This document shows positions 1 through 64,000 of a DNA stretch of 64,000 nt, in pieces; position 1 is the first letter of the stretch, and the number at the start of each line of letters is the position of its first letter. The notes under the pieces were generated by a model that was given only the letters and a program-made list of their open reading frames with translations, searched no databases and was not told the DNA's origin. The position numbers and the translations under genes are program-made. Origin of the DNA: Acidipropionibacterium virtanenii (GTDB taxonomy: Bacteria > Actinomycetota > Actinomycetes > Propionibacteriales > Propionibacteriaceae). The stretch is from NCBI RefSeq assembly GCF_003325455.1, contig NZ_CP025198.1:62001-126000 (forward strand), written 5' to 3'.

Positions 1-126
1 CAGTACCCGGCGGACGAGATCGTCAGCCACATCCTGCCCCTCAGCAGTATCAACGAGGCGATCGAGCTGACCCGCACCGGTGAGGCCCTCAAGGTCGTCC
101 TTCAGCCCAACCAGAAAGAGCAGTGA
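1..126 (+). CDS. C-terminal end of a probable polyol(-phosphate) dehydrogenase (partial)
   Basis: The first 41 codons in frame 1 run to a TGA at 124-126; the start lies before the window. The tail has the pattern of the end of zinc-type medium-chain alcohol dehydrogenases: HILPLSSINEAIEL followed by a short strand ending in KVVL. This resembles the dimer-interface end of sorbitol and galactitol-1-phosphate dehydrogenases. It sits 7 bases before a PTS IIB gene in the same direction, so it is probably the upstream gene of the same polyol operon and would oxidise the imported polyol phosphate. No zinc ligands or NAD-binding motif fall inside the window, so the family call rests on the tail and the context only. 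Confidence 0.55.
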   Translation, partial: QYPADEIVSHILPLSSINEAIELTRTGEALKVVLQPNQKEQ

Positions 127-133
127 ACAAATC

Positions 134-436
134 ATGGCCAATGAAGTGAAGATCCTCATCGCCTGCGGATCGGGCATCGCCACGTCCACCGTCGCCCAGG
201 AGAAGATCAAGGACATCCTCAAGGAGGCCGGCATCCCGGCCAGGATCACCAAGGGCACCGTGGGCCAGCTGCCCTCCCTCCAGGACAGCGTCGACGTGAT
301 CATGCTCACCACCCGCTATCCCAAGCCCCTCAACAAGCCCATGGTGCAGGTCTTCGGGCTCATCTCGGGCATCGGCGAGGACGCCGTGAAGCAGCAGGTG
401 ATCGACGCCTGCCGCAAGGTCCTCGACGAGTCCTGA
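134..436 (+). CDS. gatB: PTS galactitol-type IIB component
   Basis: 100-residue cytoplasmic phosphocarrier. The N-terminus has the IIB strand-loop ILIACGSGIATSTV with the phospho-accepting Cys at residue 11, typical of the galactitol/lactose-like IIB fold. I chose the ATG at 134, right after the upstream stop, because an in-frame start at 80 would overlap the dehydrogenase and add a non-family extension. It should accept phosphate from the IIA protein (1836-2306) and pass it to the polyol bound to the IIC permease (478-1734). IIB, IIC and IIA lie in order on one strand. The exact substrate (galactitol, arabitol, another pentitol or tetritol) cannot be read from the sequence. Confidence 0.85.
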   Translation: MANEVKILIACGSGIATSTVAQEKIKDILKEAGIPARITKGTVGQLPSLQDSVDVIMLTTRYPKPLNKPMVQVFGLISGIGEDAVKQQVIDACRKVLDES

Positions 437-477
437 TCCACCGCGAGTCCTGATCCAGCGAAGGAAATCAGATAATC

Positions 478-1734
478 ATGGAAATCATCAAGGGGATCCT
501 TGACGTCGGCGCTGTCGTGATGCTGCCGATCGTGATGCTCATCCTCTGCCTGATCTTCCGAATGCCGTTCGGAAAGTCACTCAAGGCCGGTCTGATGATC
601 GGTATCGGATTCTCGGGTCTGTCCATCGTCATCAACTTCCTGATGGCCACCGTCGATCCGGCTATCAAGTACTACCGTCATATGGGCAGCGGATTCACCA
701 CCGTCGATGTGGGATGGGCCGCCGTCGGCGCCGCGTCCTTCGGTGTGCCGTTCGCCGCCCCGGCCATTCTTCTCGTGGTCCTCATCAATGTGGTGATGAT
801 CGTCCTGAAGTGGACCAACGTCCTCAACGTGGACATCTGGAACTTCATCCATTACCTGATCCCGGGCACCCTGGCGTACGCACTGACCGGGAACTTCTGG
901 GTGGGCCTGGGAACCGTGCTGGTGCTGTCGATCATCGACGTCATCGTCGCCCAGCGCGTGGCGCCGAAGTGGCAGGAGTACTACGGCCTGACCGGCACCA
1001 CCTGCTCGACGCTGTCCTTCATCACCTCAGCCTGGCCGATCGCTATGGGATTCAACTGGATCTTCGACCGGATCCCCGGCGTCAAGAAGATCGACGTCTC
1101 GATGGAGAAGGTCGGCGAGAAGCTCGGATTCTTCGGCGACACCGCCTTCATCGGCCTCATCGTGGGTGTCTTCCTCGGCCTGATGACCCGCCAGTCCTGG
1201 CAGGGGGTGCTCGTGATGGGCATGGGCATCGCCGCCGTGCTGGTGCTGCTGCCCCGCATGGTGTCGGTGATGATGGAGGGCCTGTCCACCGTCGGCGAGG
1301 GCGCCAAGACGTTCATGAAGCGCCATCTCGGCAAGAACAAGGACGGCTCGGAGCGAGAGCTCAACATCGGCATGGACGTGGCCCTGGCCCTGGGCGATCC
1401 CGCGGCCATCACCACCACCGTGCTCATGATCCCGCTGTCCATCGCTTTCGCCTTCATCATCCCGGGAATGAACTACTTCCCGGTGGGCATGCTCACCGTG
1501 ATCGTCTACATGATCCCGATGATCTGCCTGGCGAGCAAGGGGAATATGTTCCGGACGATCATTATCTCCGCGATCTTCCTCTTCTTCGTGGAATGGGGGA
1601 CGAGCGTCTTCGCTCCCGAGGCGACGGCGATGATGCATGCCACCGGAATCAAGGTGAACGGCGAGGTGACAGATGCATTCTTCGGCTACAACCTTCCGAA
1701 TGTGATCATATCGGTGCTGCACCGTATCTTCTGA
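478..1734 (+). CDS. gatC: PTS galactitol-type IIC permease
   Basis: 418-residue polytopic membrane protein of the EIIC-GAT family. The N-terminus starts with an amphipathic segment (MEIIKGILDVGAVVMLPIV) and about ten hydrophobic segments follow. The family signature around FGKSLKAGLMIGIGFSG lies near residues 31-47, and the motif LALGDPAAITTTVLMIP is near residues 305-320. The length matches GatC proteins (about 420-450). It forms the sugar-alcohol channel and works with the soluble IIB just upstream. An AAGGAA ribosome site lies before the ATG. A G/C-rich hairpin (1761-1794) separates it from the IIA gene and may change the ratio of the two products. Confidence 0.88.
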   Translation: MEIIKGILDVGAVVMLPIVMLILCLIFRMPFGKSLKAGLMIGIGFSGLSIVINFLMATVDPAIKYYRHMGSGFTTVDVGWAAVGAASFGVPFAAPAILLVVLINVVMIVLKWTNVLNVDIWNFIHYLIPGTLAYALTGNFWVGLGTVLVLSIIDVIVAQRVAPKWQEYYGLTGTTCSTLSFITSAWPIAMGFNWIFDRIPGVKKIDVSMEKVGEKLGFFGDTAFIGLIVGVFLGLMTRQSWQGVLVMGMGIAAVLVLLPRMVSVMMEGLSTVGEGAKTFMKRHLGKNKDGSERELNIGMDVALALGDPAAITTTVLMIPLSIAFAFIIPGMNYFPVGMLTVIVYMIPMICLASKGNMFRTIIISAIFLFFVEWGTSVFAPEATAMMHATGIKVNGEVTDAFFGYNLPNVIISVLHRIF

Positions 1735-1760
1735 ACAGCATCTTCTGATGCAGAATCCTT

Positions 1761-1794
1761 GGCCGCCCCGTGGTCGACTGATCGCGGGGCGGCC
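1761..1794 (+). terminator. Intercistronic hairpin between PTS IIC and IIA
   Basis: Perfect 10-bp inverted repeat (GGCCGCCCCG at 1761-1770 against its complement at 1785-1794) with a 14-base loop and no U tract. It lies between two genes of one operon, so it is more likely a partial terminator or mRNA-stability element than a full stop. Confidence 0.5.
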
Positions 1795-1835
1795 GTGGAA
1801 ACCTTGAAAAATTGATGACAGGAGCGTCCACAACA

Positions 1836-2306
1836 ATGAGTGACCTGATTGTCCCCGAACTGGTTCATGTCGGGGTCGAGGTACCGGGCCGTGGTGAGCT
1901 GTTCTCCCTCATGGCGGGTGCGTTGGGGGAGCAGGGAAGGACCAGAGAGTCGTTTCTCCAGGGGCTCGTCGATCGCGAGAAGAACTATCCGACAGGACTT
2001 CCGGTCAACGGTGGCGTGGCGATTCCCCACACCGATGCCGAACACGTGATCGCTGATGCCATTTCCATCGCCACTCTGAGCACCCCGGTCGGGTTCCGCG
2101 AGATGGCCGGAGTCGACGACACCGAGATCCCGGTGGACGTTGTGATCATGCTCGCGCTGGGCGGAGCGGGGCAGCACCTGGCGGTGCTGCAGGAGGTCAT
2201 CAAGGCCATCCAGGACGCCGACTTCCTGGCGGCGGTCCGTGCCTCGAGGTCGGCCGAGGAGATCGCCGGGCTGGCCTCGGCGAAGCTGGGGCTAGGCAAC
2301 TCCTGA
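1836..2306 (+). CDS. gatA: PTS IIA component (fructose/mannitol/galactitol type)
   Basis: 156-residue soluble phosphocarrier of the PTS EIIA type-2 domain. The active-site strand reads GGVAIPHTDAEH; the His at residue 65 is the expected acceptor of phosphate from HPr. I chose the ATG at 1836 because CAGGAG lies about 11 bases upstream; possible starts at 1812 and 1815 would add only a poorly conserved tail. It donates phosphate to the IIB at 134-436. The gene comes after IIC rather than first as in E. coli gatABC, an order common in Gram-positive polyol operons. A kinase gene follows after 156 bases that contain a 15-bp tandem repeat. Confidence 0.85.
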   Translation: MSDLIVPELVHVGVEVPGRGELFSLMAGALGEQGRTRESFLQGLVDREKNYPTGLPVNGGVAIPHTDAEHVIADAISIATLSTPVGFREMAGVDDTEIPVDVVIMLALGGAGQHLAVLQEVIKAIQDADFLAAVRASRSAEEIAGLASAKLGLGNS

Positions 2307-2405
2307 CCCCGGGCGGTTGAGAACTGCAATATCGTTGAGGCCACGTCGATCGGGCCTTCTCGTGACCATGTGAGTCGCGGTCCGGACCGGTCAGCGCGAC
2401 CACTT

Positions 2406-2450
2406 TCCGATCCCACACAGTCCGATCCCACACAGTCCGACCCCACACAG
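2406..2450 (+). repeat. Three tandem 15-bp repeats before the FGGY kinase
   Basis: TCCGATCCCACACAG occurs three times head to tail (2406-2420, 2421-2435, and 2436-2450 with one T-to-C change). The array ends 12 bases before the ATG of the kinase. Copy number could change by slippage and alter the spacing of an upstream signal, or each copy could bind a regulator. Confidence 0.9.
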
Positions 2451-2462
2451 AAGTGAAGGACC

Positions 2463-4049
2463 ATGGCAGAACAGACACGCAGCACCGAGGGCCCCCTGGT
2501 CGTGGCTCTGGACTCGTCCACCACCTCCACCAAGGCGATCGTCGTCGACGTCGACGGCAATGTCTGGGAGACGGCCAAACGCGAGATCCAGCTCCACACG
2601 CCCGCGATGGACCACTACGAGCACAACCCGATCCGCTGGTGGGAGACCTCCCGTGACACGATCGCCGAGGTGCTCTCCCGCCTCGCCCCCGCAGACAAGG
2701 AGCGGATCGGCGCCATCGGCATCACCCAGCAGCGCGAGTCCTTCGCCCCCTTCGCGAACGACGGCACCCCGCAGCGCAACGGCATCCTGTGGCTCGACGG
2801 CCGCGCCACCGAGCAGATCCGCCGATACGGCACCGAGCACGTCCACCAGCTCTCCGGCAAGCCGGCCGGCGTCACCCCCGCCATCTACAAGATGACCTGG
2901 GTCAAGGAGAACGAGCCCGGCGTCCTGGAGGACGCCGACAAGGTCATCGACGTCGGCGGCTACATCACCTTTCAGCTCACCGGCCGGTGGGCCACCTCCG
3001 AGGCCTCCGCCGACTCCCTCGGCCTGTTCGACATCGAGAACCGCACCTGGTCCGACGAACTGCTCGAGATCGCCGGCGTCCGCGCCGACCAGATGGCCGA
3101 ACTGGTGCCCCCGGCCCAGCCCGTCGCCGAACTGAAGCCCGAACTGGTCGAGGCCTGGGGCCTGCCCCACACCGTCCCCGTGGTCGCCGGCCTGGGCGAC
3201 GGGCAGGCCGCCGGCATCGGCGCCGCCGCCATCAACCCCGAGATCGCCTACCTGAACCTCGGCACCGCGGTGAACGCCGGCGTCGAGTCGCCCACCTACG
3301 CCTACGACTCCGGGGTCCGCACCCTGGTCTCCGGCATCCCCGGCGAGTACGTCTTCGAGGTGCTGCAGTCCTCGGGCTCCTACCTGGCCGGCTGGTTCCG
3401 CGAGGCCCTCGGCGATCCGAAACTGCTCGGCGAGCCCGATCCGGCCCTCGACGAGGCCGCCGCGGCCATCCCGCCCGGCTCCGAAGGGCTCATCACCCTG
3501 CCCTACTGGAACGCGGTGCAGTCCCCGTACTGGAATCCGGTGGCCCGTGGCGCGGTGGTCGGCTGGCGGGGCACCCATTCCCGGGCCCACATGTACCGCT
3601 CCATCCTCGAATCCATCGGCTTCGAGATGCGGTTCAACCTCGACTCCATCGAGCGGCGGACCGGCACCAGGATCACCACCCTGCGCGCCATGGGCGGGGG
3701 CACCCGCTCGAAGCTGTGGCGTCAGATCATGGCCGACACCGCCGGGCTGCCCATCACCACCTGCGTCCAGGACGAGATCTCCGCGCTCGGCGCCGCCGCC
3801 CTGGCGATGGCCGCCATCGGCGCCCACGGCTCGGGCGAGGGGCCCAACGACGTCGCCACCTCCGCGGAGGCGATGGCCCACTTCGGCGACACCACCGAGC
3901 CCGACACCTCGCTGCACGACCAGTACAAGGACGTCGCGGCGGTCCAGCGACGCCTCTACCCGCAGCTCCAGGACGTCTTCGAGGATCTGCACATCCTCTC
4001 GGAGCGCTACCCGAGCACCAAACCCGAATCGCCCAAGGTCGAGGATTGA
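2463..4049 (+). CDS. FGGY-family carbohydrate (polyol/ketose) kinase
   Basis: 528-residue kinase of the FGGY family (glycerol, xylulose, erythritol kinases). It opens with the phosphate-binding strand VVALDSSTTSTKAIVVD and has ITQQRES and NGILWLDGRA in the N-lobe. GLGDGQAAGIGAA and LNLGTAVNAG form the second ATP/substrate region near residues 245-270, and RAMGGGTRSKLWRQIMADTAG lies in the C-lobe near residue 400. The length is usual for the family. It phosphorylates a polyol or ketose with ATP. Because the same operon has a complete PTS, the kinase probably acts on a different intermediate (a ketose) or on a substrate entering another way. The closest functional class cannot be fixed from the sequence. 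A GpsA-like dehydrogenase follows after 14 bases. Confidence 0.85.
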   Translation: MAEQTRSTEGPLVVALDSSTTSTKAIVVDVDGNVWETAKREIQLHTPAMDHYEHNPIRWWETSRDTIAEVLSRLAPADKERIGAIGITQQRESFAPFANDGTPQRNGILWLDGRATEQIRRYGTEHVHQLSGKPAGVTPAIYKMTWVKENEPGVLEDADKVIDVGGYITFQLTGRWATSEASADSLGLFDIENRTWSDELLEIAGVRADQMAELVPPAQPVAELKPELVEAWGLPHTVPVVAGLGDGQAAGIGAAAINPEIAYLNLGTAVNAGVESPTYAYDSGVRTLVSGIPGEYVFEVLQSSGSYLAGWFREALGDPKLLGEPDPALDEAAAAIPPGSEGLITLPYWNAVQSPYWNPVARGAVVGWRGTHSRAHMYRSILESIGFEMRFNLDSIERRTGTRITTLRAMGGGTRSKLWRQIMADTAGLPITTCVQDEISALGAAALAMAAIGAHGSGEGPNDVATSAEAMAHFGDTTEPDTSLHDQYKDVAAVQRRLYPQLQDVFEDLHILSERYPSTKPESPKVED

Positions 4050-4063
4050 GGTAGGAGAGAGTC

Positions 4064-5107
4064 ATGCCGATTTTCACTGTTCTGGGGGCGGGCGCCATGG
4101 GCGCCGCCCTGTGCAAGCCCCTCATCGAGTCCGGCTGGGAGGTCCACCTGTGGGGCACCTGGCTCGACGACCATCTGCTCGACGCCATCGAGGCCGGCCA
4201 GCCGCACCCCCGCATCAATGTCGAGGCGGCTCCCGGCATCAAGACCTTCCGGTCCGATCAGCTCGCCCAGGCCCTGGAGGGCGCCGACGTCGTCGACATC
4301 GCCGTGACCTCCGGGGGACTGCCGAAGGTCACCGAGATGGCCCTCGACCACATCGGCGGGGTGAAGGCGCTGTGTCTCACCTCCAAGGGATTCTGGACCG
4401 ATCCCGACGGGCGGATCCGGCTGCTGCCCGAGGCCATCCGATCGATCGCCGCCGACAAGGGCGTCGACCTTCCGCCGCTGGTGGCCATCGGTGGTCCGGT
4501 CAAGGCCAACGAGTGCGGTGCCGGTGAGGTCACCGCCACCACCTACGCCTCCAAGGACTATCCGACCGCCGAGGAGCTGGCCCGCGACGTCGCCACCGAC
4601 ACCTACGGCGTGCGGCCCAGCGACGACGAGACCGGCGTCGAACTGTGCGCCGCCCTCAAGAATGTCTTCGCGATCGCCCTGGGCATCGCCGACGGGCTGG
4701 GGGAGTCCACCGGGGTGCCCCGCCACAACCTCAAGGCGGCCTCCTTCGCCCAGGCGATCCGGGAGATGTCGCTGCTGGTGGCCAGAGTCGGCGGCAACCC
4801 CGAGACTCCCTACGGGCTCGCCGGGGTCGGCGATCTGGAGGTCACCGGCCTGTCGGGCCGCAACAAGGTCTACGGGGTGCGCCTGGGCAAGGGAGAGAAG
4901 CCCGACGAGGCGCTGGCCGAGATGGACCGGCTCGAGCAGACCGTCGAGGGCTACCCGGCCGCCCCGTTGGCGGTGGAGTTCGCCCACCAGGCGGGAGCCA
5001 CCGAGGAGGATCTGCCCCTGCTGCACACCGTCGCCAGGATCCTTGCCGGCGGTGTCGACGACGTCTACGGCGCCGTCGCCGCGGCGGTCAAGCCCATGCG
5101 GCCCTGA
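4064..5107 (+). CDS. NAD(P)-dependent glycerol-3-phosphate dehydrogenase-like protein
   Basis: 347-residue cytoplasmic dehydrogenase of the GpsA fold. It has an N-terminal Rossmann motif VLGAGAMGAALC (residues 6-17), a second nucleotide contact at AIGGPVKANEC, and the catalytic segment ELCAALKNVFAIALGIADGL near residues 192-211 with the family's active-site Lys. The C-terminal helical domain includes GLAGVGDLEVTGLSGRN. GGAGAG ribosome-site bases sit before the ATG, 14 bases after the FGGY kinase stop. Pairing of an FGGY kinase with a GpsA- or GlpD-like enzyme is seen in tetritol and polyol catabolism, so the substrate may be a polyol phosphate other than glycerol 3-phosphate. Housekeeping GpsA cannot be excluded. 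Confidence 0.8.
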   Translation: MPIFTVLGAGAMGAALCKPLIESGWEVHLWGTWLDDHLLDAIEAGQPHPRINVEAAPGIKTFRSDQLAQALEGADVVDIAVTSGGLPKVTEMALDHIGGVKALCLTSKGFWTDPDGRIRLLPEAIRSIAADKGVDLPPLVAIGGPVKANECGAGEVTATTYASKDYPTAEELARDVATDTYGVRPSDDETGVELCAALKNVFAIALGIADGLGESTGVPRHNLKAASFAQAIREMSLLVARVGGNPETPYGLAGVGDLEVTGLSGRNKVYGVRLGKGEKPDEALAEMDRLEQTVEGYPAAPLAVEFAHQAGATEEDLPLLHTVARILAGGVDDVYGAVAAAVKPMRP

Positions 5108-5193
5108 CACCGGCCTCCTGCCCGGAGACAACCCGCCCGCCGCCCGGAAGCCGGGTGATCACCAGGTGATGGCAGTCCTGGGAGGATGGGGCC

Positions 5194-5973
5194 ATGCGCA
5201 AGGTTCTGGCCACCGATCTCGACGGCACCCTGATCTTCGAGGGAGGTGTCAGCAGCGCCGACATGGCCGCGCTCTCCCGCTGGACCGCCGCCGGCAACGT
5301 CCTGGTGATCAATACCGGGCGCTCCCTGCAGGCGGTCGGGGAGGCTCTGAGGAGCTACGGCCTGCCCCGCCCGGATCATGTCATCGCGTTCAACGGCGCG
5401 GTCGTCGCCGACGGCGACCTCACCGTGCTCGCATCGACGCCGATCGGGCCCGGGCTGCTGGGACAGATCACCGATCTGCTCCGCGGTGAGCCGGCCATGT
5501 TGATGGCCTCCACGATCGATCGCGACCACGCCGTGCTCGCACCGGAGCTCGCCCGGCCGGACGGCAGACCTTTTCAGGTGGCCCCGTGGGCGATCCGGGG
5601 CGAGGTCGAGGACCTCGATCGTCGTGATCTGTTCGGGATGCCGATCGCGATCCCCGACGATGCGGTGAGGGCACGGATCGAGGCCCGGCTCCGGCTCCTG
5701 TGTGACGGCCGGGCCGAGTTGCACCGCAACCTGTTCTTCATCGACGTCGTTCCCGCCGGAGTCACCAAGGGCACCGGTCTGGCCCGCCTGCTCGCCGACT
5801 TCCTGCCGGGCCACGGCGAGGTGTACACGATCGGCGACTCCTGGAACGACCTGCCGATGCACGCGGTCGCCGACCTGTCCGCCACCCTTCCGCACGCCCC
5901 CGACGACGTGAAGGAGGGCTGCGACGTCGTGGTCGACTCGGTGGCCGATCTCGTCACCCGTGCCATGGCCTGA
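5194..5973 (+). CDS. HAD-superfamily (Cof-type, IIB) hydrolase
   Basis: 259 residues. Motif I DLDGTL (residues 8-13) supplies the nucleophile and acid/base Asp pair. NTGRS near residue 40 is motif II, a Lys in GVTKGTG near residue 190 is motif III, and GDSWNDLPM near residue 212 is motif IV. The long insert between motifs II and III is the C2 (IIB) cap of Cof phosphatases, which dephosphorylate sugar phosphates and similar small molecules. GGAGG lies before the ATG. It starts 86 bases after the GpsA-like gene on the same strand and could remove phosphate from a stalled polyol intermediate; that link is inference. A perfect palindrome downstream ends transcription. Confidence 0.85.
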   Translation: MRKVLATDLDGTLIFEGGVSSADMAALSRWTAAGNVLVINTGRSLQAVGEALRSYGLPRPDHVIAFNGAVVADGDLTVLASTPIGPGLLGQITDLLRGEPAMLMASTIDRDHAVLAPELARPDGRPFQVAPWAIRGEVEDLDRRDLFGMPIAIPDDAVRARIEARLRLLCDGRAELHRNLFFIDVVPAGVTKGTGLARLLADFLPGHGEVYTIGDSWNDLPMHAVADLSATLPHAPDDVKEGCDVVVDSVADLVTRAMA

Positions 5974-6027
5974 GGCGCGCGGCGGTCCGGTTCCTGGACG
6001 TCGACGTGGGGGTTCCCGGATCCCTCG

Positions 6028-6079
6028 AATGCAGGCAAATGACTCGAATGCACCTGCATTCGAGTCATTTGCCTGCATT
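6028..6079. terminator. Perfect palindromic bidirectional terminator
   Basis: Two perfectly complementary 25-base arms (6028-6052 and 6055-6079) are separated by only two bases. The element is less G/C-rich than its surroundings and sits between the convergent HAD hydrolase (ends 5973) and ABC permease (ends 6089). No U tract is present, as in many actinobacterial I-shaped terminators; the same structure would serve both strands. Confidence 0.85.
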
Positions 6080-6088
6080 GGAGAACGG

Positions 6089-6820
6089 TCAGGCGGTGAT
6101 GCCGCTTCTCCGGTTGGCGATGAAACTGCCGAGCATCGCGATCAGCCCCAGTGTCCCGGTGCCGATGGTGATCACCCAGGCGCCCAGTCTCAGGATGGCG
6201 GGTCCCCAGGCGTCCCACTGCCAGACGACCAGTGCGATGCCGCCGCAGAGCACCAGACCCATGCCGATGGCCGAGGCGACCACCACCCGCGGGCCCCAGG
6301 CCCGGAACAGGGTGCCGAACCCCGCTCCCAGGAACAACGAGCACAGCGACAGCACGGTGATGGTGAGGAAGGCCTGCCAGGCGTCACCGCTGCCCAGGAC
6401 GTAGACGTCCATAGCCCTGGCGCCGATGAACCAGTGGTCGGTGGCCTTCTCCAGCCACATCAGCCCGACGCCGCCGATGCCGGTCACCAGGGAGATGACG
6501 AGGAAGCCCAGCGAGCTGCCGATCCAGAAGTCGCGCCGGGTGGAGCCGAAGGCCAGCGCGGTGGCGAACTGCCGATTGACGGTCATCGCCCCCACGGCGA
6601 TGAGGAATCCGGGGATCGAGAAGACCGATCCCATGTTGTAGGTCATCCCCATGGAGGCCTCCTGGCTGAGCGGAAGCCCGGTCTTGATACCGATGATCAG
6701 CGTGATGATCACGGAGATGGCGACCATCAGTGCCAGGATGATGAGCGGTACCAAGAGCACGTTGGTGGCTGAGAAGACGGTCAGGCGGAAGGATCTGAGG
6801 GGCCTGGGTGTGCGGTTCAT
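6089..6820 (-). CDS. ABC transporter permease (YtrB/YtrA-type operon)
   Basis: 243-residue membrane protein with about six hydrophobic segments: one near residues 17-40 (LLVPLIILALMVAISVIITL), one after the NMGSVFSIPGFLIAVG stretch, and further segments to a final one near residues 212-235. AAAGGAG precedes the ATG at 6820. The start overlaps the ATP-binding gene by four bases (ATGA), so the two are translationally coupled and form one transporter. No substrate-binding protein is present, which suggests export or a stress-response role such as lipid or antibiotic handling. It resembles membrane subunits found with YtrA-family regulators, but the substrate is unknown. Confidence 0.75.
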   Translation of the reverse strand: MNRTPRPLRSFRLTVFSATNVLLVPLIILALMVAISVIITLIIGIKTGLPLSQEASMGMTYNMGSVFSIPGFLIAVGAMTVNRQFATALAFGSTRRDFWIGSSLGFLVISLVTGIGGVGLMWLEKATDHWFIGARAMDVYVLGSGDAWQAFLTITVLSLCSLFLGAGFGTLFRAWGPRVVVASAIGMGLVLCGGIALVVWQWDAWGPAILRLGAWVITIGTGTLGLIAMLGSFIANRRSGITA

Positions 6821-7761
6821 GACTGGACTCCTTTCAGTGCGGGCTGTGCAGTGGCGGATCCGGAAGTGCCGGGAATGGAGTCGCCGGCGTCCAGGATGCC
6901 GAATGCGGCAACGAGTTCCTGGAGCCCCGCGGGCTCGATCGACACATGCAGTTCCTCGGCGAGTGCATGGGTGTCGCCGTTGAGGTCTCCTCGCACCAGG
7001 GCCGACTCGATGCGGCCCATCGACTGGGAGGAGAGCATCTCGAGGCCGGCCACCACCTGCGTGACGTCGTCGGCCAGACCGCGGACGGTGTACGCCTCGG
7101 AGGCGATGGTGTCGACGTCGGCGTGCATCTCGATGCGGCCGTCGCGCATGAGGACGACGTCCTCCATGAGGGAGGAGGCCTCGTCGATGAGGTGGGTGGA
7201 CATGATGACGGTCCTCGGCGCCTCGGTGATCTCGTTCATGAGTTCGGTGTAGAAGATCGACCGGGCACTCGGGTCGAGCCCGAGGTAGGGCTCGTCGAGG
7301 AAGGTGTAGGGCGCCCGGGAGGCCAGCGAGATGGTGATCGCCAGGGCCGAGCGCTGCCCCCTGGAGAGCTTCTTGAGACGGGTCCGGCGGGGCAGCCGGA
7401 ACTTCGCCGCGAGATGCTCGGCGGTCACGGCGGACCATTCGGAGAAGAAGGACGGCGCGACCCTCATGAGCATGTCGAGGGTGAAGTCGTCGTGCCAGCG
7501 CTGGTCCTCATGGATGAAGCAGGTCCGCTCCAGCACGGCGGCGTTCTCGGCAGGTGACTGCCCGTCGATGAGTATTCGCCCCGAGCTGGGGAAGATGTGA
7601 TTGCAGATGAGGGACATCAGTGTGGTCTTGCCGGCCCCGTTGGCCCCGAGGAGTCCGTAGACCCGCCCGGCGGGAAGCTCGAGATCGATGTTGTGGAGCA
7701 CTTCATTGCGGCCGAAGGATTTCGACAGGCCGGTGATGGTGATCCCGTCATTGGTGGTCAT
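6817..7761 (-). CDS. ABC transporter ATP-binding protein
   Basis: 314 residues. Walker A GANGAGKT lies at residues 39-46, a signature LSRGQRSA near residue 133, and Walker B TFLDEP near residue 154; a switch His follows in STHLIDE. The C-terminal 90 residues beyond the nucleotide-binding domain are typical of CcmA/YtrB-type exporters. The signature motif has R instead of the usual second G (LSRGQ for LSGGQ), which is frequent in this subfamily. It pairs with the permease at 6089-6820 and is preceded by the GntR regulator, 15 bases away, in one minus-strand operon. Confidence 0.85.
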   Translation of the reverse strand: MTTNDGITITGLSKSFGRNEVLHNIDLELPAGRVYGLLGANGAGKTTLMSLICNHIFPSSGRILIDGQSPAENAAVLERTCFIHEDQRWHDDFTLDMLMRVAPSFFSEWSAVTAEHLAAKFRLPRRTRLKKLSRGQRSALAITISLASRAPYTFLDEPYLGLDPSARSIFYTELMNEITEAPRTVIMSTHLIDEASSLMEDVVLMRDGRIEMHADVDTIASEAYTVRGLADDVTQVVAGLEMLSSQSMGRIESALVRGDLNGDTHALAEELHVSIEPAGLQELVAAFGILDAGDSIPGTSGSATAQPALKGVQS

Positions 7762-7776
7762 GGTGGGCTCCTTCCG

Positions 7777-8169
7777 TCATATGGCGGGGCGTTGCGACCC
7801 CGGCCCTTGGCGGTGGATGAGAGTGATGATGTCGTCGGTGGAGAGACCGACGCGTTCGGCCTCCTCCAGGAGTGGGGCGAGGTAGTTCTCGGCGAACAGG
7901 GTCCTGCGTTGCTCCCTGAGACGTTCGACGCCGGTCTCGGTGACGAACATCCCCAGGCCGCGTCGCTTCTCCAGGATCTGCTGGTCGACGAGGCGGTTGA
8001 GGGCCTTGCCCGCGGTTGCGGGATTGATCTTGTAGAACACGGAGAGCTCGTTGGTCGACGGCACGTGGGCGCCCGGCGGATAGACCCCGGCGAGGATGTC
8101 GTCAGCGATCTGCCCGGCGAGCGTGAGGAAGATCGGACGGCCGTCTGCTGGTGCGGGACTCACATTCAC
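7777..8169 (-). CDS. GntR-family regulator, YtrA subfamily
   Basis: 130-residue DNA-binding protein. The N-terminal winged helix covers residues 13-78, with PIFLTLAGQIADDILAGVYPPG followed by the recognition helix region STNELSVFYKINPATAGKALNRL. Only a short helical tail follows, so there is no ligand domain; this is the YtrA type that usually autoregulates an ABC operon in response to cell-envelope stress. GAGGTG lies before the ATG. The likely operator is the imperfect palindrome at 8177-8198. It is the first gene of the three-gene operon with the ATPase and permease. Confidence 0.85.
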   Translation of the reverse strand: MNVSPAPADGRPIFLTLAGQIADDILAGVYPPGAHVPSTNELSVFYKINPATAGKALNRLVDQQILEKRRGLGMFVTETGVERLREQRRTLFAENYLAPLLEEAERVGLSTDDIITLIHRQGPGSQRPAI

Positions 8170-8176
8170 CTCCTCG

Positions 8177-8198
8177 GTTCGTTACTCAACTAATGAAC
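8177..8198 (-). promoter_or_regulatory. Probable YtrA-type operator/promoter
   Basis: An A/T-rich imperfect palindrome with outer half-sites GTTC and GAAC and inner TTA and TAA (16 of 22 positions symmetric) lies 7 bases upstream of the GntR start codon, overlapping where the promoter must be. This is the expected place for autoregulation. Confidence 0.55.
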
Positions 8199-8310
8199 CA
8201 TAGAACCGGGTCAGGTGTCAAGGGGTGACCGGAAGAGTCCGGGCCGGGGAAGGGAAAGGGGGGACGCCGTGCCGGGGTGAAGCGGGCCGTGGAGGCAGGA
8301 CCCCGCAGTC

Positions 8311-9369
8311 TCAGGGCAGCCGGTGGGTCCACTCATAGGTGGAGAACTTCTCGTCGCAGCGCCGCTTCGCCACCGCCAGATCCTCATCTGTGATGGCGCC
8401 GTCGGTGGCGGCGTACTTCTCCTTGAAGTGGTTGTAGAAGACGTCGAGGATCTCCTCGCGCGGCCGACCGGTCTGCGAGCGCATCGGGTCCACCCGCTTG
8501 ATGGCCGAACGGTGCCCCTTGTCGCGCACCTTCTCCTTGCCGATCCGCAGCACCTGCAGCATCTTCTCGGCGTCGATGTCATAGGACATCGTCACGTGGT
8601 GGACCATGTAGCCGTTGTTGAAGCGCTTCTGCGCGGCCCCGCCGATCTTGCCGACCTGCGAGGAGATGTCATTGAGGGGCACGTAGTGGGCCTGGATGCC
8701 CACCTTCGCCAGCGCTTCCATCGTCCACTCGTCGAGGAAGGGGTAGGACTGCGCGAAGCTCAGCCCATCCACCAGTGCCAGGGGGATCACCAGCGAGTAG
8801 GTGACGCAGTTGCCCGGCTCCATGAACATCGCCCCGCCGCCGGTGACCCGCCGCGAGACCGTGATCCCGAAGCGGTCGACCCCCTCCTGGTTGATCTCGT
8901 TCTCGTAGGACTGGAAGGAGCCGATCACCACCTGCGGGGCGTTCCACTCCCACAGCCTCATGAACGGCTTGCGCCGCCCGGCCGCGACGTCGTCGACCAG
9001 GGTCTCGTCCATCGCCACGTTGAGCATCGGGTCCACCGACGGCCCGTGGATGACGTCGAAGTCGATGAGATCCCAGTCCACCGCCTTGCCCAGCGCCCGC
9101 CGTACCGCGATCCCCACACCCTCGGGGGTGATGCCGAAGGGAACGTCGGTGGGCAGCAGGGCACCCTGGACCCGCTCGGCCAGGGCGTTGGCAGCCAGGT
9201 CGGTCGGGGCCCCTTCCAGTGCCGCGGTGATGCGGCCCAGGGCCTCGTCGGGCTCGAGGAAGAAGTCCCCGGAGATCTGGACGCTCTTCAACCTGCCCTC
9301 GGGTCCGTCGTCGACGTCGAGATCGACGACGACGAGCTTGCCCCCGGGAACCTTGTACTCACCGTGCAT
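8311..9369 (-). CDS. Lipoate-protein ligase A family protein with permuted domains
   Basis: 352 residues. The first 85 or so resemble the small accessory domain usually at the C-terminus of LplA (VQISGDFFLEPDEALGRI, then a helix). The catalytic BPL/LplA fold follows, with RRVTGGGAMF at residues 173-182 (lipoyl-AMP binding loop), EPGNCVTYS, and Lys241 in QVGKIGGAAQK. It should activate lipoate with ATP and attach it to E2 or GcvH lysines. GAAAGG lies nine bases before the ATG at 9369; upstream extension of the frame gives only non-conserved sequence. The domain order is the reverse of E. coli LplA. Members of this group could also transfer octanoate, so the exact substrate is not certain. Confidence 0.8.
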   Translation of the reverse strand: MHGEYKVPGGKLVVVDLDVDDGPEGRLKSVQISGDFFLEPDEALGRITAALEGAPTDLAANALAERVQGALLPTDVPFGITPEGVGIAVRRALGKAVDWDLIDFDVIHGPSVDPMLNVAMDETLVDDVAAGRRKPFMRLWEWNAPQVVIGSFQSYENEINQEGVDRFGITVSRRVTGGGAMFMEPGNCVTYSLVIPLALVDGLSFAQSYPFLDEWTMEALAKVGIQAHYVPLNDISSQVGKIGGAAQKRFNNGYMVHHVTMSYDIDAEKMLQVLRIGKEKVRDKGHRSAIKRVDPMRSQTGRPREEILDVFYNHFKEKYAATDGAITDEDLAVAKRRCDEKFSTYEWTHRLP

Positions 9370-9540
9370 GCCGCATTGCCTTTCGCTGGTGTCCGCTCTC
9401 CGCAGCGACGCCATGCTACGTGGCCGGCGTCGGGGTGGAGCGGGTATTCCCCCGGGGGTGAGATGCCGAGTTGGCCGGCAGTGGCTCCAGTGAGTGGTGG
9501 ACGCCGCGGCGCCGGTGGCCGTGCGTATCAAACTCCACTG

Positions 9541-9589
9541 ATTCACTGAGCATGGATATACATTAAAGGTATACTGCCGCTCAGTGAAT
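9541..9589. promoter_or_regulatory. Nested inverted repeat upstream of a broken regulator-like gene
   Basis: Outer arms of 11 bases (ATTCACTGAGC at 9541-9551 and its complement at 9579-9589) enclose a second inverted repeat TATAC/GTATA (9557-9561 and 9569-9573) in A/T-rich sequence. It is 10 bases before the ATG at 9599 and looks like an operator/promoter for that gene. Confidence 0.6.
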
Positions 9590-9598
9590 TGAGGGTTG

Positions 9599-9875
9599 AT
9601 GGCTGAAGCCGTGAAACTGCTCCAAACGGTGGCGCGTGCGCCGATGCGCACCGTTCGCCTTCAGGATGTCAGAGAACTGGGTACCAACGTGTGGCGCACT
9701 CTCGATGATCTGGTCAGTCAAGGAGCCCTGGTCCGGAGCGACGTTCGCCTCGGCCCCGACCCGGGAGGACTGGGATGCGGCGCTTTCTCATCAGTGCCGG
9801 CTCCAGGTCGGTCCCCAAGAAGCGGCGGAGATCGTGGCGGAGGCCTGGGCCCGTCCTGCATCGAGTTCTCGCTGA
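9599..9875 (+). pseudogene. Frameshifted small protein with a winged-helix-like N-terminus
   Basis: The first half (MAEAVKLLQTVARAP, then VWRTLDDLVSQGALVR) has the helix-turn-wing rhythm of small DNA-binding domains. After about codon 45 the reading becomes G-rich and improbable, while the next frame (+1) gives a sensible ending from [11 protein letters not shown] through [16 protein letters not shown] to a TGA at 9875. A single-base indel around 9735-9760 would join them into a protein of about 91 residues. The upstream nested palindrome suggests it was a regulator, perhaps of a toxin-antitoxin pair. A sequencing error is an alternative to real decay. Confidence 0.45.
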
Positions 9876-9889
9876 CTGTTCAGCCTGAC

Positions 9890-10510
9890 TGAGCGGCCGA
9901 CGTCCACGGCACGGCGCTGGTGTCCGTGCCGGAGATCGCCAGCACTGAGACGAGAACAAGGTTGCCGGCCACCACGCCCGCCACCGGACCGCTGGGCGCC
10001 GAGCGCCAGAGCGGGGGCGTCATTGATGCCGTCGCCGGTCATCCCCACGACATGACCGGTGCGTTGCAGCGCGCGGACTGCCTCCTGCTTGTCGGCGGGG
10101 AACACCTCGGCGATGACGTCGAAGTCCCAGGGCCGCCCCACAGCCTCGGGGCCGGAACCCACGCGGTCGCCCAGACCGACCTGCCGGGCGATCCCCGGCC
10201 CGCCGTCGCGCTGTCGGCGGTGATCATGATGATCCGCACGCCTCGGTCCTCGACCTGCCGCACGATCCCGGCCGCGGCGCACTCTCGCCAGCAGGTCGGC
10301 GGCGGACTCGATGCCGGGGGCGTCGTCCAGGGATCCCCACCGCGCCTCCACGTCGGCGGCCAGCAGCCCCGTCTGAGGGCCGTAGTCGCGGTCGATGAGC
10401 CGCTGCTCGACGATCTGGTGGATATGCAGACGACCCTCCACCGATGCGGCAGTCTGCGCCGCTCGCGACAGCGGGCTCGGCAAGGGGCGGCTCGGACCGT
10501 CTCGAATCGC
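9890..10510 (-). pseudogene. Decayed P-type cation ATPase remnant
   Basis: Fragments of one P-type ATPase appear in different minus-strand frames. One frame has [15 protein letters not shown] (the conserved region before the hinge). Another continues with [32 protein letters not shown] and [17 protein letters not shown] (the hinge motif). The order is right for the cytoplasmic P-domain of plasma-membrane-type ATPases, but at least two frame changes are needed. The Asp-phosphorylation site and all membrane segments are missing. It is a relic covering roughly 200 residues. Loss of this gene and the frameshifted neighbour marks 9.6-10.5 kb as decaying sequence. Confidence 0.65.
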
Positions 10511-10587
10511 ACCCGGTGTCCCGGGAAGAGCCGGCGTCAAGTACGGTCGCGGCGTATTCATCCGCCGCATGACCGCTGGGAGGCCCC

Positions 10588-12783
10588 ATGCATTCCATAT
10601 CTCGACGGCCGCGGTGGGCGATCCGTCTCGCCGCCTTCATCGGCGTGCTGATGGCACTGCTCACCGTGGCTCCCGGATCGCTGGGGGCCAAGGCCTGGGC
10701 CGACGACTCGTCGGCCGGTTCCGTCAAGGGCAAGACCTTCACGATCGCCACCGACACCACCTTCGCCCCCTTCGAGTACCGCGACGCCAAGGGCAATATG
10801 ACCGGCATCGACATGGATCTCATCCAGTCGATCGCCAAGAGCCAGGGATTCAAGGTCAACATCAAATCGGTGGGCTTCGACGCCGCCGTCCAGGCCGTCC
10901 AGTCCAAGCAGGCCGACGGCGTCATCGCCGGGATGTCGATCACCGACGAGCGCAAGAAGGCCTTCGACTTCTCAGACCCGTACTTCGCCTCCGGTATTCA
11001 GATGGCGATCAAGAAGACCGACACCTCGATCAAGTCCTATGCGGATCTCAAAGGGAAGACCGTCGTCGCCAAGACGGGCACCGAGTCGCTGACTTTCGCC
11101 AAGTCGATCGCCTCCAAGTACGGATTCAGCGTCAAGGCTCTCGACAAGGCCGACACCATGTATTCGGAGGTCAACACCGGCAATGCGGCTGCCGTCTTCG
11201 ATGACTATCCGGTGCTGGCCTACGGTATCAAGCAGGGCAACGGCCTCAAGGTCGTCACCGCCAAGGAGGCCGGAGCCTCCTACGGATTCGCCGTCCTCAA
11301 GGGCAGCAATGCGGCGCTGCTGGCGGCCTTCAACACCGGCCTGGAGAAGATGAAGTCCGACGGCTCCTATCACAAGCTGCTGGTGAAATACCTCGGCGAG
11401 AACGCCCCCGCCGACGACGCCTCGGTGGCCGGCGTCAAGGGCAAGACCTTCATCATCGCCACCGACACCACCTTCGCCCCCTTCGAGTACCGCGACGCCA
11501 AGGGGAATATGACCGGCATCGACATGGATCTCATCCGGGCCATCGCGAAGCAGCAGGGATTCACCGTCCAGATCAAGTCGGTGGGCTTCGACGCCGCTCT
11601 CCAGGCCGTCAAGTCGAAGCAGGCCGACGGCGTCATCGCCGGGATGTCGATCACCGACGAGCGCAAGAAGGTCTTCGACTTCTCGGACCCGTACTTCGAC
11701 TCGGGCATCCAGATGGCCGTCGCCAAGGACTCCGACATCAAGGGCTACGCGGATCTCAAGGGCAAGACCGTCGTCGCCAAGACCGGCACCGAGTCGTTGA
11801 CCTTCGCCCAGAAGAACGCCTCCAAGTACGGCTACACCGTCAAGGCCCTTGACAAGGCCGACACCATGTACTCCGAGGTGAACACCGGGAACGCCGCCGC
11901 CGTCTTCGACGACTACCCGGTGCTGGCCTACGGCATCAAGGAGGGCAACGGGCTCAAGGTGGTCACCGAGAAGGAGGCGGGCGCCTCCTACGGATTCGCC
12001 GTCCTCAAGGGCAGCAATGCCGATCTGCTCAAGGCTTTCAACGCCGGCCTCAGCGGGATGAAGACCGACGGCTCCTACCAGCAGGTGCTCGACAAGTACC
12101 TCAAGGCCCCCGACTCCGACTCGGAGAAGAGCGACGGCTTCCTCGCCCTGCTGACCGAGAGCTTCCCCGCGCTGATGAAGGGCCTGGCGATGACGGTGGC
12201 CGCCACTGCGCTGTCCCTGCTCATCGCCCTGGTGCTCGGCGTCGTCTTCGGCTTCAGCAAGGTCTCCGGGGTGAGGATCCTGTCGGGCATCGCCTCGGTC
12301 TACGTGGCGATCTTCCGCGGCACCCCGCTGCTGGTCCAGGCATTCTTCTTCTACTTCGGCATGCCCACCGTCACCGGCCAGAAGATCGACGTCTTCACCG
12401 CCGGCGTGCTCACCCTGAGCCTCAACGCCGGCGCCTACATGACCGAGATCGTGAGAGGCGGCATCCAGTCTGTGGATCCCGGCCAGATGGAGGCGTCGAG
12501 ATCGCTCGGGTTGAACTGGCTGCAGTCGATGCGCAAGGTGATCGTGCCCCAGGCCGTCAAGATCATGACGCCGTCCTTCATCAACCAGTTCGTCATCAGC
12601 CTCAAGGACACCTCGATCCTCGCCGTGCTGGGATTCGCCGAACTGACCTATCAGGGCCAGCAGATCATCGCCCGCAACTTCAGGTCCTTCGAGATCTGGA
12701 TCATGGTCGGCGTCATCTACTTCATCGTCATCTACGCCCTGACAACACTGTCGAACTTCGTCGATCGGAAGGTCAACAAGTGA
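10588..12783 (+). CDS. glnP: Amino-acid ABC transporter: two substrate-binding domains fused to permease (GlnP type)
   Basis: 731 residues. A signal segment (residues 1-38) leads into binding domain 1 (about 47-270), a second, nearly identical binding domain (about 282-506), then a membrane domain (about 516-731). The EAA loop of the membrane domain lies near 624-656 ([19 protein letters not shown]). Each binding domain has the polar-amino-acid pattern [20 protein letters not shown] and MSITDERKK. This is the GlnP architecture known from lactic acid bacteria, in which tethered domains deliver glutamine or related amino acids to one channel. The two domains agree at roughly 85% of positions, implying recent duplication or gene conversion. 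The ATPase partner overlaps by four bases. Confidence 0.9.
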
Positions 12784-13529
12784 GCGAGAACATCAGCGAG
12801 ACCCCGGTCGTCCAGACCGTCGACCTGCACAAGAGCTTCGGCTCCAACGAGGTGCTCAAGGGCATCGACGCCACGATCCACAAGGGGCAGGTGGTCTCGG
12901 TCATCGGACCGTCGGGATCGGGCAAGTCCACCTTCCTGCGCTGCCTCAACCTGCTGGAGGAGGTGACCTCGGGGAAGGTGCTCATCGAGGGCCACGACCT
13001 CACCGATCCGGGCACCGACATCAACGAGGTGCGCCAGAAGATCGGGATGGTGTTTCAGCACTTCAACCTCTTCCCGCACATGACGGTGACCGAGAACATC
13101 ACGATGGCCCCGCTGCAGCTGGGGCGGATGTCGAAGGCCGAGGCCCTCGACCGGGCCGCCGACCTGCTCGGCCAGGTGCACCTGGAGGACAAGGCCGATG
13201 CCCGTCCCGCCCAGTTGTCGGGCGGTCAGAAGCAGCGGGTGGCGATCGCCCGGGCGCTGGCGATGCGCCCCGATGTGATGCTCTTCGACGAGCCCACCTC
13301 CGCCCTGGACCCCGAGATGGTGGGCGAGGTGCTCGACGTGATGCGCAAGCTGGCCGGCGAGGGCATGACGATGATCGTCGTCACCCACGAGATGGGATTC
13401 GCCCGCGAGGTGAGCGGTCACCTCATGTTCATGGCCGACGGCGTCGTGGTGGAGGAGGGGGATCCCCGCGAGATCCTCACCTCTCCGAAGGAACTGCGCA
13501 CCCAGGACTTCCTGTCCAAGGTGCTGTGA
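12780..13529 (+). CDS. glnQ: Polar amino-acid ABC transporter ATP-binding protein (GlnQ type)
   Basis: 249 residues, the usual length for GlnQ/HisP ATPases. Walker A GPSGSGKS is at residues 43-50, the Q-loop region [12 protein letters not shown] near 85-96, the signature LSGGQKQR near 143, Walker [15 protein letters not shown] near 164, and the switch His in VVTHEMGF. It begins with a GTG that overlaps the permease stop (GTGA), so the two are translationally coupled. It energises the fused binding-protein/permease upstream. A long hairpin follows the stop and probably ends this two-gene operon. Confidence 0.93.
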
Positions 13530-13534
13530 ACCGG

Positions 13535-13605
13535 CGGATCTCCCGACAGTCGGGCTGATTCGGCTCGAACGGGCCGCCGGAAAGCCCCATCTGTCGGGAG
13601 ATCCG
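13535..13605 (+). terminator. Long hairpin after the GlnPQ operon
   Basis: Perfect 15-bp arms (13535-13549 and 13591-13605) enclose a 41-base G/C-rich loop able to fold further. No U tract. The arm core (CCCGACAG with its complement) is shared with the hairpin at 49626-49697, which suggests a related element family. Confidence 0.65.
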
Positions 13606-13709
13606 TCTCCGCATTCCGTCCGGCCCCCACGATGTGGCCCGCGGCGGGCCCTCCTGCCGGGATGTGAGACCCTCGGAGCTGCACAGGGCAGCAGAGGAGG
13701 ACGTCAACG

Positions 13710-14759
13710 ATGAGCCGACGCGATGTGGTGAGGTCACTTCCGCCGTACAAGCAGGGTGCCGCCGAGGGCCCGGACGCCGTCAAGCTGTCCTCCAACGAGA
13801 ACCCCTACCCGCCGCTGCCCTCGGTGGTCGCCGAGATCGAGCGTCGGCTCGGCTCCTACAACCGGTACCCCTCGATGGGGGCCGTCGAGGTGCGCACCGC
13901 CATCGCCGAGCGGTTCGGCGTCACCCCTGATCAGGTGGCCGTGGGCGCCGGCTCGGTGGAGGTCGCCACCCAGCTGGTGCATGCCACCGCCGGCCTGGGC
14001 GACGAGGTGATCTTCGCCTGGCGGTCCTTCGAGGCCTACCCGATCATCACCGTCGTCGGGGGAGCGACGCCGGTCAAGGTGCCGCTGCGACCCGACCTGC
14101 ACCACGACCTGGACGCGATGGCCGCCGCCATCACCGACCGCACCCGACTGATCCTGCTGTGCACCCCCAACAATCCCACCGGCACCACCCTCCACACCGA
14201 CGAGGTGGAGGCCTTCCTGGCGCGCGTTCCCGACGACGTCATCGTCGCCATCGACGAGGCCTACGTGCACTTCAACCGGGACGCCGACTCCGTCTCCGGC
14301 CTGGACATGCTGGCCCGCCACCCCAACGTCGTCAACCTGCAGACCTTCTCCAAGGCCTACGGGCTGGCCGGGCTGCGGATCGGCTTCTCGATCTCCAGCG
14401 CCGAGATCGCCGAGGACCTGCGCCGCGTCGCCACCCCCTTCGCGGTCAGCGACCTCGCCCAGCACGCGGCGCTCGCCTCCCTTGCCCACGAGGACGAGCT
14501 CGACGTGCGGGTGGAGAGGATCGTCGCCGAGCGCGAGCGGGTCACCGCCGGGCTTCGCTCCCAGGGCTGGCCGGTCGGCGACTCCCAGGCCAACTTCGTG
14601 TGGCTGTCCACCGGCGACGACACCGCGCGGATCGACAACGTGCTGCGCAGCCATGGCGTCTTCGCCCGCTGCTGGCAGCCCGAGGGGATCCGCCTGTCCA
14701 TCGGCTCGCAGCAGGAGAACGACCGCTGCCTCGAAGCCTTCGCCGACGCGGTCCGCTGA
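13710..14759 (+). CDS. PLP-dependent aminotransferase, HisC / aromatic aminotransferase type
   Basis: 349 residues, fold type I class II aminotransferase. The N-terminus has KLSSNENPYPP, typical of HisC and of actinobacterial aromatic aminotransferases. CTPNNPTG near residue 151 and AIDEAYVHF near 182 contact the cofactor. FSKAYGLAGLR carries the Schiff-base Lys at residue 215, and a final Arg in GIRLSIG binds the substrate carboxylate. The gene is not in a histidine operon here, so transamination of aromatic 2-oxo acids is as likely as histidinol phosphate. GAGGAGG lies before the ATG. Its stop is only three bases from the stop of the convergent patatin gene. Confidence 0.8.
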   Translation: MSRRDVVRSLPPYKQGAAEGPDAVKLSSNENPYPPLPSVVAEIERRLGSYNRYPSMGAVEVRTAIAERFGVTPDQVAVGAGSVEVATQLVHATAGLGDEVIFAWRSFEAYPIITVVGGATPVKVPLRPDLHHDLDAMAAAITDRTRLILLCTPNNPTGTTLHTDEVEAFLARVPDDVIVAIDEAYVHFNRDADSVSGLDMLARHPNVVNLQTFSKAYGLAGLRIGFSISSAEIAEDLRRVATPFAVSDLAQHAALASLAHEDELDVRVERIVAERERVTAGLRSQGWPVGDSQANFVWLSTGDDTARIDNVLRSHGVFARCWQPEGIRLSIGSQQENDRCLEAFADAVR

Positions 14760-14762
14760 GCC

Positions 14763-15644
14763 TCAGATGCCCAGGAAGTCCCGCCATCGGGGCCACTGGC
14801 GGTTGATCTGGGCCATCCCCATCGCATAGCAGTGCCGCAGCCTGGCGACCCGGCGCTCCTGGTTCTCGATCGGCATCTGGTCGGGGAAGAAGAGCACCGC
14901 CCTGCCGTCGCGCTCCAGATCGAGCAGCTCCTCGCGGGTGGCGTTGTAGCGGCGCCACCTCCCGGCCAGCGCCTCGGCCACCGCGGGCCTCTTCCGGAAG
15001 ATCCGGTTGAGAGCGCGGATATTGCGCGGGGGCTTCTTGACGTAGTCGCGGGTCCGCGTCATCACCACCAGGAAGCGCTCGTAACCGTCCATCTGGGCGG
15101 CGTCGAGGGGGATTCCGCCGTTGGGGCCGATCGCACCGTCGACGTACTCCACCCCGTCGATGGTGACCGGGGGCATCAGCCCGGGCATCGTCGACGAGGC
15201 CTGCACCCGCACCATGAGGTCTTTCATCGAGTCGACGTCGTCGCGGGTGAACCACTCCTGCTCGCCGTTGTCGGTGCGGGTGGCGCCGATACGCATCGCC
15301 GCGGGATTGGTCTCGAACGCGGACCAGTCGAAGGGCAGGGCCTCCTCGGGCAGGGAGGTGTGCTGGTAGATGTACTCGGAGTTGAAGAGTCCGTGACCGG
15401 TGACGAAAGTGCGCAGTCCACCCAGCTTCGGGTCGGCGGCGAACTCGACAAAGCACTCCCTGGCCCTGGCGGCGTCTTTCGACAGGTAGTTCGCGGTGTT
15501 CGACGAACCCGCCGAGATCCCGGAGACGTGAGGCAGGCTGACCTGTTCGCGCAGCAGCTTCACCACCACGGCACAGGAGTAGCTGGCGCGCATGCCGCCC
15601 CCCTCGAAGACCAGTGCGGTGTCGTCGGTGGTGAAGGAGCCCAT
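14763..15644 (-). CDS. Patatin-like phospholipase/acyl hydrolase
   Basis: 293 residues. The oxyanion-hole motif FEGGGMRASYS lies at residues 13-23, the nucleophile elbow GISAG at 42-46 (Ser44), and the second catalytic residue is the Asp of VDGAIGPNGG near residue 170. This Ser-Asp dyad is standard for bacterial patatins of the YjjU/RssA type that cleave acyl chains from phospholipids. I chose the ATG at 15644, since the upstream extension to 15758 lacks family similarity. No signal peptide is visible, so it is likely cytoplasmic. It is divergent from the amino-sugar importer at 15974, with two palindromes in between. Confidence 0.87.
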   Translation of the reverse strand: MGSFTTDDTALVFEGGGMRASYSCAVVVKLLREQVSLPHVSGISAGSSNTANYLSKDAARARECFVEFAADPKLGGLRTFVTGHGLFNSEYIYQHTSLPEEALPFDWSAFETNPAAMRIGATRTDNGEQEWFTRDDVDSMKDLMVRVQASSTMPGLMPPVTIDGVEYVDGAIGPNGGIPLDAAQMDGYERFLVVMTRTRDYVKKPPRNIRALNRIFRKRPAVAEALAGRWRRYNATREELLDLERDGRAVLFFPDQMPIENQERRVARLRHCYAMGMAQINRQWPRWRDFLGI

Positions 15645-15723
15645 GGGACGATCCTGCCACCCGTCTGTCGGGGCGTCCTGACGCCGGCCCGTGAAGACGG
15701 TGTGCTCTGGACCCGACGAGGGG

Positions 15724-15780
15724 GTGGACGGTGTCCACACGTGAAGTCCGACACTCACCTGGGGTGAGCGATTCGCTCAC
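15724..15780. promoter_or_regulatory. Two palindromic operator candidates between divergent genes
   Basis: GTGGAC-GGT-GTCCAC (15724-15738) and GTGAGCGA-T-TCGCTCAC (15764-15780) lie about 200 bases upstream of the sugar-binding-protein gene and just behind the patatin start. They are plausible repressor sites for the importer. No regulator gene is adjacent. Confidence 0.4.
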
Positions 15781-15973
15781 TATTCTGGTTCGAATCGCCT
15801 CCCAGATGGGCAAGGATGACGCACTATGTGAGTGCGACGTAACGGTTCGGTTGCAGTGCTTGTGGCCGCCCACCGGGCGTCACTACTGTTCAGGACGCAG
15901 GGCCTTCCTGAGAGCACTGAGTGATTGATCCCTGTCCGCCAGTGTCGGCGGGCATCAACCAAGGAGAATGACC

Positions 15974-17377
15974 ATGACCCAGTCAACCTTCAACCGCCGA
16001 GGTTTCCTCAAGAGCGCCGTTGCGGCTGCGGCCGTGGTGCCCCTGGCATCCTGCGCCGCGAGTGGCGGCGGAGACTCCGATTCCGGCGGCGCTCCGTCGG
16101 CCGGCAAGAAATCAGATTCGAACCCCTTCGGCATCAAGGAGGACGGCAAGCTCGACGCCGTCATCTTCAACGGCGGCTACGGCATCGCCTACTGCGAGTT
16201 CGCGGCCCAGCAGATGAAGAAGAAGTACCCGAAGCTCACCACCTCGGTGAAGGCCTCCAACAACATCTCGCAGGAGCTCCAGCCGCGCTTCGTCGGCGGG
16301 AACCCGCCCGACGTCATCGACAACTCGGGCGCCAACTCGATCGGCGTGGCGTCGGTGCTCGACCAGCTGGACACCGCCGACGACATCCTGGCGGCCAAGA
16401 ACTACGAGGGCAAGAAGATCGCCGACACCCTCTACGCCGGCGTCAAGGAGGTCGGCACCCGCGGCGACAAGTTCGTCATCCTCAACTACGTGATGAGCGC
16501 CTACGCGCTGTGGTACTCCGATGAGCTCTTCAAGGCCAACGGCTGGACGGTGCCGAAGACCTGGGACGAGGCGTACAAGCTCGGCGAGACGGCCAAGAAG
16601 AAGAACAAGTACCTCTTCCTGTGGGGCAAGGAGGCGGCGAGCTACTACCGCACCCTGGTGCTGGGCAGCGCCTTCAAGGAGGGCGGCGACGAGGTCCGGC
16701 TGCCGATCGAGAACCTGGAGAAGAACGCCTGGTCCAACAAGACGATCCAGGACGTGCTCAAGGCGCTCAAGAAGATCATCGACGCCGGATTCTTCAAGCC
16801 CGGCGGCGCGGGGACCGCCTTCACCGCCGCCCAGGCCCAGTGGTCCAACGACCAGGCGGCGCTGCTGTATCCGTCGGGCTCGTGGATCGAGAACGAGATG
16901 AAGAAGCAGACCAAGTCCGGCTTCAAGATGATGGGCGCCCCGGAACTGGTGCTCACCGATTCCCCGAAGCTGGGATACGAGGCGATGAACGCCGCCCCGG
17001 GTGAGCCGTTCATCTTCCCGAAGAAGGGCGTCAACGCCGGTGCCGGCAAGGAGTTCATGCGGGCGATGCTGTCGAAGGACGCCGCCACCAACTTCGCCAA
17101 GACGATCCTGTCCCCGACCATCGTCAAGGACACCGTCCCGGCCGACGGTTTCGGCTCCACGGCGCTGGTCTCCCTGACGAAGATGCTCGACACCGCCGGA
17201 GACAAGGTGTTCAACATCCAGCACGTCGACTTCTACGGCATCAACAAGGATCACCTGGTGCTGTGGAACGACTTCCTGGCCGGCAAGTCGTCGGTGGCCG
17301 AACTCACCAAGGGCATGCAGGAGGTCGCCGACAAGATCGCCGACGACTCCTCGGTGCAGAAGATCAAGGTCAAGTGA
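15974..17377 (+). CDS. Carbohydrate ABC transporter substrate-binding lipoprotein (NgcE-like)
   Basis: 467 residues. The N-terminus pairs a twin-Arg motif (NRRGFLKS, residues 7-14) with a lipobox ending PLASC, so Cys27 is the likely lipidation site and export may use Tat. I chose the second ATG (15974) because AAGGAG lies seven bases before it but only one base before the ATG at 15968. The body is a family-1 solute-binding protein resembling the Streptomyces N-acetylglucosamine/chitobiose binder NgcE. Two permease genes follow, then a sugar kinase and MurQ nearby, supporting amino-sugar uptake. A hairpin between it and the first permease probably gives higher expression of the binder. Confidence 0.82.
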   Translation: MTQSTFNRRGFLKSAVAAAAVVPLASCAASGGGDSDSGGAPSAGKKSDSNPFGIKEDGKLDAVIFNGGYGIAYCEFAAQQMKKKYPKLTTSVKASNNISQELQPRFVGGNPPDVIDNSGANSIGVASVLDQLDTADDILAAKNYEGKKIADTLYAGVKEVGTRGDKFVILNYVMSAYALWYSDELFKANGWTVPKTWDEAYKLGETAKKKNKYLFLWGKEAASYYRTLVLGSAFKEGGDEVRLPIENLEKNAWSNKTIQDVLKALKKIIDAGFFKPGGAGTAFTAAQAQWSNDQAALLYPSGSWIENEMKKQTKSGFKMMGAPELVLTDSPKLGYEAMNAAPGEPFIFPKKGVNAGAGKEFMRAMLSKDAATNFAKTILSPTIVKDTVPADGFGSTALVSLTKMLDTAGDKVFNIQHVDFYGINKDHLVLWNDFLAGKSSVAELTKGMQEVADKIADDSSVQKIKVK

Positions 17378-17409
17378 GCCCGCGACCGCGTTTGTCCTGA
17401 CCCTTTCCG

Positions 17410-17437
17410 GGCCGTCCGGTCCCCGGGCCGGACGGCC
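17410..17437 (+). terminator. Intercistronic hairpin after the binding-protein gene
   Basis: Perfect 10-bp stem (GGCCGTCCGG at 17410-17419 and its complement at 17428-17437) with an eight-base loop, between the binding-protein gene and the first permease. The usual effect is partial termination or 3'-end protection that favours the binding protein. Confidence 0.6.
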
Positions 17438-17462
17438 GCCCCTCCATCAGATTGAGTCCTGC

Positions 17463-18494
17463 ATGAGTGCATCCACCCCCCTGGGCGCTTACGCGGAGGT
17501 AGGAACCCTCTCCGGTGCTCCTGAGGCGCCCGAGGCCCTTCCCCCCGCGAGGAAGCGTCACCGTCACTGGAGCTTCGACAAGGTCAGCTTCTTCGCCGTG
17601 TTCCTCGGCGTCCCGCTGATCATCTACCTGGTCTTCGTCGTGTCGCCGTTCATCCAGGCGTTCTACTACTCGCTCACCAACTGGGGAGGGTTCTCGGCCA
17701 CCTTTGATTTCGTGGCGCTGAAGAACTACGTCCGGCTGCTGGGCGACGACGTATTCCAGAAGGCGATGGTCAACAACGTGCTGCTGGCGGTATTCGTGCC
17801 GCTCATCACCATCGTGCTGTCATTGATCCTGGCCACGATGATCACGGTGGGAGGGTCCAGCTACGGCCAGACCCGCGGCCTCAGCAGGTCGGGCTTCTAC
17901 CGCGTCGTGTCGTTCTTCCCGTACTGCGTGCCAGCCGTGGTCATCGGCCTTATGTGGGGCCAGATCTTCGATCCCTCGCACGGGCTGGTGAACGGGATCC
18001 TCACGAAGTCGGGAGCGCACTGGGCCGAGGAGTTCGCCTGGCTCGGCGAGAAGTCGACCGCCATGCCGGTCTCCATGTTCGTCATGATCTGGGCCTATGT
18101 GGGCTTCTACATGCTGCTGTTCATCGCCGGCATCAAGTCGATTCCCGCCGAGATCTTCGAGGCCGCCAGGATCGACGGGGCGGGCCGGTTCAGGACCGCC
18201 GTCTCGATCACCGTCCCGCTGATCCGCGACAACGTCCAGACGGCGTGGATCTACCTGGGCATCGCCTCCCTGGACGCCTTCGTCTACATGAGCGTGCTGA
18301 ACCCCTTCGGAGGGCCGGGCAACTCCACCCTGGTGATGAGCCAGCAGCTCTTCCAGGCGGCATTCAGCAAGGGCCAGTACGGCCTCGCCTGCGCGATGGG
18401 CGTCGTCATCGCGATCATGACGATGATCTTCGCCGGGATCGTCGCGCTGGTGAATCGTCTGACCGGCGGCAAGGACACGGTGACGATGGCATGA
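17463..18494 (+). CDS. Carbohydrate ABC transporter permease 1 (MalF-like, NgcF-type)
   Basis: 343 residues with a charged cytosolic N-tail of about 35 residues and six membrane segments. The EAA loop reads EIFEAARIDGAGRFRTAVSI near residues 226-245, the contact site for an ATPase. It belongs to the binding-protein-dependent permease family of CUT1 sugar importers. Its stop overlaps the next permease start (ATGA). No ATP-binding gene follows; actinobacterial CUT1 importers usually share one MsiK-type ATPase encoded elsewhere, so the absence is expected. Confidence 0.87.
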   Translation: MSASTPLGAYAEVGTLSGAPEAPEALPPARKRHRHWSFDKVSFFAVFLGVPLIIYLVFVVSPFIQAFYYSLTNWGGFSATFDFVALKNYVRLLGDDVFQKAMVNNVLLAVFVPLITIVLSLILATMITVGGSSYGQTRGLSRSGFYRVVSFFPYCVPAVVIGLMWGQIFDPSHGLVNGILTKSGAHWAEEFAWLGEKSTAMPVSMFVMIWAYVGFYMLLFIAGIKSIPAEIFEAARIDGAGRFRTAVSITVPLIRDNVQTAWIYLGIASLDAFVYMSVLNPFGGPGNSTLVMSQQLFQAAFSKGQYGLACAMGVVIAIMTMIFAGIVALVNRLTGGKDTVTMA

Positions 18495-19384
18495 GTACCT
18501 CCCTTCAGGCTCCCGTCGCCGTCGACGAGATCGACGTCCACCATCCGAGGTCGAGCACCGGCGACAAGGCCGTCTCGACCACCGCCCACGTGCTGCTCAT
18601 CGTGTGGGCGGTCATCGTGATCCTCCCGCTGCTGTGGACGATCCTCACCTCGTTGAAGACCACCAGTGAGATCTTCTCCTCCCCCTTCGGGCTGCCGAAG
18701 ACGATCCAGTGGATCAATTTCAAGAACGCCTGGACCACCGCTCAGATCGGCGACTTCTTCCTCAACACCATCGTGGTGGTGTTCTCCGCACTGATCATCG
18801 TCATGGTGCTCGGGGCGATGAGCGCCTATGTGCTCGCCCGCTACCGGTTCCACGGGAACAAGCTCATCTACACGCTCTTCCTGGCGGGCAACACGTTCCC
18901 CATCTTCCTGGCTGTCGTCCCGCTGTTCTTCACCCTGAAGAACATGGGACTGCTCAACACGATCCCGGGCCTCATCATCACCTATGTGGCGTTCGCGCTG
19001 CCCTTCACCGTGTTCTTCCTCTACGCCTTCTTCAAGACGCTGCCCTTCGAGATCTACGAGGCCGCGCAGATCGACGGCGCCGGGGAATGGCGCACCTTCT
19101 TCAGCGTCATGCTGCCGATGGCCAAGCCCGGTTTCGCCTCGGTGGCGATCTTCAACTTCCTGGGTCTGTGGAACCAGTACCTCATCCCCGTGGCGCTGAA
19201 CACGAGGACCGACAACTACGTGCTCTCCCAGGGGCTGGCGGCCTTCGCCTCGCGCACCAACTACGAGGTGGACTACGGTGCCCTGTTCGCCGCCGTGGTG
19301 CTCACGGTGCTCCCGGTGCTCATCGTCTACGTCATCTTCCAGCGGCAGCTGCAGGGATCGGTCTCCCAGGGCACGATGAAGTAG
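18491..19384 (+). CDS. Carbohydrate ABC transporter permease 2 (MalG-like, NgcG-type)
   Basis: 297 residues, six membrane segments, EAA loop EIYEAAQIDGAGEWRTFFSV near residues 187-206. It starts at the ATG that overlaps the stop of permease 1 by four bases; an open upstream extension in this frame is out-of-family and antiparallel to coding in permease 1. Together with 17463-18494 it forms the heterodimeric channel for the sugar bound by the lipoprotein at 15974-17377. A very long hairpin follows and closes the operon. Confidence 0.88.
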   Translation: MSTSLQAPVAVDEIDVHHPRSSTGDKAVSTTAHVLLIVWAVIVILPLLWTILTSLKTTSEIFSSPFGLPKTIQWINFKNAWTTAQIGDFFLNTIVVVFSALIIVMVLGAMSAYVLARYRFHGNKLIYTLFLAGNTFPIFLAVVPLFFTLKNMGLLNTIPGLIITYVAFALPFTVFFLYAFFKTLPFEIYEAAQIDGAGEWRTFFSVMLPMAKPGFASVAIFNFLGLWNQYLIPVALNTRTDNYVLSQGLAAFASRTNYEVDYGALFAAVVLTVLPVLIVYVIFQRQLQGSVSQGTMK

Positions 19385-19423
19385 CGAGCTTCCAGTCCTC
19401 GCCATGGTTCGTCTCGGCCGTGT

Positions 19424-19497
19424 GGAGTGGTTGCTCCTGACACGCCGTCCCAGTGCATGCCGGGAAGCAGGGACGGCGTGTCGGGAGCAACCACTCC
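19424..19497 (+). terminator. 28-bp stem terminator after the amino-sugar importer
   Basis: Arms 19425-19451 and 19470-19496 pair over 27 positions with one G-U, extendable by one pair; the loop is 18 bases. No U tract. It lies 40 bases after the second permease stop. Confidence 0.8.
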
Positions 19498-19806
19498 GGT
19501 GTCATCCGCTACGGGGAGTGGCGGGGGACCGGCTCCCGGCCGGAACGCGAGAAACTGCTGGTGCACCGCCTGTTGGAGGACTGCGTCCACCAGGCCCGGG
19601 GGCGCCGAGGGCTGCGCGAGGAACTGGGCCTGGCCTCGACCGGGACCGTCTTCGGCCCCGGCCAGGAGGCGCGGGCCGTGGAGAAGGCCACCCGGATGCT
19701 GGAGGACGGGCTGTGGGATCTGGGATTCGTCGGCTGGCGGGTGGAGAACGTCGGATTCTCCTGGCATCGCACCTTCGAGATCGACTTCGAACTGAGGTGC
19801 CGGTGA
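19453..19806 (+). CDS. Hypothetical protein (start uncertain)
   Basis: The frame is open from a GTG at 19453 to a TGA at 19806. Only the part after about codon 17 looks like real protein: a helix (PEREKLLVHRLLEDCV), a charged region, EKATRMLEDGLWDLGFVGWRV and an alternating strand FSWHRTFEIDFELRC. The only good start codon lies inside the terminator loop of the preceding operon, so this may be a remnant of a longer gene rather than an intact one. I recognise no family. It is followed by a long imperfect hairpin (19811-19910). Confidence 0.4.
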   Translation: MHAGKQGRRVGSNHSGVIRYGEWRGTGSRPEREKLLVHRLLEDCVHQARGRRGLREELGLASTGTVFGPGQEARAVEKATRMLEDGLWDLGFVGWRVENVGFSWHRTFEIDFELRCR

Positions 19807-19810
19807 GTGC

Positions 19811-19910
19811 GATCGGGACGGGCGACAATTTCTCGTCCCAGAGGCCGGGATCGGGCGACGGCGGCCCGGGATTCCGGGTTCTGGAGCGAGAAAATGCGGC
19901 CCGTCTGATC
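19811..19910. terminator. Long imperfect hairpin between convergent genes
   Basis: Arms of about 26-30 bases (19811-19842 and 19880-19910) pair with several mismatches around the cores GACGGGC/GCCCGTC and TTTCTCG/CGAGAAA. The inner part is G/C-rich. It lies between the small gene ending at 19806 and the minus-strand kinase ending at 20028. Confidence 0.6.
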
Positions 19911-20027
19911 CTGACGGGAGTGGTGGGAGCTGGGTTGGCCGGGCTGGGGCCCGACGATCACTCGCGCGAGACGTGACCCTGTCACAGGTGCTCCCGTCAA
20001 ATGCAACAACGACAACTCAGCAATTTG

Positions 20028-20996
20028 TCACAGCTCGTCGTCGAGAAAATCACAACGACACTTTCGAGCAACGTCGCGTGTCGGGGCCGCGATCATCTCC
20101 CGGGCGATCCTCACCGCGCCGAGGACCGGATCGGAGGCGGTGAGGACCGTCCAGCCCTCCAGCTCGCCGGTCACCAGCTCGCGCACCACCGTGTCGTGGG
20201 CCAGCACGCCGCCGGCCAGGACGACGGTGCGCGGTCCTTCCCCGACCACCGCTCGCAGGCTGTTCAGCAGGCCGGACGCCGCCTCGCGGCAGATGCCGGC
20301 GCTCACCTCATCGGCGCTCACCCGGTCGGGCCCTGCCGCCTCGAGCACCAGCGGCGCCAGGCGCGCCATCTGGGCCGGGACCAGCTCGTCGATCCGGCGG
20401 ACGAGGTCCTGGGCCGGGTCCCCGGTGACGGGCTGGATGTCCAGCGCCCCGATCAGCGACGTCGAGAGGGTCGTGGCGGGTCCGCGCCCGTCCACATCGG
20501 CAGCCACGGCGCGCAGTCCCTGCCAGCCGATCCACAGGCCCGAACCGACGTCCCCCAGGATCCAGCCCAGGCCGTCGGCCCGGCCGACCACCGACCCGTC
20601 GCGGAAGCGTGCCGCCACCGCACCGGTGCCCGACAGCAGCAGGTATCCGTCCGGGCTCTCGCTGGCCGACCGGAAGGCGGTGGCCAGGTCGTTCTCCACC
20701 CGGACCCTTCCGCAGATCCCTGCCAGTGTCTCCCGCATCGCCGCCGACACCTCGTCGTGGCGCGCCGCCCCCGCCCCGGAGGCGCCGACGACGATCACCT
20801 CGGGACGTCTCCCGCCGGCCGCTTCCACGGCTCCGGAGGCCGCTGCGGACACCGCCTCGGCGGCCGCGACGACACCGCCGGCGGCCGATCTCAGGTTGGC
20901 CCCGCCTGCCTGTCCGCGGCCCAGCTGCCGACCTGTAGTATCGACCATCAACGCACGGGTGCTGGTGCCTCCAAGGTCGATCCCCATCACTGTCAT
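20028..20996 (-). CDS. BadF/BadG-type ATPase domain sugar kinase (N-acetylglucosamine kinase-like)
   Basis: 322 residues in the actin/hexokinase fold. The first phosphate loop is GIDLGGTSTRALMVD (residues 5-19), the second LLLSGTGAVAARF near residue 119, and the adenosine-side motif VVLAGGVLAHD near residue 263. GWILGDVGSGLWIGWQGLRA near residue 144 is the signature of the BadF/N-acetylglucosamine-kinase group. It would phosphorylate an amino sugar with ATP in the cytosol. It is divergent from murQ and downstream of an amino-sugar importer, which supports a role in GlcNAc or MurNAc salvage. The last 20 residues (Cys/Arg- and acid-rich) are unlike the family. Confidence 0.8.
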   Translation of the reverse strand: MTVMGIDLGGTSTRALMVDTTGRQLGRGQAGGANLRSAAGGVVAAAEAVSAAASGAVEAAGGRRPEVIVVGASGAGAARHDEVSAAMRETLAGICGRVRVENDLATAFRSASESPDGYLLLSGTGAVAARFRDGSVVGRADGLGWILGDVGSGLWIGWQGLRAVAADVDGRGPATTLSTSLIGALDIQPVTGDPAQDLVRRIDELVPAQMARLAPLVLEAAGPDRVSADEVSAGICREAASGLLNSLRAVVGEGPRTVVLAGGVLAHDTVVRELVTGELEGWTVLTASDPVLGAVRIAREMIAAPTRDVARKCRCDFLDDEL

Positions 20997-21129
20997 GGCC
21001 AGGGACCATACGCCGGTCTCCGGGCGCTTCCCTCCAGAAGGACACAGGAGGACATCAGGTGTGGACAGAATCTACATGGGGCAGGTACGTTCAGCGTGCC
21101 GTCGATGTGCGAGTGAAGAAGGAGGTAGC

Positions 21130-22127
21130 GTGACAGCTTCTTCCCGGGTCCTGTCCGGGCCCCGCCTGAGCTGGCCCACGGAGACGCGCAATGAACGCAC
21201 CCTCGACATCGATCAGTTGGACTCCGCGGGAGTGGTGACCGAGATCCTCGGCGAGGACGCCCGGGTCGCGTCGGCCGTCCAGTCCTGCACCGGGGAGATC
21301 GCCCGGGCGGTCGACCTGTATGTCGCAGCCCTGGCCGCGGGCGGGTCGATCCACTACGTCGGAGCCGGCACCTCGGGGCGGTTGGGGGTGCTCGACGCCG
21401 TCGAGCTTCTGCCGACCTACGGCATCGGGCCCGACCGGGTCATCGGTCACATGGCCGGGGGTGAGGGGGCCTTCGTGAGGGCGGTCGAGGGGGCGGAGGA
21501 CTCCGAGGAGCTCGGCGCCACCGAGCTGGCACAGGCCGGCCCGCACGACGCCGTCATCGGCATCGCCGCGAGCGGCCGCACCCCCTACGTCCGGGGAGCG
21601 CTCGCCGAGGCCCGGCGCCGTGGCCTTGCGACCGTACTCATCTCCACCAATCCACAGGCGCCGCTCGCCGGGTTCGCCGACGTCGCGATCCTTCCCGACA
21701 CCGGTCCCGAGGCGGTCACCGGATCGACCCGGATGAAGTCCGGCACCGCCCAGAAGATGGTCCTCAACGCCATCTCCACGGCCGCGATGGTGCGGCTGGG
21801 CAAGACCTGGTCGAATCTGATGGTCGACGTCGTCGCCACCAACGAGAAGCTCCACCGGCGGATGGTGCGGATGGTCGAGCAGGCCGCCGGCGCCTCCCCC
21901 GAGGCGGCGGCGGACGCCCTCACCCGGGCGGACGGTCGGGTGAGGGTGGCGATCGTGGCGCTGCGGGCCGGAGTCGATGTGGATCAGGCGGAGGCGGCTC
22001 TGAGAAAATGCCCCCCGACCCGGGCCGGGCGGGGGACCCGTCGGGGCTGCGCACGGCTGTGCGAGCGGCTGCGGCGGACCGTCAGGGCGACGGTCGCACC
22101 GGCGCCGCGGACGGACAGGACCGATGA
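21130..22127 (+). CDS. murQ: N-acetylmuramic acid 6-phosphate etherase, apparent -1 frameshift near the C-terminus
   Basis: MurQ cleaves the lactyl ether of MurNAc 6-phosphate to give GlcNAc 6-phosphate and lactate. The GTG at 21130 follows GGAGG. The SIS-domain motifs HYVGAGTSGRLGVLDAVE (residue 78 on) and GIAASGRTPYV, then TGSTRMKSGTAQKMVLN, are intact. In the start frame no stop appears after the normal end: the frame runs on past 22015 through low-quality sequence across the next gene. A -1 shift at the A4/C6 tract (about 22003-22017) gives a short credible tail, LRTAVRAAAADRQ, and a TGA at 22125-22127 that overlaps an ATG in the classic ATGA arrangement. I therefore place the true end at 22127 and flag an indel, sequencing error or frameshifting. 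Confidence 0.75.
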
Positions 22128-22147
22128 CGACGATGTTGAGGAGAACC

Positions 22148-22675
22148 ATGACCCCGCAGGTCGACGTCATCCCGCTCGTCGAGGAAGACCTCATCTGGCT
22201 GTGGCACTGGAACGTCGAGGTGCCCGATGCGGCGTGGAAACGGTGGGACGGGCCTTATTTCGGCGACGTCGACGACCGCGAGTACGAAGAGTTCTGCGCG
22301 GACTGGCGCCCGCGTCTGCGATCGGGGGACCGGGCGCTGGTGACCGTGGAGGGCCACCGCTGCGGGTTCGTCAATCGATTCGAGGAGCCCCCGGCCGGCG
22401 GCGGCTGGTGGGAGCTCGGCATCGTCATCTTCGATCCCGAGCTGTGGGGACAGGGCATCGGGCGGCGGGCACTGGCGAGCTGGATGCGCCAGACCTTCCG
22501 GGAGACCGACGCCCATGTACTCACCATGACCACCTGGAGCGGCAACGAGAGGATGATCCGCTGCGCCTCGGGTCTCGGTTTCTCGGAGTGCGGACGCGTG
22601 CCGGGGGCCCGGCTCTGGGACGGGAGGCGGTGGGACTCGGTGACGATGTCCCTGCTGCGCGAATCCCGGTTCTGA
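22148..22675 (+). CDS. GNAT-family N-acetyltransferase
   Basis: 175 residues. The acetyl-CoA loop is LWGQGIGRRALASWM near residues 99-113, preceded by the beta strand WWELGIVIFDP, the order of RimJ/RimL-type acetyltransferases; a C-terminal strand pair (ASGLGFSECGRVPG) completes the fold. GAGGAG lies four bases before the ATG at 22148; a start at 22124 overlapping the murQ stop is the alternative. It may acetylate an amino sugar, a peptide or a protein N-terminus; neighbours suggest the first, but that is inference. Confidence 0.8.
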   Translation: MTPQVDVIPLVEEDLIWLWHWNVEVPDAAWKRWDGPYFGDVDDREYEEFCADWRPRLRSGDRALVTVEGHRCGFVNRFEEPPAGGGWWELGIVIFDPELWGQGIGRRALASWMRQTFRETDAHVLTMTTWSGNERMIRCASGLGFSECGRVPGARLWDGRRWDSVTMSLLRESRF

Positions 22676-22708
22676 GCCGGGCCCCGGACGGGCGCTGTCT
22701 GGAGCCGG

Positions 22709-22939
22709 TCAGGTGGCCTGCGATGTGATGTGCGGATCGGGCCTGGCGACATCGGCCCTCACATGCCAGAGATCATCGCACAGGTTCAGCAGGCGACTCT
22801 CCTCCTCGTCGAGCGGTCGGCCGGCCGACTCGAGCCAGGCGAGGTCGAGCGCGGCCCCGATGATGCGGGTGATGGGCGTGGAGTCGCCCGGAAGGGTTGG
22901 TGGCACGGATCCCTCCAAGATCTGGTGGCGAGTGGGCAC
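22709..22939 (-). CDS. Hypothetical protein, 76 residues
   Basis: A short minus-strand frame with plausible composition: an N-terminal loop with GDSTPITRIIGAALDLAWLE followed by acid-rich helix EEESRLLNLCDDLWHVR. No signal peptide or membrane segment. I do not recognise the family. It is convergent with the acetyltransferase, 33 bases away, and alone on its strand. Residue pattern and third-base G/C bias favour a real gene, but evidence is thin. Confidence 0.5.
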   Translation of the reverse strand: MPTRHQILEGSVPPTLPGDSTPITRIIGAALDLAWLESAGRPLDEEESRLLNLCDDLWHVRADVARPDPHITSQAT

Positions 22940-23307
22940 ATGTCAACACCTGCCGGTGTCACGGCCGCGAACCGCATTCCGGTGATGTAGACACGAGCAT
23001 GTAAGCACTGGAGATGGGCATCCGGGAGCCGGATTCGTTGAAAATTGGAAGACTCACCCGTGAACTCACCCGTTGTTCGCCCAGAGCTGGTCGGCGACCT
23101 CGTGTTCAGCGCCGGATCCGTCCCCCGCGGGGGTGACAAGCCCGATCCGGTTTCGTGGTCTCGCACCCGCATCCCGAAGGTCGGTGACCCGCCTCGGAGG
23201 TGACGCCGTCCGCTTTATCGGCCATGGGGCCCCGACAGATCTGTGGGTCAGGATGGAAGACTGGCGGCCATGAGAGTGGGGGTAGCGGCCGGATGGAAGG
23301 GGGAGAG
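22940..23307. other. Intergenic stretch without a clear gene
   Basis: 368 bases. A direct repeat AACTCACCCGT/GACTCACCCGT lies around 23052-23075. On the minus strand, one frame ending at 23066 reads sensibly for about 40 residues (to a tail EVADQLWANNG), so a decayed gene end is possible. I see no promoter pair I would defend. Confidence 0.4.
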
Positions 23308-23976
23308 ATGATTCAGCCCGGACGGATCGCCGGTAGGGCCGTGGCTGCGACGGTGACTGCCGTATCGCTCGCCATCGCGGGGTGCGAGAGCACGTCGGGA
23401 ACCGCCACGCCGACTCCCACCCCCTCCACCACCGCATCGGCCGGATTCACCACCGCCGACTGGGCGACGTCGGTGGCCACCTCGGGGCACCGCCTGGGAG
23501 TCGTCGGCGACAAGCGGGTCCGCATCACCGTCTACCAGGTGGCGACCGCGCCGGCGCCGACGGCGTCTGTGATGGTCGATCCCACCGACGGGACGCCGGT
23601 CATCGCGAAGGGCGACCGGCTCGTGGTGCTGCGCTACGTCGTCACCAACATCTCCACGGATCCGATCAGCCTGGGCATCGGAACGGTGGCGATCACCGCC
23701 CGGTACCCCGACTGGCCGTGGGAGCCGGGGCTGGTCGGGGTGAGGGCCCCGGAGCTGATGGCCACGGACAAGGCGCCGACCACTCCCTTCAAGGCCGGCA
23801 CCCAACGTCCCCCGTACGTCCTGGAGCCCGGGGCCTCCTTCATGGTGGGCCAGAACGCGCCCTACGAGACCGCCGAGGAACTCCAGCTCGATGCGAAAGT
23901 CGTCGTGAGCGACGATTCGGGCAGTGATGATGCGAGCCTCAGCTGGTCGGTCAAGGGATCCGTGCACCTGCGCTGA
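23308..23976 (+). CDS. Putative secreted lipoprotein
   Basis: 222 residues. A signal peptide with lipobox LAIAGC places the lipid-modified Cys at residue 26, followed by a Thr/Pro-rich linker (residues 30-46). The remainder looks like an Ig-like beta sandwich: strands VRITVYQV, RLVVLRYVVTNIS and LQLDAKVVVSDD, as in DUF4352-type lipoproteins. GGAAGGGGG precedes the ATG at 23308; longer in-frame starts have no ribosome site. It is probably anchored to the outer face of the membrane. Function unknown; it is followed by the Tad operon but is not evidently part of it. Confidence 0.75.
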   Translation: MIQPGRIAGRAVAATVTAVSLAIAGCESTSGTATPTPTPSTTASAGFTTADWATSVATSGHRLGVVGDKRVRITVYQVATAPAPTASVMVDPTDGTPVIAKGDRLVVLRYVVTNISTDPISLGIGTVAITARYPDWPWEPGLVGVRAPELMATDKAPTTPFKAGTQRPPYVLEPGASFMVGQNAPYETAEELQLDAKVVVSDDSGSDDASLSWSVKGSVHLR

Positions 23977-23997
23977 CCTGTGTGGTCGCCGCGGGAG

Positions 23998-24024
23998 TTT
24001 TCCACAGGCGGCGAGTTATCCACA
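23998..24024 (+). promoter_or_regulatory. Pair of DnaA-box-like sites before the Tad operon
   Basis: TTTTCCACA (23998-24006) and a consensus TTATCCACA (24016-24024) lie in the same orientation, 18 bases apart, 55 bases before the first tad gene. They match the DnaA box TTNTNCACA. They may bind DnaA as a transcription factor; a replication origin is unlikely because no dnaA or dnaN is near. Confidence 0.5.
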
Positions 24025-24078
24025 GATTTCGGCACAGAACCTTGAGGTCGTCCGTGATGTCTGCTTGAGTACAGCGTC

Positions 24079-24795
24079 ATGTTGACAGCCCGCACGCGGA
24101 GGGCCAGGCATGCACCCTCCGACGACGTCGCAGAGCCCGGCGCGACCGCGCCCGGAGCCGTCGAGGAGTCGCCCCGGCTGCGCTCCCGGCGCTCCCCGAT
24201 GCTCATCGTCGCGGGCCTGCTGTGCGCGGTGCTGGGTGCCCTGGGCGGCGCCTTCGCCTGGACCCAGGCCAGCCGGGCCCAGTCGGTGCTCGTGATGACC
24301 CGCGACGTCGCCCGTGGCGAGCAGCTGCGCTCCGGTGACGTCGGGGTGGTCTCGATCTCGGTCGCCGAAGGCGTGTCGACGTTGCCGGCCTCCGAGCTGG
24401 ACGGACTGATCGGAGAACATGCCCGGGTCGACCTGCCTGCCGGGTCGTTGCCCGGCAGGGGGTCCGTCGGTGCCCTGCCGCTCACACCGGGCACGTCCAG
24501 AGTGGGGCTGCGGCTTCCCGCCGGACGGATGCCCACCTCGCCGATGCCCGCCGGAACACGGATCAGCGTCGTGGAGGTGGCCGAGAAGTCCGAGACACAG
24601 GCCGCCGCGAACGCCTCGCGCAGCGCGGACGCCGAGACCCCTCGCAGTACCGATGCCGTCGTCGTCCGTGCCCCGGTCCGTGCCGAGGACCGCACCAGCT
24701 GGTTGCTCGACGTCGAGGTGAGCGCCGATCAGGCGGCCCGGTTGGCCGATCTGGCCTCCCGCGACCGGGTGGCCGTCATCGTCAGGGGGCCGTGA
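24079..24795 (+). CDS. Tad pilus assembly protein CpaB/RcpC-like (SAF domain)
   Basis: 238 residues. A cytosolic N-tail of about 38 residues is followed by one membrane anchor (LIVAGLLCAVLGALGGAFAW), then a SAF domain (VLVMTRDVARGEQLRSGDVGVVSISV, residues 71-96), as in CpaB/RcpC. In Gram-positive Tad loci, which lack an outer-membrane secretin, this protein probably sits at the cell-wall side of the pilus base. It is the first gene of a tightly packed operon; the next gene overlaps its stop. Two DnaA-box-like sites lie upstream. Confidence 0.8.
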   Translation: MLTARTRRARHAPSDDVAEPGATAPGAVEESPRLRSRRSPMLIVAGLLCAVLGALGGAFAWTQASRAQSVLVMTRDVARGEQLRSGDVGVVSISVAEGVSTLPASELDGLIGEHARVDLPAGSLPGRGSVGALPLTPGTSRVGLRLPAGRMPTSPMPAGTRISVVEVAEKSETQAAANASRSADAETPRSTDAVVVRAPVRAEDRTSWLLDVEVSADQAARLADLASRDRVAVIVRGP

Positions 24796-25580
24796 TGGCG
24801 ATCCTGCTGCTCACCTCCGCCTCCGGAGCCCCCGGCGTCACCACCACCGCCCTGGGCCTGGCGCTGTGCTGGCCCCGCGACGTGCTGATGGTCGATGCCG
24901 ATCCGCACCCCTCCCACGCGGTGGAGTCCGGATATCTGTCCGCCGGAACCGAGACGGGCGGCGGCCTGGCGGATCTGGCTGGAGCCCATCGCGCCGGAAC
25001 CGATCTCACCGCGGCCCTGTGGAACCAGGTGATCGCGCTGCCCGGGATCGACGGCCGGCCGAGCCCCACCGCCCGCTTCCTGCCCGGTTTCGGGCATCCC
25101 GCCCAGCCCGCCCTGTTCACCATGATCTGGCCGGCGATCGCCGCCTCGCTGGCTGAACTCGGCGACGCCGGTGTCGACGTCATCGTCGACCTGGGCCGGA
25201 TGGGCTCCGACGGCCTGCCCGCCGAGCTGTGCGCCAGGGCCGGTGCCGTGGGAGTGGTGACCCGCTGCGGTCTGCGCCCGCTGGCCGGCCTGTCGGTCAA
25301 CGCCGAGACCGTCGAAGCGGTGTCGTCGCGCACCGCCGCGACCGTCGGCCTGGTGACGGTCGGCGCCGGGCACCCCTACTCGGCTCGCGAGATCTGCGCC
25401 CAGTTCGGGATGCCGGTCATCGCCGAGGTGGCCGACGATCCCCGCGCCGCGGCGGTGCTGTCCGACGGCGCCCCGGGACCCCGCGGATGGGCCTCGGGAC
25501 GCTACGCGTCGGGTCTGCGCCACAGCGCCGCACGGCTCGCCGGGCTGCTCGCCGACGCCGCGAGGGAGGTCGCGCTGTGA
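24795..25580 (+). CDS. tadZ: TadZ/CpaE-like P-loop protein
   Basis: 261 residues. The N-terminus has a deviant Walker A, SASGAPGVTTTALGLAL (G-x-x-G-x-T-T without the usual Lys), and VLMVDADPHPS as the second acidic strand, in the MinD/ParA family. TadZ proteins lacking the canonical Lys localise the Tad apparatus rather than act as fast ATPases. The ATG at 24795 overlaps the previous stop; a GTG three bases upstream is an equal alternative. Its stop overlaps the TadA GTG. It likely positions the TadA/B/C machine at the membrane. Confidence 0.75.
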   Translation: MAILLLTSASGAPGVTTTALGLALCWPRDVLMVDADPHPSHAVESGYLSAGTETGGGLADLAGAHRAGTDLTAALWNQVIALPGIDGRPSPTARFLPGFGHPAQPALFTMIWPAIAASLAELGDAGVDVIVDLGRMGSDGLPAELCARAGAVGVVTRCGLRPLAGLSVNAETVEAVSSRTAATVGLVTVGAGHPYSAREICAQFGMPVIAEVADDPRAAAVLSDGAPGPRGWASGRYASGLRHSAARLAGLLADAAREVAL

Positions 25581-27208
25581 CCGCCCCACGACGTCTGGAC
25601 GGCGCTGTTCGCAACGGTGAGGGCCGAAACGGTGCGGACCGCGACGACGCCGGACCCACGAGTTCCGGCCGCCACGACGGGGATCCAGGAGCCCCCGCGG
25701 CGTCGACCCCTTCGAGCGCCGGCCTGGCCGGGCTGCTGCGCCGGGTGGGTCCGACGTCGGCCAGTACGCCGCTGCGCCCCGCCCCGGGATGGACTCCGAG
25801 GCGGCCCTCGTCGGTCCCCGGTCCGGGCGCGACGGCATCGCGGACGGGATCGCAGGCAGACCGCGTCGGCGACGGACCGGTCGACTGGGCGCTCGTGGTG
25901 CGGCTGCGTCGCGAGGCGGGCGACCGGATCAGCCGGGAGCGGGCCGAGCACCGGGAGAACCGGGGCCTGGATCTGGACCCTGAAGATCTGCGGATGCTCG
26001 GGGAGGCGGTGATCCGCGAGGTGGTCCACGCCCACGCCGAGCGGCTCGCCGCCACCGGCGAGGCGCTGTGGTCGATGGACGCCGAGATGCGCCACGTCCG
26101 GGTGGTCATCGATGCGATCTTCGGCTACGGCCGCCTTCAGCCCCTCTTCGAGATCCCCGACGCCGAGAACATCGAGATCAACGGCTGCGACCAGGTGCTC
26201 GTCCAGTTCTCCGACGGCCACCGGGAGGAGCGTCCGCCGGTGGCCGACTCCGATGCCGAACTGGTCGAGGCGATCCGGTTCCTCGGCGAGTCCGCCGATC
26301 CGCCCCGCCCCTTCGACGACGCCCACCCCACCATGACGGTGGCCCTGGGCGACCGCTACCGTCTCCACGTCATCGGTTTCGGGTTGGCCCACCGGCCCTC
26401 GGTGGTGATCCGCCACCACACCCTTACCGACGTCGGGCTCGACGACCTGGCCGCCACCGGGATGATGCCGCGGGCGGTGGCGGTGCTGCTGCGCGCCGCG
26501 GTGCGGGCACGGAAGTCGATCGTCATCTCGGGGGATCAGGGGGCCGGCAAGACCACCCTGCTGCGGGCGCTGGTCGACGCGATCCCGCCCACCGAGCGGT
26601 TCGGCACCCTGGAGACCGACTACGAGCTGCTCACCCACCTGCGCCCGGCCAGGCGCAACATGATCGCCCTGCAGGCCACAGTCGGGCTGGGGGAGCGGAT
26701 CGACGGCCGCAGCGTCGGCGAGTACACGGTGGCCGATCTCATCCCCGAGGCGCTGCGGCAGAACCTGTCCCGGCTGGTGATCGGCGAGGTGCGAGGGGCT
26801 GAGGCCGGGGCGATGTTCGAGGCCATGCAGACCGGCGCCGGCTCGTTGAGCACCACCCACTCCCACTCGGCCTCCTCGACCATGGACCGGCTGGCCGCCA
26901 GGGTGGCCCGCGGCGGGGCGATGGGAATGGACGAGGCCTACCGCCAGATCGCCCACAACATCACCCTGCTGGTCCACGTCACCCTCGTCGACGACACCTG
27001 GCGGGAGGGGGTGCGGCGCCGCTACATCTCCGAGATCCGCCAGCTCACCGGCGCCATGGAGGGCGGCAGACCGGTGACCCACCTCACCTATGCGGCCGGT
27101 GCGGGCCCCAGCGGCGCCGGAGGGCCGCGCGGCACCGTCTTCCATCCCGATCCCGGCCTGCTGGCCGAGCTGCGGGCCGTGGATCCCGAGATCGGATCCT
27201 GGTCATGA
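25577..27208 (+). CDS. tadA: Tad pilus assembly ATPase TadA/CpaF
   Basis: 543 residues, GTG start overlapping the tadZ stop. A Pro/Gly-rich disordered tail of about 100 residues precedes the conserved N-domain (FGYGRLQPLFEIPDAENIEIN near residue 185). Walker A GDQGAGKT lies at 319-326, the Asp box near FGTLETDYELL, Walker B-like LSRLVIGEVRG near 400, and the His box TTHSHSASS near 429. This is the CpaF-type secretion ATPase that powers Flp pilin assembly as a hexamer under the inner membrane. Neighbours on both sides are Tad components. Confidence 0.93.
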   Translation: MTAPRRLDGAVRNGEGRNGADRDDAGPTSSGRHDGDPGAPAASTPSSAGLAGLLRRVGPTSASTPLRPAPGWTPRRPSSVPGPGATASRTGSQADRVGDGPVDWALVVRLRREAGDRISRERAEHRENRGLDLDPEDLRMLGEAVIREVVHAHAERLAATGEALWSMDAEMRHVRVVIDAIFGYGRLQPLFEIPDAENIEINGCDQVLVQFSDGHREERPPVADSDAELVEAIRFLGESADPPRPFDDAHPTMTVALGDRYRLHVIGFGLAHRPSVVIRHHTLTDVGLDDLAATGMMPRAVAVLLRAAVRARKSIVISGDQGAGKTTLLRALVDAIPPTERFGTLETDYELLTHLRPARRNMIALQATVGLGERIDGRSVGEYTVADLIPEALRQNLSRLVIGEVRGAEAGAMFEAMQTGAGSLSTTHSHSASSTMDRLAARVARGGAMGMDEAYRQIAHNITLLVHVTLVDDTWREGVRRRYISEIRQLTGAMEGGRPVTHLTYAAGAGPSGAGGPRGTVFHPDPGLLAELRAVDPEIGSWS

Positions 27209-28116
27209 ACGCCGCGCTGGCCGGCCTGCTCGCGGCGTTGGTGACCGGCGGCCTGGTGATGATCCTGGCGGGTGCGGTGCCGGCTCCCCGTCCACCCCGT
27301 GGCGAGAGGTTATCCACAGGACTGTCCACACACTTGTGGACGGCGGTGGAGAAGAGGTGGCGATCGGCACCACGAGGCCGCCGGATCCGGTGGACAGCGG
27401 GTCTGGTCGCGGGCCTGGTGGGGTACCTCATCACCGGCTGGGCGATCCTCCTGGTGCTCGGGCCCGCCCTGCTCATCGGGCTGCCGGTGCTGCTGGCCGA
27501 TCCGCCCGAACGCGATCTCGACCTGGTCCGTGGGCTGGAGCGCTGGGTGCGGTTGGTGGCCGGGTCGGCGTCCACCGGCAAATCGGTGGTCGACGCCATC
27601 CGGGCCACCCGGCGTCAGGCCCCCGAGATCCTCGCCGAACCGCTGGCCGGGCTGGTGGGACGCCTCGACGCCCGGTGGGAGCCGCGCGCGGCCTTCCAGC
27701 ATCTGGCCGACGACCTGGACTCCGCCGACGCCGATCAGGTGATCGCCGCCGTGCTCATCGCCTCCCAGCGGGGCGGCACCGGCGCCTCGGCCACGCTCAC
27801 CGCCCTGGCCGGCGGACTGACCGATCGCGCGAAGGCGATGCGGGAGATCGGCACCGAACGGGCCAAGCCGCGGATCGTGGTGCGGCAGGTGACCGCCGTC
27901 ATCGGGGTCGTGCTGGGCGTGGCGCTGGTCTTCGGGCGCAGCTACTTCACCCCCTACGCGAGCCTGCTCGGCCAGGGGCTGCTGTGCCTCTACGCGGCCA
28001 TGTACGCCGGGGCCCTGGCGGTGCTCGCGAGACGGTCGCAGATCCGCCGTCGCGGCCGGATCCTGGTGGCGGCGGGTTCTGGTGAAGGCGGAGCCTGGAG
28101 GAGGGGGACGCCGTGA
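27205..28116 (+). CDS. tadB: Tad pilus membrane platform protein TadB
   Basis: 303 residues, ATGA overlap with tadA. Membrane segments occur near residues 5-24, 57-84, 230-250 and 253-275, around a cytosolic type II secretion F-domain with ERWVRLVAGSASTGKSVVDAI and ARWEPRAAFQHLADDLDSADADQV. With TadC it forms the inner-membrane platform that TadA turns. Codons 36-50 contain a TTATCCACA match and further TCCACA-like sequences (27310-27341), unusual inside a coding region. The stop overlaps the GTG of tadC. Confidence 0.88.
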   Translation: MNAALAGLLAALVTGGLVMILAGAVPAPRPPRGERLSTGLSTHLWTAVEKRWRSAPRGRRIRWTAGLVAGLVGYLITGWAILLVLGPALLIGLPVLLADPPERDLDLVRGLERWVRLVAGSASTGKSVVDAIRATRRQAPEILAEPLAGLVGRLDARWEPRAAFQHLADDLDSADADQVIAAVLIASQRGGTGASATLTALAGGLTDRAKAMREIGTERAKPRIVVRQVTAVIGVVLGVALVFGRSYFTPYASLLGQGLLCLYAAMYAGALAVLARRSQIRRRGRILVAAGSGEGGAWRRGTP

Positions 28117-29018
28117 TTGAGCCCTCACTCGTCCTGGCGGCCGCCTGCGGGGCGGTGCTGGCCGCCTCCCCGGTGCTCGTGGTCGCCGGACGGCGCCGAG
28201 CCCCGGTCCGGCTGTCCGACGCCCTCGACCGGTTGTCGGGGGCCGGGGCCGAGCCCTCTCCGCTGGCCGAGCTGCCTGCGGACGCCGGCCGTCTGGACCG
28301 CCTGGGGGCGAGACTCGCCGCCGGACGGCTGGGCAGGGTGTCGCAGCCGACCCGGCGGGTGCTGGCACTGCGCGGCCGGACGCTGAGCGATTTCATGGTC
28401 GAGAAGTGCGTGTGGGCCCTGGCCGGGCTGATGCTTCCGCTGCTGGTGGCCGGGGTGGGCCGGCTGACCGGGCTGAACCCGCCCGCCGCGCCGGTGCTGG
28501 TGTCCATGGCTCTGGGCGCGGCGGGTTGGTTCCTGCCCGACCTGCGGCTGCGCTCCAGCCGGCGGGAGGCCAGGCAGGACGCCGCCGAGGCGGTACTGAG
28601 CTTCATCGACCTGGTGACCCTGGCCAGGCTCGCCAATGAGTCGGCGTCACGGGCACTGGTCGACGCCGCCCAGCTGAGCGATCACGCCGTGATGATCCGG
28701 ATCTGCGCCACCCTTGAGCGTGCGCGCCTGGAGCAGCAGGCCCCCTGGGCGGGGCTGGAGAGGCTGGCCGATGAGCTGGACCTGCCCGAACTGGCCGAGC
28801 TCGTGGAGGTGCTGCGCCTCGACGACCAGGGGGCCGCGCTGGCCGGGACACTGCGGGCCAGGGCCGCCGAGATGCGCGACGCCCACCTCACCCGCGAGAA
28901 GATCGCAGCCCAGGAGACCTCCGAATCCATGACGGTGTGGATGGTGGTGCCGGTGCTTGTCCTCGGCCTGGTGCTGCTCACCCCGCCTCTGCTGCGCCTT
29001 TCAGGGCTGGCGCCATGA
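28113..29018 (+). CDS. tadC: Tad pilus membrane platform protein TadC
   Basis: 301 residues, GTG start overlapping tadB (GTGA). It has an N-terminal membrane segment, a pair near residues 100-150, a cytosolic F-domain (EAVLSFIDLVTLARLANESASRAL near 155-178, then RLEQQAPWAGLERLADELDLPEL) and a C-terminal segment VVPVLVLGLVLLTPPLLRL. This matches the second type II secretion F-domain protein of Tad loci. It is followed by 108 bases with short repeats and then the pilin gene, a usual point for a separate start of translation. Confidence 0.86.
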   Translation: MIEPSLVLAAACGAVLAASPVLVVAGRRRAPVRLSDALDRLSGAGAEPSPLAELPADAGRLDRLGARLAAGRLGRVSQPTRRVLALRGRTLSDFMVEKCVWALAGLMLPLLVAGVGRLTGLNPPAAPVLVSMALGAAGWFLPDLRLRSSRREARQDAAEAVLSFIDLVTLARLANESASRALVDAAQLSDHAVMIRICATLERARLEQQAPWAGLERLADELDLPELAELVEVLRLDDQGAALAGTLRARAAEMRDAHLTREKIAAQETSESMTVWMVVPVLVLGLVLLTPPLLRLSGLAP

Positions 29019-29060
29019 GCACCCTCGCCGTCGTCCCCCGCGATCCCTCCCGTCTGTCGA

Positions 29061-29110
29061 CCGTCCACCGCTGCCCGTCCACCGCTCACTCCCGTCCATC
29101 CACCGCTCAC
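29061..29110 (+). repeat. Degenerate direct repeats between tadC and the pilin gene
   Basis: CCGTCCACCGCT occurs at 29061-29072 and 29075-29086 and in an interrupted form at 29092-29106, each followed by similar bases. It lies in the leader of the pilin gene. It may be a relic of slippage or an mRNA structure element. Confidence 0.55.
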
Positions 29111-29126
29111 CCCGCCGGAGGCCCCG

Positions 29127-29378
29127 ATGTCCACACCACCACGACCCGTGCCGAGCTCCCCGCGTGGCATCGCCCTCATCCGTCGCGCCGCCGCGGTGAT
29201 GCTGCCGGTCCTGACGCTCCTGCCCTCGGCACCGCAGCGCCCGCGGACTCCCCGTCGCGACGAGCGGGGACTCAGCCAGTCCACCGAGAACGCCATCCTG
29301 CTGGTCGGGGCGGTATCAGTGGCCACCATCGTCGTGACGGCCATCACCGCCTACGTCAAGAGTCACCTGCCCACCTGA
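29127..29378 (+). CDS. flp: Flp-type pilin (DUF4244-like)
   Basis: 83 residues. A long positively charged leader (residues 1-46) precedes a processing site of the type RGLSQSTEN; cleavage after Gly would leave a mature pilin with a Glu near position 5-6 and a single hydrophobic helix (AILLVGAVSVATIVVTAITAYV). That is the Flp pilin pattern; the mature form of about 35 residues is typically short. GGAG lies six bases before the ATG. No prepilin peptidase gene is in the window, so processing must use one encoded elsewhere. Confidence 0.75.
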   Translation: MSTPPRPVPSSPRGIALIRRAAAVMLPVLTLLPSAPQRPRTPRRDERGLSQSTENAILLVGAVSVATIVVTAITAYVKSHLPT

Positions 29379-29752
29379 CCGGCGCGTCACGCCGGGCCGG
29401 CACCGAGCGCGGAGTCGTCGACTCGGTCCAGTGGGCGCTGGTCTGGCCGCTCGTCCTGATGGCCGTGTTCGGCGTCATCCAGGCCGCGGTGGTGCTCCAG
29501 GCGCGCTCGGCGGTCACCGAGGCCGCCCGGGCCGCGGTGCGCGCGGAGACGCTGGCCGGTTCGCAGCCGGGCGACGCCCTGGACGCCGCGCGGCAGGTCG
29601 CCGGGCCCTCCGGGGTCCGTGACATCTCTGTGGCGGTCCATCGGTCCGGAGCGCTGACGACCGTCGAGGTGCGCGCCCGCGTCCCGGTACTCCTCGACCG
29701 GGCGTCGACGCCGTTGAGCGCCAGCGCCGTCGGGGTGAAGGAGGGGACATGA
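29375..29752 (+). CDS. tadE: TadE-like pseudopilin (unusual CTG start)
   Basis: About 125 residues if read from CTG 29375. TERGVVDSVQWALVWPLVLMAVFGVIQAAVVLQARSAVTEAARAAVR-type sequence begins at residue 11 (the Glu/Val/hydrophobic start is the TadE signature), followed by a soluble domain. There is no ATG, GTG or TTG in this frame before the membrane helix; the first is ATG 29459, inside it. The CTG overlaps the pilin stop (CTGA), so initiation by translational coupling is the best reading. A frameshift that fuses it to the pilin is the alternative. The product sits in the membrane as a minor pilin. Confidence 0.65.
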   Translation: MTGASRRAGTERGVVDSVQWALVWPLVLMAVFGVIQAAVVLQARSAVTEAARAAVRAETLAGSQPGDALDAARQVAGPSGVRDISVAVHRSGALTTVEVRARVPVLLDRASTPLSASAVGVKEGT

Positions 29753-30261
29753 GACGCCTCATCACCCTCATCGTCGGGTCCCGTGCTGCCGAGTCTCGTG
29801 CAGTCGAGTCCTTTGCTGCCGGTGCCCCGGGCATCGGGCACAGACCCGCCCGGGACCGTGGGGCGGCGGCCCTGGAGGCTGCCGTCGTCCTGCCCGCCGT
29901 GCTGCTGCTGGCCGCCCTCACCGCCGCATCCTGGCGGCTGTGGCAGACTCGCGGGGACGTTCACTCGGCCGCCGAGGCCGCCGCCCGGGCCGTCTCGGTG
30001 GCCGCCGGACCCGCCCAGGGCGTCATGGCCGGGCGTCAGGTGGCCCTGGCCGATCTGGCGGGCACCCGATGCACGGTACCTGCGGTCGACGTCGATCCGG
30101 TGGGACTCGCAGTCCCTGTCGGGTTCCCCGGTCGGGTCGAGGTGCGGGTCGGCTGCACGGTCTCGATGGCGGATCTCCTGCTGCCCGGCCTGCCGGGCTC
30201 ATTCCATGTCTCGGCGTCCGCCGAGGCGCCGGTCGACAGCCACAGGGAGCGACAGCCATGA
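29749..30261 (+). CDS. TadE/TadG-like pseudopilin
   Basis: 170 residues, ATGA overlap with the preceding gene. A 45-residue basic leader precedes RGAAALEAAVVLPAVLLLAALTAAS, the Glu-containing hydrophobic helix of TadE-family pseudopilins. The soluble part has two Cys (in GTRCTVPAV and RVGCTVSM) that could form a disulfide outside the cell. It likely acts as a minor pilin at the pilus tip or base. The next gene again overlaps by four bases. Confidence 0.72.
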   Translation: MRRLITLIVGSRAAESRAVESFAAGAPGIGHRPARDRGAAALEAAVVLPAVLLLAALTAASWRLWQTRGDVHSAAEAAARAVSVAAGPAQGVMAGRQVALADLAGTRCTVPAVDVDPVGLAVPVGFPGRVEVRVGCTVSMADLLLPGLPGSFHVSASAEAPVDSHRERQP

Positions 30262-33095
30262 CCGCCGTCCGACGCATCCTCTCCTCGCTGGTCGCCACGG
30301 CCGTGCTGGTGCTCCTGGTGATCGGCTCGCCGGTCGCCCTGCTCGCCTGGGGCCGTCCCGAGGAGCTGCGGCGTCTTCCACAGGCCCTCAGCGCCCCTGA
30401 CGACGGCGGCCTGCTGCTCGGCCTGTTCACCCTGGTCGGCTGGGCCGCCTGGCTGGTGTTCACGGTCGCCGTGGCCGTCGAGGCGGTCAACCTGGCCGCC
30501 GGACTGCCGGGGCGACGTCGGTTCCGCGTCCCGGGCCTGCGGCCGGTGCAAGGTATCGCCGCCGGACTGCTGGTCGCCAGCCTGGCGCTGCTGGCCCCGA
30601 TCTCCCGCGCCGAGGGGCCGCCACCGGCGGCCCCGGTCGCTGCTGCGTCGCCGGTGGCCGTCCCCGACCGTGCGGTACCCGATGCCGGCCACGGCACCGG
30701 GAGCGCCCCCGCCACGGACCATCAGCAGGCCGCCGACGCGGGAGTCGCCGCAGCCGACGGCGTCGACCATGTGGTGGGGCCGAGCGACAGCCTGTGGTCG
30801 CTGGCCCGGCAGTCCTACGGTGACCCGACCCGGTGGCGCCGGATCGCCGCGGCCAATCCCGGCATCGACCCGGCCGCGCTGCCGGTGGGCGACACGATCA
30901 GAATTCCGGCCGATGCCCGGCCCACGAGCCCGGCCGATGCCCGTGGCTCGTCTCCGGCGGACGCTCCCGCCGACCCGCGGACCGTCACCGTGGCGCGCGG
31001 CGACACCCTCAGCGGTCTGGCCCGGTCCCACCTCGGCGATCCCGACCGCTGGACCGAGATCTACCAGCTCAACCGGGACCGGATCGCCGACCCCGATGCG
31101 ATCGACGTCGGCTGGATCCTGCGGCTGCCCTCGGCTCCCGCCTCCCAGGGCCGGGCCGCGGCCCCGGTCCCGGCGCCGCACGTGCCCCGGGGCCTGCCGG
31201 CCGCCCCGGCATCTCCAGGCAGGTTGGCGCCGACCCCCTCCCCGGCGCCGACGGCCGCTGCGAGTTCCGCACCGGCACAAGCCGCTGTGCCCGCCGCTCC
31301 CGCGGCGGTCCCTGAGTCCGGCACGACCCCCGCCGGCACCCCGACTGCCGTCCCTCCGGCCGCCGACGGACGGTCGGAGGCGCTGCGAACGGCGCTGGCC
31401 GGGATGAGCCTCTTCCTGGCCGGCGCCATCTCGGGCGCCCTGCTCGCCGGGCGGCGCTCCCAGCTCTTCGCCCGCCCGGTGGGCCGCCGGGTGCCCGTGC
31501 TGGAGGACGAGGCCGCGGCCCTGCGCGCAGCCCTGGCCGGTGCCGGCGACGAGGAGACCGGGGGCCCTGACCCCGATGACCTGCCGATGGCCACCGTCGT
31601 CCTCGGCGACGACGATGACGGTCCGGTCGTGCTCGATCTCGCCGAGACCGACGGCTGGCTGGGAGTGACGGGGGACCCGGCCGACGTCGAGGCGATGGTC
31701 GCGGGAATCGCGCTCAGCCTCACCTGCACACGGTGGAGCCAGGGGCTGGAGGTGGTGGCGGCCGGGCCCGGGCTGGCGTGGCTGGGCGAGACCGGATGCG
31801 AGGACGTCCGGCTGGTTTCCGGCAGGGACGCGATGGACAGCATCGATGCCCTGCTGGCGGGTCCCAGGGCCGTGCCCGAGGACCTCCCGCCGGTCGAGCG
31901 GGTGATCGTGACCGACGCCGTCCCCGACCGGCTGCCCGACCCCCTGCAGCTGCGCCGGGCCGGGGTGGTGCTGGTGAGTCCGGCTGCCGCCACCGACCCG
32001 CCCAATAGGGCTTTGGCACTGGTGAGGATCGAGTCCGCCGAATCGGCTCGGCTGGGATCGCGGGTCTTCGCACCGCAGCTCGTGACCGCTCCGGTGAGGC
32101 GAGGGATCGTCACCCTCGTCGAGGCGACGAGCGCCGACCGCACCGAAGAGGCGCCCTGGTGGGAGCACGACGGTGAGGACCCCCGGGCCGCCGACCGCGA
32201 TCTCACCGGACCTGCCGGCAGCAGCGCCGAGGACCGCGTCGTGCATGTCGTCGATCATCCCGCTCGCGCTCCCGTCGAAGGGCTCGGCATGGCGGCGATG
32301 CCGTGCGAGCACCCCCACGTCCCACCGCCCGATGAGGAGACCGATGTGTCGCCCAGCACCGTTGCCGAGGCCCCGGTCCTCCGAGTGCTCGGCACTGTCG
32401 AGCTCGTGGGGGCGCGGGGGGAACGTCCGTCGAAGGCCGTGCGGCAGTGCCTGGAGTACTGCGCCTGGATCCTCGCCCATCCCGGCAGCGGCTCGGCGCA
32501 GATGGGCGCGGCGCTGATGGTCTCGGAGCCGACCAGGCGGTCGAACACGTCCCGGCTGCGACGATGGCTGGGCCGCGACGATGCCGGGAAGGCCTACCTG
32601 CCCGACGCCTACGACGGGGAGATCCGGATGAGTGACGCCGTGGGCACCGACTGGGAGAAGGCCCAGGTAATGCTGGTCGGCGGGATCCGCAGGACCTCCG
32701 ACCCGAGTCTGCGGGCCGTCCTCGACCTGGTGCGCGGCGCACCGATGGCCGACGCCGCCCCCGGCCAGTGGCACTGGGCCGAGGAGTGGCGCACCGAGAT
32801 GGTGCAGACCATCCGCGACGTCGGCGTCGAGCTGGCCCGCCGGTCCCGCGCCTCCGGTGACCTGCGGACCGCCCGGTTCGCCCTGGACCGGGCCCTGGTG
32901 TGCTGCCCCGAGGACGAGGAGCTGATGTGCGAGAAGATCCGGGTGGCCCATCTGGCCGATGACAGCTCCGAGGTCGAGCGGCTCGTCTACGTCCTGACCA
33001 GGCTCGCGAGAAGGCTCGGTGTCGATCTGGCCGAGGAGACGGTGGTGCTGCTCCAGGAGGTGATGGAGGGCCAGGCGCGGGCCCGGGTGGTCTGA
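30258..33095 (+). CDS. LysM and BTAD-domain membrane protein of the Tad locus
   Basis: 945 residues. Membrane segments occur near residues 10-32 and 50-70, with a further one near 95-113. Two LysM domains follow (about 172-220, DHVVGPSDSLWSLARQSYG; about 239-288, VARGDTLSGLARSHLG) that could bind peptidoglycan. A Pro/Ala-rich linker and another hydrophobic segment near 378-395 precede a long cytosolic region ending in a BTAD-like helical domain (about 800-940, WHWAEEWRTEMVQTIRDVG). Such LysM-BTAD proteins occur in actinobacterial Tad loci; their role is unknown. The layout would tie the pilus base to the cell wall and to a cytosolic regulatory domain. ATGA overlap with the upstream pseudopilin. 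Confidence 0.8.
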   Translation: MTAVRRILSSLVATAVLVLLVIGSPVALLAWGRPEELRRLPQALSAPDDGGLLLGLFTLVGWAAWLVFTVAVAVEAVNLAAGLPGRRRFRVPGLRPVQGIAAGLLVASLALLAPISRAEGPPPAAPVAAASPVAVPDRAVPDAGHGTGSAPATDHQQAADAGVAAADGVDHVVGPSDSLWSLARQSYGDPTRWRRIAAANPGIDPAALPVGDTIRIPADARPTSPADARGSSPADAPADPRTVTVARGDTLSGLARSHLGDPDRWTEIYQLNRDRIADPDAIDVGWILRLPSAPASQGRAAAPVPAPHVPRGLPAAPASPGRLAPTPSPAPTAAASSAPAQAAVPAAPAAVPESGTTPAGTPTAVPPAADGRSEALRTALAGMSLFLAGAISGALLAGRRSQLFARPVGRRVPVLEDEAAALRAALAGAGDEETGGPDPDDLPMATVVLGDDDDGPVVLDLAETDGWLGVTGDPADVEAMVAGIALSLTCTRWSQGLEVVAAGPGLAWLGETGCEDVRLVSGRDAMDSIDALLAGPRAVPEDLPPVERVIVTDAVPDRLPDPLQLRRAGVVLVSPAAATDPPNRALALVRIESAESARLGSRVFAPQLVTAPVRRGIVTLVEATSADRTEEAPWWEHDGEDPRAADRDLTGPAGSSAEDRVVHVVDHPARAPVEGLGMAAMPCEHPHVPPPDEETDVSPSTVAEAPVLRVLGTVELVGARGERPSKAVRQCLEYCAWILAHPGSGSAQMGAALMVSEPTRRSNTSRLRRWLGRDDAGKAYLPDAYDGEIRMSDAVGTDWEKAQVMLVGGIRRTSDPSLRAVLDLVRGAPMADAAPGQWHWAEEWRTEMVQTIRDVGVELARRSRASGDLRTARFALDRALVCCPEDEELMCEKIRVAHLADDSSEVERLVYVLTRLARRLGVDLAEETVVLLQEVMEGQARARVV

Positions 33096-33190
33096 GGGGC
33101 GTGACAACGCCGGCCCTCGGCCGCTGGGCTTGTCGCCAGCCGTGGCTGACATTTGGTGATCTTGTCAGCACATTCGTGCATGTCCTGTTT

Positions 33191-33214
33191 GGTCCGACCA
33201 TTAAGGCGTACAGT
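33191..33214 (+). promoter_or_regulatory. FadR-type operator and promoter of mmsA
   Basis: TTGGTCCGACCATT (33189-33202) has the TGGT-N3-ACCA symmetry of FadR-subfamily GntR operators. A -10-like TACAGT follows at 33209-33214, so a bound regulator would cover the -35 region. The same 11-mer GGTCCGACCAT recurs at 39141-39151 (minus) and 44970-44980. Confidence 0.5.
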
Positions 33215-33264
33215 GAGTCCTGCGCAAGCAGAATATCTCCCATCAATTGGAGCTGGTAGCAGAC

Positions 33265-34746
33265 ATGAGTAGCGCCGACACTGCATCTGTCAAGACATTG
33301 AAGAACTGGATCGGGGGCGAGTGGGTCTCCTCGACGTCGACCGACATCCAGGACGTTCCCAACCCCTCCAACGGTGGCATCGTCTCCCGGGTGGCGATGT
33401 CCACCCGCGACGAGACCGCCGCCGCCATCGCCAACGCCGCGGAGGCCTTCAAGACCTGGTCGAAGGTCTCGGTGATCAAGCGCGCCAAGATCCTGTTCAA
33501 GCTGGAGCAGCTGCTCGAGCGCGACAAGGACGAGCTGGGCGACATCATCACCGCCGAGAACGGCAAGCCCCACAACGAGGCCGTCGCCGAGGTGGGCCGC
33601 GGCATCGAGAACGTGATGCACGCCGCCTCCATCCCCAACCTGCTGATGGGCGACTCCCTGCCCACCGTCGCCACCGACGTCGAGGTGACCAACTACCGGT
33701 ACCCGATCGGCGTCACCGGGGCCATCTGCCCGTTCAACTTCCCGATGATGGTGCCCTTCTGGATGTTCCCGATGGCCATCGCCTGCGGCAACACCATGGT
33801 GCTCAAGCCCTCGGAGAAGACCCCGAACCTGATGAACAAGGTCATCGACCTGACCGTGGAGGCCGGGCTTCCCGCCGGCGTCCTCAACATCGTCCAGGGC
33901 GGGCCCGACGTCGTCAACGAGCTGCTGGAGAATCCGACCGTCAAGTCGATCTCCTTCGTCGGCTCCGAGGGCGTGGGCCGGTACGTCTACGAGCACGGCA
34001 CCGCGAACTTCAAGCGGGTCCAGGCGCTGACCGGCGCCAAGAACCACACCATCGTGCTGAACGACGCCGACGTCGCCGACACCGTCACCAAGACCCTGTC
34101 GGGCGCCTTCGGATCCTCGGGTGAGCGCTGCATGGCCGGTTCGGTGATCCTGGTCGAGGACGGGGTGGCCGACGAGTTCATCGCCAAGTTCACCGAGGCC
34201 GCCAAGGGCATCGACATGGGCGACACCACCGAGGAGAACTACTACCTCGGGCCGGTCATCCGCAAGCAGAACCAGGAGCGGACCTTCAAGTACATCGAGG
34301 AGGGCGTCAAGGCCGGCGCCGAGCTGGTCCTCGACGGCCGCGAGGGGGTCCCGGAGGACGGCTACTTCGTCCGCCCGACCATCTTCGAGCGCGTCACCCA
34401 GGACATGAGCATCTGGACCGACGAGATCTTCGCCCCGGTGGTCGACATCGTCCGGGTCAAGGACCTGCCGGAGGCCGTGGCCTTCGCCAATGCCCACCAT
34501 CTGGCGAACGGCTCCTGCCTGTTCACCGACTCGGCGGCATCGATCCGTTACTTCCGCGAGAACATCGACGCCGGCATGCTCGGTGTCAACCTCGGTGTGC
34601 CCGCCCCGGTGGCCTACTTCTCCTTCTCCGGGTGGAAGGACTCCTTCTTCGGGGACCTTCACGCCAACGGCAAGGACTCGGTGGAGTTCTACACCCACCG
34701 CAAGGTGGTGACCGCCCAGTACAAGCAGGGCCGCTTCAACAAGTGA
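33265..34746 (+). CDS. mmsA: Methylmalonate-semialdehyde dehydrogenase (acylating) type aldehyde dehydrogenase
   Basis: 493 residues. The MmsA/IolA signature [19 protein letters not shown] lies near residue 154, which differs from other aldehyde dehydrogenases, and [11 protein letters not shown] carries the catalytic Cys at residue 289. EIFAPVV and the C-terminal [11 protein letters not shown] also match MMSDH. The enzyme converts (methyl)malonate semialdehyde to propionyl-CoA or acetyl-CoA with NAD and CoA, in valine, beta-alanine or inositol breakdown. It stands alone here with its own promoter and terminator, not inside an iol operon. The ATG at 33265 starts the family-like sequence. Confidence 0.9.
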
Positions 34747-34769
34747 TTCTCTGAAGCTCTCGCACGCAT

Positions 34770-34803
34770 CTCACCCCCGTGTCCTCGCGGATGCGGGGGT
34801 GAG
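34770..34803 (+). terminator. Terminator of mmsA
   Basis: Perfect 10-bp stem CTCACCCCCG (34770-34779) with its complement (34794-34803), 14-base loop, 23 bases after the stop. No U tract. Confidence 0.7.
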
Positions 34804-34827
34804 GTCTGTCCGGGGGACGGGTGCGCT

Positions 34828-34908
34828 CCGGATCTCTCCCTCAACAGGGGTTTTCGTCTCCGTGGGGACGAAACGGCCTCTTGAGCGGGGAATCCGAGAG
34901 GTGCGATC
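34828..34908. repeat. 81-bp two-tier hairpin element, copy A
   Basis: Outer arms 34829-34848 and 34877-34896 pair with a few mismatches; an inner stem GTTTTCGTC/GACGAAAC closes the loop. It lies between mmsA and the convergent LysE gene. An 81-base copy with six differences (about 93% identity) is at 37154-37234, also between convergent genes, so this is a dispersed repeat that can serve as a bidirectional terminator. Confidence 0.85.
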
Positions 34909-34942
34909 GGGCCGTTTCCCGATGCGCGCTCATCGCTGCCTT

Positions 34943-35560
34943 TCATCCGAGATGGCTGGTGACGAGGGTGCCGAGCATGCCGAGTCCGAAGAGAGTGAGG
35001 ACGCCCCCGGCGATCCTGGTGAGCCACGGCAGGACGCGATCCATCCGAGCCAGCGCTCGCCTGGAGCCGAGGACCACGGCGACGAAGACATCCCATGCCA
35101 GCACCACGGTGAACATCCAGGCGCCGTAGAGCGCGAGCCTCGCGGGTCCGTCGGCCGACACCGCCGCGGCGAGGCTGACGTAGAACAGGGCGTTCTTGGG
35201 GTTCAGTAGCCCTGAGGTGATGCCGAGACCGAGGTTCTTAGCCCAGTTCGCCGGTTCTGCACGAGGGTCCTCGCCGAGGTCGATGCGTCCCCGCGACCTG
35301 AGGAACATCACCCCGATGAGAATAAGGAAGCTTCCGCCCGCCAGCCGGATGGTATCGAGCACCACGGGTTGCGCGACGAGGGAGACCCCGGAGAATGCGG
35401 CGGTGATGAACAGGCCGTTGGCGGCGGCGATGCCCAAGCATACGCCCGTGGCGTTGCGCCAGCCGCTGGTGATCGCGGTGCGGGCGATAAGGAAGAAGTC
35501 GACTCCCGGGACGAGCAGGGCCAGAAAGTGCGCGAGGGCGACGGCGATGAACTGTTCCAC
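34943..35560 (-). CDS. LysE/RhtB-family amino-acid exporter
   Basis: 205 residues, the normal length for the family, with six membrane segments. The N-terminal motif VPGVDFFLIARTAITSGWRNATG is the LysE signature loop after the first helix, and GLLNPKNALFYVSLA lies near residue 120. It exports an amino acid or a small analogue. I chose the GTG at 35560 because CAGGAGA precedes it; longer starts give a non-hydrophobic extension. It lies 76 bases downstream of an AraC regulator on the same strand, a common regulator-exporter pairing. Confidence 0.86.
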   Translation of the reverse strand: MEQFIAVALAHFLALLVPGVDFFLIARTAITSGWRNATGVCLGIAAANGLFITAAFSGVSLVAQPVVLDTIRLAGGSFLILIGVMFLRSRGRIDLGEDPRAEPANWAKNLGLGITSGLLNPKNALFYVSLAAAVSADGPARLALYGAWMFTVVLAWDVFVAVVLGSRRALARMDRVLPWLTRIAGGVLTLFGLGMLGTLVTSHLG

Positions 35561-35636
35561 ATCTCTCCTGACCTGTGGCGGTGGACCCGTCGAGTGTCGG
35601 AGGAGAAGGCTTGTACGGTCTTGTACGTTCGTGCAG

Positions 35637-36425
35637 TCAGCCGCGATAGACGCCCGGTGATGCCGCGACATGGGCACGGAAGACGCGGTGGAAGTGACTC
35701 TGGTCGGCGAATCCGAGGGCGTGGGCGGTCTCGACGATGGGAACTCCCCGCCGCAGCATGTGCTCGGCCCGCACGATCCGGACGTTCTGCCGCCAGGCCA
35801 GTGGGGACAGCCCGGTGGCGCGCTTCATCGACCGGATGAGCCGGAATCTGGACATGCCGACGAGCCGGGCGAGCTCGTCCAACGAAGGATTGACCTCGTC
35901 ATTCCTGAGGTGCTCCAGCACCGGTCGCAGGACATCGAGGAGCTCGGGATCGGTGCTGCTGCCGACGAGGAATTCCGGCTCCGCGGCGTCGAGGGCGCCC
36001 AGTGCTTCGGTGAACGCCGCCTCGATGCGTTCGGCCGAGTCATCGGCGAAGATCACCTCGCCGAGGGCGCCGGCGCGGCGATTCAGGTCGGGGCGGCGCA
36101 GCACACTTATGCCCGCGAACAGATGGGAGTCCGCTCCGCCGGGGGTGAGCGCGGCCGCCCATGACTGATCCATATGGATCATCTGGTAGCGCCATCGGCC
36201 CTCATGCGGGTTGCAGGCGTGCACCTGACCTGCCGGGATGGTGACGACGTCGCCGGGCCTCAGGAGAATCTGGCCGGCCGGTGGACCGGTGAGCACGGAG
36301 GTTCCCTCATCGATGACCCCGATCGAGAAGGTGTCATGGGCATGGGGCCGGTAGCACGGGGTGTCCCGGCATGAGCGCCGTCCTTCCAGGTGCGGTAGCG
36401 CGGTGCTGCGCCGGAACTCCTCCAT
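35637..36425 (-). CDS. AraC-family regulator with N-terminal cupin
   Basis: 262 residues. The N-terminal half is a cupin (RPHAHDTFSIGVIDEG, then LLRPGDVVTIPAGQVHACNP) that senses a ligand. The C-terminal half has two helix-turn-helix units: SLDELARLVGMSRFRLIRSMKRATG near residue 180 and PIVETAHALGFADQSHFHRVF near 230. AAGGAGA lies six bases before the ATG at 36425. This subfamily is typically next to a LysE-type exporter that it activates; here the exporter lies just downstream on the same strand, so the pair is probably one unit. Confidence 0.88.
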   Translation of the reverse strand: MEEFRRSTALPHLEGRRSCRDTPCYRPHAHDTFSIGVIDEGTSVLTGPPAGQILLRPGDVVTIPAGQVHACNPHEGRWRYQMIHMDQSWAAALTPGGADSHLFAGISVLRRPDLNRRAGALGEVIFADDSAERIEAAFTEALGALDAAEPEFLVGSSTDPELLDVLRPVLEHLRNDEVNPSLDELARLVGMSRFRLIRSMKRATGLSPLAWRQNVRIVRAEHMLRRGVPIVETAHALGFADQSHFHRVFRAHVAASPGVYRG

Positions 36426-36611
36426 CCGAGTCTCCTTCCATCCGCCCGCGACAGTGCCGCTCATGTCTGGGCGGACCACTGCTCACGATACGACCGGGGC
36501 CCGGTGCCTCCGATGATGACTGCGAAGGTCGACGGGACTGGTCATCCCGTACCGCCGACCTGTTCCCTGGGATCATGGAGGCGACACGACTGGTGCGAGG
36601 AGGTGGCCTCG

Positions 36612-36860
36612 ATGAGGATGGCGCGCTCGGCGTTCAAACATGGGTGTACCGGGACTGACATCGACGTCGCCCTGAAGTACTACGTCACGCGGCAGGCGCT
36701 GGGTGAGGGCCCTGAGCGCTGGTTGTACACGGGATTCGATACTGCGGGAAGACCACTCGAAATCGTGACGATTCTGGGGGACGATGGAAAAGAGGCAGTG
36801 ATCCACGCGATGGCTCTTCGCACGAGCTACAGACCGACCAGGAAGGGGCACCGCTCATGA
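36612..36860 (+). CDS. Toxin-like protein of a toxin-antitoxin pair (type A, copy 1)
   Basis: 82 residues, basic, with an N-terminal RMARSAFKHGCTGTDIDVAL helix, a strand WLYTGFDTAGRPLEIVTIL, and the C-terminal EAVIHAMALRTSY. The pattern KHG-helix / strand / IHAMxxR resembles small RelE/BrnT-like toxins found with ribbon-helix-helix antitoxins. GAGGAGGT lies seven bases before the ATG. The stop overlaps the start of the next gene (ATGA), whose product is antitoxin-like. A protein with the same segment order is at 43784-44092. RNase activity is inferred only. Confidence 0.65.
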   Translation: MRMARSAFKHGCTGTDIDVALKYYVTRQALGEGPERWLYTGFDTAGRPLEIVTILGDDGKEAVIHAMALRTSYRPTRKGHRS

Positions 36861-37102
36861 GTGATGACAGGACCGTCGACAACGTGCCCGGAGTCTCTTC
36901 GGAGCGCTTGGTCGAACTCGTCGCTGAGGCCGAGCGCGGGTACAACTTCGATGAGGACCGTACCGAATGGGGCCCGGGCGCGCTCCTGCTCGATCTTGAC
37001 GAGGATCAGCGGGCGGCCGTGCTGGCCCGGGCCTTCCGGGACCGTACAGATCCGGCGTCCGTCGTCCGAGCCGCTCTGGCTGAATATCTGGCAACGGCCT
37101 GA
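36857..37102 (+). CDS. Antitoxin-like protein of the pair (copy 1)
   Basis: 81 residues, acidic. The order matches the antitoxin at 43563-43835: SSERLVELVAEAERGYNFDED near the N-terminus, a Gly/Pro-containing hinge, then a helix DPASVVRAALAEYLATA typical of the second half of a ribbon-helix-helix. The beta-ribbon part is less clear than in copy 2, so DNA binding may be weakened. It overlaps the toxin-like gene by four bases. A convergent hairpin follows. Confidence 0.62.
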   Translation: MSDDRTVDNVPGVSSERLVELVAEAERGYNFDEDRTEWGPGALLLDLDEDQRAAVLARAFRDRTDPASVVRAALAEYLATA

Positions 37103-37153
37103 TCGAGGGGTTCCAGGGCCAGGCGACCGGCCGTGTCCGGGTCAGCGCGACTA

Positions 37154-37234
37154 CCGGATCTCCCGCTCAACAGGGGTTTTCGTCTCCGCCGGGACGAAAC
37201 GGCCTCTTGAGCGGGGGATCCGGGAGGTGCGATC
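37154..37234. repeat. 81-bp two-tier hairpin element, copy B
   Basis: Near-identical to 34828-34908 (six differences). Outer arms 37155-37174 and 37203-37222; inner stem from GTTTTCGTC and GACGAAAC. It lies between the antitoxin-like gene and the convergent gene at 37239-37757 and probably terminates both. Confidence 0.85.
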
Positions 37235-37238
37235 CGTG

Positions 37239-37757
37239 TCAGTCGTCGGAGGCGACGATGACGTGGAGAGACGACGAGTCCCGGTCGATGACGACGAACT
37301 CGTGGAAGCCTCCCTGGCCGAGGATCCACCCGCACCCGTACATCGCCTCCTCGCCCTCGGGAGGGTGGAACTCGTAGACGTCTCCGGGTCTCAGATATGC
37401 CAACACCTCCGAGTTCAGCCGACTCATCGTCTCCCGGCTCTGGGTGTAGTGGCGTTCGTCTTCGGTCCAGTTGGCCCAGGCGAGGATGATGCCCTGTGCG
37501 CTGGCGGCATCCGTAGGCCGGAACATCGTGGTATCAAGATCCTTGACGGCCCAGGACGCATGAACGGGAGGGTCCTCCGCGAATTCTCCGTCGCCGAAGA
37601 TGTACATGGTGTGGTACTCGTGGGCGTCCATGAGAGCGGTGAGGATCTGATGGTCAGTAGCCCCGGGATCGACCGAGAAGTGCATCAGGTCGACCCACAT
37701 ATACGTGTTCCGGTCCATGTGGACGAGTTCGGTGGACGCGAACCGCACCTCTGTCAT
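37239..37757 (-). CDS. Conserved-looking hypothetical protein
   Basis: 172 residues from the ATG at 37757 (a GTG at 37775 is possible). No signal peptide or membrane helix; mixed alpha/beta composition with aromatic-rich segments (HMDRNTYMWVDLMHFSVDPG, HEYHTMYIFGDGEF, ILAWANWTEDERHY). It ends FVVIDRDSSSLHVIVASDD. I do not recognise the domain. It is convergent with the antitoxin-like gene and 102 bases from the ketopantoate-reductase-like gene on the same strand. Codon use looks native. Confidence 0.6.
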   Translation of the reverse strand: MTEVRFASTELVHMDRNTYMWVDLMHFSVDPGATDHQILTALMDAHEYHTMYIFGDGEFAEDPPVHASWAVKDLDTTMFRPTDAASAQGIILAWANWTEDERHYTQSRETMSRLNSEVLAYLRPGDVYEFHPPEGEEAMYGCGWILGQGGFHEFVVIDRDSSSLHVIVASDD

Positions 37758-37858
37758 CGCCCCAGTCTGTCCCACTCGGGCGGCCAGGACGGGAGATCGG
37801 CGGGATGCCTCCCGGGCGAACTGCGAAGGTCACCGGGACCGGGCCGTTTCCCGGCCGC

Positions 37859-38932
37859 TCAGCGCCGATCCGTGCCCGGTCCCGGTGAGAATCGCAGTGT
37901 TCCTCGGGCGGCCACCGGTGCCTTCTCGGGCTCGACGACCATCTGGTCCGCCTTCTCCTGCTCGGCTGCCGTTCTCACCGCGGCCTTGGCGTCGCGCATC
38001 GCCTCGGCCAGGTGCATCTCCTGTGTGACGAACTCGTGGACGTGACAGGTGTAGCCGTGCTCGCGGCCGAGCCTGGCGATGTAGCCGTTGATGTAGTCCA
38101 CCTCGGTGGGGCGGCCCTTGGAGAAGCCCTGGTACATCGACGGGTAGTGCAGCGGGTTGCCCACCTTGCTCACGTGGTTCACCGAGTCCACCTCCTCCTG
38201 GCGGCTCATGATGAGCGCGATGCCGGCCCTCTCGCAGGCGTCGTAGGCCTCGTCGACAAGAGTCCGGGTGATCTGGTCGGCCCCGTCGTAGGACGCGTAC
38301 TCGCCCATCGTCGAGGTGAACATGGTGCACAGGGTGTTGACCACGGAGTTGAAGATCACCTTGGCCATCAGGGTGCCGTACAGGTTGCGGGTGAGTTCGG
38401 GATTGAGGTCGGCGGCGCGGAAGTCGCGCTCCATGGCGCGGGTGGTCTCGTCAGGGATCTCGGTGGCGTTGACCATGTGCATGGTGCCCGCTCCCGGAGC
38501 GCCGATGAAGTCGACGTCGCCGGGCCCGTTGAGGACGGTGGCGACCAGGGCGGTGCCGGCCACGATCCGCTTGTTGGGGAAGTAGCGGCGCATCTTGTCG
38601 AGGTGGCCCATCCCGTTCATCGCGGTGAACAGGTACTGGTCGGGTGTGAACAGGTGGGCGCAGCGCTTGAGCACGTCGTCGAGCTGCATCTGCTTGACGA
38701 AGACGATCCACACGTCGGGATGCCCGGTGTACTCCTCAGGGGTGCACAGATGGATCGGAACCAGGTGGCGATCGGCGTGGTCGCGGGACACGTAGACCCC
38801 GCCCTGATCGCGTACGGCGTCGACGTTGGGCTGCCAGGTGTCGACGAAGTCGACGTCCAGACCGGCGACCTCCTGGAGCAGCACCCCGTAGCGGTATCCC
38901 ATGGCTCCTGCACCGATGACTGTGTACTTCAT
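37859..38932 (-). CDS. 2-dehydropantoate 2-reductase (ApbA/PanE) family protein
   Basis: 357 residues. The N-terminal Rossmann motif is VIGAGAMGYRYGV (residues 5-17). The C-terminal ApbA domain has the catalytic-type Lys in LYGTLMAKVIFNSVVNTLCTM near residue 203 and a conserved SMYQGFSKGRPTEVDYINGYI near residue 278. True PanE reduces ketopantoate with NADPH in CoA synthesis, but many relatives reduce other 2-oxo acids. AGGGAAG precedes the ATG at 38932. The last 50 residues are a charged extension beyond the usual end. Expression appears to be controlled by a leader-peptide attenuator (38981-39104). Confidence 0.83.
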   Translation of the reverse strand: MKYTVIGAGAMGYRYGVLLQEVAGLDVDFVDTWQPNVDAVRDQGGVYVSRDHADRHLVPIHLCTPEEYTGHPDVWIVFVKQMQLDDVLKRCAHLFTPDQYLFTAMNGMGHLDKMRRYFPNKRIVAGTALVATVLNGPGDVDFIGAPGAGTMHMVNATEIPDETTRAMERDFRAADLNPELTRNLYGTLMAKVIFNSVVNTLCTMFTSTMGEYASYDGADQITRTLVDEAYDACERAGIALIMSRQEEVDSVNHVSKVGNPLHYPSMYQGFSKGRPTEVDYINGYIARLGREHGYTCHVHEFVTQEMHLAEAMRDAKAAVRTAAEQEKADQMVVEPEKAPVAARGTLRFSPGPGTDRR

Positions 38933-38980
38933 CTTCTCGACTTCCCTTGAATGTGGGTTGTGCGGACTGGGACACGCAAC

Positions 38981-39050
38981 AAAAAACCCGCCGTCCCGGA
39001 AGGGACAACGGGATGCGCGTCTCACTCGCTTCGCGGCGGGTAGGACGCGC
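38981..39050 (-). promoter_or_regulatory. Transcription attenuator: competing hairpins and U-tract terminator
   Basis: Reading the minus strand: hairpin 1 is GCGCGTC/GACGCGC (39050-39044 with 39021-39015), starting at the leader stop codon. Inside its loop, CCCGCCG (39040-39034) can instead pair with CGGCGGG (38993-38987), an antiterminator. The terminator pairs 39012-39002 with 38997-38987 (11 pairs, two G-U) and ends in TTTTTT (38986-38981). Antiterminator and terminator share 38993-38987, so they exclude each other. Confidence 0.75.
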
Positions 39051-39091
39051 TAGCTAATAAGCTCGCCGGTGGCCAGCGACGTCTGCCTCAT
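39050..39091 (-). CDS. Leader peptide MRQTSLATGELIS of the attenuator
   Basis: A 13-codon frame ending TAG directly at hairpin 1. The last codons are CTT ATT AGC; CTT (Leu) and ATT (Ile) are rare in this genome, the usual feature of control codons. A -10-like TACTGT (39104-39099) lies seven bases before the ATG, so the message may be leaderless. Stalling at CTT/ATT would cover hairpin 1 and free the antiterminator. Sensing of branched-chain aminoacyl-tRNA is inference. Confidence 0.65.
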   Translation of the reverse strand: MRQTSLATGELIS

Positions 39092-39098
39092 GCCCTGC

Positions 39099-39151
39099 AC
39101 AGTAGGGCGTCCCGCAGATCGGGAGAACCCGTCCCAAAATATGGTCGGACC
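39099..39151 (-). promoter_or_regulatory. Promoter region of the attenuated gene with a FadR-like site
   Basis: TACTGT (39104-39099) is the proposed -10 element. GGTCCGACCAT (39151-39141, minus strand) is the same 11-mer as in the mmsA promoter, roughly 35-40 bases upstream of the -10. This suggests shared control by a GntR/FadR-type regulator not encoded nearby. Confidence 0.5.
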
Positions 39152-39187
39152 GTTTGATCGGGGGGTGTGCCCGGGGCCGGCACGGGA

Positions 39188-40507
39188 TCAGTGGACGGCG
39201 GTGCCGCGGTCGTACAGGGCCGATTCCTGACGGCCGCTGATCACGGCGAACAGCGCCCCGACCAGCAGATACGCCACCGCCAGGCCGATAAGGCCGGCGT
39301 GCGAGATGCCATGCACCGGCAGCACCAGGGCCGCCACCACGGCCCCGCCGACGAACAGCGCGTTGTAGATCATGTCGTAGACGATGAAGATCCGGCCCTT
39401 GTAGGCGTCGTCGATGTGTGCCTGGCAGACCGTGTCCACACCGGCCTTGACCGACTGGGCGAACAGGCCGACGAGGAACGCCGCCACCAGCAGTCCCCAG
39501 CGGTTGAGCATCGCGCCCGGGAAGACCTGGATGACGGCGGTGGCCACCATCATGGCGATCAGGGCCCGGCGCATCCCGATGGCACGCACCACCCTGGGCA
39601 TGAAGCCGGCCGACAGCACGAAGCCGGCCCCCATCACCACTCCCCACACGGCCATGTCGCCCATCGCTGCGTTGACGTCGACCTTGGCGTGGAAGTAGTT
39701 GCGGTAGCCCAGGATCATGGCCACCGAGTAGACGCCGAAGAGCAGTCGCTGGAATCCGATGAGGGTCAGCCCGGAACTCACTACCGGCAGGCCGCTCAGG
39801 TGCCTGAAGCCGTCGATGATCCCGTGCAGCACCTGGGAGGCCGACCTGCTGGGGTCGGGGACGGTCGGGCCCAGCTCGTCGCGACCGAACCGGGTGCCGA
39901 GGAGGGCCGAGAAGGCGAAGAGCACGGCGGAGACGCAGAAGATGATGGTGTCGGCGTGGTGGACCGGCATCCAGTGGCCGCCGATCATCCGGACGGCGGC
40001 CGCCACCACGACCCCGATCATCATTCCCAGTGGGCCGATCACCGGCATGATCGACGACGCCGTGAGGTACTCGCGCCGGTCGATGGTGTGCTCCAGGCCG
40101 GCGGTGAGCGCCGCCAGCAGGTAACGGTTGAGACTCATGGCGATCAGCAGCAGGAACAGCAGGGTGAGGTGGGCCGGGTTCTGCCGGGCGCCGTCCCACA
40201 CCAGGGCGCCCACCGCCAGCGCGATGATGCAGCGCAGCCCGTCGGTGCCCACCAGGATGCGCTGGCGCGGCCAGCGGTCCAGGGTCACGGAGATGAAGGG
40301 ACCGATGATGCTGAACGGCAGCATCGTGATGGCCAGCACCATGGCGATCGACCACGCGTCGGGCTGCTGCTCGGGGGACAGGAGCACGTAGGAGGCCAGC
40401 CCCGTCTGGAGGGTGCCGTCGGCGGCCTGGGTGGAGAACCTCACACCGAGGATCCGGCGGAACCGGGGCAGGCGCCACAGCCGGCGCAGTCCCTCGCTGA
40501 AGGCCAC
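39188..40507 (-). CDS. MFS transporter
   Basis: 439 residues, about 12 membrane segments. The cytosolic loop after helix 2 has TLDRWPRQRILVGTD, equivalent to motif A, and a longer central loop (GTRFGRDELGPTVPDPSRSASQV) splits the two six-helix halves. GTG start at 40507 with GAGAGGGG five bases upstream. The N-terminus (MAFSEGLRRLWRLPRFRRILGVRF) resembles MFS exporters related to the MFS_3/TetA-like group. Substrate unknown. It is transcribed alone toward the attenuator region, whose promoter lies just beyond its stop. Confidence 0.8.
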   Translation of the reverse strand: MAFSEGLRRLWRLPRFRRILGVRFSTQAADGTLQTGLASYVLLSPEQQPDAWSIAMVLAITMLPFSIIGPFISVTLDRWPRQRILVGTDGLRCIIALAVGALVWDGARQNPAHLTLLFLLLIAMSLNRYLLAALTAGLEHTIDRREYLTASSIMPVIGPLGMMIGVVVAAAVRMIGGHWMPVHHADTIIFCVSAVLFAFSALLGTRFGRDELGPTVPDPSRSASQVLHGIIDGFRHLSGLPVVSSGLTLIGFQRLLFGVYSVAMILGYRNYFHAKVDVNAAMGDMAVWGVVMGAGFVLSAGFMPRVVRAIGMRRALIAMMVATAVIQVFPGAMLNRWGLLVAAFLVGLFAQSVKAGVDTVCQAHIDDAYKGRIFIVYDMIYNALFVGGAVVAALVLPVHGISHAGLIGLAVAYLLVGALFAVISGRQESALYDRGTAVH

Positions 40508-40869
40508 GGGATCCCCTCTCGGTCGTCGGCAGAACCACCCCGATCCTAGGTGAGCCGTCGGATCGGGGGAGCCCGGCTCCCGTCTCGGATTCGCCCTGTT
40601 CGACCCGGAGGACGAACTGTCGATCGTCTCCGGGCGTCCGGTGGGTCTGGTGAGACGCGGCTCGGTCAGAAATACATTCGCAGGCAGGTGCTCGATGACG
40701 CCGGGATCTTGTCGGCGGGCGGGACGCCGGGCAGATCGATGTCGACTCCCTGCGCCGGTCTGCGTTGCTGTGGCAGTTCACGGTGCTCGGCGAGGCCCGG
40801 TCCGCCTGACGGTTCCCCGATCTCCACCCCGGGCTCACATCGTGGGACGGGAGGCGGAAAGATAGGGTC
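40508..40869 (+). pseudogene. Intergenic region with a possible HEPN (HepT/DUF86)-like remnant
   Basis: No intact gene in 362 bases. From about 40677 one plus frame reads YIRRQVLDDAGILSAGG; after a one-base shift another reads IDVDSLRRSALLWQFTVLGEARS to a TGA at 40809. The segment SLRRSALLWQFTVLGEA resembles the R-x(4-6)-GEA helix of HepT-type HEPN toxins. The N-terminus and partner nucleotidyltransferase are missing. Weak call; the pattern could be chance. Confidence 0.3.
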
Positions 40870-42567
40870 ATGACAGTGTTGTCAGACCTCGAGATCGCAC
40901 GCGCCGCCCACACCGATCCGATCGGGGAGGTGGCGGCCCGCGCCGGGATCGGCCCCGAGCACCTCGAGCTCTACGGCAACGACGTCGCGAAGATCTCCCT
41001 CGACGCCGTGACGGCGCACGAGGACCGTCCTCGCGCCAAGTACATCGTCGTCACCGCCATCACCCCCACCCCGCTCGGCGAGGGCAAGACGACCACCGCG
41101 GTCGGCATCGCCCAGGGCCTCGAGAGGATCGGCAGGCGCTCCATGCTGGCCCTGCGCCAGCCCTCCATGGGCCCCACCTTCGGCATCAAGGGCGGAGCCG
41201 CCGGGGCCGGTCATTCCCAGGTGCTGCCGATGGAGAAGCTCAACCTGCACCTGACCGGCGACTTCCACGCCATCACCGCCGCGCACAACCTGCTGGCGGC
41301 GATGATCGACAACCACCTCCACCAGGGCAACGAGCTCGACATCGAGCCGCACTCGGTCTCCTGGCGCCGCGTCGTCGACATCAACGACCGTGCCCTCCGC
41401 AATGTCATCGTCGGGCTGGGCAGCCGCATCGACGGCGTCCCCCGCGAGACCGGATTCGACATCACCGCCGCCAGCGAGGTCGGCGTCATCCTCTCCCTGG
41501 CCACCTCCCTGAAGGATCTGCGCGCCCGCCTGGGCCGCATCGTCATCGGCTACAACCGCGCCAAACAGCCCGTCACCGCCGAGGATCTCCACGCCGCCGG
41601 CTCCATGACCGTCATCCTGCGCGACGCGCTGAAACCCAATCTGCTGCAGACCACCGAGAACACTCCGGTGCTCATCCACACCGGCCCGTTCGGCAACATC
41701 GCCACCGGCAACTCCTCGGTGGTCGCCGACCAGATCGGCATCACCAGTTCCGACTACCTGCTCACCGAGGCCGGGTTCGGCTCCGACATGGGCGCCGAGC
41801 GGTTCTTCAACGTCAAGTGCCGGGTCTCCGGCCTGCACCCCGACGCCGCCGTGATGGTCGTCACCGTCCGGGCGCTGAAGACCCACTCCGGCCGCTACAC
41901 GGTGGTACCCGGCAAGCCGCTGCCAGAGGGCATGACCCTCGACAACCCCGACGACGTGTGGGCCGGGGCACCGAACCTGCGCAGGCACATCGAGATCGTC
42001 CGCGGCTTCGGGGTGACGCCGGTCGTCGCCCTCAACCTGTTCCCCGGTGACCACGACGACGAGATCGACGTGGTGCGCCGGATCGCCGAGGAGTGCGGCG
42101 CCCACTTCGCGGCCTCCACCCATGTGGTCGACGGCGGGGCCGGCGCCGCCGAGCTGGCCCGGGCCGTCGTCGCCGCCTGCCAGGAGCCCACCCGGTTCCG
42201 CTACACGTATCGTCTGGAGGCCTCGCTGGCCGACAAGATCGAGGCCGTCGCCACAGGGGTGTACGGCGCCGACGGCATCGACATCGCCCCGGCTGCCGCC
42301 AAGGAGCTCACGCACTTCCAGCAGCTGGGCTACGGGCACTTCCCGGTCGTCATCGCCAAGACCCACCTGTCGCTGTCCCACGACGCCGCGCTCAAGGGCG
42401 CCCCGACCGGCTGGAGGCTCCCGGTCCGCGAGGTGCGGGCCGCGGTGGGCGCCGGCTACGTCTACGCCATCTGCGGGGACATGCGCACCATGCCCGGCCT
42501 GGGCAGGCACCCGGCCGCCGAACGGATCGACATCGACGAGAACGGCGAGACGGTCGGGCTGTTCTGA
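40870..42567 (+). CDS. fhs: Formate-tetrahydrofolate ligase
   Basis: 565 residues, the family's normal length. The P-loop is TPLGEGKTTT (residues 67-76). Other invariant parts include RQPSMGPTFGIKGGAAGAGHSQV near residue 96, LTGDFHAITAAHNLLAA, LTEAGFGSDMGAERFFNVKCR near residue 299 and the C-terminal AICGDMRTMPGLG. It makes 10-formyl-THF from formate, THF and ATP, feeding purine and one-carbon metabolism, or recovering formate during fermentation. It stands alone, transcribed on the plus strand and divergent from the MFS gene. Confidence 0.96.
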   Translation: MTVLSDLEIARAAHTDPIGEVAARAGIGPEHLELYGNDVAKISLDAVTAHEDRPRAKYIVVTAITPTPLGEGKTTTAVGIAQGLERIGRRSMLALRQPSMGPTFGIKGGAAGAGHSQVLPMEKLNLHLTGDFHAITAAHNLLAAMIDNHLHQGNELDIEPHSVSWRRVVDINDRALRNVIVGLGSRIDGVPRETGFDITAASEVGVILSLATSLKDLRARLGRIVIGYNRAKQPVTAEDLHAAGSMTVILRDALKPNLLQTTENTPVLIHTGPFGNIATGNSSVVADQIGITSSDYLLTEAGFGSDMGAERFFNVKCRVSGLHPDAAVMVVTVRALKTHSGRYTVVPGKPLPEGMTLDNPDDVWAGAPNLRRHIEIVRGFGVTPVVALNLFPGDHDDEIDVVRRIAEECGAHFAASTHVVDGGAGAAELARAVVAACQEPTRFRYTYRLEASLADKIEAVATGVYGADGIDIAPAAAKELTHFQQLGYGHFPVVIAKTHLSLSHDAALKGAPTGWRLPVREVRAAVGAGYVYAICGDMRTMPGLGRHPAAERIDIDENGETVGLF

Positions 42568-42641
42568 ATCGATTGAGAGGGGGGCGACCCCCACACCCCC
42601 GAGCGGGTCGGGTCTGGGTCCGCGTGCAGGGTTCCTGCCCG

Positions 42642-42647
42642 TACACT
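42642..42647 (+). promoter_or_regulatory. -10 element suggesting a leaderless transcript
   Basis: TACACT ends six bases before the ATG at 42654, so transcription would start at or next to the A of the start codon. No ribosome site is present in the C-rich bases between. Confidence 0.45.
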
Positions 42648-42653
42648 TCCCCC

Positions 42654-43049
42654 ATGGCCAGCCAACGCGCCGAGGACGCCCGTCGACGGATCGAGCTCGA
42701 TGAGATGGACCGGCGCCGCGAGGGTGCCGCCGCACAGAAGCTGATCGATGCCTTCGTCGAGGAAGCACGGGCCAAGGGGCTGTCGACCGAGCCGCTGCGC
42801 GCCCAGTTGCTCGACGGCCACCGCGCGAAGACCGGTAAGCATGGCTGGTACCTCAACGCCTCACAGTCCCTGGCCATCGGGGAGAACGGCGAGTACTACC
42901 AGCTCGTGGTGCCCGGCGGCCTCAAGGAGAGGCTGCGCGGGGTCACACTGGAACCCTCGCTGCCGCCCTTGCACGTCGGAAAGGGCGGCAGGGACGGCGA
43001 GACCGGTTACCTCAGGGAGTTCCTGGAGTGGCGGTTGAAGGCCGGCTGA
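42654..43049 (+). CDS. Conserved hypothetical actinobacterial protein
   Basis: 131 residues. The N-terminal half is helical and charged (AEDARRRIELDEMDRRREGAAAQK), the C-terminal half has beta segments (KHGWYLNASQSLAIGENGEYYQLVV) and ends YLREFLEWRLKAG. The ATG at 42654 begins the plausible protein; upstream frame is shadow of fhs. A -10 element six bases upstream suggests a leaderless message. I do not recognise a catalytic motif. Its end overlaps the convergent DUF3592-like gene by 38 bases, which would produce antisense ends. Confidence 0.7.
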   Translation: MASQRAEDARRRIELDEMDRRREGAAAQKLIDAFVEEARAKGLSTEPLRAQLLDGHRAKTGKHGWYLNASQSLAIGENGEYYQLVVPGGLKERLRGVTLEPSLPPLHVGKGGRDGETGYLREFLEWRLKAG

Positions 43050-43548
43050 TCTTGCGGCCGGCCGTTCTGCTCCGGAGCCGGCGACGTCGGTCCGGGCGGT
43101 GGGGGAGGATCCCCAGGAACCAGGCCACTGCGGCTGCACTCACGAAGAATCCGTAGGGGGCGGCCCTCATGCCGGCGGCGGTGCGGTCCTTGACGGCCAC
43201 GACGTCGTCGTCGGGGTTCCCGCTGCTCGCGCGATGCGCCACCAGGGTGACGTGCTGGCCCACGACGTACTTCCGCGGGCTGCTGTACGGACTGCTCGTC
43301 GTGCTGCCCTTCTCACCCTCGTAGCGGTACTGGATGACGGCGATGGTGGAGCCCCCGGGATGCGTGAGATTTCGCAGCGGGGAGGAGTCCCCGGTCGGGG
43401 CCGCCCGGATGGCTGTCACGGTGCCGGTGAGGGTCTGGCCCTGCTTGAGGAACACGTCGTAGCGCTCGGCGAGCACCATATAGAGCACCCCCACCGTCAG
43501 GAGGTACACCACACCCAGCACCGCGATCACCCGTTGGAGCCTGCCCAT
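43012..43548 (-). CDS. DUF3592-like membrane protein
   Basis: 178 residues. One membrane segment at residues 5-27 (RVIAVLGVVYLLTVGVLYMVL), an external beta-rich domain (GQTLTGTVTAIRAA, STIAVIQYRYEGEKG, YVVGQHVTLVAHRA) and a second segment near 132-149, then an Arg-rich cytosolic tail. The layout 'TM-SH3-like-TM' fits DUF3592. Function unknown. It overlaps the gene at 42654-43049 tail to tail. An antitoxin gene lies 14 bases upstream of its start in the same direction. Confidence 0.65.
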   Translation of the reverse strand: MGRLQRVIAVLGVVYLLTVGVLYMVLAERYDVFLKQGQTLTGTVTAIRAAPTGDSSPLRNLTHPGGSTIAVIQYRYEGEKGSTTSSPYSSPRKYVVGQHVTLVAHRASSGNPDDDVVAVKDRTAAGMRAAPYGFFVSAAAVAWFLGILPHRPDRRRRLRSRTAGRKISRPSTATPGTP

Positions 43549-43562
43549 GGACTCAGTATGTC

Positions 43563-43835
43563 TCAGCAGGTGGGGCGCAGGAACTGTCGCAACGCCTCTC
43601 TGATGACCTCCGAGGGGGTCTGGTCATCATGCTCGGCCCGCTGCCGAAGCGCTTCGAGCAGCTTTGGATCAAGGCGGACGGCGACTGTCTTCGCCGGCCC
43701 GCTGCCGAGCGCAGGTCGGCCAGGCATCCGGTGGGGAGTCACGCCGGGGAACCCGGCCTCGGCGTTCGAGACGAGATCCTCGATCACGTCGTCGGTGATC
43801 TCGACGCCGTCGACGGTTCCGTAGCTTTTGGCCAT
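43563..43835 (-). CDS. Ribbon-helix-helix antitoxin (copy 2 of the pair type)
   Basis: 90 residues. N-terminal helix ITDDVIEDLVSNAEAGF, a hinge GRPALGSGPAKT, then a clear ribbon-helix-helix: strand TVAVRLDPKLLEALRQRAE and helix TPSEVIREALRQFL. RHH antitoxins of this kind repress their own promoter and block the toxin. GGGAGGGG lies seven bases before the ATG. It starts inside the last 52 bases of the toxin-like gene. Segment order is the same as in 36857-37102, so both belong to one family. Confidence 0.8.
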   Translation of the reverse strand: MAKSYGTVDGVEITDDVIEDLVSNAEAGFPGVTPHRMPGRPALGSGPAKTVAVRLDPKLLEALRQRAEHDDQTPSEVIREALRQFLRPTC

Positions 43836-44092
43836 CGTCCAGCCCCTCCCATCAACATCTCAATGGTTGTTCGTCTGAGCCTCATGGCATGGATCTCAAG
43901 GCATCTGTTCTCGGCGAATACGATCGCCACCAGCTCCCAACTCCGTCCCGCATCATCCAGGCAGATCCGCAGCATGCGCCCGGGCCTGTCATCCTCCAGC
44001 CAGATGTCCTCGATTACGGACGGCCGGAGATGCTGGATCCGGAGTTTGGTCAGCCCATGTCTGAGAGCAGACTGATGGATCTGGACAGTCAT
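43784..44092 (-). CDS. Toxin-like protein (copy 2 of the pair type)
   Basis: 102 residues, basic. IHQSALRHGLTKLRIQHL at the N-terminus, a strand MLRICLDDAGRSWELVAIVF, and CLEIHAMRLRRTT near residue 75, the same order as the protein at 36612-36860 (helix with HG, strand pair with LEIV/WELV, then IHAMxLR). The C-terminal 25 residues are Ser/Pro-rich and overlap the antitoxin gene. Toxin activity, perhaps as a small RNase, is inferred from the partner. A good promoter lies upstream (44114-44142). Confidence 0.65.
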   Translation of the reverse strand: MTVQIHQSALRHGLTKLRIQHLRPSVIEDIWLEDDRPGRMLRICLDDAGRSWELVAIVFAENRCLEIHAMRLRRTTIEMLMGGAGRWPKATEPSTASRSPTT

Positions 44093-44113
44093 GAACCGAA
44101 CTCACCCCTCAAT

Positions 44114-44142
44114 AATGTAAACGAAACAGGTTGAATTCGCAA
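44114..44142 (-). promoter_or_regulatory. Promoter of the toxin-antitoxin-like operon
   Basis: On the minus strand TTGCGA (44142-44137), 17-base spacer, TACATT (44119-44114). The local sequence is clearly A/T-rich against a high-GC background. A GAGGGG ribosome site follows before the ATG at 44092. Confidence 0.55.
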
Positions 44143-44179
44143 ACGGAATCTCTCGACGTGTTCTGATGGGGTCCTCGGT

Positions 44180-44833
44180 TCAGAGGCACTCCGCCAGTTC
44201 GGAGGCGTGACGCCGCATCGCCCTGGTCGCCCGGCTGCACCGGGCGCGGACCGCCTCCGGGGTCATCGTGTAGCGCTGCGCGGTGCGGTCGTGCCCCAGT
44301 CCTTCGGCGTAGACGCTCATGAGCACCGGCCGACTGCTGCGATTGACGATGCCTATCCGGAAGGCGGCGTCGATGAGCTCGCGGGCCCGCTCCCCGGGAG
44401 CCTCCTCGGCCCAGGGATCGACCGGATGTTCCGGTACCGGCAGCGGTCGCTCCCTGCCGGTCCGGCGTCTGCCCGCCGACACGACGTGGAGACAGTCCAG
44501 GGCGAGATTCGTGCACACCTTGTGGATCCGCGTGGTGGGGAAGGTCATGACCCTGATCCATGCCTCGGCCACATACTCGTCCAGACCGGCCCGGAGATCG
44601 CGCCGCGCCAGTCCGCACAGCAGCGGCATGAGGGCCTGCAGCAAGGCATGCGCGGCGAACCGAGATCGCGGACCGCCGGCTCGGGCCCTCTTCAGGAACC
44701 GAACCGCCAGCTCGTCATCGCTGCGCAGACGCCGGGGCAGATCCCGCGCATCCAGCTCCGGTTCCCCGATCCCCCACGACTCGCACTCGCGCTCCCACTC
44801 CGCCGCCAGCGCCGCCACCAGAAACCCCGACAT
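44180..44833 (-). CDS. Sigma-70-region-4-like DNA-binding protein
   Basis: 217 residues. The C-terminus (LMSVYAEGLGHDRTAQRYTMTPEAVRARCSRATRAMRR, here in two pieces) has the helix-turn-helix spacing of sigma region 4. The middle has EYVAEAWIRVMTFPTTR and NLALDCLHVVSAGRRR, in the place of region 2, but no obvious -10 recognition motif. It may be a divergent sigma factor or a sigma-like regulator carried by mobile DNA. GGAGGTGG lies before the ATG. The intergenic DNA behind its start contains five GTGTTG repeats at regular spacing. Confidence 0.6.
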   Translation of the reverse strand: MSGFLVAALAAEWERECESWGIGEPELDARDLPRRLRSDDELAVRFLKRARAGGPRSRFAAHALLQALMPLLCGLARRDLRAGLDEYVAEAWIRVMTFPTTRIHKVCTNLALDCLHVVSAGRRRTGRERPLPVPEHPVDPWAEEAPGERARELIDAAFRIGIVNRSSRPVLMSVYAEGLGHDRTAQRYTMTPEAVRARCSRATRAMRRHASELAECL

Positions 44834-44881
44834 GATCCACCTCCGGACGTCCGCACCACTGATGACGTCAGTCCAGCAATG

Positions 44882-44966
44882 AGGTGTTGTCCCAGGTGTT
44901 GCCCGAAAGGGGCCAGGTGTTGCCCGTTCCGCGGATGTGTTGTCCGTTCAGGTGAGGTGTTGCCCG
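44882..44966. repeat. Five GTGTTG-centred direct repeats with about 20-bp phasing
   Basis: Copies of (G/C)(A)GGTGTTGYCC have GTGTTG at 44884, 44896, 44917, 44937 and 44957: steps of 12, 21, 20 and 20 bases. They lie upstream of the sigma-like gene and downstream of the ABC permease. Two-turn spacing suggests cooperative protein binding on one DNA face. A GGTCCGACCAT motif adjoins (44970-44980). Confidence 0.8.
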
Positions 44967-45003
44967 ATCGGTCCGACCATTCGGTGCACCGCTGTCCCCG
45001 TCC

Positions 45004-47487
45004 CTACTCCTCGGCCAGCGCCTCCGTCGGCGTCGCCAGGGCGGCACGGCGTCCCGGAAGTACCGAGGCCAGGGCCGCTGCGACGAAGCAGATGAGCACC
45101 AGCCCGATCGTCGTCGGCCAGTCCACCGAGAAGCGCACCGCCGTCGACGTCCCCGCCATCTTGAAGATCGATCTGATCCCCAGCCAGGCGAAGAAGGCGC
45201 CGCACAGCACCCCCACCAGCACGGCGGCCATCGCCATCTGGATCGCCTCGAAGAACAGCATGAGACGCAGCGACCCTCGCTGCATGCCCATCGCCCGCAG
45301 CAGGGCCGACTCGCGGCCGCGCTCCAGCACCGACAGGCCCAGAGTGTTCGCCACACCGATGAGCGCGATGATCACCGCCACCCCGAACAGGGCCGTCATC
45401 ACGATGAGCAGCACTCTCAGCACCTGCTCCAGGACTCCGGCGATGAAGGCCCCACCGCCGACCGCCAGATCCGGGTGGGACTGCATGATCGTGGCGATCG
45501 GCACCATCGTCTGAGCCATGTCTGTCCGGTCGGACATCGTCCCCCAGACCGCCGCGGGCACCGTCGATGAGGAGAGCTTGTTGAGGTCGGAGACCGAGAT
45601 CAGCATGATCTGCGAGGAGTCCAGCGCCCCGGTGTGATCCACGGTCAGGGTCAGTGGGCCGCGGTCGCCGGTCAGCACCAGTTTCGAGCCCTCCTTCGCG
45701 GTGTCCCCGGAGACCAGGACGGTGCCGGGTTTCACCCGGGAGGCCACCGACGGAGAGACCTGGTCGATGTCGGAGCCGGCCAGGGCCAGCACCTTCTCCT
45801 TGTTGGCGCCACTGGTCACCAGGGCCCCGTCGAGCGTCGTCGAGGCCTTGAGATTGGGTAGTTTCGCCACCTCGCCGGCCACCCCGGAGGGCAGCTCGGC
45901 CGACGTCGCCTGCGTCTCCTTCCCGGTCTGCGGATCGAAGCTCTGCGGCTGTGTGGAGACGGTGACGTCCACCGGATAGTTGTCGTCGATGAGCTTCATG
46001 ACAGTGGCCTGGGTGGTGGAGGATCCCACCTGCAGGGTGACGATGATGCCGACCGCCAGCATGAGGACGCCGGTGGTCAGGGCGGTGCGCACCGGATTGC
46101 GGACGGCGTTGGAGGTCGACAGCCTCGCGGTGGGCCCGAACGGCCGCAGCAGCAGCCCCAGGCCCTTGATCACCCAGGGCACGTAGACCGGCGTCGAGAT
46201 GAGCACGGCGATCCCCAGCACCGCGGCGCAGCCCATCGCCCAGGCGATATTCCAGGAGCCGGCCCGAAGCGACTGCCAGGCCAGCAGGGCGCCGATCACC
46301 AGGAGCACGCAGGAGATCACGACCAGGACGATGGAGGTGCGTCTGCGCTCGACGGTGGCGGCGGGGCGCAAGGCCTCCAGGGGGGCGACGCGGGTGGCTC
46401 GCAGGCTCGGCACGAAGGCGGCCAGGACGGTGGCCAGCACCCCGATCCCGAACTCGATCGCCACCTCCCGCCAGGGCATCACCAGCCCGAAGGTCAGCGC
46501 CCCGGTGTAGGCGCAGCCGACCAGCGCGATGAGGACTCCCAGACCGATTCCCAGCAGGGATCCGACGGCCCCGATGATGAGCGACTCGACGAAGAACTGG
46601 CCGCGCACCTGTCCGCCCGAGGCGCCCACGGCGCGCAACAGGCCGATCTGGCGGCGTCGCTGGGCCAGCAGAATGAGGAAGGTGGTGAAGATGATGATCA
46701 TGCCGACCATCAGGGCGATCCCCGCGAAGGCGAGGAGCATGTACTTGAAGACGTCGAAGTCGCCGGTCAGCGAGGTCACCGCCTCGCGCTGGTACTGGGC
46801 CGCCGGAGCCACCTGAAGAGTGCCCGACGTCGTGCCGGCCTTCGGCATCCCGTCCATTCCCTTCAGGGCGTTGCGGATCGCGGTCGAGACCGCCGACGGG
46901 TCGGCCCCGGAGTCGATCTTCACCAGCCATGTCGACGCCGGGGAGTCGGCGGAGACGGCGTCGCGGGCCATGTAGGCAGTCTGGGCGAACAGGGATCCGG
47001 GATCGTCGGACAGACCGGTCACCGAGAGCTTCCTGTCGCCGATGGTCACCTGGTCGCCGACGTCGGCACCGAGGCGGGAGGCGGCGTCGGTCGACAGCGC
47101 GATCTGGGAGGATGACGTCGGCCAGGATCCCTTCGACAGCCCGGCCCATCGGAACTGCGGGCCCGGGAGCCCGTAGACGTTGGCCTGGACGGCCTCATCC
47201 CCGTTCTGGAGGGCCTGGGTGGTCTGGTAGGCGGGCTCGGCGGCGGCGACCCCCTTCACGCCCTTGACGGCCGAGGTGACCTCGTCGGGATCGGCCTCGC
47301 CGGAGCCGGTGTCGACGACGACGTCGGCCCTCGAGGTGACCAGGGACTCCTGCTGTCCCAGGGCCGAACTCTGGGACCGGATGAACACCGAGACCCCGAC
47401 CATGAAGCCGATCGAGATGGCGATCGCGACCAGGGTGGCGACGTAACGGGTGGGGTGGTAGCGGACCTCCGCCAGGGCGCGGCGCAT
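45004..47487 (-). CDS. FtsX/MacB-type ABC transporter permease
   Basis: 827 residues, two FtsX-like halves. An N-terminal helix (YVATLVAIAISIGFMVGVSVF), a large external domain (about residues 40-250), then helices around 258-410 (GIALMVGMIIIFTTFLILLAQRRRQIGLLRAVGA) and a repeat of the layout ending with VLERGRESALLRAMGMQRG and three helices. The motif 'QIGLLRAVGAS' before each helix bundle is typical of MacB-type mechanotransmission permeases. It does not pump through the membrane in the usual sense but couples ATP hydrolysis to external work (lipoprotein, peptide or antibiotic handling). One-base overlap with the ATPase gene. Confidence 0.88.
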   Translation of the reverse strand: MRRALAEVRYHPTRYVATLVAIAISIGFMVGVSVFIRSQSSALGQQESLVTSRADVVVDTGSGEADPDEVTSAVKGVKGVAAAEPAYQTTQALQNGDEAVQANVYGLPGPQFRWAGLSKGSWPTSSSQIALSTDAASRLGADVGDQVTIGDRKLSVTGLSDDPGSLFAQTAYMARDAVSADSPASTWLVKIDSGADPSAVSTAIRNALKGMDGMPKAGTTSGTLQVAPAAQYQREAVTSLTGDFDVFKYMLLAFAGIALMVGMIIIFTTFLILLAQRRRQIGLLRAVGASGGQVRGQFFVESLIIGAVGSLLGIGLGVLIALVGCAYTGALTFGLVMPWREVAIEFGIGVLATVLAAFVPSLRATRVAPLEALRPAATVERRRTSIVLVVISCVLLVIGALLAWQSLRAGSWNIAWAMGCAAVLGIAVLISTPVYVPWVIKGLGLLLRPFGPTARLSTSNAVRNPVRTALTTGVLMLAVGIIVTLQVGSSTTQATVMKLIDDNYPVDVTVSTQPQSFDPQTGKETQATSAELPSGVAGEVAKLPNLKASTTLDGALVTSGANKEKVLALAGSDIDQVSPSVASRVKPGTVLVSGDTAKEGSKLVLTGDRGPLTLTVDHTGALDSSQIMLISVSDLNKLSSSTVPAAVWGTMSDRTDMAQTMVPIATIMQSHPDLAVGGGAFIAGVLEQVLRVLLIVMTALFGVAVIIALIGVANTLGLSVLERGRESALLRAMGMQRGSLRLMLFFEAIQMAMAAVLVGVLCGAFFAWLGIRSIFKMAGTSTAVRFSVDWPTTIGLVLICFVAAALASVLPGRRAALATPTEALAEE

Positions 47488-48458
47488 CAGGCCTCCAGAC
47501 CGGCCATGGCGGCACCCACCGATTCGGCGGTGGGGGAGGCGATGTCATCGACGATGCGGCCGTCCAGAAGCATGAGGGCGCGATCTGCGTAGGACGCGGC
47601 GCGGGCGTCGTGGGTGACCATGATGATGGTCTGGCCGAGGTCGCTGGCGCAGTGGCGCAGGTATTCCAGCAGCGCGGTGCCGGACTTCGAGTCCAGGGCG
47701 CCGGTGGGCTCGTCGGCGAAGACGACCGAGGGCCTGGTGATCATCGCGCGGGCGCAGGCGACGCGCTGCTGCTGGCCGCCCGACAGTTCGGAGGGACGGT
47801 GGGTCAGCCGGTCGGCGATCCCGAGCCCCTCGACGAGGCTGGTGAACAGGTCGGCATCGGGCTTGGCGCCGGCCAGTTCCAGTGGCAGCAGGATGTTCTG
47901 CTTCGCGGTGAGGGTGGGGAGCAGGTTGAAGGACTGGAAGATGAACCCCACCTGATCACGGCGGGCCCGGGTGAGCTGCTTGTCGGGCAGGGCCGACAGT
48001 TCGGTGCCGGCCAGGAAGACCGATCCCGAGGTGATCCGGTCCAGGCCGGCCAGGCAGTGCATGAGGGTGGACTTGCCCGATCCGGAGGGTCCCATGATCG
48101 CGGAGAAGGAGCCACCCACGAAGCCCACCGAGACGCCGTCCAGGGCTGTGACGCGGGTGTCTCCGGTGCCGTAGACCTTGGTGAGCGCGACGCCGGCCGA
48201 GGCGGCCTGGCTGGGATCGGCCTGCGTGGTATCGGGCAGTGCGGGATCGTCGAATGGCGATGTCAGTGGCTCAGATGCCGGGCCCGGGCGTGGCACAGGG
48301 CTGGAGTGGTGCGGGTCGTCCTGCGGTGAGGACTGCGAGGAGGGAGAACCGGCCGACTCCTCGAGACCGCGACGGGGTGCCTGGATGTCGTCCCGAGGTT
48401 GCGGCCCGGCGTCTGGGGCCGGGGGCTCGAGCGGGTTGGATCGACGCGGAGTGGACAT
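47487..48458 (-). CDS. MacB/LolD-type ABC transporter ATP-binding protein
   Basis: 323 residues. The first 85 are a Pro/Ser/Asp-rich disordered tail, so the true start may be later. Walker A GPSGSGKS at 123-130, Q-loop GFIFQSFNLLPTL near 170, signature LSGGQQQR near 224, Walker B VVFADEPTGALD near 245 and TMVTHD-type switch (IMVTHDARAA). The order and the 'ADEPTGALD' form are those of LolD/MacB ATPases that work with FtsX-like permeases. Its stop overlaps the permease ATG by one base. The downstream regulator hairpin lies behind its start. Confidence 0.9.
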   Translation of the reverse strand: MSTPRRSNPLEPPAPDAGPQPRDDIQAPRRGLEESAGSPSSQSSPQDDPHHSSPVPRPGPASEPLTSPFDDPALPDTTQADPSQAASAGVALTKVYGTGDTRVTALDGVSVGFVGGSFSAIMGPSGSGKSTLMHCLAGLDRITSGSVFLAGTELSALPDKQLTRARRDQVGFIFQSFNLLPTLTAKQNILLPLELAGAKPDADLFTSLVEGLGIADRLTHRPSELSGGQQQRVACARAMITRPSVVFADEPTGALDSKSGTALLEYLRHCASDLGQTIIMVTHDARAASYADRALMLLDGRIVDDIASPTAESVGAAMAGLEA

Positions 48459-48541
48459 CTCTGCCTTTCGACGGGCGACGTGCGGCCTGTGGTCAGCCTA
48501 GGACGAGACGTCCGGAACCGTGAGGGCACCACGCCCGGCCG

Positions 48542-48593
48542 GAGATCGTGTCGGATCTTGGGGCATCTATTCCCCAACTTCCGACACGGTCTC
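48542..48593 (-). terminator. Two-tier hairpin terminating the response regulator
   Basis: Arms 48542-48554 and 48581-48593 (13 pairs, one G-U) enclose a second stem TTGGGG/CCCCAA (48558-48563, 48572-48577). It lies ten bases after the regulator stop. Confidence 0.7.
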
Positions 48594-48602
48594 TTCCCGC
48601 CG

Positions 48603-49262
48603 TCAGGAGACGAGGCCCACCTCATGGGCGAAGAGCACCAGCCCGACCCGGTCGCGGCACTCGAGCTTGGACAGCAGCCGTCCGATGTGGGTCTTGACGG
48701 TGCCCTCGGCCATGAAGAGGTTCGCGGCGATCTCGGAGTTGGTGGCGCCCTTCGCGATCTCCACCAGCACCTCGCGCTCCCGCTCGGTGAGCACCGAGAG
48801 CCGCTCGTCGGACTCGCGCGGATTGTTGGGCAGGGTGGGGACGACGTGCTCGAGCAGTCGTCTGGTGGCCGAGGGTGCGACGACGGCCTCCCCGGCTGCC
48901 ACGTTGCGGATGGCAGAGAGCAGCTCGGCGGGGCGGGCGTCCTTGAGCAGGAATCCCGAGGCGCCGGCCTTGAGGCCCGCGTAGACGTATTCGTCGAGGT
49001 CGAAGGTGGTGAGGATCATCACCTTGGTGTCCAGAGGGGAGGCGGCGATACGGCGGGTGGCCTCCACCCCGTCCATCACCGGCATCCGGATGTCCATGAG
49101 GGCGACGTCGACCGGGGTGTGGCGCAGCACCTCGAGGGCCTCGGCGCCGTTGGAGGCCTCGCCGACCACCTCCATGCCGTCCTCGGCCTCGATGAGCATG
49201 CGGAACCCCGATCGGACCAGGGACTGGTCGTCGACCAGCAGGACGCGGATCGGTTCTGGCAT
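48603..49262 (-). CDS. NarL/FixJ-family response regulator
   Basis: 219 residues. The receiver domain has the acidic pair DD at 11-12 and the phospho-acceptor Asp57 (ALMDIRMP), a Thr in MILTTFD and Lys in FLLKDARP. The LuxR-type helix-turn-helix is LTEREREVLVEIAKGATNSEIAANLFMAEGTVKTHIGRLL near residues 151-190. GGAGGTGTC precedes the ATG at 49262. No sensor kinase is adjacent; the histidine kinase ends at 59721-61238 and 63719-64000 are too far to assign. Possible control of the MacB-type system downstream is inference. Confidence 0.93.
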   Translation of the reverse strand: MPEPIRVLLVDDQSLVRSGFRMLIEAEDGMEVVGEASNGAEALEVLRHTPVDVALMDIRMPVMDGVEATRRIAASPLDTKVMILTTFDLDEYVYAGLKAGASGFLLKDARPAELLSAIRNVAAGEAVVAPSATRRLLEHVVPTLPNNPRESDERLSVLTEREREVLVEIAKGATNSEIAANLFMAEGTVKTHIGRLLSKLECRDRVGLVLFAHEVGLVS

Positions 49263-49718
49263 GACACCTCCGGGAAACGGCAACACCACATGGTAATGGA
49301 CCCGGCGTCCGGGACGTTGGCCAGAGTGGCGGCGGGCGCAGGGCAAGATGTTCAGTCAGGACGCTGCCCCCAGGCCGCGCACCTTGCGGCCCGTCGGGCG
49401 CGCGTGGCGGCATCTCAGGCGGCCGGTTCTCGGTGCACCTCGAGGCGGAGGCCGAGTGTCACGGTGGCCCAGAAGGGTGTCAAGGTGGAGGCGCGGTCGA
49501 CGCACGATCAGATCTGGCGCGACCTGATCGTCTCGGTGGGCTGTGTGTCGTCGTCGAAGCGCATCACAACGGGCAGGTCCGGGAACCAGTCGTGGTGTGG
49601 GGGCAGGCCACTTGACGGGTGGGCAGACCGATTCCCCGACAGATCGGTGTTTTCAGCCGAAACGGGCCAAAAAGTCCGAACTGTCGGGGGATCGGTCGCG
49701 TGACCACATCCCGCGCCG
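49263..49718 (-). other. Gene-free stretch with possible minus-strand remnant
   Basis: No intact gene in 456 bases. On the minus strand one frame reads HHDWFPDLPVVMRFDDDTQP before a stop; another reads TPFWATVTLGLRLEVHREPAA to a stop at about 49417. Joined by a shift they could be the end of a lost protein. The family is not recognisable. The hairpin at 49626-49697 lies at the end near RtcB. Confidence 0.35.
49626..49697 (-). terminator. 17-bp-arm hairpin after rtcB
   Basis: Arms 49626-49642 and 49681-49697 pair at all 17 positions with one G-U. The outer core CCCGACAG/CTGTCGGG matches the hairpin at 13535-13605. It lies 21 bases after the RtcB stop on the minus strand. Confidence 0.7.
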
Positions 49719-50930
49719 TCAGCCCTTGACGCACAGCAGCGTCTGGAGGCGGGCCACCACGCCGACGAGGTCGGCCTGGGCGCCGATCACCGCGTCGATG
49801 TCCTTGTAGGCGGCGGGGATCTCGTCGATGACCCCGGCGTCCTTGCGGCACTCGATGCCGGCGGTCTGGGCGGCCAGGTCGTCGGCGGTGAAGCGCCGCT
49901 TGGCGGCCTTCCGGGACATCCGGCGTCCGGCCCCGTGGGAGGCCGACTGGTAGGAGGTCTCGTTGCCCAGACCCCGCACGATGTAGGAGCCGGTGCCCAT
50001 GGATCCCGGGATCACGCCCATGTCCCCGGCGCCGGCGCGGATCGCCCCCTTCCGGGTGACGATCAGCTCCTCCCCGTCGTGGGTCTCCACCGCGACGTAG
50101 TTGTGGTGGCAGCGGATCGGCTCCTCGAAGCCGATCCCGTGGATGGCATGCCTCAGCTCGTCGCAGATGGCGGCGAGCATGACGTCGCGGTTGAGCAGTG
50201 CGTAGGCCTGCGCCCACCACAGGTCGCCCAGGTAGTGCTCCATCTGGGGCGAGCCCGCGATGAACACCGCCAGGTCGCGGTCGACCAGGTTCTGGTTGTG
50301 GGCCAGTCCCTGGGCGATCTCCATGTGCACCTGCGCCAGCTGGTTGCCGGTGCCTCGGGACCCGGAGTGCAGCGTCACCCAGACCCGGCCGTCGTCGCCG
50401 GAGCACAGTTCGATGAAGTGGTTCCCGCCGCCCAGGGTGCCCACTTGGCCGCCGGCCTTGGCCTCGGCCTTCCCGGTGCGTGCCGAGGCGGTGAGTTCGC
50501 GGGCGTAGAGATCCTGGTAGTCGGTCATCACGGTCCGGTAGCGGGCCTTGAGGTCGGTGTGCCGGGCGATCGTGCGGGCCTCCCGGTTGTGCATCGCGAA
50601 GCCCACCGGGACCGCTCGCTCGATCCCGTGCCGCAGTCCCGCGAGGTCCTCGGGCAGCTGGTCGGGGCGCAGGCTGGTGCGCACCGCCGTCATGCCGCAG
50701 CCGATGTCGACGCCCACGGCGGCCGGCGCGACGGCCTGGCTCATCGCGATGACCGATCCGACGGTGGCGCCCAGGCCGTAGTGGACGTCGGGCATCACGC
50801 GGACGCCGCGGGTCCAGGGCAGTGCGGCCACATTGCGCAGCTGGGTGCGTGCGGCCTCCTCGATGCCGGCCTCCTCGGCCCACATCAAGGTGTTGTCGGT
50901 GCCGCTCAGCGACACCGGGAAAATGGACAT
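49719..50930 (-). CDS. rtcB: RtcB-family RNA-splicing ligase
   Basis: 403 residues. The Mn/GTP ligands are visible: VGVDIGCGM with Cys78, GTLGGGNHFIE with Asn170 and His171, LHSGSRGTG near 188 and the guanylated His332 in SASHGAGRR. RtcB joins 2',3'-cyclic phosphate or 3'-phosphate ends to 5'-OH ends with GTP; in bacteria it repairs RNAs cut by stress RNases. I chose the ATG at 50930 because AGGAG precedes it by seven bases. No RtcA or RtcR is adjacent. It is near several toxin-like RNase modules in this window (51-52 kb, 43-44 kb, 36-37 kb), which may matter. Confidence 0.93.
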   Translation of the reverse strand: MSIFPVSLSGTDNTLMWAEEAGIEEAARTQLRNVAALPWTRGVRVMPDVHYGLGATVGSVIAMSQAVAPAAVGVDIGCGMTAVRTSLRPDQLPEDLAGLRHGIERAVPVGFAMHNREARTIARHTDLKARYRTVMTDYQDLYARELTASARTGKAEAKAGGQVGTLGGGNHFIELCSGDDGRVWVTLHSGSRGTGNQLAQVHMEIAQGLAHNQNLVDRDLAVFIAGSPQMEHYLGDLWWAQAYALLNRDVMLAAICDELRHAIHGIGFEEPIRCHHNYVAVETHDGEELIVTRKGAIRAGAGDMGVIPGSMGTGSYIVRGLGNETSYQSASHGAGRRMSRKAAKRRFTADDLAAQTAGIECRKDAGVIDEIPAAYKDIDAVIGAQADLVGVVARLQTLLCVKG

Positions 50931-51104
50931 GATGATTCTCCTAATCGGGTGTTTTCGGGCGCACTGAGCCCATTTCCGGCGGCTCGTATTCACGGGGATC
51001 CGCGAGATGATCCACGTTGTTGATCGGAGTCGATGAAGAAAGGGGTGCGCCCTTGGGGGTGCCCCGGGTGAGACGTCAGCAGGCCGCTACGGGCCCGTCA
51101 TTGC

Positions 51105-51230
51105 TCAGTTCTGGGGCTTACCGGATCGCTTGTCCAGCGATCGCTGTCGCCCATCGAGGGCGTCGAGCTTGAGGACGCCAGGGCGCGGCAGGACGGTCGC
51201 ATATGTGCGACTTCTCTGCAGTGTTGCCAT
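51105..51230 (-). CDS. Small hypothetical protein
   Basis: 41 residues from the ATG at 51230: MATLQRSRTYATVLPRPG then LKLDALDGRQRSLDKR. Basic, no membrane segment. An AGAGGA lies about eight bases upstream. Composition is credible but there is no family evidence, and it lies in a 400-base gap between rtcB and the VapC gene, so I hold it as possible only. Confidence 0.3.
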   Translation of the reverse strand: MATLQRSRTYATVLPRPGVLKLDALDGRQRSLDKRSGKPQN

Positions 51231-51332
51231 GGCCGGTGTCCTCTCTCGATTGCGTCGCCTGCGACGCGATAGGAAAGTCTGCCACACCGATTTCAGGAAT
51301 GCAATCTGAGACTGCGAATTCGTGTCCCGGCG

Positions 51333-51758
51333 TCACGCCTCGGGGAGGTCCCCGGGGTAGATCACGTCGATCTCGGAGATGCTCCGGGGGAAGTCGCGAC
51401 GGTTATTCGTGAGGAACCTGTCCGCTCCGGCCGTGATGGCGGTTGCCAGATGCGCGGCGTCTGCGGCGCGCAGCCCGTACTCGACGGCAACAACGAGGGC
51501 AAGCCGCGCGGTCGGCTCGTCAACGGGGTGCAGATCCAGGCGGCTCAGCAGTTCGTTGAGGTCGCCGGCCTCGGTCGACGTCGCTGCTGCACGCAGGGGT
51601 TTGGTGAGGACCTCCGGCAGCAGCAGGACAGAACCTAGACCGACAGACTGACCCTTCGGGGTATCGCGGAACAGGGCGGCTACGCGCACACCTTGGGGGT
51701 GGTTCTCGATGGCTGCGTAGATGATGACATCGGTGTCGAACGCGGTGACGGGTTTCAC
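51333..51758 (-). CDS. vapC: PIN-domain toxin (VapC type)
   Basis: 141 residues. The PIN acidic residues are placed as expected: AFDTDVIIYA at the N-terminus, Glu in LPEVLTKPL near 51, and Asp in GLRAADAAHLATAI near 100, then DRFLTNNRRDF near 117. PIN toxins are Mg-dependent RNases that cut tRNA or rRNA. The GTG at 51758 overlaps the antitoxin stop (GTGA), so production is coupled to the antitoxin. Longer upstream frame starts are inside the antitoxin gene. Confidence 0.85.
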   Translation of the reverse strand: MKPVTAFDTDVIIYAAIENHPQGVRVAALFRDTPKGQSVGLGSVLLLPEVLTKPLRAAATSTEAGDLNELLSRLDLHPVDEPTARLALVVAVEYGLRAADAAHLATAITAGADRFLTNNRRDFPRSISEIDVIYPGDLPEA

Positions 51759-52042
51759 CGTGACGCCCGGCCCTCGTAAATGTAGTTGAGGAGTTCGGCG
51801 CCGCGCTCGGGTGTCATACGCGCCTTGGACAGCGGTCGGCGTCGTGCCTCCTCGAGATCCTGGGCCACACGGTCCGCCTCCGCCCACAGGTGCGAGGCCC
51901 GACGGTGACGCAGTTCCTCAGGACTGATGAGAACGGCGACCACCTTCCCGTGGCGTGTGATCTCGATCTGTTCACCCGCCTCGACGCGGTCGAGCTGGGC
52001 GGGCAGTGTCTGACGGGCTGCGCTGGCGCTGATGGTCGTCAT
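51755..52042 (-). CDS. Phd/YefM-type antitoxin
   Basis: 95 residues. MTTISASAARQTLPAQLDRVEAGEQIEITRHGKVVAVLISPEEL-type sequence at the N-terminus (in two parts here) is the Phd/YefM DNA-binding and dimer fold; the C-terminal helix (EADRVAQDLEEARRRPLS) would wrap the toxin. It overlaps the VapC-type gene by four bases and represses the shared promoter. A -10 TACAAT lies six bases before the ATG, so its message is probably leaderless. Confidence 0.85.
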   Translation of the reverse strand: MTTISASAARQTLPAQLDRVEAGEQIEITRHGKVVAVLISPEELRHRRASHLWAEADRVAQDLEEARRRPLSKARMTPERGAELLNYIYEGRASR

Positions 52043-52048
52043 GAACCG

Positions 52049-52076
52049 ATTGTACGTCGTTGTACACAAAAGTACG
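52049..52076 (-). promoter_or_regulatory. Promoter/operator of the vapBC-type operon
   Basis: TACAAT (52054-52049, minus strand) is six bases before the antitoxin ATG. GTAC sequences recur at 52052, 52062 and 52072 or so (TTGTACG, TTGTACA, AGTACG), forming overlapping inverted and direct repeats suited to a Phd-type autorepressor. Confidence 0.5.
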
Positions 52077-52176
52077 ATCGCTGTCGGGCCGCGGCTTGAA
52101 AGCCACCGGTGGGTGCTCGCCACGGTTCATGTGCGGGAGGGAATGCGCGGGCGTACCGTGACGCTGCACACGTGGG

Positions 52177-52206
52177 AAACACACAGTATGAAAACACACA
52201 GTATGA
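52177..52206 (+). repeat. Two perfect tandem 15-bp repeats before the MFS gene
   Basis: AAACACACAGTATGA at 52177-52191 and 52192-52206. Each copy carries TATGA, a possible -10 element, and the array ends 16 bases before the GTG start. Unit length equals that of the repeat at 2406-2450. Confidence 0.9.
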
Positions 52207-52222
52207 GAGGGAGGGACGCGAC

Positions 52223-53674
52223 GTGAGCGAGTCCGTGGCTGCCGAGAAGCCGAACGCCGAGGACGTGCCACCCGTGAAGCGTCGTCGTCTCCTCCTGGTG
52301 CTGTTGGCGCCGCTGTTCATGGCCCTGGTCGCCGTCTCGGTGATCAACGTCGCCCTGGTGCCCATCGGCAACGACCTGCACGCCTCCTCGTCGGGTCTGC
52401 AGTGGGTGCTGTCGGGATACGCGCTGGCCTTCGGCGTCCTGCTGGTGCCGGCCGGGCGGATCGGCGACGCCACCGGCCGCAAACGCATGCTGCTGATCGG
52501 TCTGGCCTTCTTCACCCTCGGCTCGGTGATCAGCGCCCTGTCCCCGACCATCCAGATGCTCAACCTGTCGCGGATCGTCCAGGGGATCGGCTCGGGCCTG
52601 CTCAACCCGCAGGTCGTCGGCATCATCCAACAGCACTTCCGCGGCCGGGAGCGCGCCCGCGCCTTCGCGCTCTTCGGTACCACGGTGGCCCTGGCGACCG
52701 CGATCGGGCCGGTGATCGGCGGCGTGCTCATCGCCGCGCTGGGGCCCGATACCGGCTGGCGCTGGATGTTCGGGATGAACGTCCCCATCGGCGTCTTCGC
52801 CATCTGGGCCGGCTCCTACTGGGTGCCGGGGGACTCCCGGCCCAAGGGAGCGCGTTCCAGGCTCGACCTGGACCCGGTGGGCATCGTGCTGCTGGCCGTC
52901 TCCCTGCTGTGCGTCATGTTCCCCTTTCTGGAGCGCGGACTGGGCGCAGTGGCGTGGGTCGCCCTGCCGGTCGGCCTGATGCTGGGGGCGGTGTGGGTCC
53001 GGTGGGAGGCCCGCTACCGCGACCGCGGCAGGGAGCCGATGGTCGACCTCGGGCTCCTGGCCAATCGCGCCTTCAGCAACGGAATCCTCATCGTCTCGGT
53101 GTTCTTCCTGGGGTCGACGTCGATCTGGATCGTGATGCCGCTGTTCGTCCAGGACCACCTGGGACATGTGGCCCTGTTCTCGGCCCTGCTGGGGCTGCCG
53201 TCGTCGATCTTCGCGGGTATCGGATCGCAGATCTCCGGGCGCTACGTGCTGGACGCCGGGCGCCGTATGGTCATTGCGGGTCTGGCCATCGCCGGCCTGG
53301 GCGTGCTGCTCATCATGGGTACCGGAATGGCGGTGGAGTGGCTCGGCTGGCCGGCCTGGACGCTGGTCTTCCCTCTCTCGGTGATCGGCATCAGCCAGGG
53401 CTTCACCGTCTCGCCGAACCAGACGCTGACCCTCAACGCCGTCGATCCGCGGTACGGCGGCGTCGCGGGAGGCATCCTGCAGACCGGCCAGCGGATCGGC
53501 CAGGCGGTCGGCACCGCGATCATCCCGGGCATCCTGTTCACGCTCTCGGAACGGACCGGCTCCTGGATCCTGGCCTTCGTGGTCGCGATGGGAGTCATCG
53601 CGGTGTTCGCGGCTCTGGCGATCGTCATCTCGGTGGCGGATCGACGCCGCGAGAGGGCTGCGAGCGCCGGCTGA
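52223..53674 (+). CDS. MFS transporter, DHA2 (14-TM drug exporter) family
   Basis: 483 residues, about 14 membrane segments. Motif A-like LVPAGRIGDATGRKRMLL near residue 74, SRIVQGIGSGLLNPQVVGII near 115 (motif B), and ATAIGPVIGGVLIAALG near 150 (motif C of exporters). The GTG at 52223 has AGGGAGG seven bases upstream. DHA2 proteins export drugs or dyes in exchange for protons. A tandem 15-bp repeat in the leader may make expression variable. No TetR regulator is adjacent. Confidence 0.86.
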   Translation: MSESVAAEKPNAEDVPPVKRRRLLLVLLAPLFMALVAVSVINVALVPIGNDLHASSSGLQWVLSGYALAFGVLLVPAGRIGDATGRKRMLLIGLAFFTLGSVISALSPTIQMLNLSRIVQGIGSGLLNPQVVGIIQQHFRGRERARAFALFGTTVALATAIGPVIGGVLIAALGPDTGWRWMFGMNVPIGVFAIWAGSYWVPGDSRPKGARSRLDLDPVGIVLLAVSLLCVMFPFLERGLGAVAWVALPVGLMLGAVWVRWEARYRDRGREPMVDLGLLANRAFSNGILIVSVFFLGSTSIWIVMPLFVQDHLGHVALFSALLGLPSSIFAGIGSQISGRYVLDAGRRMVIAGLAIAGLGVLLIMGTGMAVEWLGWPAWTLVFPLSVIGISQGFTVSPNQTLTLNAVDPRYGGVAGGILQTGQRIGQAVGTAIIPGILFTLSERTGSWILAFVVAMGVIAVFAALAIVISVADRRRERAASAG

Positions 53675-53896
53675 GGCAATGGCCCTGGAGGCCGGAAGAG
53701 CGCGACGATCGCCAGGCCTGAGGTACCCGGATCGAGCACAGCACCGAGGGATCCCACCTCCTCCGAGCCCGTGACCTCGGGGGGCGGTCCCCTCGCAGCC
53801 CTGTACTTCCCTCATGCCGTGCGATCCAGCGCGACAGAGCGGTGTCATGTGCGGTTCTTGTCCAAGACCCCCGGTGTCTCGCTGAAATGCCCGGCA

Positions 53897-55167
53897 GGTT
53901 CAGGGGTTCAGTGCAACACCCGGGAGTGAGAGGTGTTGTGATGAGTCGTTGGCCACAGTTGGGTGAGTGGGTGCGGTTGCAGGTCCTGGACCTGGTGGGC
54001 CAGGGCATGTCGGCAATCGCCGCCTGTCGGCGTGCCGGGGTGTCCCAGGATCTGGGCGGTCGATGGATCCGTGAGGCCGGTATCAGTCTGGCTCGGGGCC
54101 ACAATGGCGGGATGACAGGTGCCTATGTCGCCCAGGCTGTCGAGTTCCCCCAGGTCCGTCCCTCTCATGGGGCCCGGCTGGACCTGGCCGACCGGACCCT
54201 GATCCATGTCTACTGGTCCCAGGGACGGTCAATGCGCCAGATCGCCGCCGAGCTCGGGGTCGCGCCCTCCACGATCTGTCGGGAGATCGCCCGGGGATCG
54301 ACGGCGGTGGGTTACCGGGCCCCGACCGCCCAGGAGCGGGCCGACCGGATGCGGGCCCGGCCCAAGCCCCGGAAACTGGATGCCGATCCGCTGCTGCGCG
54401 CCCGGGTCATCGAGGGCCTGAACGCCGGCTGGTCACCCGAGCAGGTCTCCGGACGCCTGGAACGCTGGTGGGGTAAAGAGGCTGCGGTGAGCCACGAGAC
54501 GATCTATCAGGCCCTCTACGTCCAGGGCGCCGGGTCACTGCGTCACGAACTGGAGGTGGCCTCCGCCCTGCGCAGTGGGCGGAAGGGCCGTAAACCCCGT
54601 TCCAAGCTGCCCGCCCGCGGCAACCGGCCCTGGGTCACCGGCCACGAGATCACCACCCGTCCCCCGGAAGCCGATGACCGGGCGGTGCCCGGCCACTGGG
54701 AGGGGGACCTGATCATCGGGGCCGGCGGGGCCAACGCGGTCATCACCCTGGTCGAACGCCGGTCCAGGACCCTGTTGATGTCCCGGCTGCCGACAGACCA
54801 CGACTCGGCGACCGTCGCCGAGGCGCTGGCCGGCCTGATCGCCGGGCTGCCCGACCAGGTCCAGATCACGACACTGACCTGGGACCAGGGCACCGAGATG
54901 GCCCAGAGTCCCGGGTTCGCCATGGCCAGCCATATCGACGTGTTCTTCTGCGATCCGCACTCGCCCTGGCAGCGACCCACCAATGAGAACACCAACGGTC
55001 TGATCCGTCAGTACTTCCCCAAGGGCACCGACTTCTCCCAGATCACCGACGAGCAGATCGCCCAGGTCCAGGACCTCCTCAACGACCGACCCCGCAAAGT
55101 CCTGGGATACGCCACTCCCCGCGAGATACTCTTCGAACAGTTCACTGTTGCACTCACCGATTGAATC
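53897..55167 (+). mobile_element. IS30-family insertion sequence
   Basis: Imperfect terminal inverted repeats of about 22 bases (53897-53918 and 55146-55167, 16 of 22 match, with a shared inner core GTGCAACA) enclose one transposase gene. The right repeat includes the transposase stop. CCCGGCA occurs just outside the left end (53890-53896) and just beyond the right end (55172-55178); whether this is a target duplication is not clear. Size about 1.27 kb. Confidence 0.8.
53941..55164 (+). CDS. IS30-family transposase
   Basis: 407 residues. N-terminal helix-turn-helix units (RLQVLDLVGQGMSAIAACRRAGVSQ and SMRQIAAELGVAPSTICREI) bind the ends. The catalytic DDE residues are in GHWEGDLIIG (first Asp), TLTWDQGTEM (second Asp) and RPTNENTNGLIRQYFPKGTDF (Glu), the classic IS30 C-terminal signature. 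The frame is intact, so the element may be active. I chose the ATG at 53941; the upstream extension lies across the left inverted repeat. Confidence 0.95.
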   Translation: MSRWPQLGEWVRLQVLDLVGQGMSAIAACRRAGVSQDLGGRWIREAGISLARGHNGGMTGAYVAQAVEFPQVRPSHGARLDLADRTLIHVYWSQGRSMRQIAAELGVAPSTICREIARGSTAVGYRAPTAQERADRMRARPKPRKLDADPLLRARVIEGLNAGWSPEQVSGRLERWWGKEAAVSHETIYQALYVQGAGSLRHELEVASALRSGRKGRKPRSKLPARGNRPWVTGHEITTRPPEADDRAVPGHWEGDLIIGAGGANAVITLVERRSRTLLMSRLPTDHDSATVAEALAGLIAGLPDQVQITTLTWDQGTEMAQSPGFAMASHIDVFFCDPHSPWQRPTNENTNGLIRQYFPKGTDFSQITDEQIAQVQDLLNDRPRKVLGYATPREILFEQFTVALTD

Positions 55168-55186
55168 CGCCCCCGGCATCTGATGG

Positions 55187-55232
55187 CACGCTTCCAGCGG
55201 ACCCACGCTTCCAGGGGAACCCACGCTTCCAG
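55187..55232 (+). repeat. Three short repeats beside the IS30 right end
   Basis: CACGCTTCCAG occurs at 55187-55197, 55204-55214 and 55222-55232 with similar G/A-rich spacers (steps 17 and 18). It lies between the IS end and a terminator hairpin. Confidence 0.8.
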
Positions 55233-55253
55233 GGAACCCGCTGCCGACAACGC

Positions 55254-55323
55254 CACGGCGCGCCAGAATCTGCACGGGCCGCCAGGTATTTCAGGCGGTT
55301 CGTCCAGACTCTGGCGCGCCGTG
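55254..55323. terminator. Two-tier hairpin between IS30 and the GT2 gene
   Basis: Arms 55254-55272 and 55305-55323 pair at 18 of 19 positions; an inner CCGCC/GGCGG stem closes the loop. The stem core is shared with the hairpin at 63583-63638. It lies 24 bases after the stop of the minus-strand glycosyltransferase. Confidence 0.75.
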
Positions 55324-55346
55324 TGCCCCGGCCATGGCGGCCCCCC

Positions 55347-56300
55347 TCAGGCGGTCGCCGCCATGTACTGCTGGGGCGGGGCCGCCACGCTGGAGGCGTC
55401 CAGCGGGGCCACCAGGGAGCCGCGGATCCGTCGCAGCGGGTAGCGGCCGAGGATGAGGTTCTTCTCCATCCGAGCGACCCCCTTGAGATCGTCCAGGGCG
55501 GTCCTGGTGACGTTGACCCGGGAGTCCGGATCATCCACCCAGTCCACCGGGATCTCGCTGATCCGCAGCTTCGCCCGGTCGGCCAGCACCAGCATCTCGG
55601 TGTCGAAGAACCACTGGCTGTCCTCGATCAGGGGCAGCAGCTCGGCCGCGGCGTCGGAGCGGATCGCCTTGAAGCCGCACTGGGCGTCGGAGAAATGGGC
55701 GCCCAGTGAGAGCCGGAGAATGTGGTTGTAGCTCCGCGAGATGAATTCGCGCTTTCCGCCCCGGATCACCCGGGAACGACGATCCAGACGCGACCCGATC
55801 GCCACCTGGGAGTGTCCCGTCAGAAGCGGAGCGACGAGGCCGGGGAAGGCATTGAGATTGGTCGAGAGATCCACGTCCATATAGCTCAGGACAGTGGCGT
55901 CGGACATCGTCCACACCTCGCGCAGGGCCCGTCCACGCCCCTTGCGGTCGAGGTGGACGGCCCGCACCCGGTTCAGATCGGCGGCCAGCTTCCGGGCCTG
56001 CCGCCAGGTCCGGTCGGTCGAGGCGTTGTCGACGACGGTGATCCGCGTTGTCGGGGACCCCTCGGACGCCCAGCGGTTGAGCCAGGAGTTGAGCCGGTTG
56101 ATGGAGGCCGCCAGGACGTGCGCTTCGTTGTAGACCGGGACGATGATGTCGATGTCGGCGCCCGGATCGGTGGTGCCGGCCGCCACCATCTCCAGGCCCG
56201 GCTCGACGGTCGGGACGCTCTTGATGACCAGGCCGGACTGCCATTGCATCTTCTGCTCGAGGCGCTCGTCGGACACGGTGGGGATGTTGTCAATAGTCAT
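55347..56300 (-). CDS. GT2-family glycosyltransferase (dolichol-phosphate-mannose-synthase/YkcC-like)
   Basis: 317 residues. The GT-A fold shows DIDIIVPVYNEAHVL at about 50-64, TVVDNASTDRTW near 88, the DXD-type SYMDVDLSTN near 140, and SDAQCGFKAIRSD near 205. It has no C-terminal membrane helices. Such enzymes make polyprenyl-phosphate sugars, which membrane GT39 proteins then use; two GT39 genes lie in this cluster, so the set resembles the ykcB/ykcC arrangement. AGGAGG lies nine bases before the ATG at 56300. It is the last gene of the minus-strand cluster and has its own terminator. Confidence 0.87.
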   Translation of the reverse strand: MTIDNIPTVSDERLEQKMQWQSGLVIKSVPTVEPGLEMVAAGTTDPGADIDIIVPVYNEAHVLAASINRLNSWLNRWASEGSPTTRITVVDNASTDRTWRQARKLAADLNRVRAVHLDRKGRGRALREVWTMSDATVLSYMDVDLSTNLNAFPGLVAPLLTGHSQVAIGSRLDRRSRVIRGGKREFISRSYNHILRLSLGAHFSDAQCGFKAIRSDAAAELLPLIEDSQWFFDTEMLVLADRAKLRISEIPVDWVDDPDSRVNVTRTALDDLKGVARMEKNLILGRYPLRRIRGSLVAPLDASSVAAPPQQYMAATA

Positions 56301-56384
56301 GGTTCTGTGACCTCCTGACCTCAACAATTCGCCATCGGACCGAGTATTCAGTGTGGTCGCCATATGTTTGCCCTGTGCGTGATT

Positions 56385-56416
56385 CCGCCCCCGGAACCGT
56401 ACGGTTCCGGGGGGCG
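56385..56416 (-). terminator. G/C-rich palindrome between gtrA-like and GT2 genes
   Basis: A 13-bp perfect palindrome centred at 56400/56401 extends with one bulged base. It lies between GtrA (ends 56485) and GT2 (starts 56300) on the same strand, so it is likely a partial terminator or protective structure. Confidence 0.55.
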
Positions 56417-56484
56417 AATGGGTGACGAGGAGCCGATTCCGGGGATCGCCCGGGGCCGAGGTGGGGCGGGGAGAACCCGGAGCC

Positions 56485-57027
56485 TCAGGCCCGCGCGGCC
56501 GCCTTCTCGTCGTGGCCGATGACCAGTCGCAGGGTGACGAAGCGCACCAGGGTGGCGATCCCGTTGGCGGCCAGCAGCACCAGCACCTCGGCCCGGCGGG
56601 CCGGGTCGCTGTAGTGGTGGAGGAGCCACAGCATGCCGCTGCTCAGGCCCAGCCCGACCACGAAGGCGATCATGCCGCTCGCCTGGTGCTTCAGCATCCC
56701 TTCTCTGGTCTGCAGGCCGAAGGTGTGACGGCGGTTCGCCGCGGTGTTCCACACCTGGGTGATGAGCAGGGCCAGCAGGTTCGAGAGCTGGGCACCCATC
56801 ACCAGTCTCAGCAGCACGTAGATGACGTAGTAGGCGATCGTGCTGATGACCCCGACCACCCCGAAGCTCAGGAGCTGGCCGAAGAGCCCTCCGGGGCTGG
56901 TGCGTCCCGACCCGGGTACCTCCTCGGCGGCCCGCCGGGGGCGCCCTCCGGCGGCGTGCCGGGGGCCGGCCTGCCGTGCGGAATGGTTCGGAGCGGGCGG
57001 TGCCGGAGCAGCGTGGGTGAGAGTCAT
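56485..57027 (-). CDS. GtrA-family membrane protein
   Basis: 180 residues. A Pro/Ala-rich cytosolic tail of about 48 residues is followed by four membrane segments: LLSFGVVGVISTIAYYVIYVLL, LSNLLALLITQVWNTAANRRHTF, MIAFVVGLGLSSGMLWLLHHY and VLVLLAANGIATLVRFVTLRLVI. The segment NRRHTFG after the second helix is the GtrA signature. GtrA proteins are thought to help flip or position polyprenyl-phosphate sugars. It sits between the GT39 gene and the GT2 gene, the position expected for a lipid-linked-sugar pathway. Confidence 0.85.
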   Translation of the reverse strand: MTLTHAAPAPPAPNHSARQAGPRHAAGGRPRRAAEEVPGSGRTSPGGLFGQLLSFGVVGVISTIAYYVIYVLLRLVMGAQLSNLLALLITQVWNTAANRRHTFGLQTREGMLKHQASGMIAFVVGLGLSSGMLWLLHHYSDPARRAEVLVLLAANGIATLVRFVTLRLVIGHDEKAAARA

Positions 57028-57066
57028 GGAACTGTCTCCTTCTCCTGGTTCAGGACGCCGGGCCGG

Positions 57067-59268
57067 TCACGAAGCCGAGCTGGTCAGGTCGTACACAGTG
57101 GTGCTCCCGACTGTCTTCGCGCTGTACGTGGCCTTGACCCAGGCGGTGATCTCGCTGGCGGCGCTGGATCCGCTCGACGAACTCGTCTGCCCGCCGCCCA
57201 TGCCGCCGGAGTCCCCGGCGATGTAGTAGTGGATCTTGTGCTGGGCCACCAGCTGTTTGAACTGGGCCAGGGTGGGGGCGTTGTCGGTGCCGTTGTACCC
57301 GCCGATCGCCATCACCGGGTATCCGGTGGCCAACTGGTAGCCGGCCGCCGTGTTGGAGCCGATCGTCGCCGCGACCCAGGTGTAGGAGCTCGCGTCGGCC
57401 GACAGCAGGGTCTTCGCCGCACTCGACACCTGGGTGTCCCCGTTGAGGCCGCCCATTCCGCCTCCGCCGCCCATGCCCCCGGTCCGGGCGCCGGCCTGCT
57501 GGTTCTGAGTGCCTGTGGTGGTGCCGGGTCGACGGCCGCTGCCCTGACCGCCGGGACCGCCACCCTGGCCCCCGCCGGGACGGCCCTGGCCTCCGCCCAT
57601 GCCTCCGGAGACCGGCCCGGCGGTGATGATCGCCCCGGTGTGCGCGGTGGAGGCGGTGTTGATCGAGTATCCGGTGGGGCCGGTGAGGGCCGCCACCAGG
57701 GCGAGGATGACGCCGGTGCGGGCCAGGGCCGGACCCACCCGGTCGGCGAGCAGCAACAGGGTCGCCCCGGCCAGTCCGGCGACGCCCGCGATTCCGGCCA
57801 GCCACATCCACGCGCCGCCGGCCAGGGACAGCAGGTAGATCGCCCAGGCGCTGGTGGCCAGCGTCGCGACGGCCAGTCCGATGCGTGCGACGAGACGACG
57901 ACGCCGCCTCCAGCAGACCGCGGCGCCCAGGGCCACCGTCCCGCCGATCCAGGGGGTCAGCGCGACCGTGTAGTAGTCGTGGTAGATACCCGCCATGTAG
58001 GTGAAGGTGAGGTAGGTGACCACCATGGTGCCGGCCATCACGATGAGCCCGGCCAGGGTCTGGGCCGACCGGGCATCGGCCCGGCTCGGCTGCCCGGCAC
58101 GGCGTCCCGAACTCCTGAAGGGAACAGTGCTGAAGGGAACAGTGAGATTGCGCCAGGCGCCCCGGCCCAGCAGCGCGACGGCGACGCCGGCGAGGATGAG
58201 GGCGGCGGGGATGAGCCAGGTGACCATGCCGACCGACGTCCCGATGAACAGGCGCGTCAATCCGGTGGATCCCCAGGAGCCGGCGCCGGTGCCGCCGGGC
58301 ACGACTGCGCCGGTCTCATTGCCGGTGATCCGGCCGAAGCCGTTGTAGCCGAAGACCAGCTCCAGGAAGGAGTTCGTCTGGGTGCCGCCCATGTAGGGCC
58401 GCGAGGAGGCGGGGACGAGTTCGAAGATCGCGATGTACCAGCCGGCCGCCACGACCATCGCCACCAGGGCCGCCAGCAGGTCGAGGATCTTGCGCCCCCA
58501 GCTGCGCCGGGAGGCCACGGCGTAGGCGACCACCAGGGCCGGCAGCACCAGCAGGGCCTGCATCATCTTGGTGAGGAACCCGAATCCGACGGCGACGCCG
58601 GCCAGGATCAGCCACTTCCTGGCGCCCTTCTGGCCCTCGGCCTTCTCGGAGGCGCGAAGGGTGCAGTAGGCGGAGATCACCAGCAGCAGCACCAGCAGGG
58701 CGTCCGGATTGTTGTACCGGAACATCAGGGTGGCCGACGGAGTCAGCGCGAAGACCAGAGCACCGGCCATCGCGGCCCAGTGGGCGTGGTTGTGCAGCGC
58801 ATTGGTGGCCGGGGTGACGTCGCGGAATCCGCTGCGGGCCAGGACTCGGCGGATGGTGAAGTAGAGCACGGCGACGGCGGCGACCCCCTCGAGGGCCTCG
58901 GGCACCAGGATCGCCCAGGAGTTGACGCCGAAGCTGCGGACGGAGAGTCCGATGATCCACAGGAAGGCCGGCGGCTTGTCGACGGTGATGAAGTTCGCGG
59001 CGTCCGAGGATCCGAAGAAGAGTGCCTTCCAGGACAGCGAGCCGGCCTGTGCAGCGGCGGAGTAGAAGGAGTTCGCCCATCCTGAGGCCGACAGCCCGAT
59101 GATGTAGAGGCAGCCGACTGCCGCCAGGAGGGCAGCGAGGCTGACGCCGCGGAACCCTCGCCCCGTCCACCAGGATCCGACCGCGCGGTCATCCCTTGTC
59201 GGGGCGGTGGCCGTGATGGCTCCTGGTGAATTCCGGAGGGTGGGGGCCAGTCGTGCTGTTGTGCTCAT
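57067..59268 (-). CDS. GT39-family membrane glycosyltransferase (ArnT/YkcB-like), paralogue 1
   Basis: 733 residues. About 12 membrane segments; the first external loop has ITVDKPPAFLWIIG with Asp97, the acidic site of the GT39/ArnT/PMT family (DKPP form as in YkcB). Further on, the membrane part ends near residue 560. Then follows a Gly/Gln/Met-rich linker (about 560-620) and an external alpha/beta domain ending TVGSTTVYDL, as in the YkcB C-terminal domain. It would move a sugar from a polyprenyl-phosphate donor onto an envelope acceptor. A paralogue with the same layout is at 61235-63442. Start 59268 chosen; an ATG at 59277 is possible. Confidence 0.83.
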   Translation of the reverse strand: MSTTARLAPTLRNSPGAITATAPTRDDRAVGSWWTGRGFRGVSLAALLAAVGCLYIIGLSASGWANSFYSAAAQAGSLSWKALFFGSSDAANFITVDKPPAFLWIIGLSVRSFGVNSWAILVPEALEGVAAVAVLYFTIRRVLARSGFRDVTPATNALHNHAHWAAMAGALVFALTPSATLMFRYNNPDALLVLLLVISAYCTLRASEKAEGQKGARKWLILAGVAVGFGFLTKMMQALLVLPALVVAYAVASRRSWGRKILDLLAALVAMVVAAGWYIAIFELVPASSRPYMGGTQTNSFLELVFGYNGFGRITGNETGAVVPGGTGAGSWGSTGLTRLFIGTSVGMVTWLIPAALILAGVAVALLGRGAWRNLTVPFSTVPFRSSGRRAGQPSRADARSAQTLAGLIVMAGTMVVTYLTFTYMAGIYHDYYTVALTPWIGGTVALGAAVCWRRRRRLVARIGLAVATLATSAWAIYLLSLAGGAWMWLAGIAGVAGLAGATLLLLADRVGPALARTGVILALVAALTGPTGYSINTASTAHTGAIITAGPVSGGMGGGQGRPGGGQGGGPGGQGSGRRPGTTTGTQNQQAGARTGGMGGGGGMGGLNGDTQVSSAAKTLLSADASSYTWVAATIGSNTAAGYQLATGYPVMAIGGYNGTDNAPTLAQFKQLVAQHKIHYYIAGDSGGMGGGQTSSSSGSSAASEITAWVKATYSAKTVGSTTVYDLTSSAS

Positions 59269-59378
59269 GCGACCCATCCCAACGCTGGGAGATGTGGCGC
59301 TCCTGTGAGGAGATATCGATGAATGTATGAGGGTCTGGGTACTTCGGACGAGCCTGAGGCGCCATCGGAGCCGGTGTC

Positions 59379-59672
59379 TCACTCGTCGTCGGGGTCCTTG
59401 TCGCTCGGAGGGGTCGACGGCTGGCTCTGGGACTGCGAGATGATCGCGTAGTTGTGCTGGGAGACGCCGGCGGCCGAGGCGTCCTGGGCGGTCATGAAGG
59501 TGGCGCCGCCGATTCCGACCATGGCGGCGGCCGCGATGGCGGCGGTGCCGCTGCGGATCCGGTGACACCAGGTCTTGGTGCGGCGGGGCCTGCGGGCGGA
59601 GGGAGTGGGCGAGGTGTCTGGGGTGGGACTGGTGTGCTGCGTGTTGGTGTTCATGACGTCGAGTGTGGTCAT
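59379..59672 (-). CDS. Small secreted or membrane-anchored protein
   Basis: 97 residues from the ATG at 59672 (other in-frame starts at 59696 GTG and 59654 ATG). A Thr/Pro-rich basic N-region, a hydrophobic segment (SGTAAIAAAAMVGIGGATFM) ending QDASAA, a signal-peptidase-type site, then a short acidic tail SQSQPSTPPSDKDPDDE. The product outside the membrane would have only about 30 residues. It lies between the histidine kinase and the GT39 gene in the same direction. It could be a processed signal peptide or a modulator of the kinase; function unknown. Confidence 0.55.
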   Translation of the reverse strand: MTTLDVMNTNTQHTSPTPDTSPTPSARRPRRTKTWCHRIRSGTAAIAAAAMVGIGGATFMTAQDASAAGVSQHNYAIISQSQSQPSTPPSDKDPDDE

Positions 59673-59720
59673 GGAGTGTGTGCAGAGGGTGTTCACTTCC
59701 TGTGAGCTAGGAATGACGCC

Positions 59721-61238
59721 TCAGGCCAGGGGAAGTGTGAGGGTGACGGTGGTGCCGTGCTGTCCGGACTGGTCGGGCGAGGGCTGGGTCTGCGAGTCGA
59801 TGGTCCTGGAGTCGATGTGCACAGTGCCGTGGTGGGCGTCCATGACGGCGGCGACGATGGACAGTCCCAGGCCGGTGGAGCCCTCGGTGGAGGCGGTGCG
59901 GGCGGTGTCGGCGCGGGCGAAGCGTTCGAAGACGGTCTGGCGTACCGATGCGGGGATGCCCGGGCCGGTGTCGGTGATGGTGAGGGTGGCCAGGCCCTGG
60001 TCGGTGGTGACGGTGGTGGTGACGGTGGTGCCGGGCGGGGTGTGTTTGCGGGCGTTGGACAGGACGTTGATGATGACCTGGACCAGGCGGTCGGGGTCGG
60101 CGGCGACGGTGACGGGGTCGTCGGGCAGGTCGAGGATCCAGGTGTGGTCGGTGCCGGCGGCCTGGGAGTCTGAGACGGCGTTGAGCACGATCTCCACGAG
60201 GTCGGTGGGTGTCAGGTCGAGTTGTTGGTCGTTGTCGAGGCGGGCGAGTAGGAGCATGTCTTCGACCAGACAGCTCATGCGGGTGGCCTGGGCCTGGATG
60301 CGGTTGATGGCGTGGGTGACGGGTTGGGGGGTGCCGGTGGTGCGGTGGGTGAGTTCGGCGTAGCCGCGGATGGAGGCCAGGGGGTTGCGCAGTTCGTGGG
60401 AGGCGTCGGCGACGAATTGGCGGATTTTGGTCTCGGAGCGTTGGCGGGCTTCCAGGGCGCCTTCGACGTTGTTGAGCATGTGGTTGAAGGCGGAGCCGAC
60501 CTGGCCGACCTCGGTGGCGGGGTCTGAGAGGGTGGGTGGGACGCGGACGGGGAGGTTGACCTCTCCGGAGTCCAGGTCGAGTTCGGAGACCTGGTTGGCG
60601 GTGGAGGCCAGCCGGTTGAGGGGCTTGAGGCTGCCCACGACGACCGACCGGCAGATCACTCCGGCCGCGGTCAGCGCCAGCACGGTGAGGCCCGCCTCCA
60701 GCAGGAGCAGGGCGTTGACGGCGTGGTTGACCGACTCCATCGGCAGGGCGACGACGTACACCGTGCCGCTGCGGACCTGGGAGAGCACCCGGTAGGCGCC
60801 GAGCCCGGTGAGGTCGACGTCTCGTCTACGACCGTCGGAGGGGACGGCGAGCAGCTGCCGGAGGGCCTCGGGGGAGGTGGTGGTGACCGTCGAGTTCACC
60901 TGACCCTCGGCCACCATCGACGCGGTCACCTGGCCGTTGGCGCATTCGGCGACGAAGACCGTGCCGAGCAGGTTGCCCAGCACGTCCGAGCCCGGAGCCG
61001 GGCCGCGGCCCGGGGTGACGGCGCAGATGCTGGTGCCCGGGTGCGTGGCCTGCCGGGCACTGGCGGTGTCCAGCTGGCGATCCAGCTGACCCGAGAGGAT
61101 GTGGCGGGTGCCCAGTGTCGTCGCTCCCGCCAGGGCGATGGCCACGACGATGACGATGGCCACCACCCGGGCCAGGAGCCGGCGCCCGAGGGTGCCGGCT
61201 CCTGTCGGGTGGTCGAGCCACGAACCGCGAGCGGTCAC
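59721..61238 (-). CDS. Sensor histidine kinase (HisKA type), translationally coupled to GT39
   Basis: 505 residues. Membrane segments at about 22-44 and 180-200 flank an external sensor domain of about 135 residues. HAMP follows (LNRLASTANQVSELDLDSG), then HisKA with the phospho-His281 in ADASHELRNPLAS, then HATPase_c (N-box NVLSNARKHTPPG near 395, G1 DTGPGIP near 430, G2 GSTGLGLSIV near 459). The GTG start overlaps the GT39 stop (GTGA). No response regulator is adjacent, so its partner is encoded elsewhere or the kinase is an orphan. Confidence 0.9.
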   Translation of the reverse strand: MTARGSWLDHPTGAGTLGRRLLARVVAIVIVVAIALAGATTLGTRHILSGQLDRQLDTASARQATHPGTSICAVTPGRGPAPGSDVLGNLLGTVFVAECANGQVTASMVAEGQVNSTVTTTSPEALRQLLAVPSDGRRRDVDLTGLGAYRVLSQVRSGTVYVVALPMESVNHAVNALLLLEAGLTVLALTAAGVICRSVVVGSLKPLNRLASTANQVSELDLDSGEVNLPVRVPPTLSDPATEVGQVGSAFNHMLNNVEGALEARQRSETKIRQFVADASHELRNPLASIRGYAELTHRTTGTPQPVTHAINRIQAQATRMSCLVEDMLLLARLDNDQQLDLTPTDLVEIVLNAVSDSQAAGTDHTWILDLPDDPVTVAADPDRLVQVIINVLSNARKHTPPGTTVTTTVTTDQGLATLTITDTGPGIPASVRQTVFERFARADTARTASTEGSTGLGLSIVAAVMDAHHGTVHIDSRTIDSQTQPSPDQSGQHGTTVTLTLPLA

Positions 61239-63442
61239 GATGCGGTCGTGCTCAGGTCGTAGACGGTGGTGGAGCCCACGGTCATCTTCTTGAAGGTGGA
61301 GGTGACCCAGCTGGTGATCTGGGAGGCCGAGCCGGATGAACCGCCGGGGCCGCCCGTGCCACCGCCGCCTCCCATTCCGGAGACGATGAAGTAGCGGATC
61401 TGGCCCGAGGCCACCAGCTTCTTGAACTGCGCGAGGGTGACATTCTCATCGCTGCCCGACCAGCCGCCGATCGAGAAGACCGCCGTGTCGGTGGACAGGA
61501 TGTAGCCGGCTGCGGCCTGGTCGCTCACCGCGGCCGCCGACCACTTGGACGACGTCGCATTGAGCAGCTTGACGAGCTGGGCGTTGGACTCGCCGCTCAT
61601 TACCCCGCTGCCCGGAGTCTGACCGCTCTGGGACTGGCCCGGCTGGGAGGTGCCGGAGGGACGCTGCCCCCTCCGGCTGGTCGTGCTGCCTTGGCCGCCC
61701 GATGCACCGCCGGCCTGACCGCCGGGGCCTGTCTGGGCCTTCCCGCCGGTCCTGCTGTTCGCCGTGCCGGTCTGGCCGCCGGGGCCTGTCTGACCACCAC
61801 CGCCTTGGCCGCCGCCCATTCCGCCACCACCCATGCCGCCGCTGGTCGCGCTGGCGGGTCCCGAGAAGGGGGTGGAGCCGGAGTGCCCGACGGCGGCGGT
61901 CGCCACCGTCCACGAGGCACTGGGGGCCGCGGCGGCGATCGTGCCTGCCAGCAGGGCCGCCACGGCGACCTTGCGCAGCCCCTGACCGCCGGAGCGCAGG
62001 CCCCCGAGGACGAGGTGGCCGACGGCGCCGGCGATCGACACCACCAGGGCGGTCCAGCGGATCCACGCGTTCCAGGAGGGAGCGTAGGTCGCCATCAGGT
62101 GGAATCCCCAGAAGCCGGTGAAGGCGAAGGCCACCGCCAGGGTGATCCGCTTGAGCAGGGCCGCGGTCCGGCCGTCCGACCCACGGGGCCAGATCTCGGC
62201 CGCACCGGAGGCGATCGTCCCGCCGATCAGCGGGGCGAGGGCCACGGTGTAGTAGGGGTGGATGGTGCCCTCCATGAAGCTGAACACCGCCGTGGTGGTG
62301 AGCAGCGAGCCGCCCCACAGGATCAGACCGGCGCGCGAGCGGTCCGCGAGCGGACGGCGTCCGCAGCTGATGAGCCCGGCCACCAGGAGCAGCGCGGTCG
62401 CGGGCAGCAGCCAGCTGATCTCGGCGGCGAAGGAGGAGTTGAACATCCTCAGCAGGCCGGTGGAGCCGCCGAAGCTTCCGCCGCCGCCCCCGCCGTTCCC
62501 GGCGCCGCTGAAGATCCGGCCGAGGCCGTTGTAGCCCATCGCCAGTTCCCACAGCGAGTTGTTCGTCGAGCCGCCGATGTAGGGACGCGACGACGCCGGC
62601 CACACCGCGCACAGGGCGATCAGCCAGCCGGCCGAGACGATCATCGAGACCATCGCCGCCAGCAGATGCCAGATCCGCGTCCACCAGGAGCGCCTGGCGC
62701 ACAGCAGGTACACCAGGGCCAGGGCCGGCAGGACCAGCAGGCCCTGCAGCATCTTGGTGAGGAAGGCCAGGCCGATCAGCCACCCGGCCCCCAGCATCCA
62801 CCACAGGGCGCGACGTCCCCGGTCGGACTGCAGCGCCCGGACGATCATGTAGCCGGCCGCCGTGGTGCACAGCACCAGCATGGCGTCGGGGTTGTCGAAG
62901 CGGAACATCATCGCCGCCACCGGCGTCACCGTGACGACGGCACCGGCCAGCAGACCGGCCCCGTGCCCGGACAGCCGTCGCACCGTGCCATAGGTGAGCG
63001 CGACCGTGGCGATGCCCATCAGGGCCTGGGGCAGCAGCAGACTGAAGCTGGAGAAGCCGAAGATGCGGGCCGAGGCGCCCATCACCCAGATGGCCGCAGG
63101 CGGCTTGTCCACGGTGATGGACAGCTGGGAGTCGAGGCTGGCCCACAGCCAGGCGCGCCAGCTCTGGGTGGCCGACTTCACACTGGCCGCGTAGAACTCG
63201 TTGGCGTATCCGGAGTTGGTGAGGTTGACGAGGTAGAGCAGGGCGGTCGCCACCATCAGCCCCCACAGGCCCGGACGGGCCCAGCGGGGGTCCTCGGTGC
63301 GGCCGAGGAATATCCGGGTGAACCGGTTACTGCCCGGTGCCGCGCGCCGCGGTCCCTCGGCCGAACCGGGGCCGGGCGGCGCCGCGGGAACGGGGGGCGC
63401 CGTCGATGCGGTGGGCGAGCTCACCGCAGGTGCGTATGTCAT
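61235..63442 (-). CDS. GT39-family membrane glycosyltransferase (ArnT/YkcB-like), paralogue 2
   Basis: 735 residues. A Pro/Ala-rich N-tail (about 1-40), then about 12 membrane segments with SITVDKPPAAIWVMG carrying Asp112. A Gly/Gln/Thr-rich low-complexity linker (about 535-610) precedes an external domain ending TVGSTTVYDL, shared with paralogue 1. GGAAGG lies seven bases before the ATG. It is the first gene of the cluster; its stop overlaps the kinase start. The two GT39 genes probably arose by duplication and may act on different acceptors. Confidence 0.83.
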   Translation of the reverse strand: MTYAPAVSSPTASTAPPVPAAPPGPGSAEGPRRAAPGSNRFTRIFLGRTEDPRWARPGLWGLMVATALLYLVNLTNSGYANEFYAASVKSATQSWRAWLWASLDSQLSITVDKPPAAIWVMGASARIFGFSSFSLLLPQALMGIATVALTYGTVRRLSGHGAGLLAGAVVTVTPVAAMMFRFDNPDAMLVLCTTAAGYMIVRALQSDRGRRALWWMLGAGWLIGLAFLTKMLQGLLVLPALALVYLLCARRSWWTRIWHLLAAMVSMIVSAGWLIALCAVWPASSRPYIGGSTNNSLWELAMGYNGLGRIFSGAGNGGGGGGSFGGSTGLLRMFNSSFAAEISWLLPATALLLVAGLISCGRRPLADRSRAGLILWGGSLLTTTAVFSFMEGTIHPYYTVALAPLIGGTIASGAAEIWPRGSDGRTAALLKRITLAVAFAFTGFWGFHLMATYAPSWNAWIRWTALVVSIAGAVGHLVLGGLRSGGQGLRKVAVAALLAGTIAAAAPSASWTVATAAVGHSGSTPFSGPASATSGGMGGGGMGGGQGGGGQTGPGGQTGTANSRTGGKAQTGPGGQAGGASGGQGSTTSRRGQRPSGTSQPGQSQSGQTPGSGVMSGESNAQLVKLLNATSSKWSAAAVSDQAAAGYILSTDTAVFSIGGWSGSDENVTLAQFKKLVASGQIRYFIVSGMGGGGGTGGPGGSSGSASQITSWVTSTFKKMTVGSTTVYDLSTTAS

Positions 63443-63582
63443 GGGTCATCCTTCCGCAGACGCGCCTGAGTGCCAGGCGGCCGTCGTCATCCAGAAGTCT
63501 GGAAAAACGCACTGTGCGAAATCTGTGATCCGAGTGTGGTGAGCGGATGAGCCGGGCCGTGGTCGCCGATGACACGACAGCG

Positions 63583-63638
63583 CGCCAGAGTCTGAACGCA
63601 GCGCCAGGAATACCTGGCGCGTCGTGCAGACTCTGGCG
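63583..63638. terminator. Two-tier hairpin between kinase and GT39 genes
   Basis: Outer arms CGCCAGAGTCTG (63583-63594) and its complement (63627-63638) are perfect; the inner stem GCGCCAGG (63601-63608)/CCTGGCGC (63613-63620) is also perfect, with an AATA loop. The outer core matches the hairpin at 55254-55323. It lies 80 bases after the kinase gene's stop. Confidence 0.8.
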
Positions 63639-63718
63639 TTGCGTGGGAACAGGAGGGAGAGGTGGGGACAGGGGTGGAAGGGGGAGAGGGGCCACTGCGC
63701 CTCCACCGGGCGACGACG

Positions 63719-64000
63719 TCAGCGGGTCGGGCCCAGCGGCAGCACCGCGCGAACCCGGAAACCCTCATCGAGGGGGCCGGCCTCCAGCGTTCCGCCCATC
63801 GACGTCACCCGTTCGCGCATGCCCTGCAGACCGTGGCCCCGGCCGTCCCCCTGGACCGCGGCACCATGGCCGTCGTCAACCACCTCGATGGCGATCGTGG
63901 CCGCGCCGTAGCGCACGTCGACGCTCGCCCGGGCGGTCGGGCCGGCGTGCTTGAGGACGTTGGTGACGGCCTCCTGGACCACCCGGTAGGCGGTCAGGCC
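63719..64000 (-). CDS. C-terminal end of a NarL-type sensor histidine kinase (partial)
   Basis: The last 93 residues of a kinase whose start lies beyond 64000. The N-box reads YRVVQEAVTNVLKHAGP and the G1 box DDGHGA; then HGLQGMRERVTSMGGTLEAG, the ending typical of DesK/LiaS/NarX-type (HisKA_3) kinases. The phospho-His region is outside the window. Its response regulator is probably further out. The GT39 cluster starts on the same strand 276 bases downstream, separated by a terminator hairpin. Confidence 0.88.
   Translation of the reverse strand, partial: GLTAYRVVQEAVTNVLKHAGPTARASVDVRYGAATIAIEVVDDGHGAAVQGDGRGHGLQGMRERVTSMGGTLEAGPLDEGFRVRAVLPLGPTR

Follow-up and report, generated by a model that had tools for sequence, protein, structure and literature searches.

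A probable ilvB-type leader-peptide attenuator upstream of an ApbA/PanE-family dehydrogenase gene in Acidipropionibacterium

The window (the whole 64-kb stretch of DNA that was analysed) belongs to a 3.43-Mb Acidipropionibacterium genome. On its minus strand, an MFS transporter gene is followed in order by a TACTGT hexamer, 7 nt of spacer, a short upstream open reading frame (uORF), a hairpin (P1), a terminator with a T6 tract and a gene of the ApbA/PanE family. The individual features are located as follows.

40507-39188, minus strand: MFS transporter gene, upstream and on the same strand (Pfam MFS_1)
39099-39104, minus strand: −10-like hexamer TACTGT, separated by 7 nt from the leader ATG (39091); TANNGT is conserved
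39050-39091, minus strand: uORF of 13 codons, MRQTSLATGELIS-stop, predicted to be leaderless
39061-39056, minus strand: control codons CTT ATT of the uORF
39015-39050, minus strand: P1 hairpin, the putative anti-antiterminator, called from folds; the equivalent P1 covaries in 47 ilvB leaders
39034-39040, minus strand: candidate antiterminator 5' arm CCCGCCG, inside the P1 loop, complementary to 38993-38987 and energetically weak
38987-39012, minus strand: intrinsic terminator hairpin of 11 pairs (8 G-C), whose 3' arm (38993-38987) is the candidate antiterminator partner
38981-38986, minus strand: U tract (T6) of the terminator, then GTTG; an NTTG tail after the T tract is also present in 39 of 50 ilvB leaders
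37859-38932, minus strand: controlled gene, ApbA/PanE (ketopantoate reductase) family by domain profiles, 357 aa, predicted 2-oxo/2-hydroxy acid dehydrogenase

The uORF reads ATG AGG CAG ACG TCG CTG GCC ACC GGC GAG CTT ATT AGC TAG (39091-39050), with CTT ATT AGC TAG at its end (39061-39050). The outer arms of P1 are GCGCGTC (39050-39044) and GACGCGC (39021-39015), and the first P1 base is the G of the uORF stop codon. Within the P1 loop, CCCGCCG (39040-39034) is the exact complement of CGGCGGG (38993-38987), the 3' arm of the terminator. An earlier note on this DNA had described a promoter-like TACTGT, a uORF, a first hairpin, complementary arms, a terminator and a T6 tract, and all of these sequence elements were found on the minus strand. 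Its description of the Leu and Ile codons as rare was also borne out: in four window genes, ATT accounts for 0 of 106 Ile codons and CTT for 4 of 160 Leu codons.

The leader fold is unusually stable (z −4.7), none of 200 shuffles being equally stable, and its terminator is the only terminator-like site in 38800-39300 (0.3 expected from shuffles). A G followed by at least five T occurs at one other place only in the 64-kb window. No sigma-70 promoter was detected at the scan threshold in 38800-39300, so the promoter is called solely from the conserved −10-like hexamer and its spacing. A distance of 7 nt between a −10 box and the start codon is expected for a leaderless transcript. No Rfam family reached its gathering score in the window, the T-box family (RF00230) included.

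The leader was found in four of the five Acidipropionibacterium genomes searched: the window's genome, genome G001, A. thoenii DSM 20276 and A. jensenii DSM 20535. The pattern GAGNTTATTNNNTAG occurs once in each of these four and nowhere else in the five. The leader peptides are MRQTSLATGELIS, MRQTSPTSGELIG, MRQTPQNAGELIR and MRQTGEVIS; the last begins with GTG and has an in-frame deletion. Among the four species the central part of the peptide varies, and (Leu/Val)-Ile is retained in all four. The ATT (Ile) codon is invariant, while CTT (Leu) is replaced by GTT (Val) in A. jensenii; of the Leu and Ile codons stressed in the earlier note, only the Ile codon is invariant. TANNGT, 7 nt and ATG or GTG recur in all four leaders (TACTGT, TACCGT, TACCGT, TATTGT). 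The outer arms of P1 are unchanged in the genus and the inner stem carries compensatory changes (UAC/GUG, CGC/GUG, CAC/GUG). The earlier note had proposed a search of relatives in which a lack of conservation of peptide or pairing would count against the leader; both are conserved in four of five genomes. The leader is real and conserved.

An MFS gene is retained upstream at each of the five genus loci, pieces of it being 77-93% identical. In the fifth genome, MAG UW_MP_PROP1_1 (L006/L088), leader and terminator are absent, the MFS gene is kept (84% identical), and a −10-like TACCGT sits 7 nt before the dehydrogenase ATG. The locus has the look of one from which the attenuator was excised.

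A covariance model (R1) was built from the four apbA leaders and run on 198 genomes of the family. It matched ilvB leaders in other genera, with a best E of 2e-7. Of the ten best non-source loci, seven were read (L098, L102 and L104 were left out): five are leaders before the acetolactate synthase gene ilvB, and two (L097, L100) are located inside long open frames and were discarded.

From 109 ilvB matches, 50 upstream regions were taken, comprising the 30 best-scoring and 20 chosen ones. In all 50, GC-rich sequence leads into a T tract (terminator). All 50 also contain a uORF with a V/L/I run of at least three residues, where the uORF was defined by the longest V/L/I run among ATG and GTG starts in any frame, a choice that favours long runs. 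A hairpin adjoining the terminator was detected by automatic search in 49 regions and is visible by eye in L122. Stem scores of at least 7 of 8 were reached in 41 of the 50 regions versus 111 of 2000 shuffles. The ilvB leader of the window's own genome reads MNGLVVLS. Across 47 aligned ilvB leaders, covariation of P1 and terminator was 0.323 compared with 0.165 for shuffled alignments (0/500). Six of eight P1 pairs change on both sides, and slid controls drop to 0.05-0.12.

A second model (R2) was derived from these 47 ilvB leaders alone, L122, L135 and L162 having been left out of both the alignment (A3) and the model. Its best match in each of the five genus genomes had an E of 3e-18 to 2e-17 and lies directly before ilvB in four. 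R2 matched the apbA leader in three of the four genomes having one (E of 2.7e-5, 1.7e-4 and 9.6e-4) but, up to an E of 1, not that of A. thoenii. One further genus match (L202, E 0.034) falls inside a long open frame and was rejected. Among 118 family genomes, 112 had a match at E up to 0.001; in this family-wide run, with its stricter filters, that of A. jensenii was the only apbA leader listed.

The layout of an ilvB-type leader, with P1 at or after the control codons and then an intrinsic terminator, is present here, and R1 and R2 match reciprocally, R2 missing one apbA leader in four. The control run is only two codons long before apbA, whereas the 50 ilvB leaders have at least three, and the case for the apbA leader is drawn from a single genus. 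As judged from sequence, the apbA leader is probably an actinobacterial ilvB-type leader-peptide attenuator placed on a new target gene. The idea of trp/ilv-like attenuation before an ApbA/PanE gene thus gains from the conservation and the reciprocal models, but the case is not an isolated one: it belongs to a class that includes ilvB, ilvD, cimA and leuS leaders.

In the window's genome, R2 also identified a leader, MNTGRVLISRRAV, before ilvD (G000:C1:825658-825740, minus strand; locus L201). It carries GTC CTT ATT AGT (Val-Leu-Ile) and therefore shares the CTT ATT pair with the apbA leader. Beyond one match per genome and the A. jensenii apbA leader there were 17 extra R2 matches, of which 15 were read (those on G115 contig 15 and G153 contig 4 were left out). 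These 15 leaders (L186-L200), all from Propionibacteriaceae, precede the citramalate synthase gene cimA (4) or leuS (11); NCBIfam confirmed three of the four cimA and six of the 11 leuS assignments, and the remainder were made by eye. Two of the cimA leaders end in IIIS and two in VVIIR, and the leuS leaders carry LL or LLL. The slot codons therefore fit the downstream gene in all 15, with Ile (twice with Val) for cimA and Leu for leuS; ilvB and ilvD leaders carry mixtures. Since the slot codons match the downstream gene across the class, the apbA leader with its (Leu or Val)-Ile would report mainly isoleucine.

The Propionibacteriaceae ilvB, ilvD, cimA and leuS leaders resemble the apbA leader in their tandem of uORF, P1 and terminator, in the position of the control codons just before the stop codon or P1, and in being described by the same model. 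They differ from it in control codons, target genes and P1 loop sequences. It is suggested that Actinobacteria reuse the ilvB attenuator as a cassette, in which the sensed amino acid appears to be specified by the codons of one fixed slot. Leader codons would then offer a way to annotate gene function where few riboregulators are characterised. No cimA leader was found among the best 8 of 31 literature matches listed, and no propionibacterial branched-chain leader was found, both in freely readable papers, where absence is weak evidence.

The closest described system is the ilvB-II motif, or ilvBNC attenuator, of Corynebacterium. According to the accessible parts of two papers (PMC10272879; PMC11857589), it shares with the apbA leader the uORF, branched-chain codons, P1, a P2 terminator with U tract, and the geometry proposed for the antiterminator. 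Narunsky et al. (PMC10272879) proposed an antiterminator between the P1 loop and the right shoulder of P2, and in the sections available an ilvB-II reporter showed low expression in rich and high expression in minimal medium. In the available part of Ryabchenko et al. (PMC11857589), a terminator/antiterminator/anti-antiterminator model was supported by mutation, and expression mostly followed terminator stability; the antiterminator there uses the 5' boundary of the terminator, not its 3' arm. The C. glutamicum ilvBNC transcript is described as starting one nucleotide from the uORF start codon; for the apbA leader, a start at or beside that codon is predicted. As far as the published account could be consulted, ilvB-II differs in its target (ilvB), in a longer codon run and in being reported once per genome; here the target is apbA and the run is two codons. 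The window's genome holds at least three copies of the design (apbA, ilvB and ilvD leaders) and so departs from a strict definition of ilvB-II. Candidate leuS and ilvB attenuators of Streptomyces, Corynebacterium and Mycobacterium likewise have branched-chain-codon leader peptides before terminators; they concern other genes, and no ApbA/PanE gene is among them in the accessible part of that study (PMC1262725).

No apbA/panE-type gene under leader-peptide or T-box control was found among the best 15 of 63 and 12 of 38 matches listed from the freely readable literature, which is weak evidence of absence. In the portion available, PMC11651100 refers to T-boxes and to a gene for ketopantoate reductase in separate, unrelated contexts, and the main text of a T-box survey (PMC2494555), to the extent accessible, does not mention panE, ApbA or ketopantoate. 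The kind of control, ilvB-type leader-peptide attenuation, is known, and its target gene is new among the literature searched.

In the proposed mechanism, RNA polymerase would probably begin at the uORF start codon or right beside it. Under a shortage of charged tRNA-Ile (and of the neighbouring Leu or Val tRNA), a ribosome would stall on CTT ATT and cover the 5' arm of P1. P1 would then open, its loop segment CCCGCCG could pair with the 3' arm of the terminator, and RNA polymerase would read into the gene. When the codons are read fast, the ribosome would leave at the stop codon, P1 would form, and the terminator would stop transcription about 50 nt before the gene. Because this layout is shared with the branched-chain switch leaders of relatives, a low level of isoleucine (with leucine or valine) is probably the main condition under which the enzyme is produced. 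Which amino acid is sensed is inferred, as is the choice of a branched-chain 2-oxo or 2-hydroxy acid as substrate.

Judging by ribosome footprint sizes, about 13 nt should be shielded when ATT occupies the A site, and the greater part of the P1 5' arm falls within them. When the first 14 nt from ATT were hidden in the folds, none of the four apbA leaders kept the outer stem of P1; hiding 12 nt left three outer P1 pairs in three of the four. The candidate antiterminator is 1.5-4.5 kcal/mol worse than the terminator formed by the same segment. With the P1 5' arm masked, the terminator was still dominant (0.63-0.97 in the apbA leaders, mean 0.97 over all 54). This leaves a kinetic switch or the involvement of some further step. 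Complementarity between the P1 loop and the terminator 3' arm exceeds that of shuffled loops in the four apbA leaders (0/300), which are four related sequences, and is no higher than in shuffles in the 50 ilvB leaders (z 0.16). The antiterminator suggested in the earlier note, which shares seven bases with the terminator, draws support from the complementarity in all four apbA leaders and the ilvB-II geometry, but in these folds the terminator is the more stable structure even with P1 blocked. As a model, a three-state switch is plausible; the specific rearrangement of the P1 loop with the terminator 3' arm is, in our estimate, evenly poised between right and wrong. Two other pairings were discarded. 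Antiterminators involving the terminator 5' arm were rejected, P1-loop complementarity being below the shuffle mean in both the ilvB and the apbA sets. A long-range pairing of the leader start with sequence after the U tract, seen in a single-sequence fold, was rejected, since both the U tract itself and bases lying before the probable transcription start would have to take part.

These folds bear on the question of whether the control codons are the sensor at all. The attenuator could be real and its read-through set by uORF translation, a protein or Rho, with a small or indirect branched-chain response. A thermodynamically competitive antiterminator is absent in most of the class, as such an account would lead one to expect; codon mutations in a Streptomyces ilvB leader were reportedly without effect (PMC1262725, accessible part), as was a single Val codon change in a C. 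ulcerans leader (PMC10272879, accessible part). However, slot and downstream gene agree in amino acid for the 15 extra leaders and for all 50 ilvB leaders, and replacing three Val codons in C. glutamicum abolished Val-dependent expression, in earlier work cited in the accessible part of PMC11857589. We consider it unlikely that the codons play no sensing part. It is harder still to credit that the uORF encodes an arrest peptide, sensing a small molecule via the exit tunnel and not tRNA charging. Its architecture and codon slot are shared with ilvB, ilvD, cimA and leuS leaders whose N-termini differ, and the rare ATT codon is invariant, even if four species preserve both GE(L/V)I and the N-terminus MRQT, the latter despite synonymous codon changes and one GTG start.

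Another explanation is that the terminator merely ends the MFS gene and that the uORF is fortuitous. The MFS gene does end upstream on the same strand, at 39188, and accompanies the dehydrogenase gene in all five genus loci. Nevertheless, in all four leader-bearing species it is separated from the terminator by a −10-like box and by a uORF that is conserved, and the leaderless MAG has kept the MFS gene but not the terminator, its TACCGT being placed 7 nt before the dehydrogenase ATG. This explanation is highly improbable, and leader-peptide attenuation of the dehydrogenase gene is retained as the preferred reading.

The 357-aa product contains both ApbA domains (PF02558, E 6e-29; PF08546, E 1e-25) and scores 176 bits against TIGR00745 (cut-off 141). 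The window's genome holds three TIGR00745 members above the cut-off, and the leader-controlled one is 23-24% identical to the other two. PanE works after PanB, and a search for panB (TIGR00222) gave no match in this genome at E up to 0.001, while 11 of the 14 genomes used as controls were positive in the same search; the enzyme is therefore unlikely to serve pantothenate synthesis. Nine solved relatives were found (E up to 1e-10), all labelled 2-dehydropantoate 2-reductase, one of them as putative. One structure, 3wfi, we take to be a D-mandelate dehydrogenase acting on branched 2-oxo acids. Outside the genus, at least 77 loci among the matches listed encode homologues that are 51-76% identical, mainly in Lactobacillaceae and Bifidobacterium; a few others among these matches are in Actinomyces, Propionibacterium and other genera.

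Within 700 nt upstream of the Lactobacillaceae homologues, a T-box motif (at most one mismatch) was present at 31 of 50 loci and absent at 19. All ten motif-bearing loci scanned permissively matched RF00230 upstream of the gene, below the gathering score; L029 reaches that score. In Liquorilactobacillus the specifier is AUC (Ile), as read by cmscan alignment in L029, L031 and L023 and by alignment with those in L030 and L081. These same five loci have divergent apbA paralogue pairs, each gene with its own T-box motif, and one specifier per pair (AUC) is callable. For Lentilactobacillus type B, the specifier is tentatively GUG in most of 14 loci (GUU in L058, AUA in L043). No specifier amino acid is claimed for the Lentilactobacillus type A and divergent Liquorilactobacillus T-boxes, because the candidate triplets covary as a helix, and an apparent Val codon (GUC) in the cmscan alignment of L. 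mali was dropped on the same grounds. T-boxes in which the usual specifier triplet covaries in a helix, possibly with an unusual stem I, were observed at L035, L039-L042, L044, L045, L048, L050, L054, L057 and L066.

The T-box resembles the apbA leader, as proposed here, in sensing tRNA charging and in controlling a homologous enzyme, with an Ile specifier in Liquorilactobacillus, but it binds tRNA directly, has no uORF and is an unrelated RNA. In the gene tree, the lactobacillar genes fall outside a supported 12-row actinobacterial group that contains the window gene. Given this placement and the unrelated RNAs, the isoleucine controls of Acidipropionibacterium and Liquorilactobacillus look independent. 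The Ile T-box of Liquorilactobacillus, together with the failure to find panB, favours 2-oxo/2-hydroxy acid metabolism near isoleucine over pantothenate synthesis.

A wider interpretation is offered tentatively, as one that we judge somewhat more likely to fail than to hold. The leader would belong to a group of attenuator cassettes with exchangeable codons (ilvB, ilvD, cimA, leuS, apbA) spread across one regulon. The apbA enzyme would be an isoleucine-side 2-hydroxy acid dehydrogenase that came under tRNA-Ile control on at least two independent occasions, through an ilvB-type leader peptide (Acidipropionibacterium) and through an Ile T-box (Liquorilactobacillus). Its reaction may be the oxidation of 2-hydroxy-3-methylvalerate, which arises in lactic fermentation, back to the oxo acid for rebuilding isoleucine. 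A widespread and poorly annotated dehydrogenase, named ketopantoate reductase, would thereby be tied to isoleucine supply by two unrelated RNA sensors.

For the homologues in Actinomyces, Bifidobacterium, Propionibacterium and Microbacteriaceae, a search for a common leader yielded neither a consensus fold nor, at E up to 1, any Rfam match of relevance (a single microRNA match, located elsewhere, is put down to chance). An element consisting of TANNNT, 6-10 nt and GCYCACRAGGC was observed about 180-220 nt upstream of homologues in these four groups (L008, L010-L014, L078).
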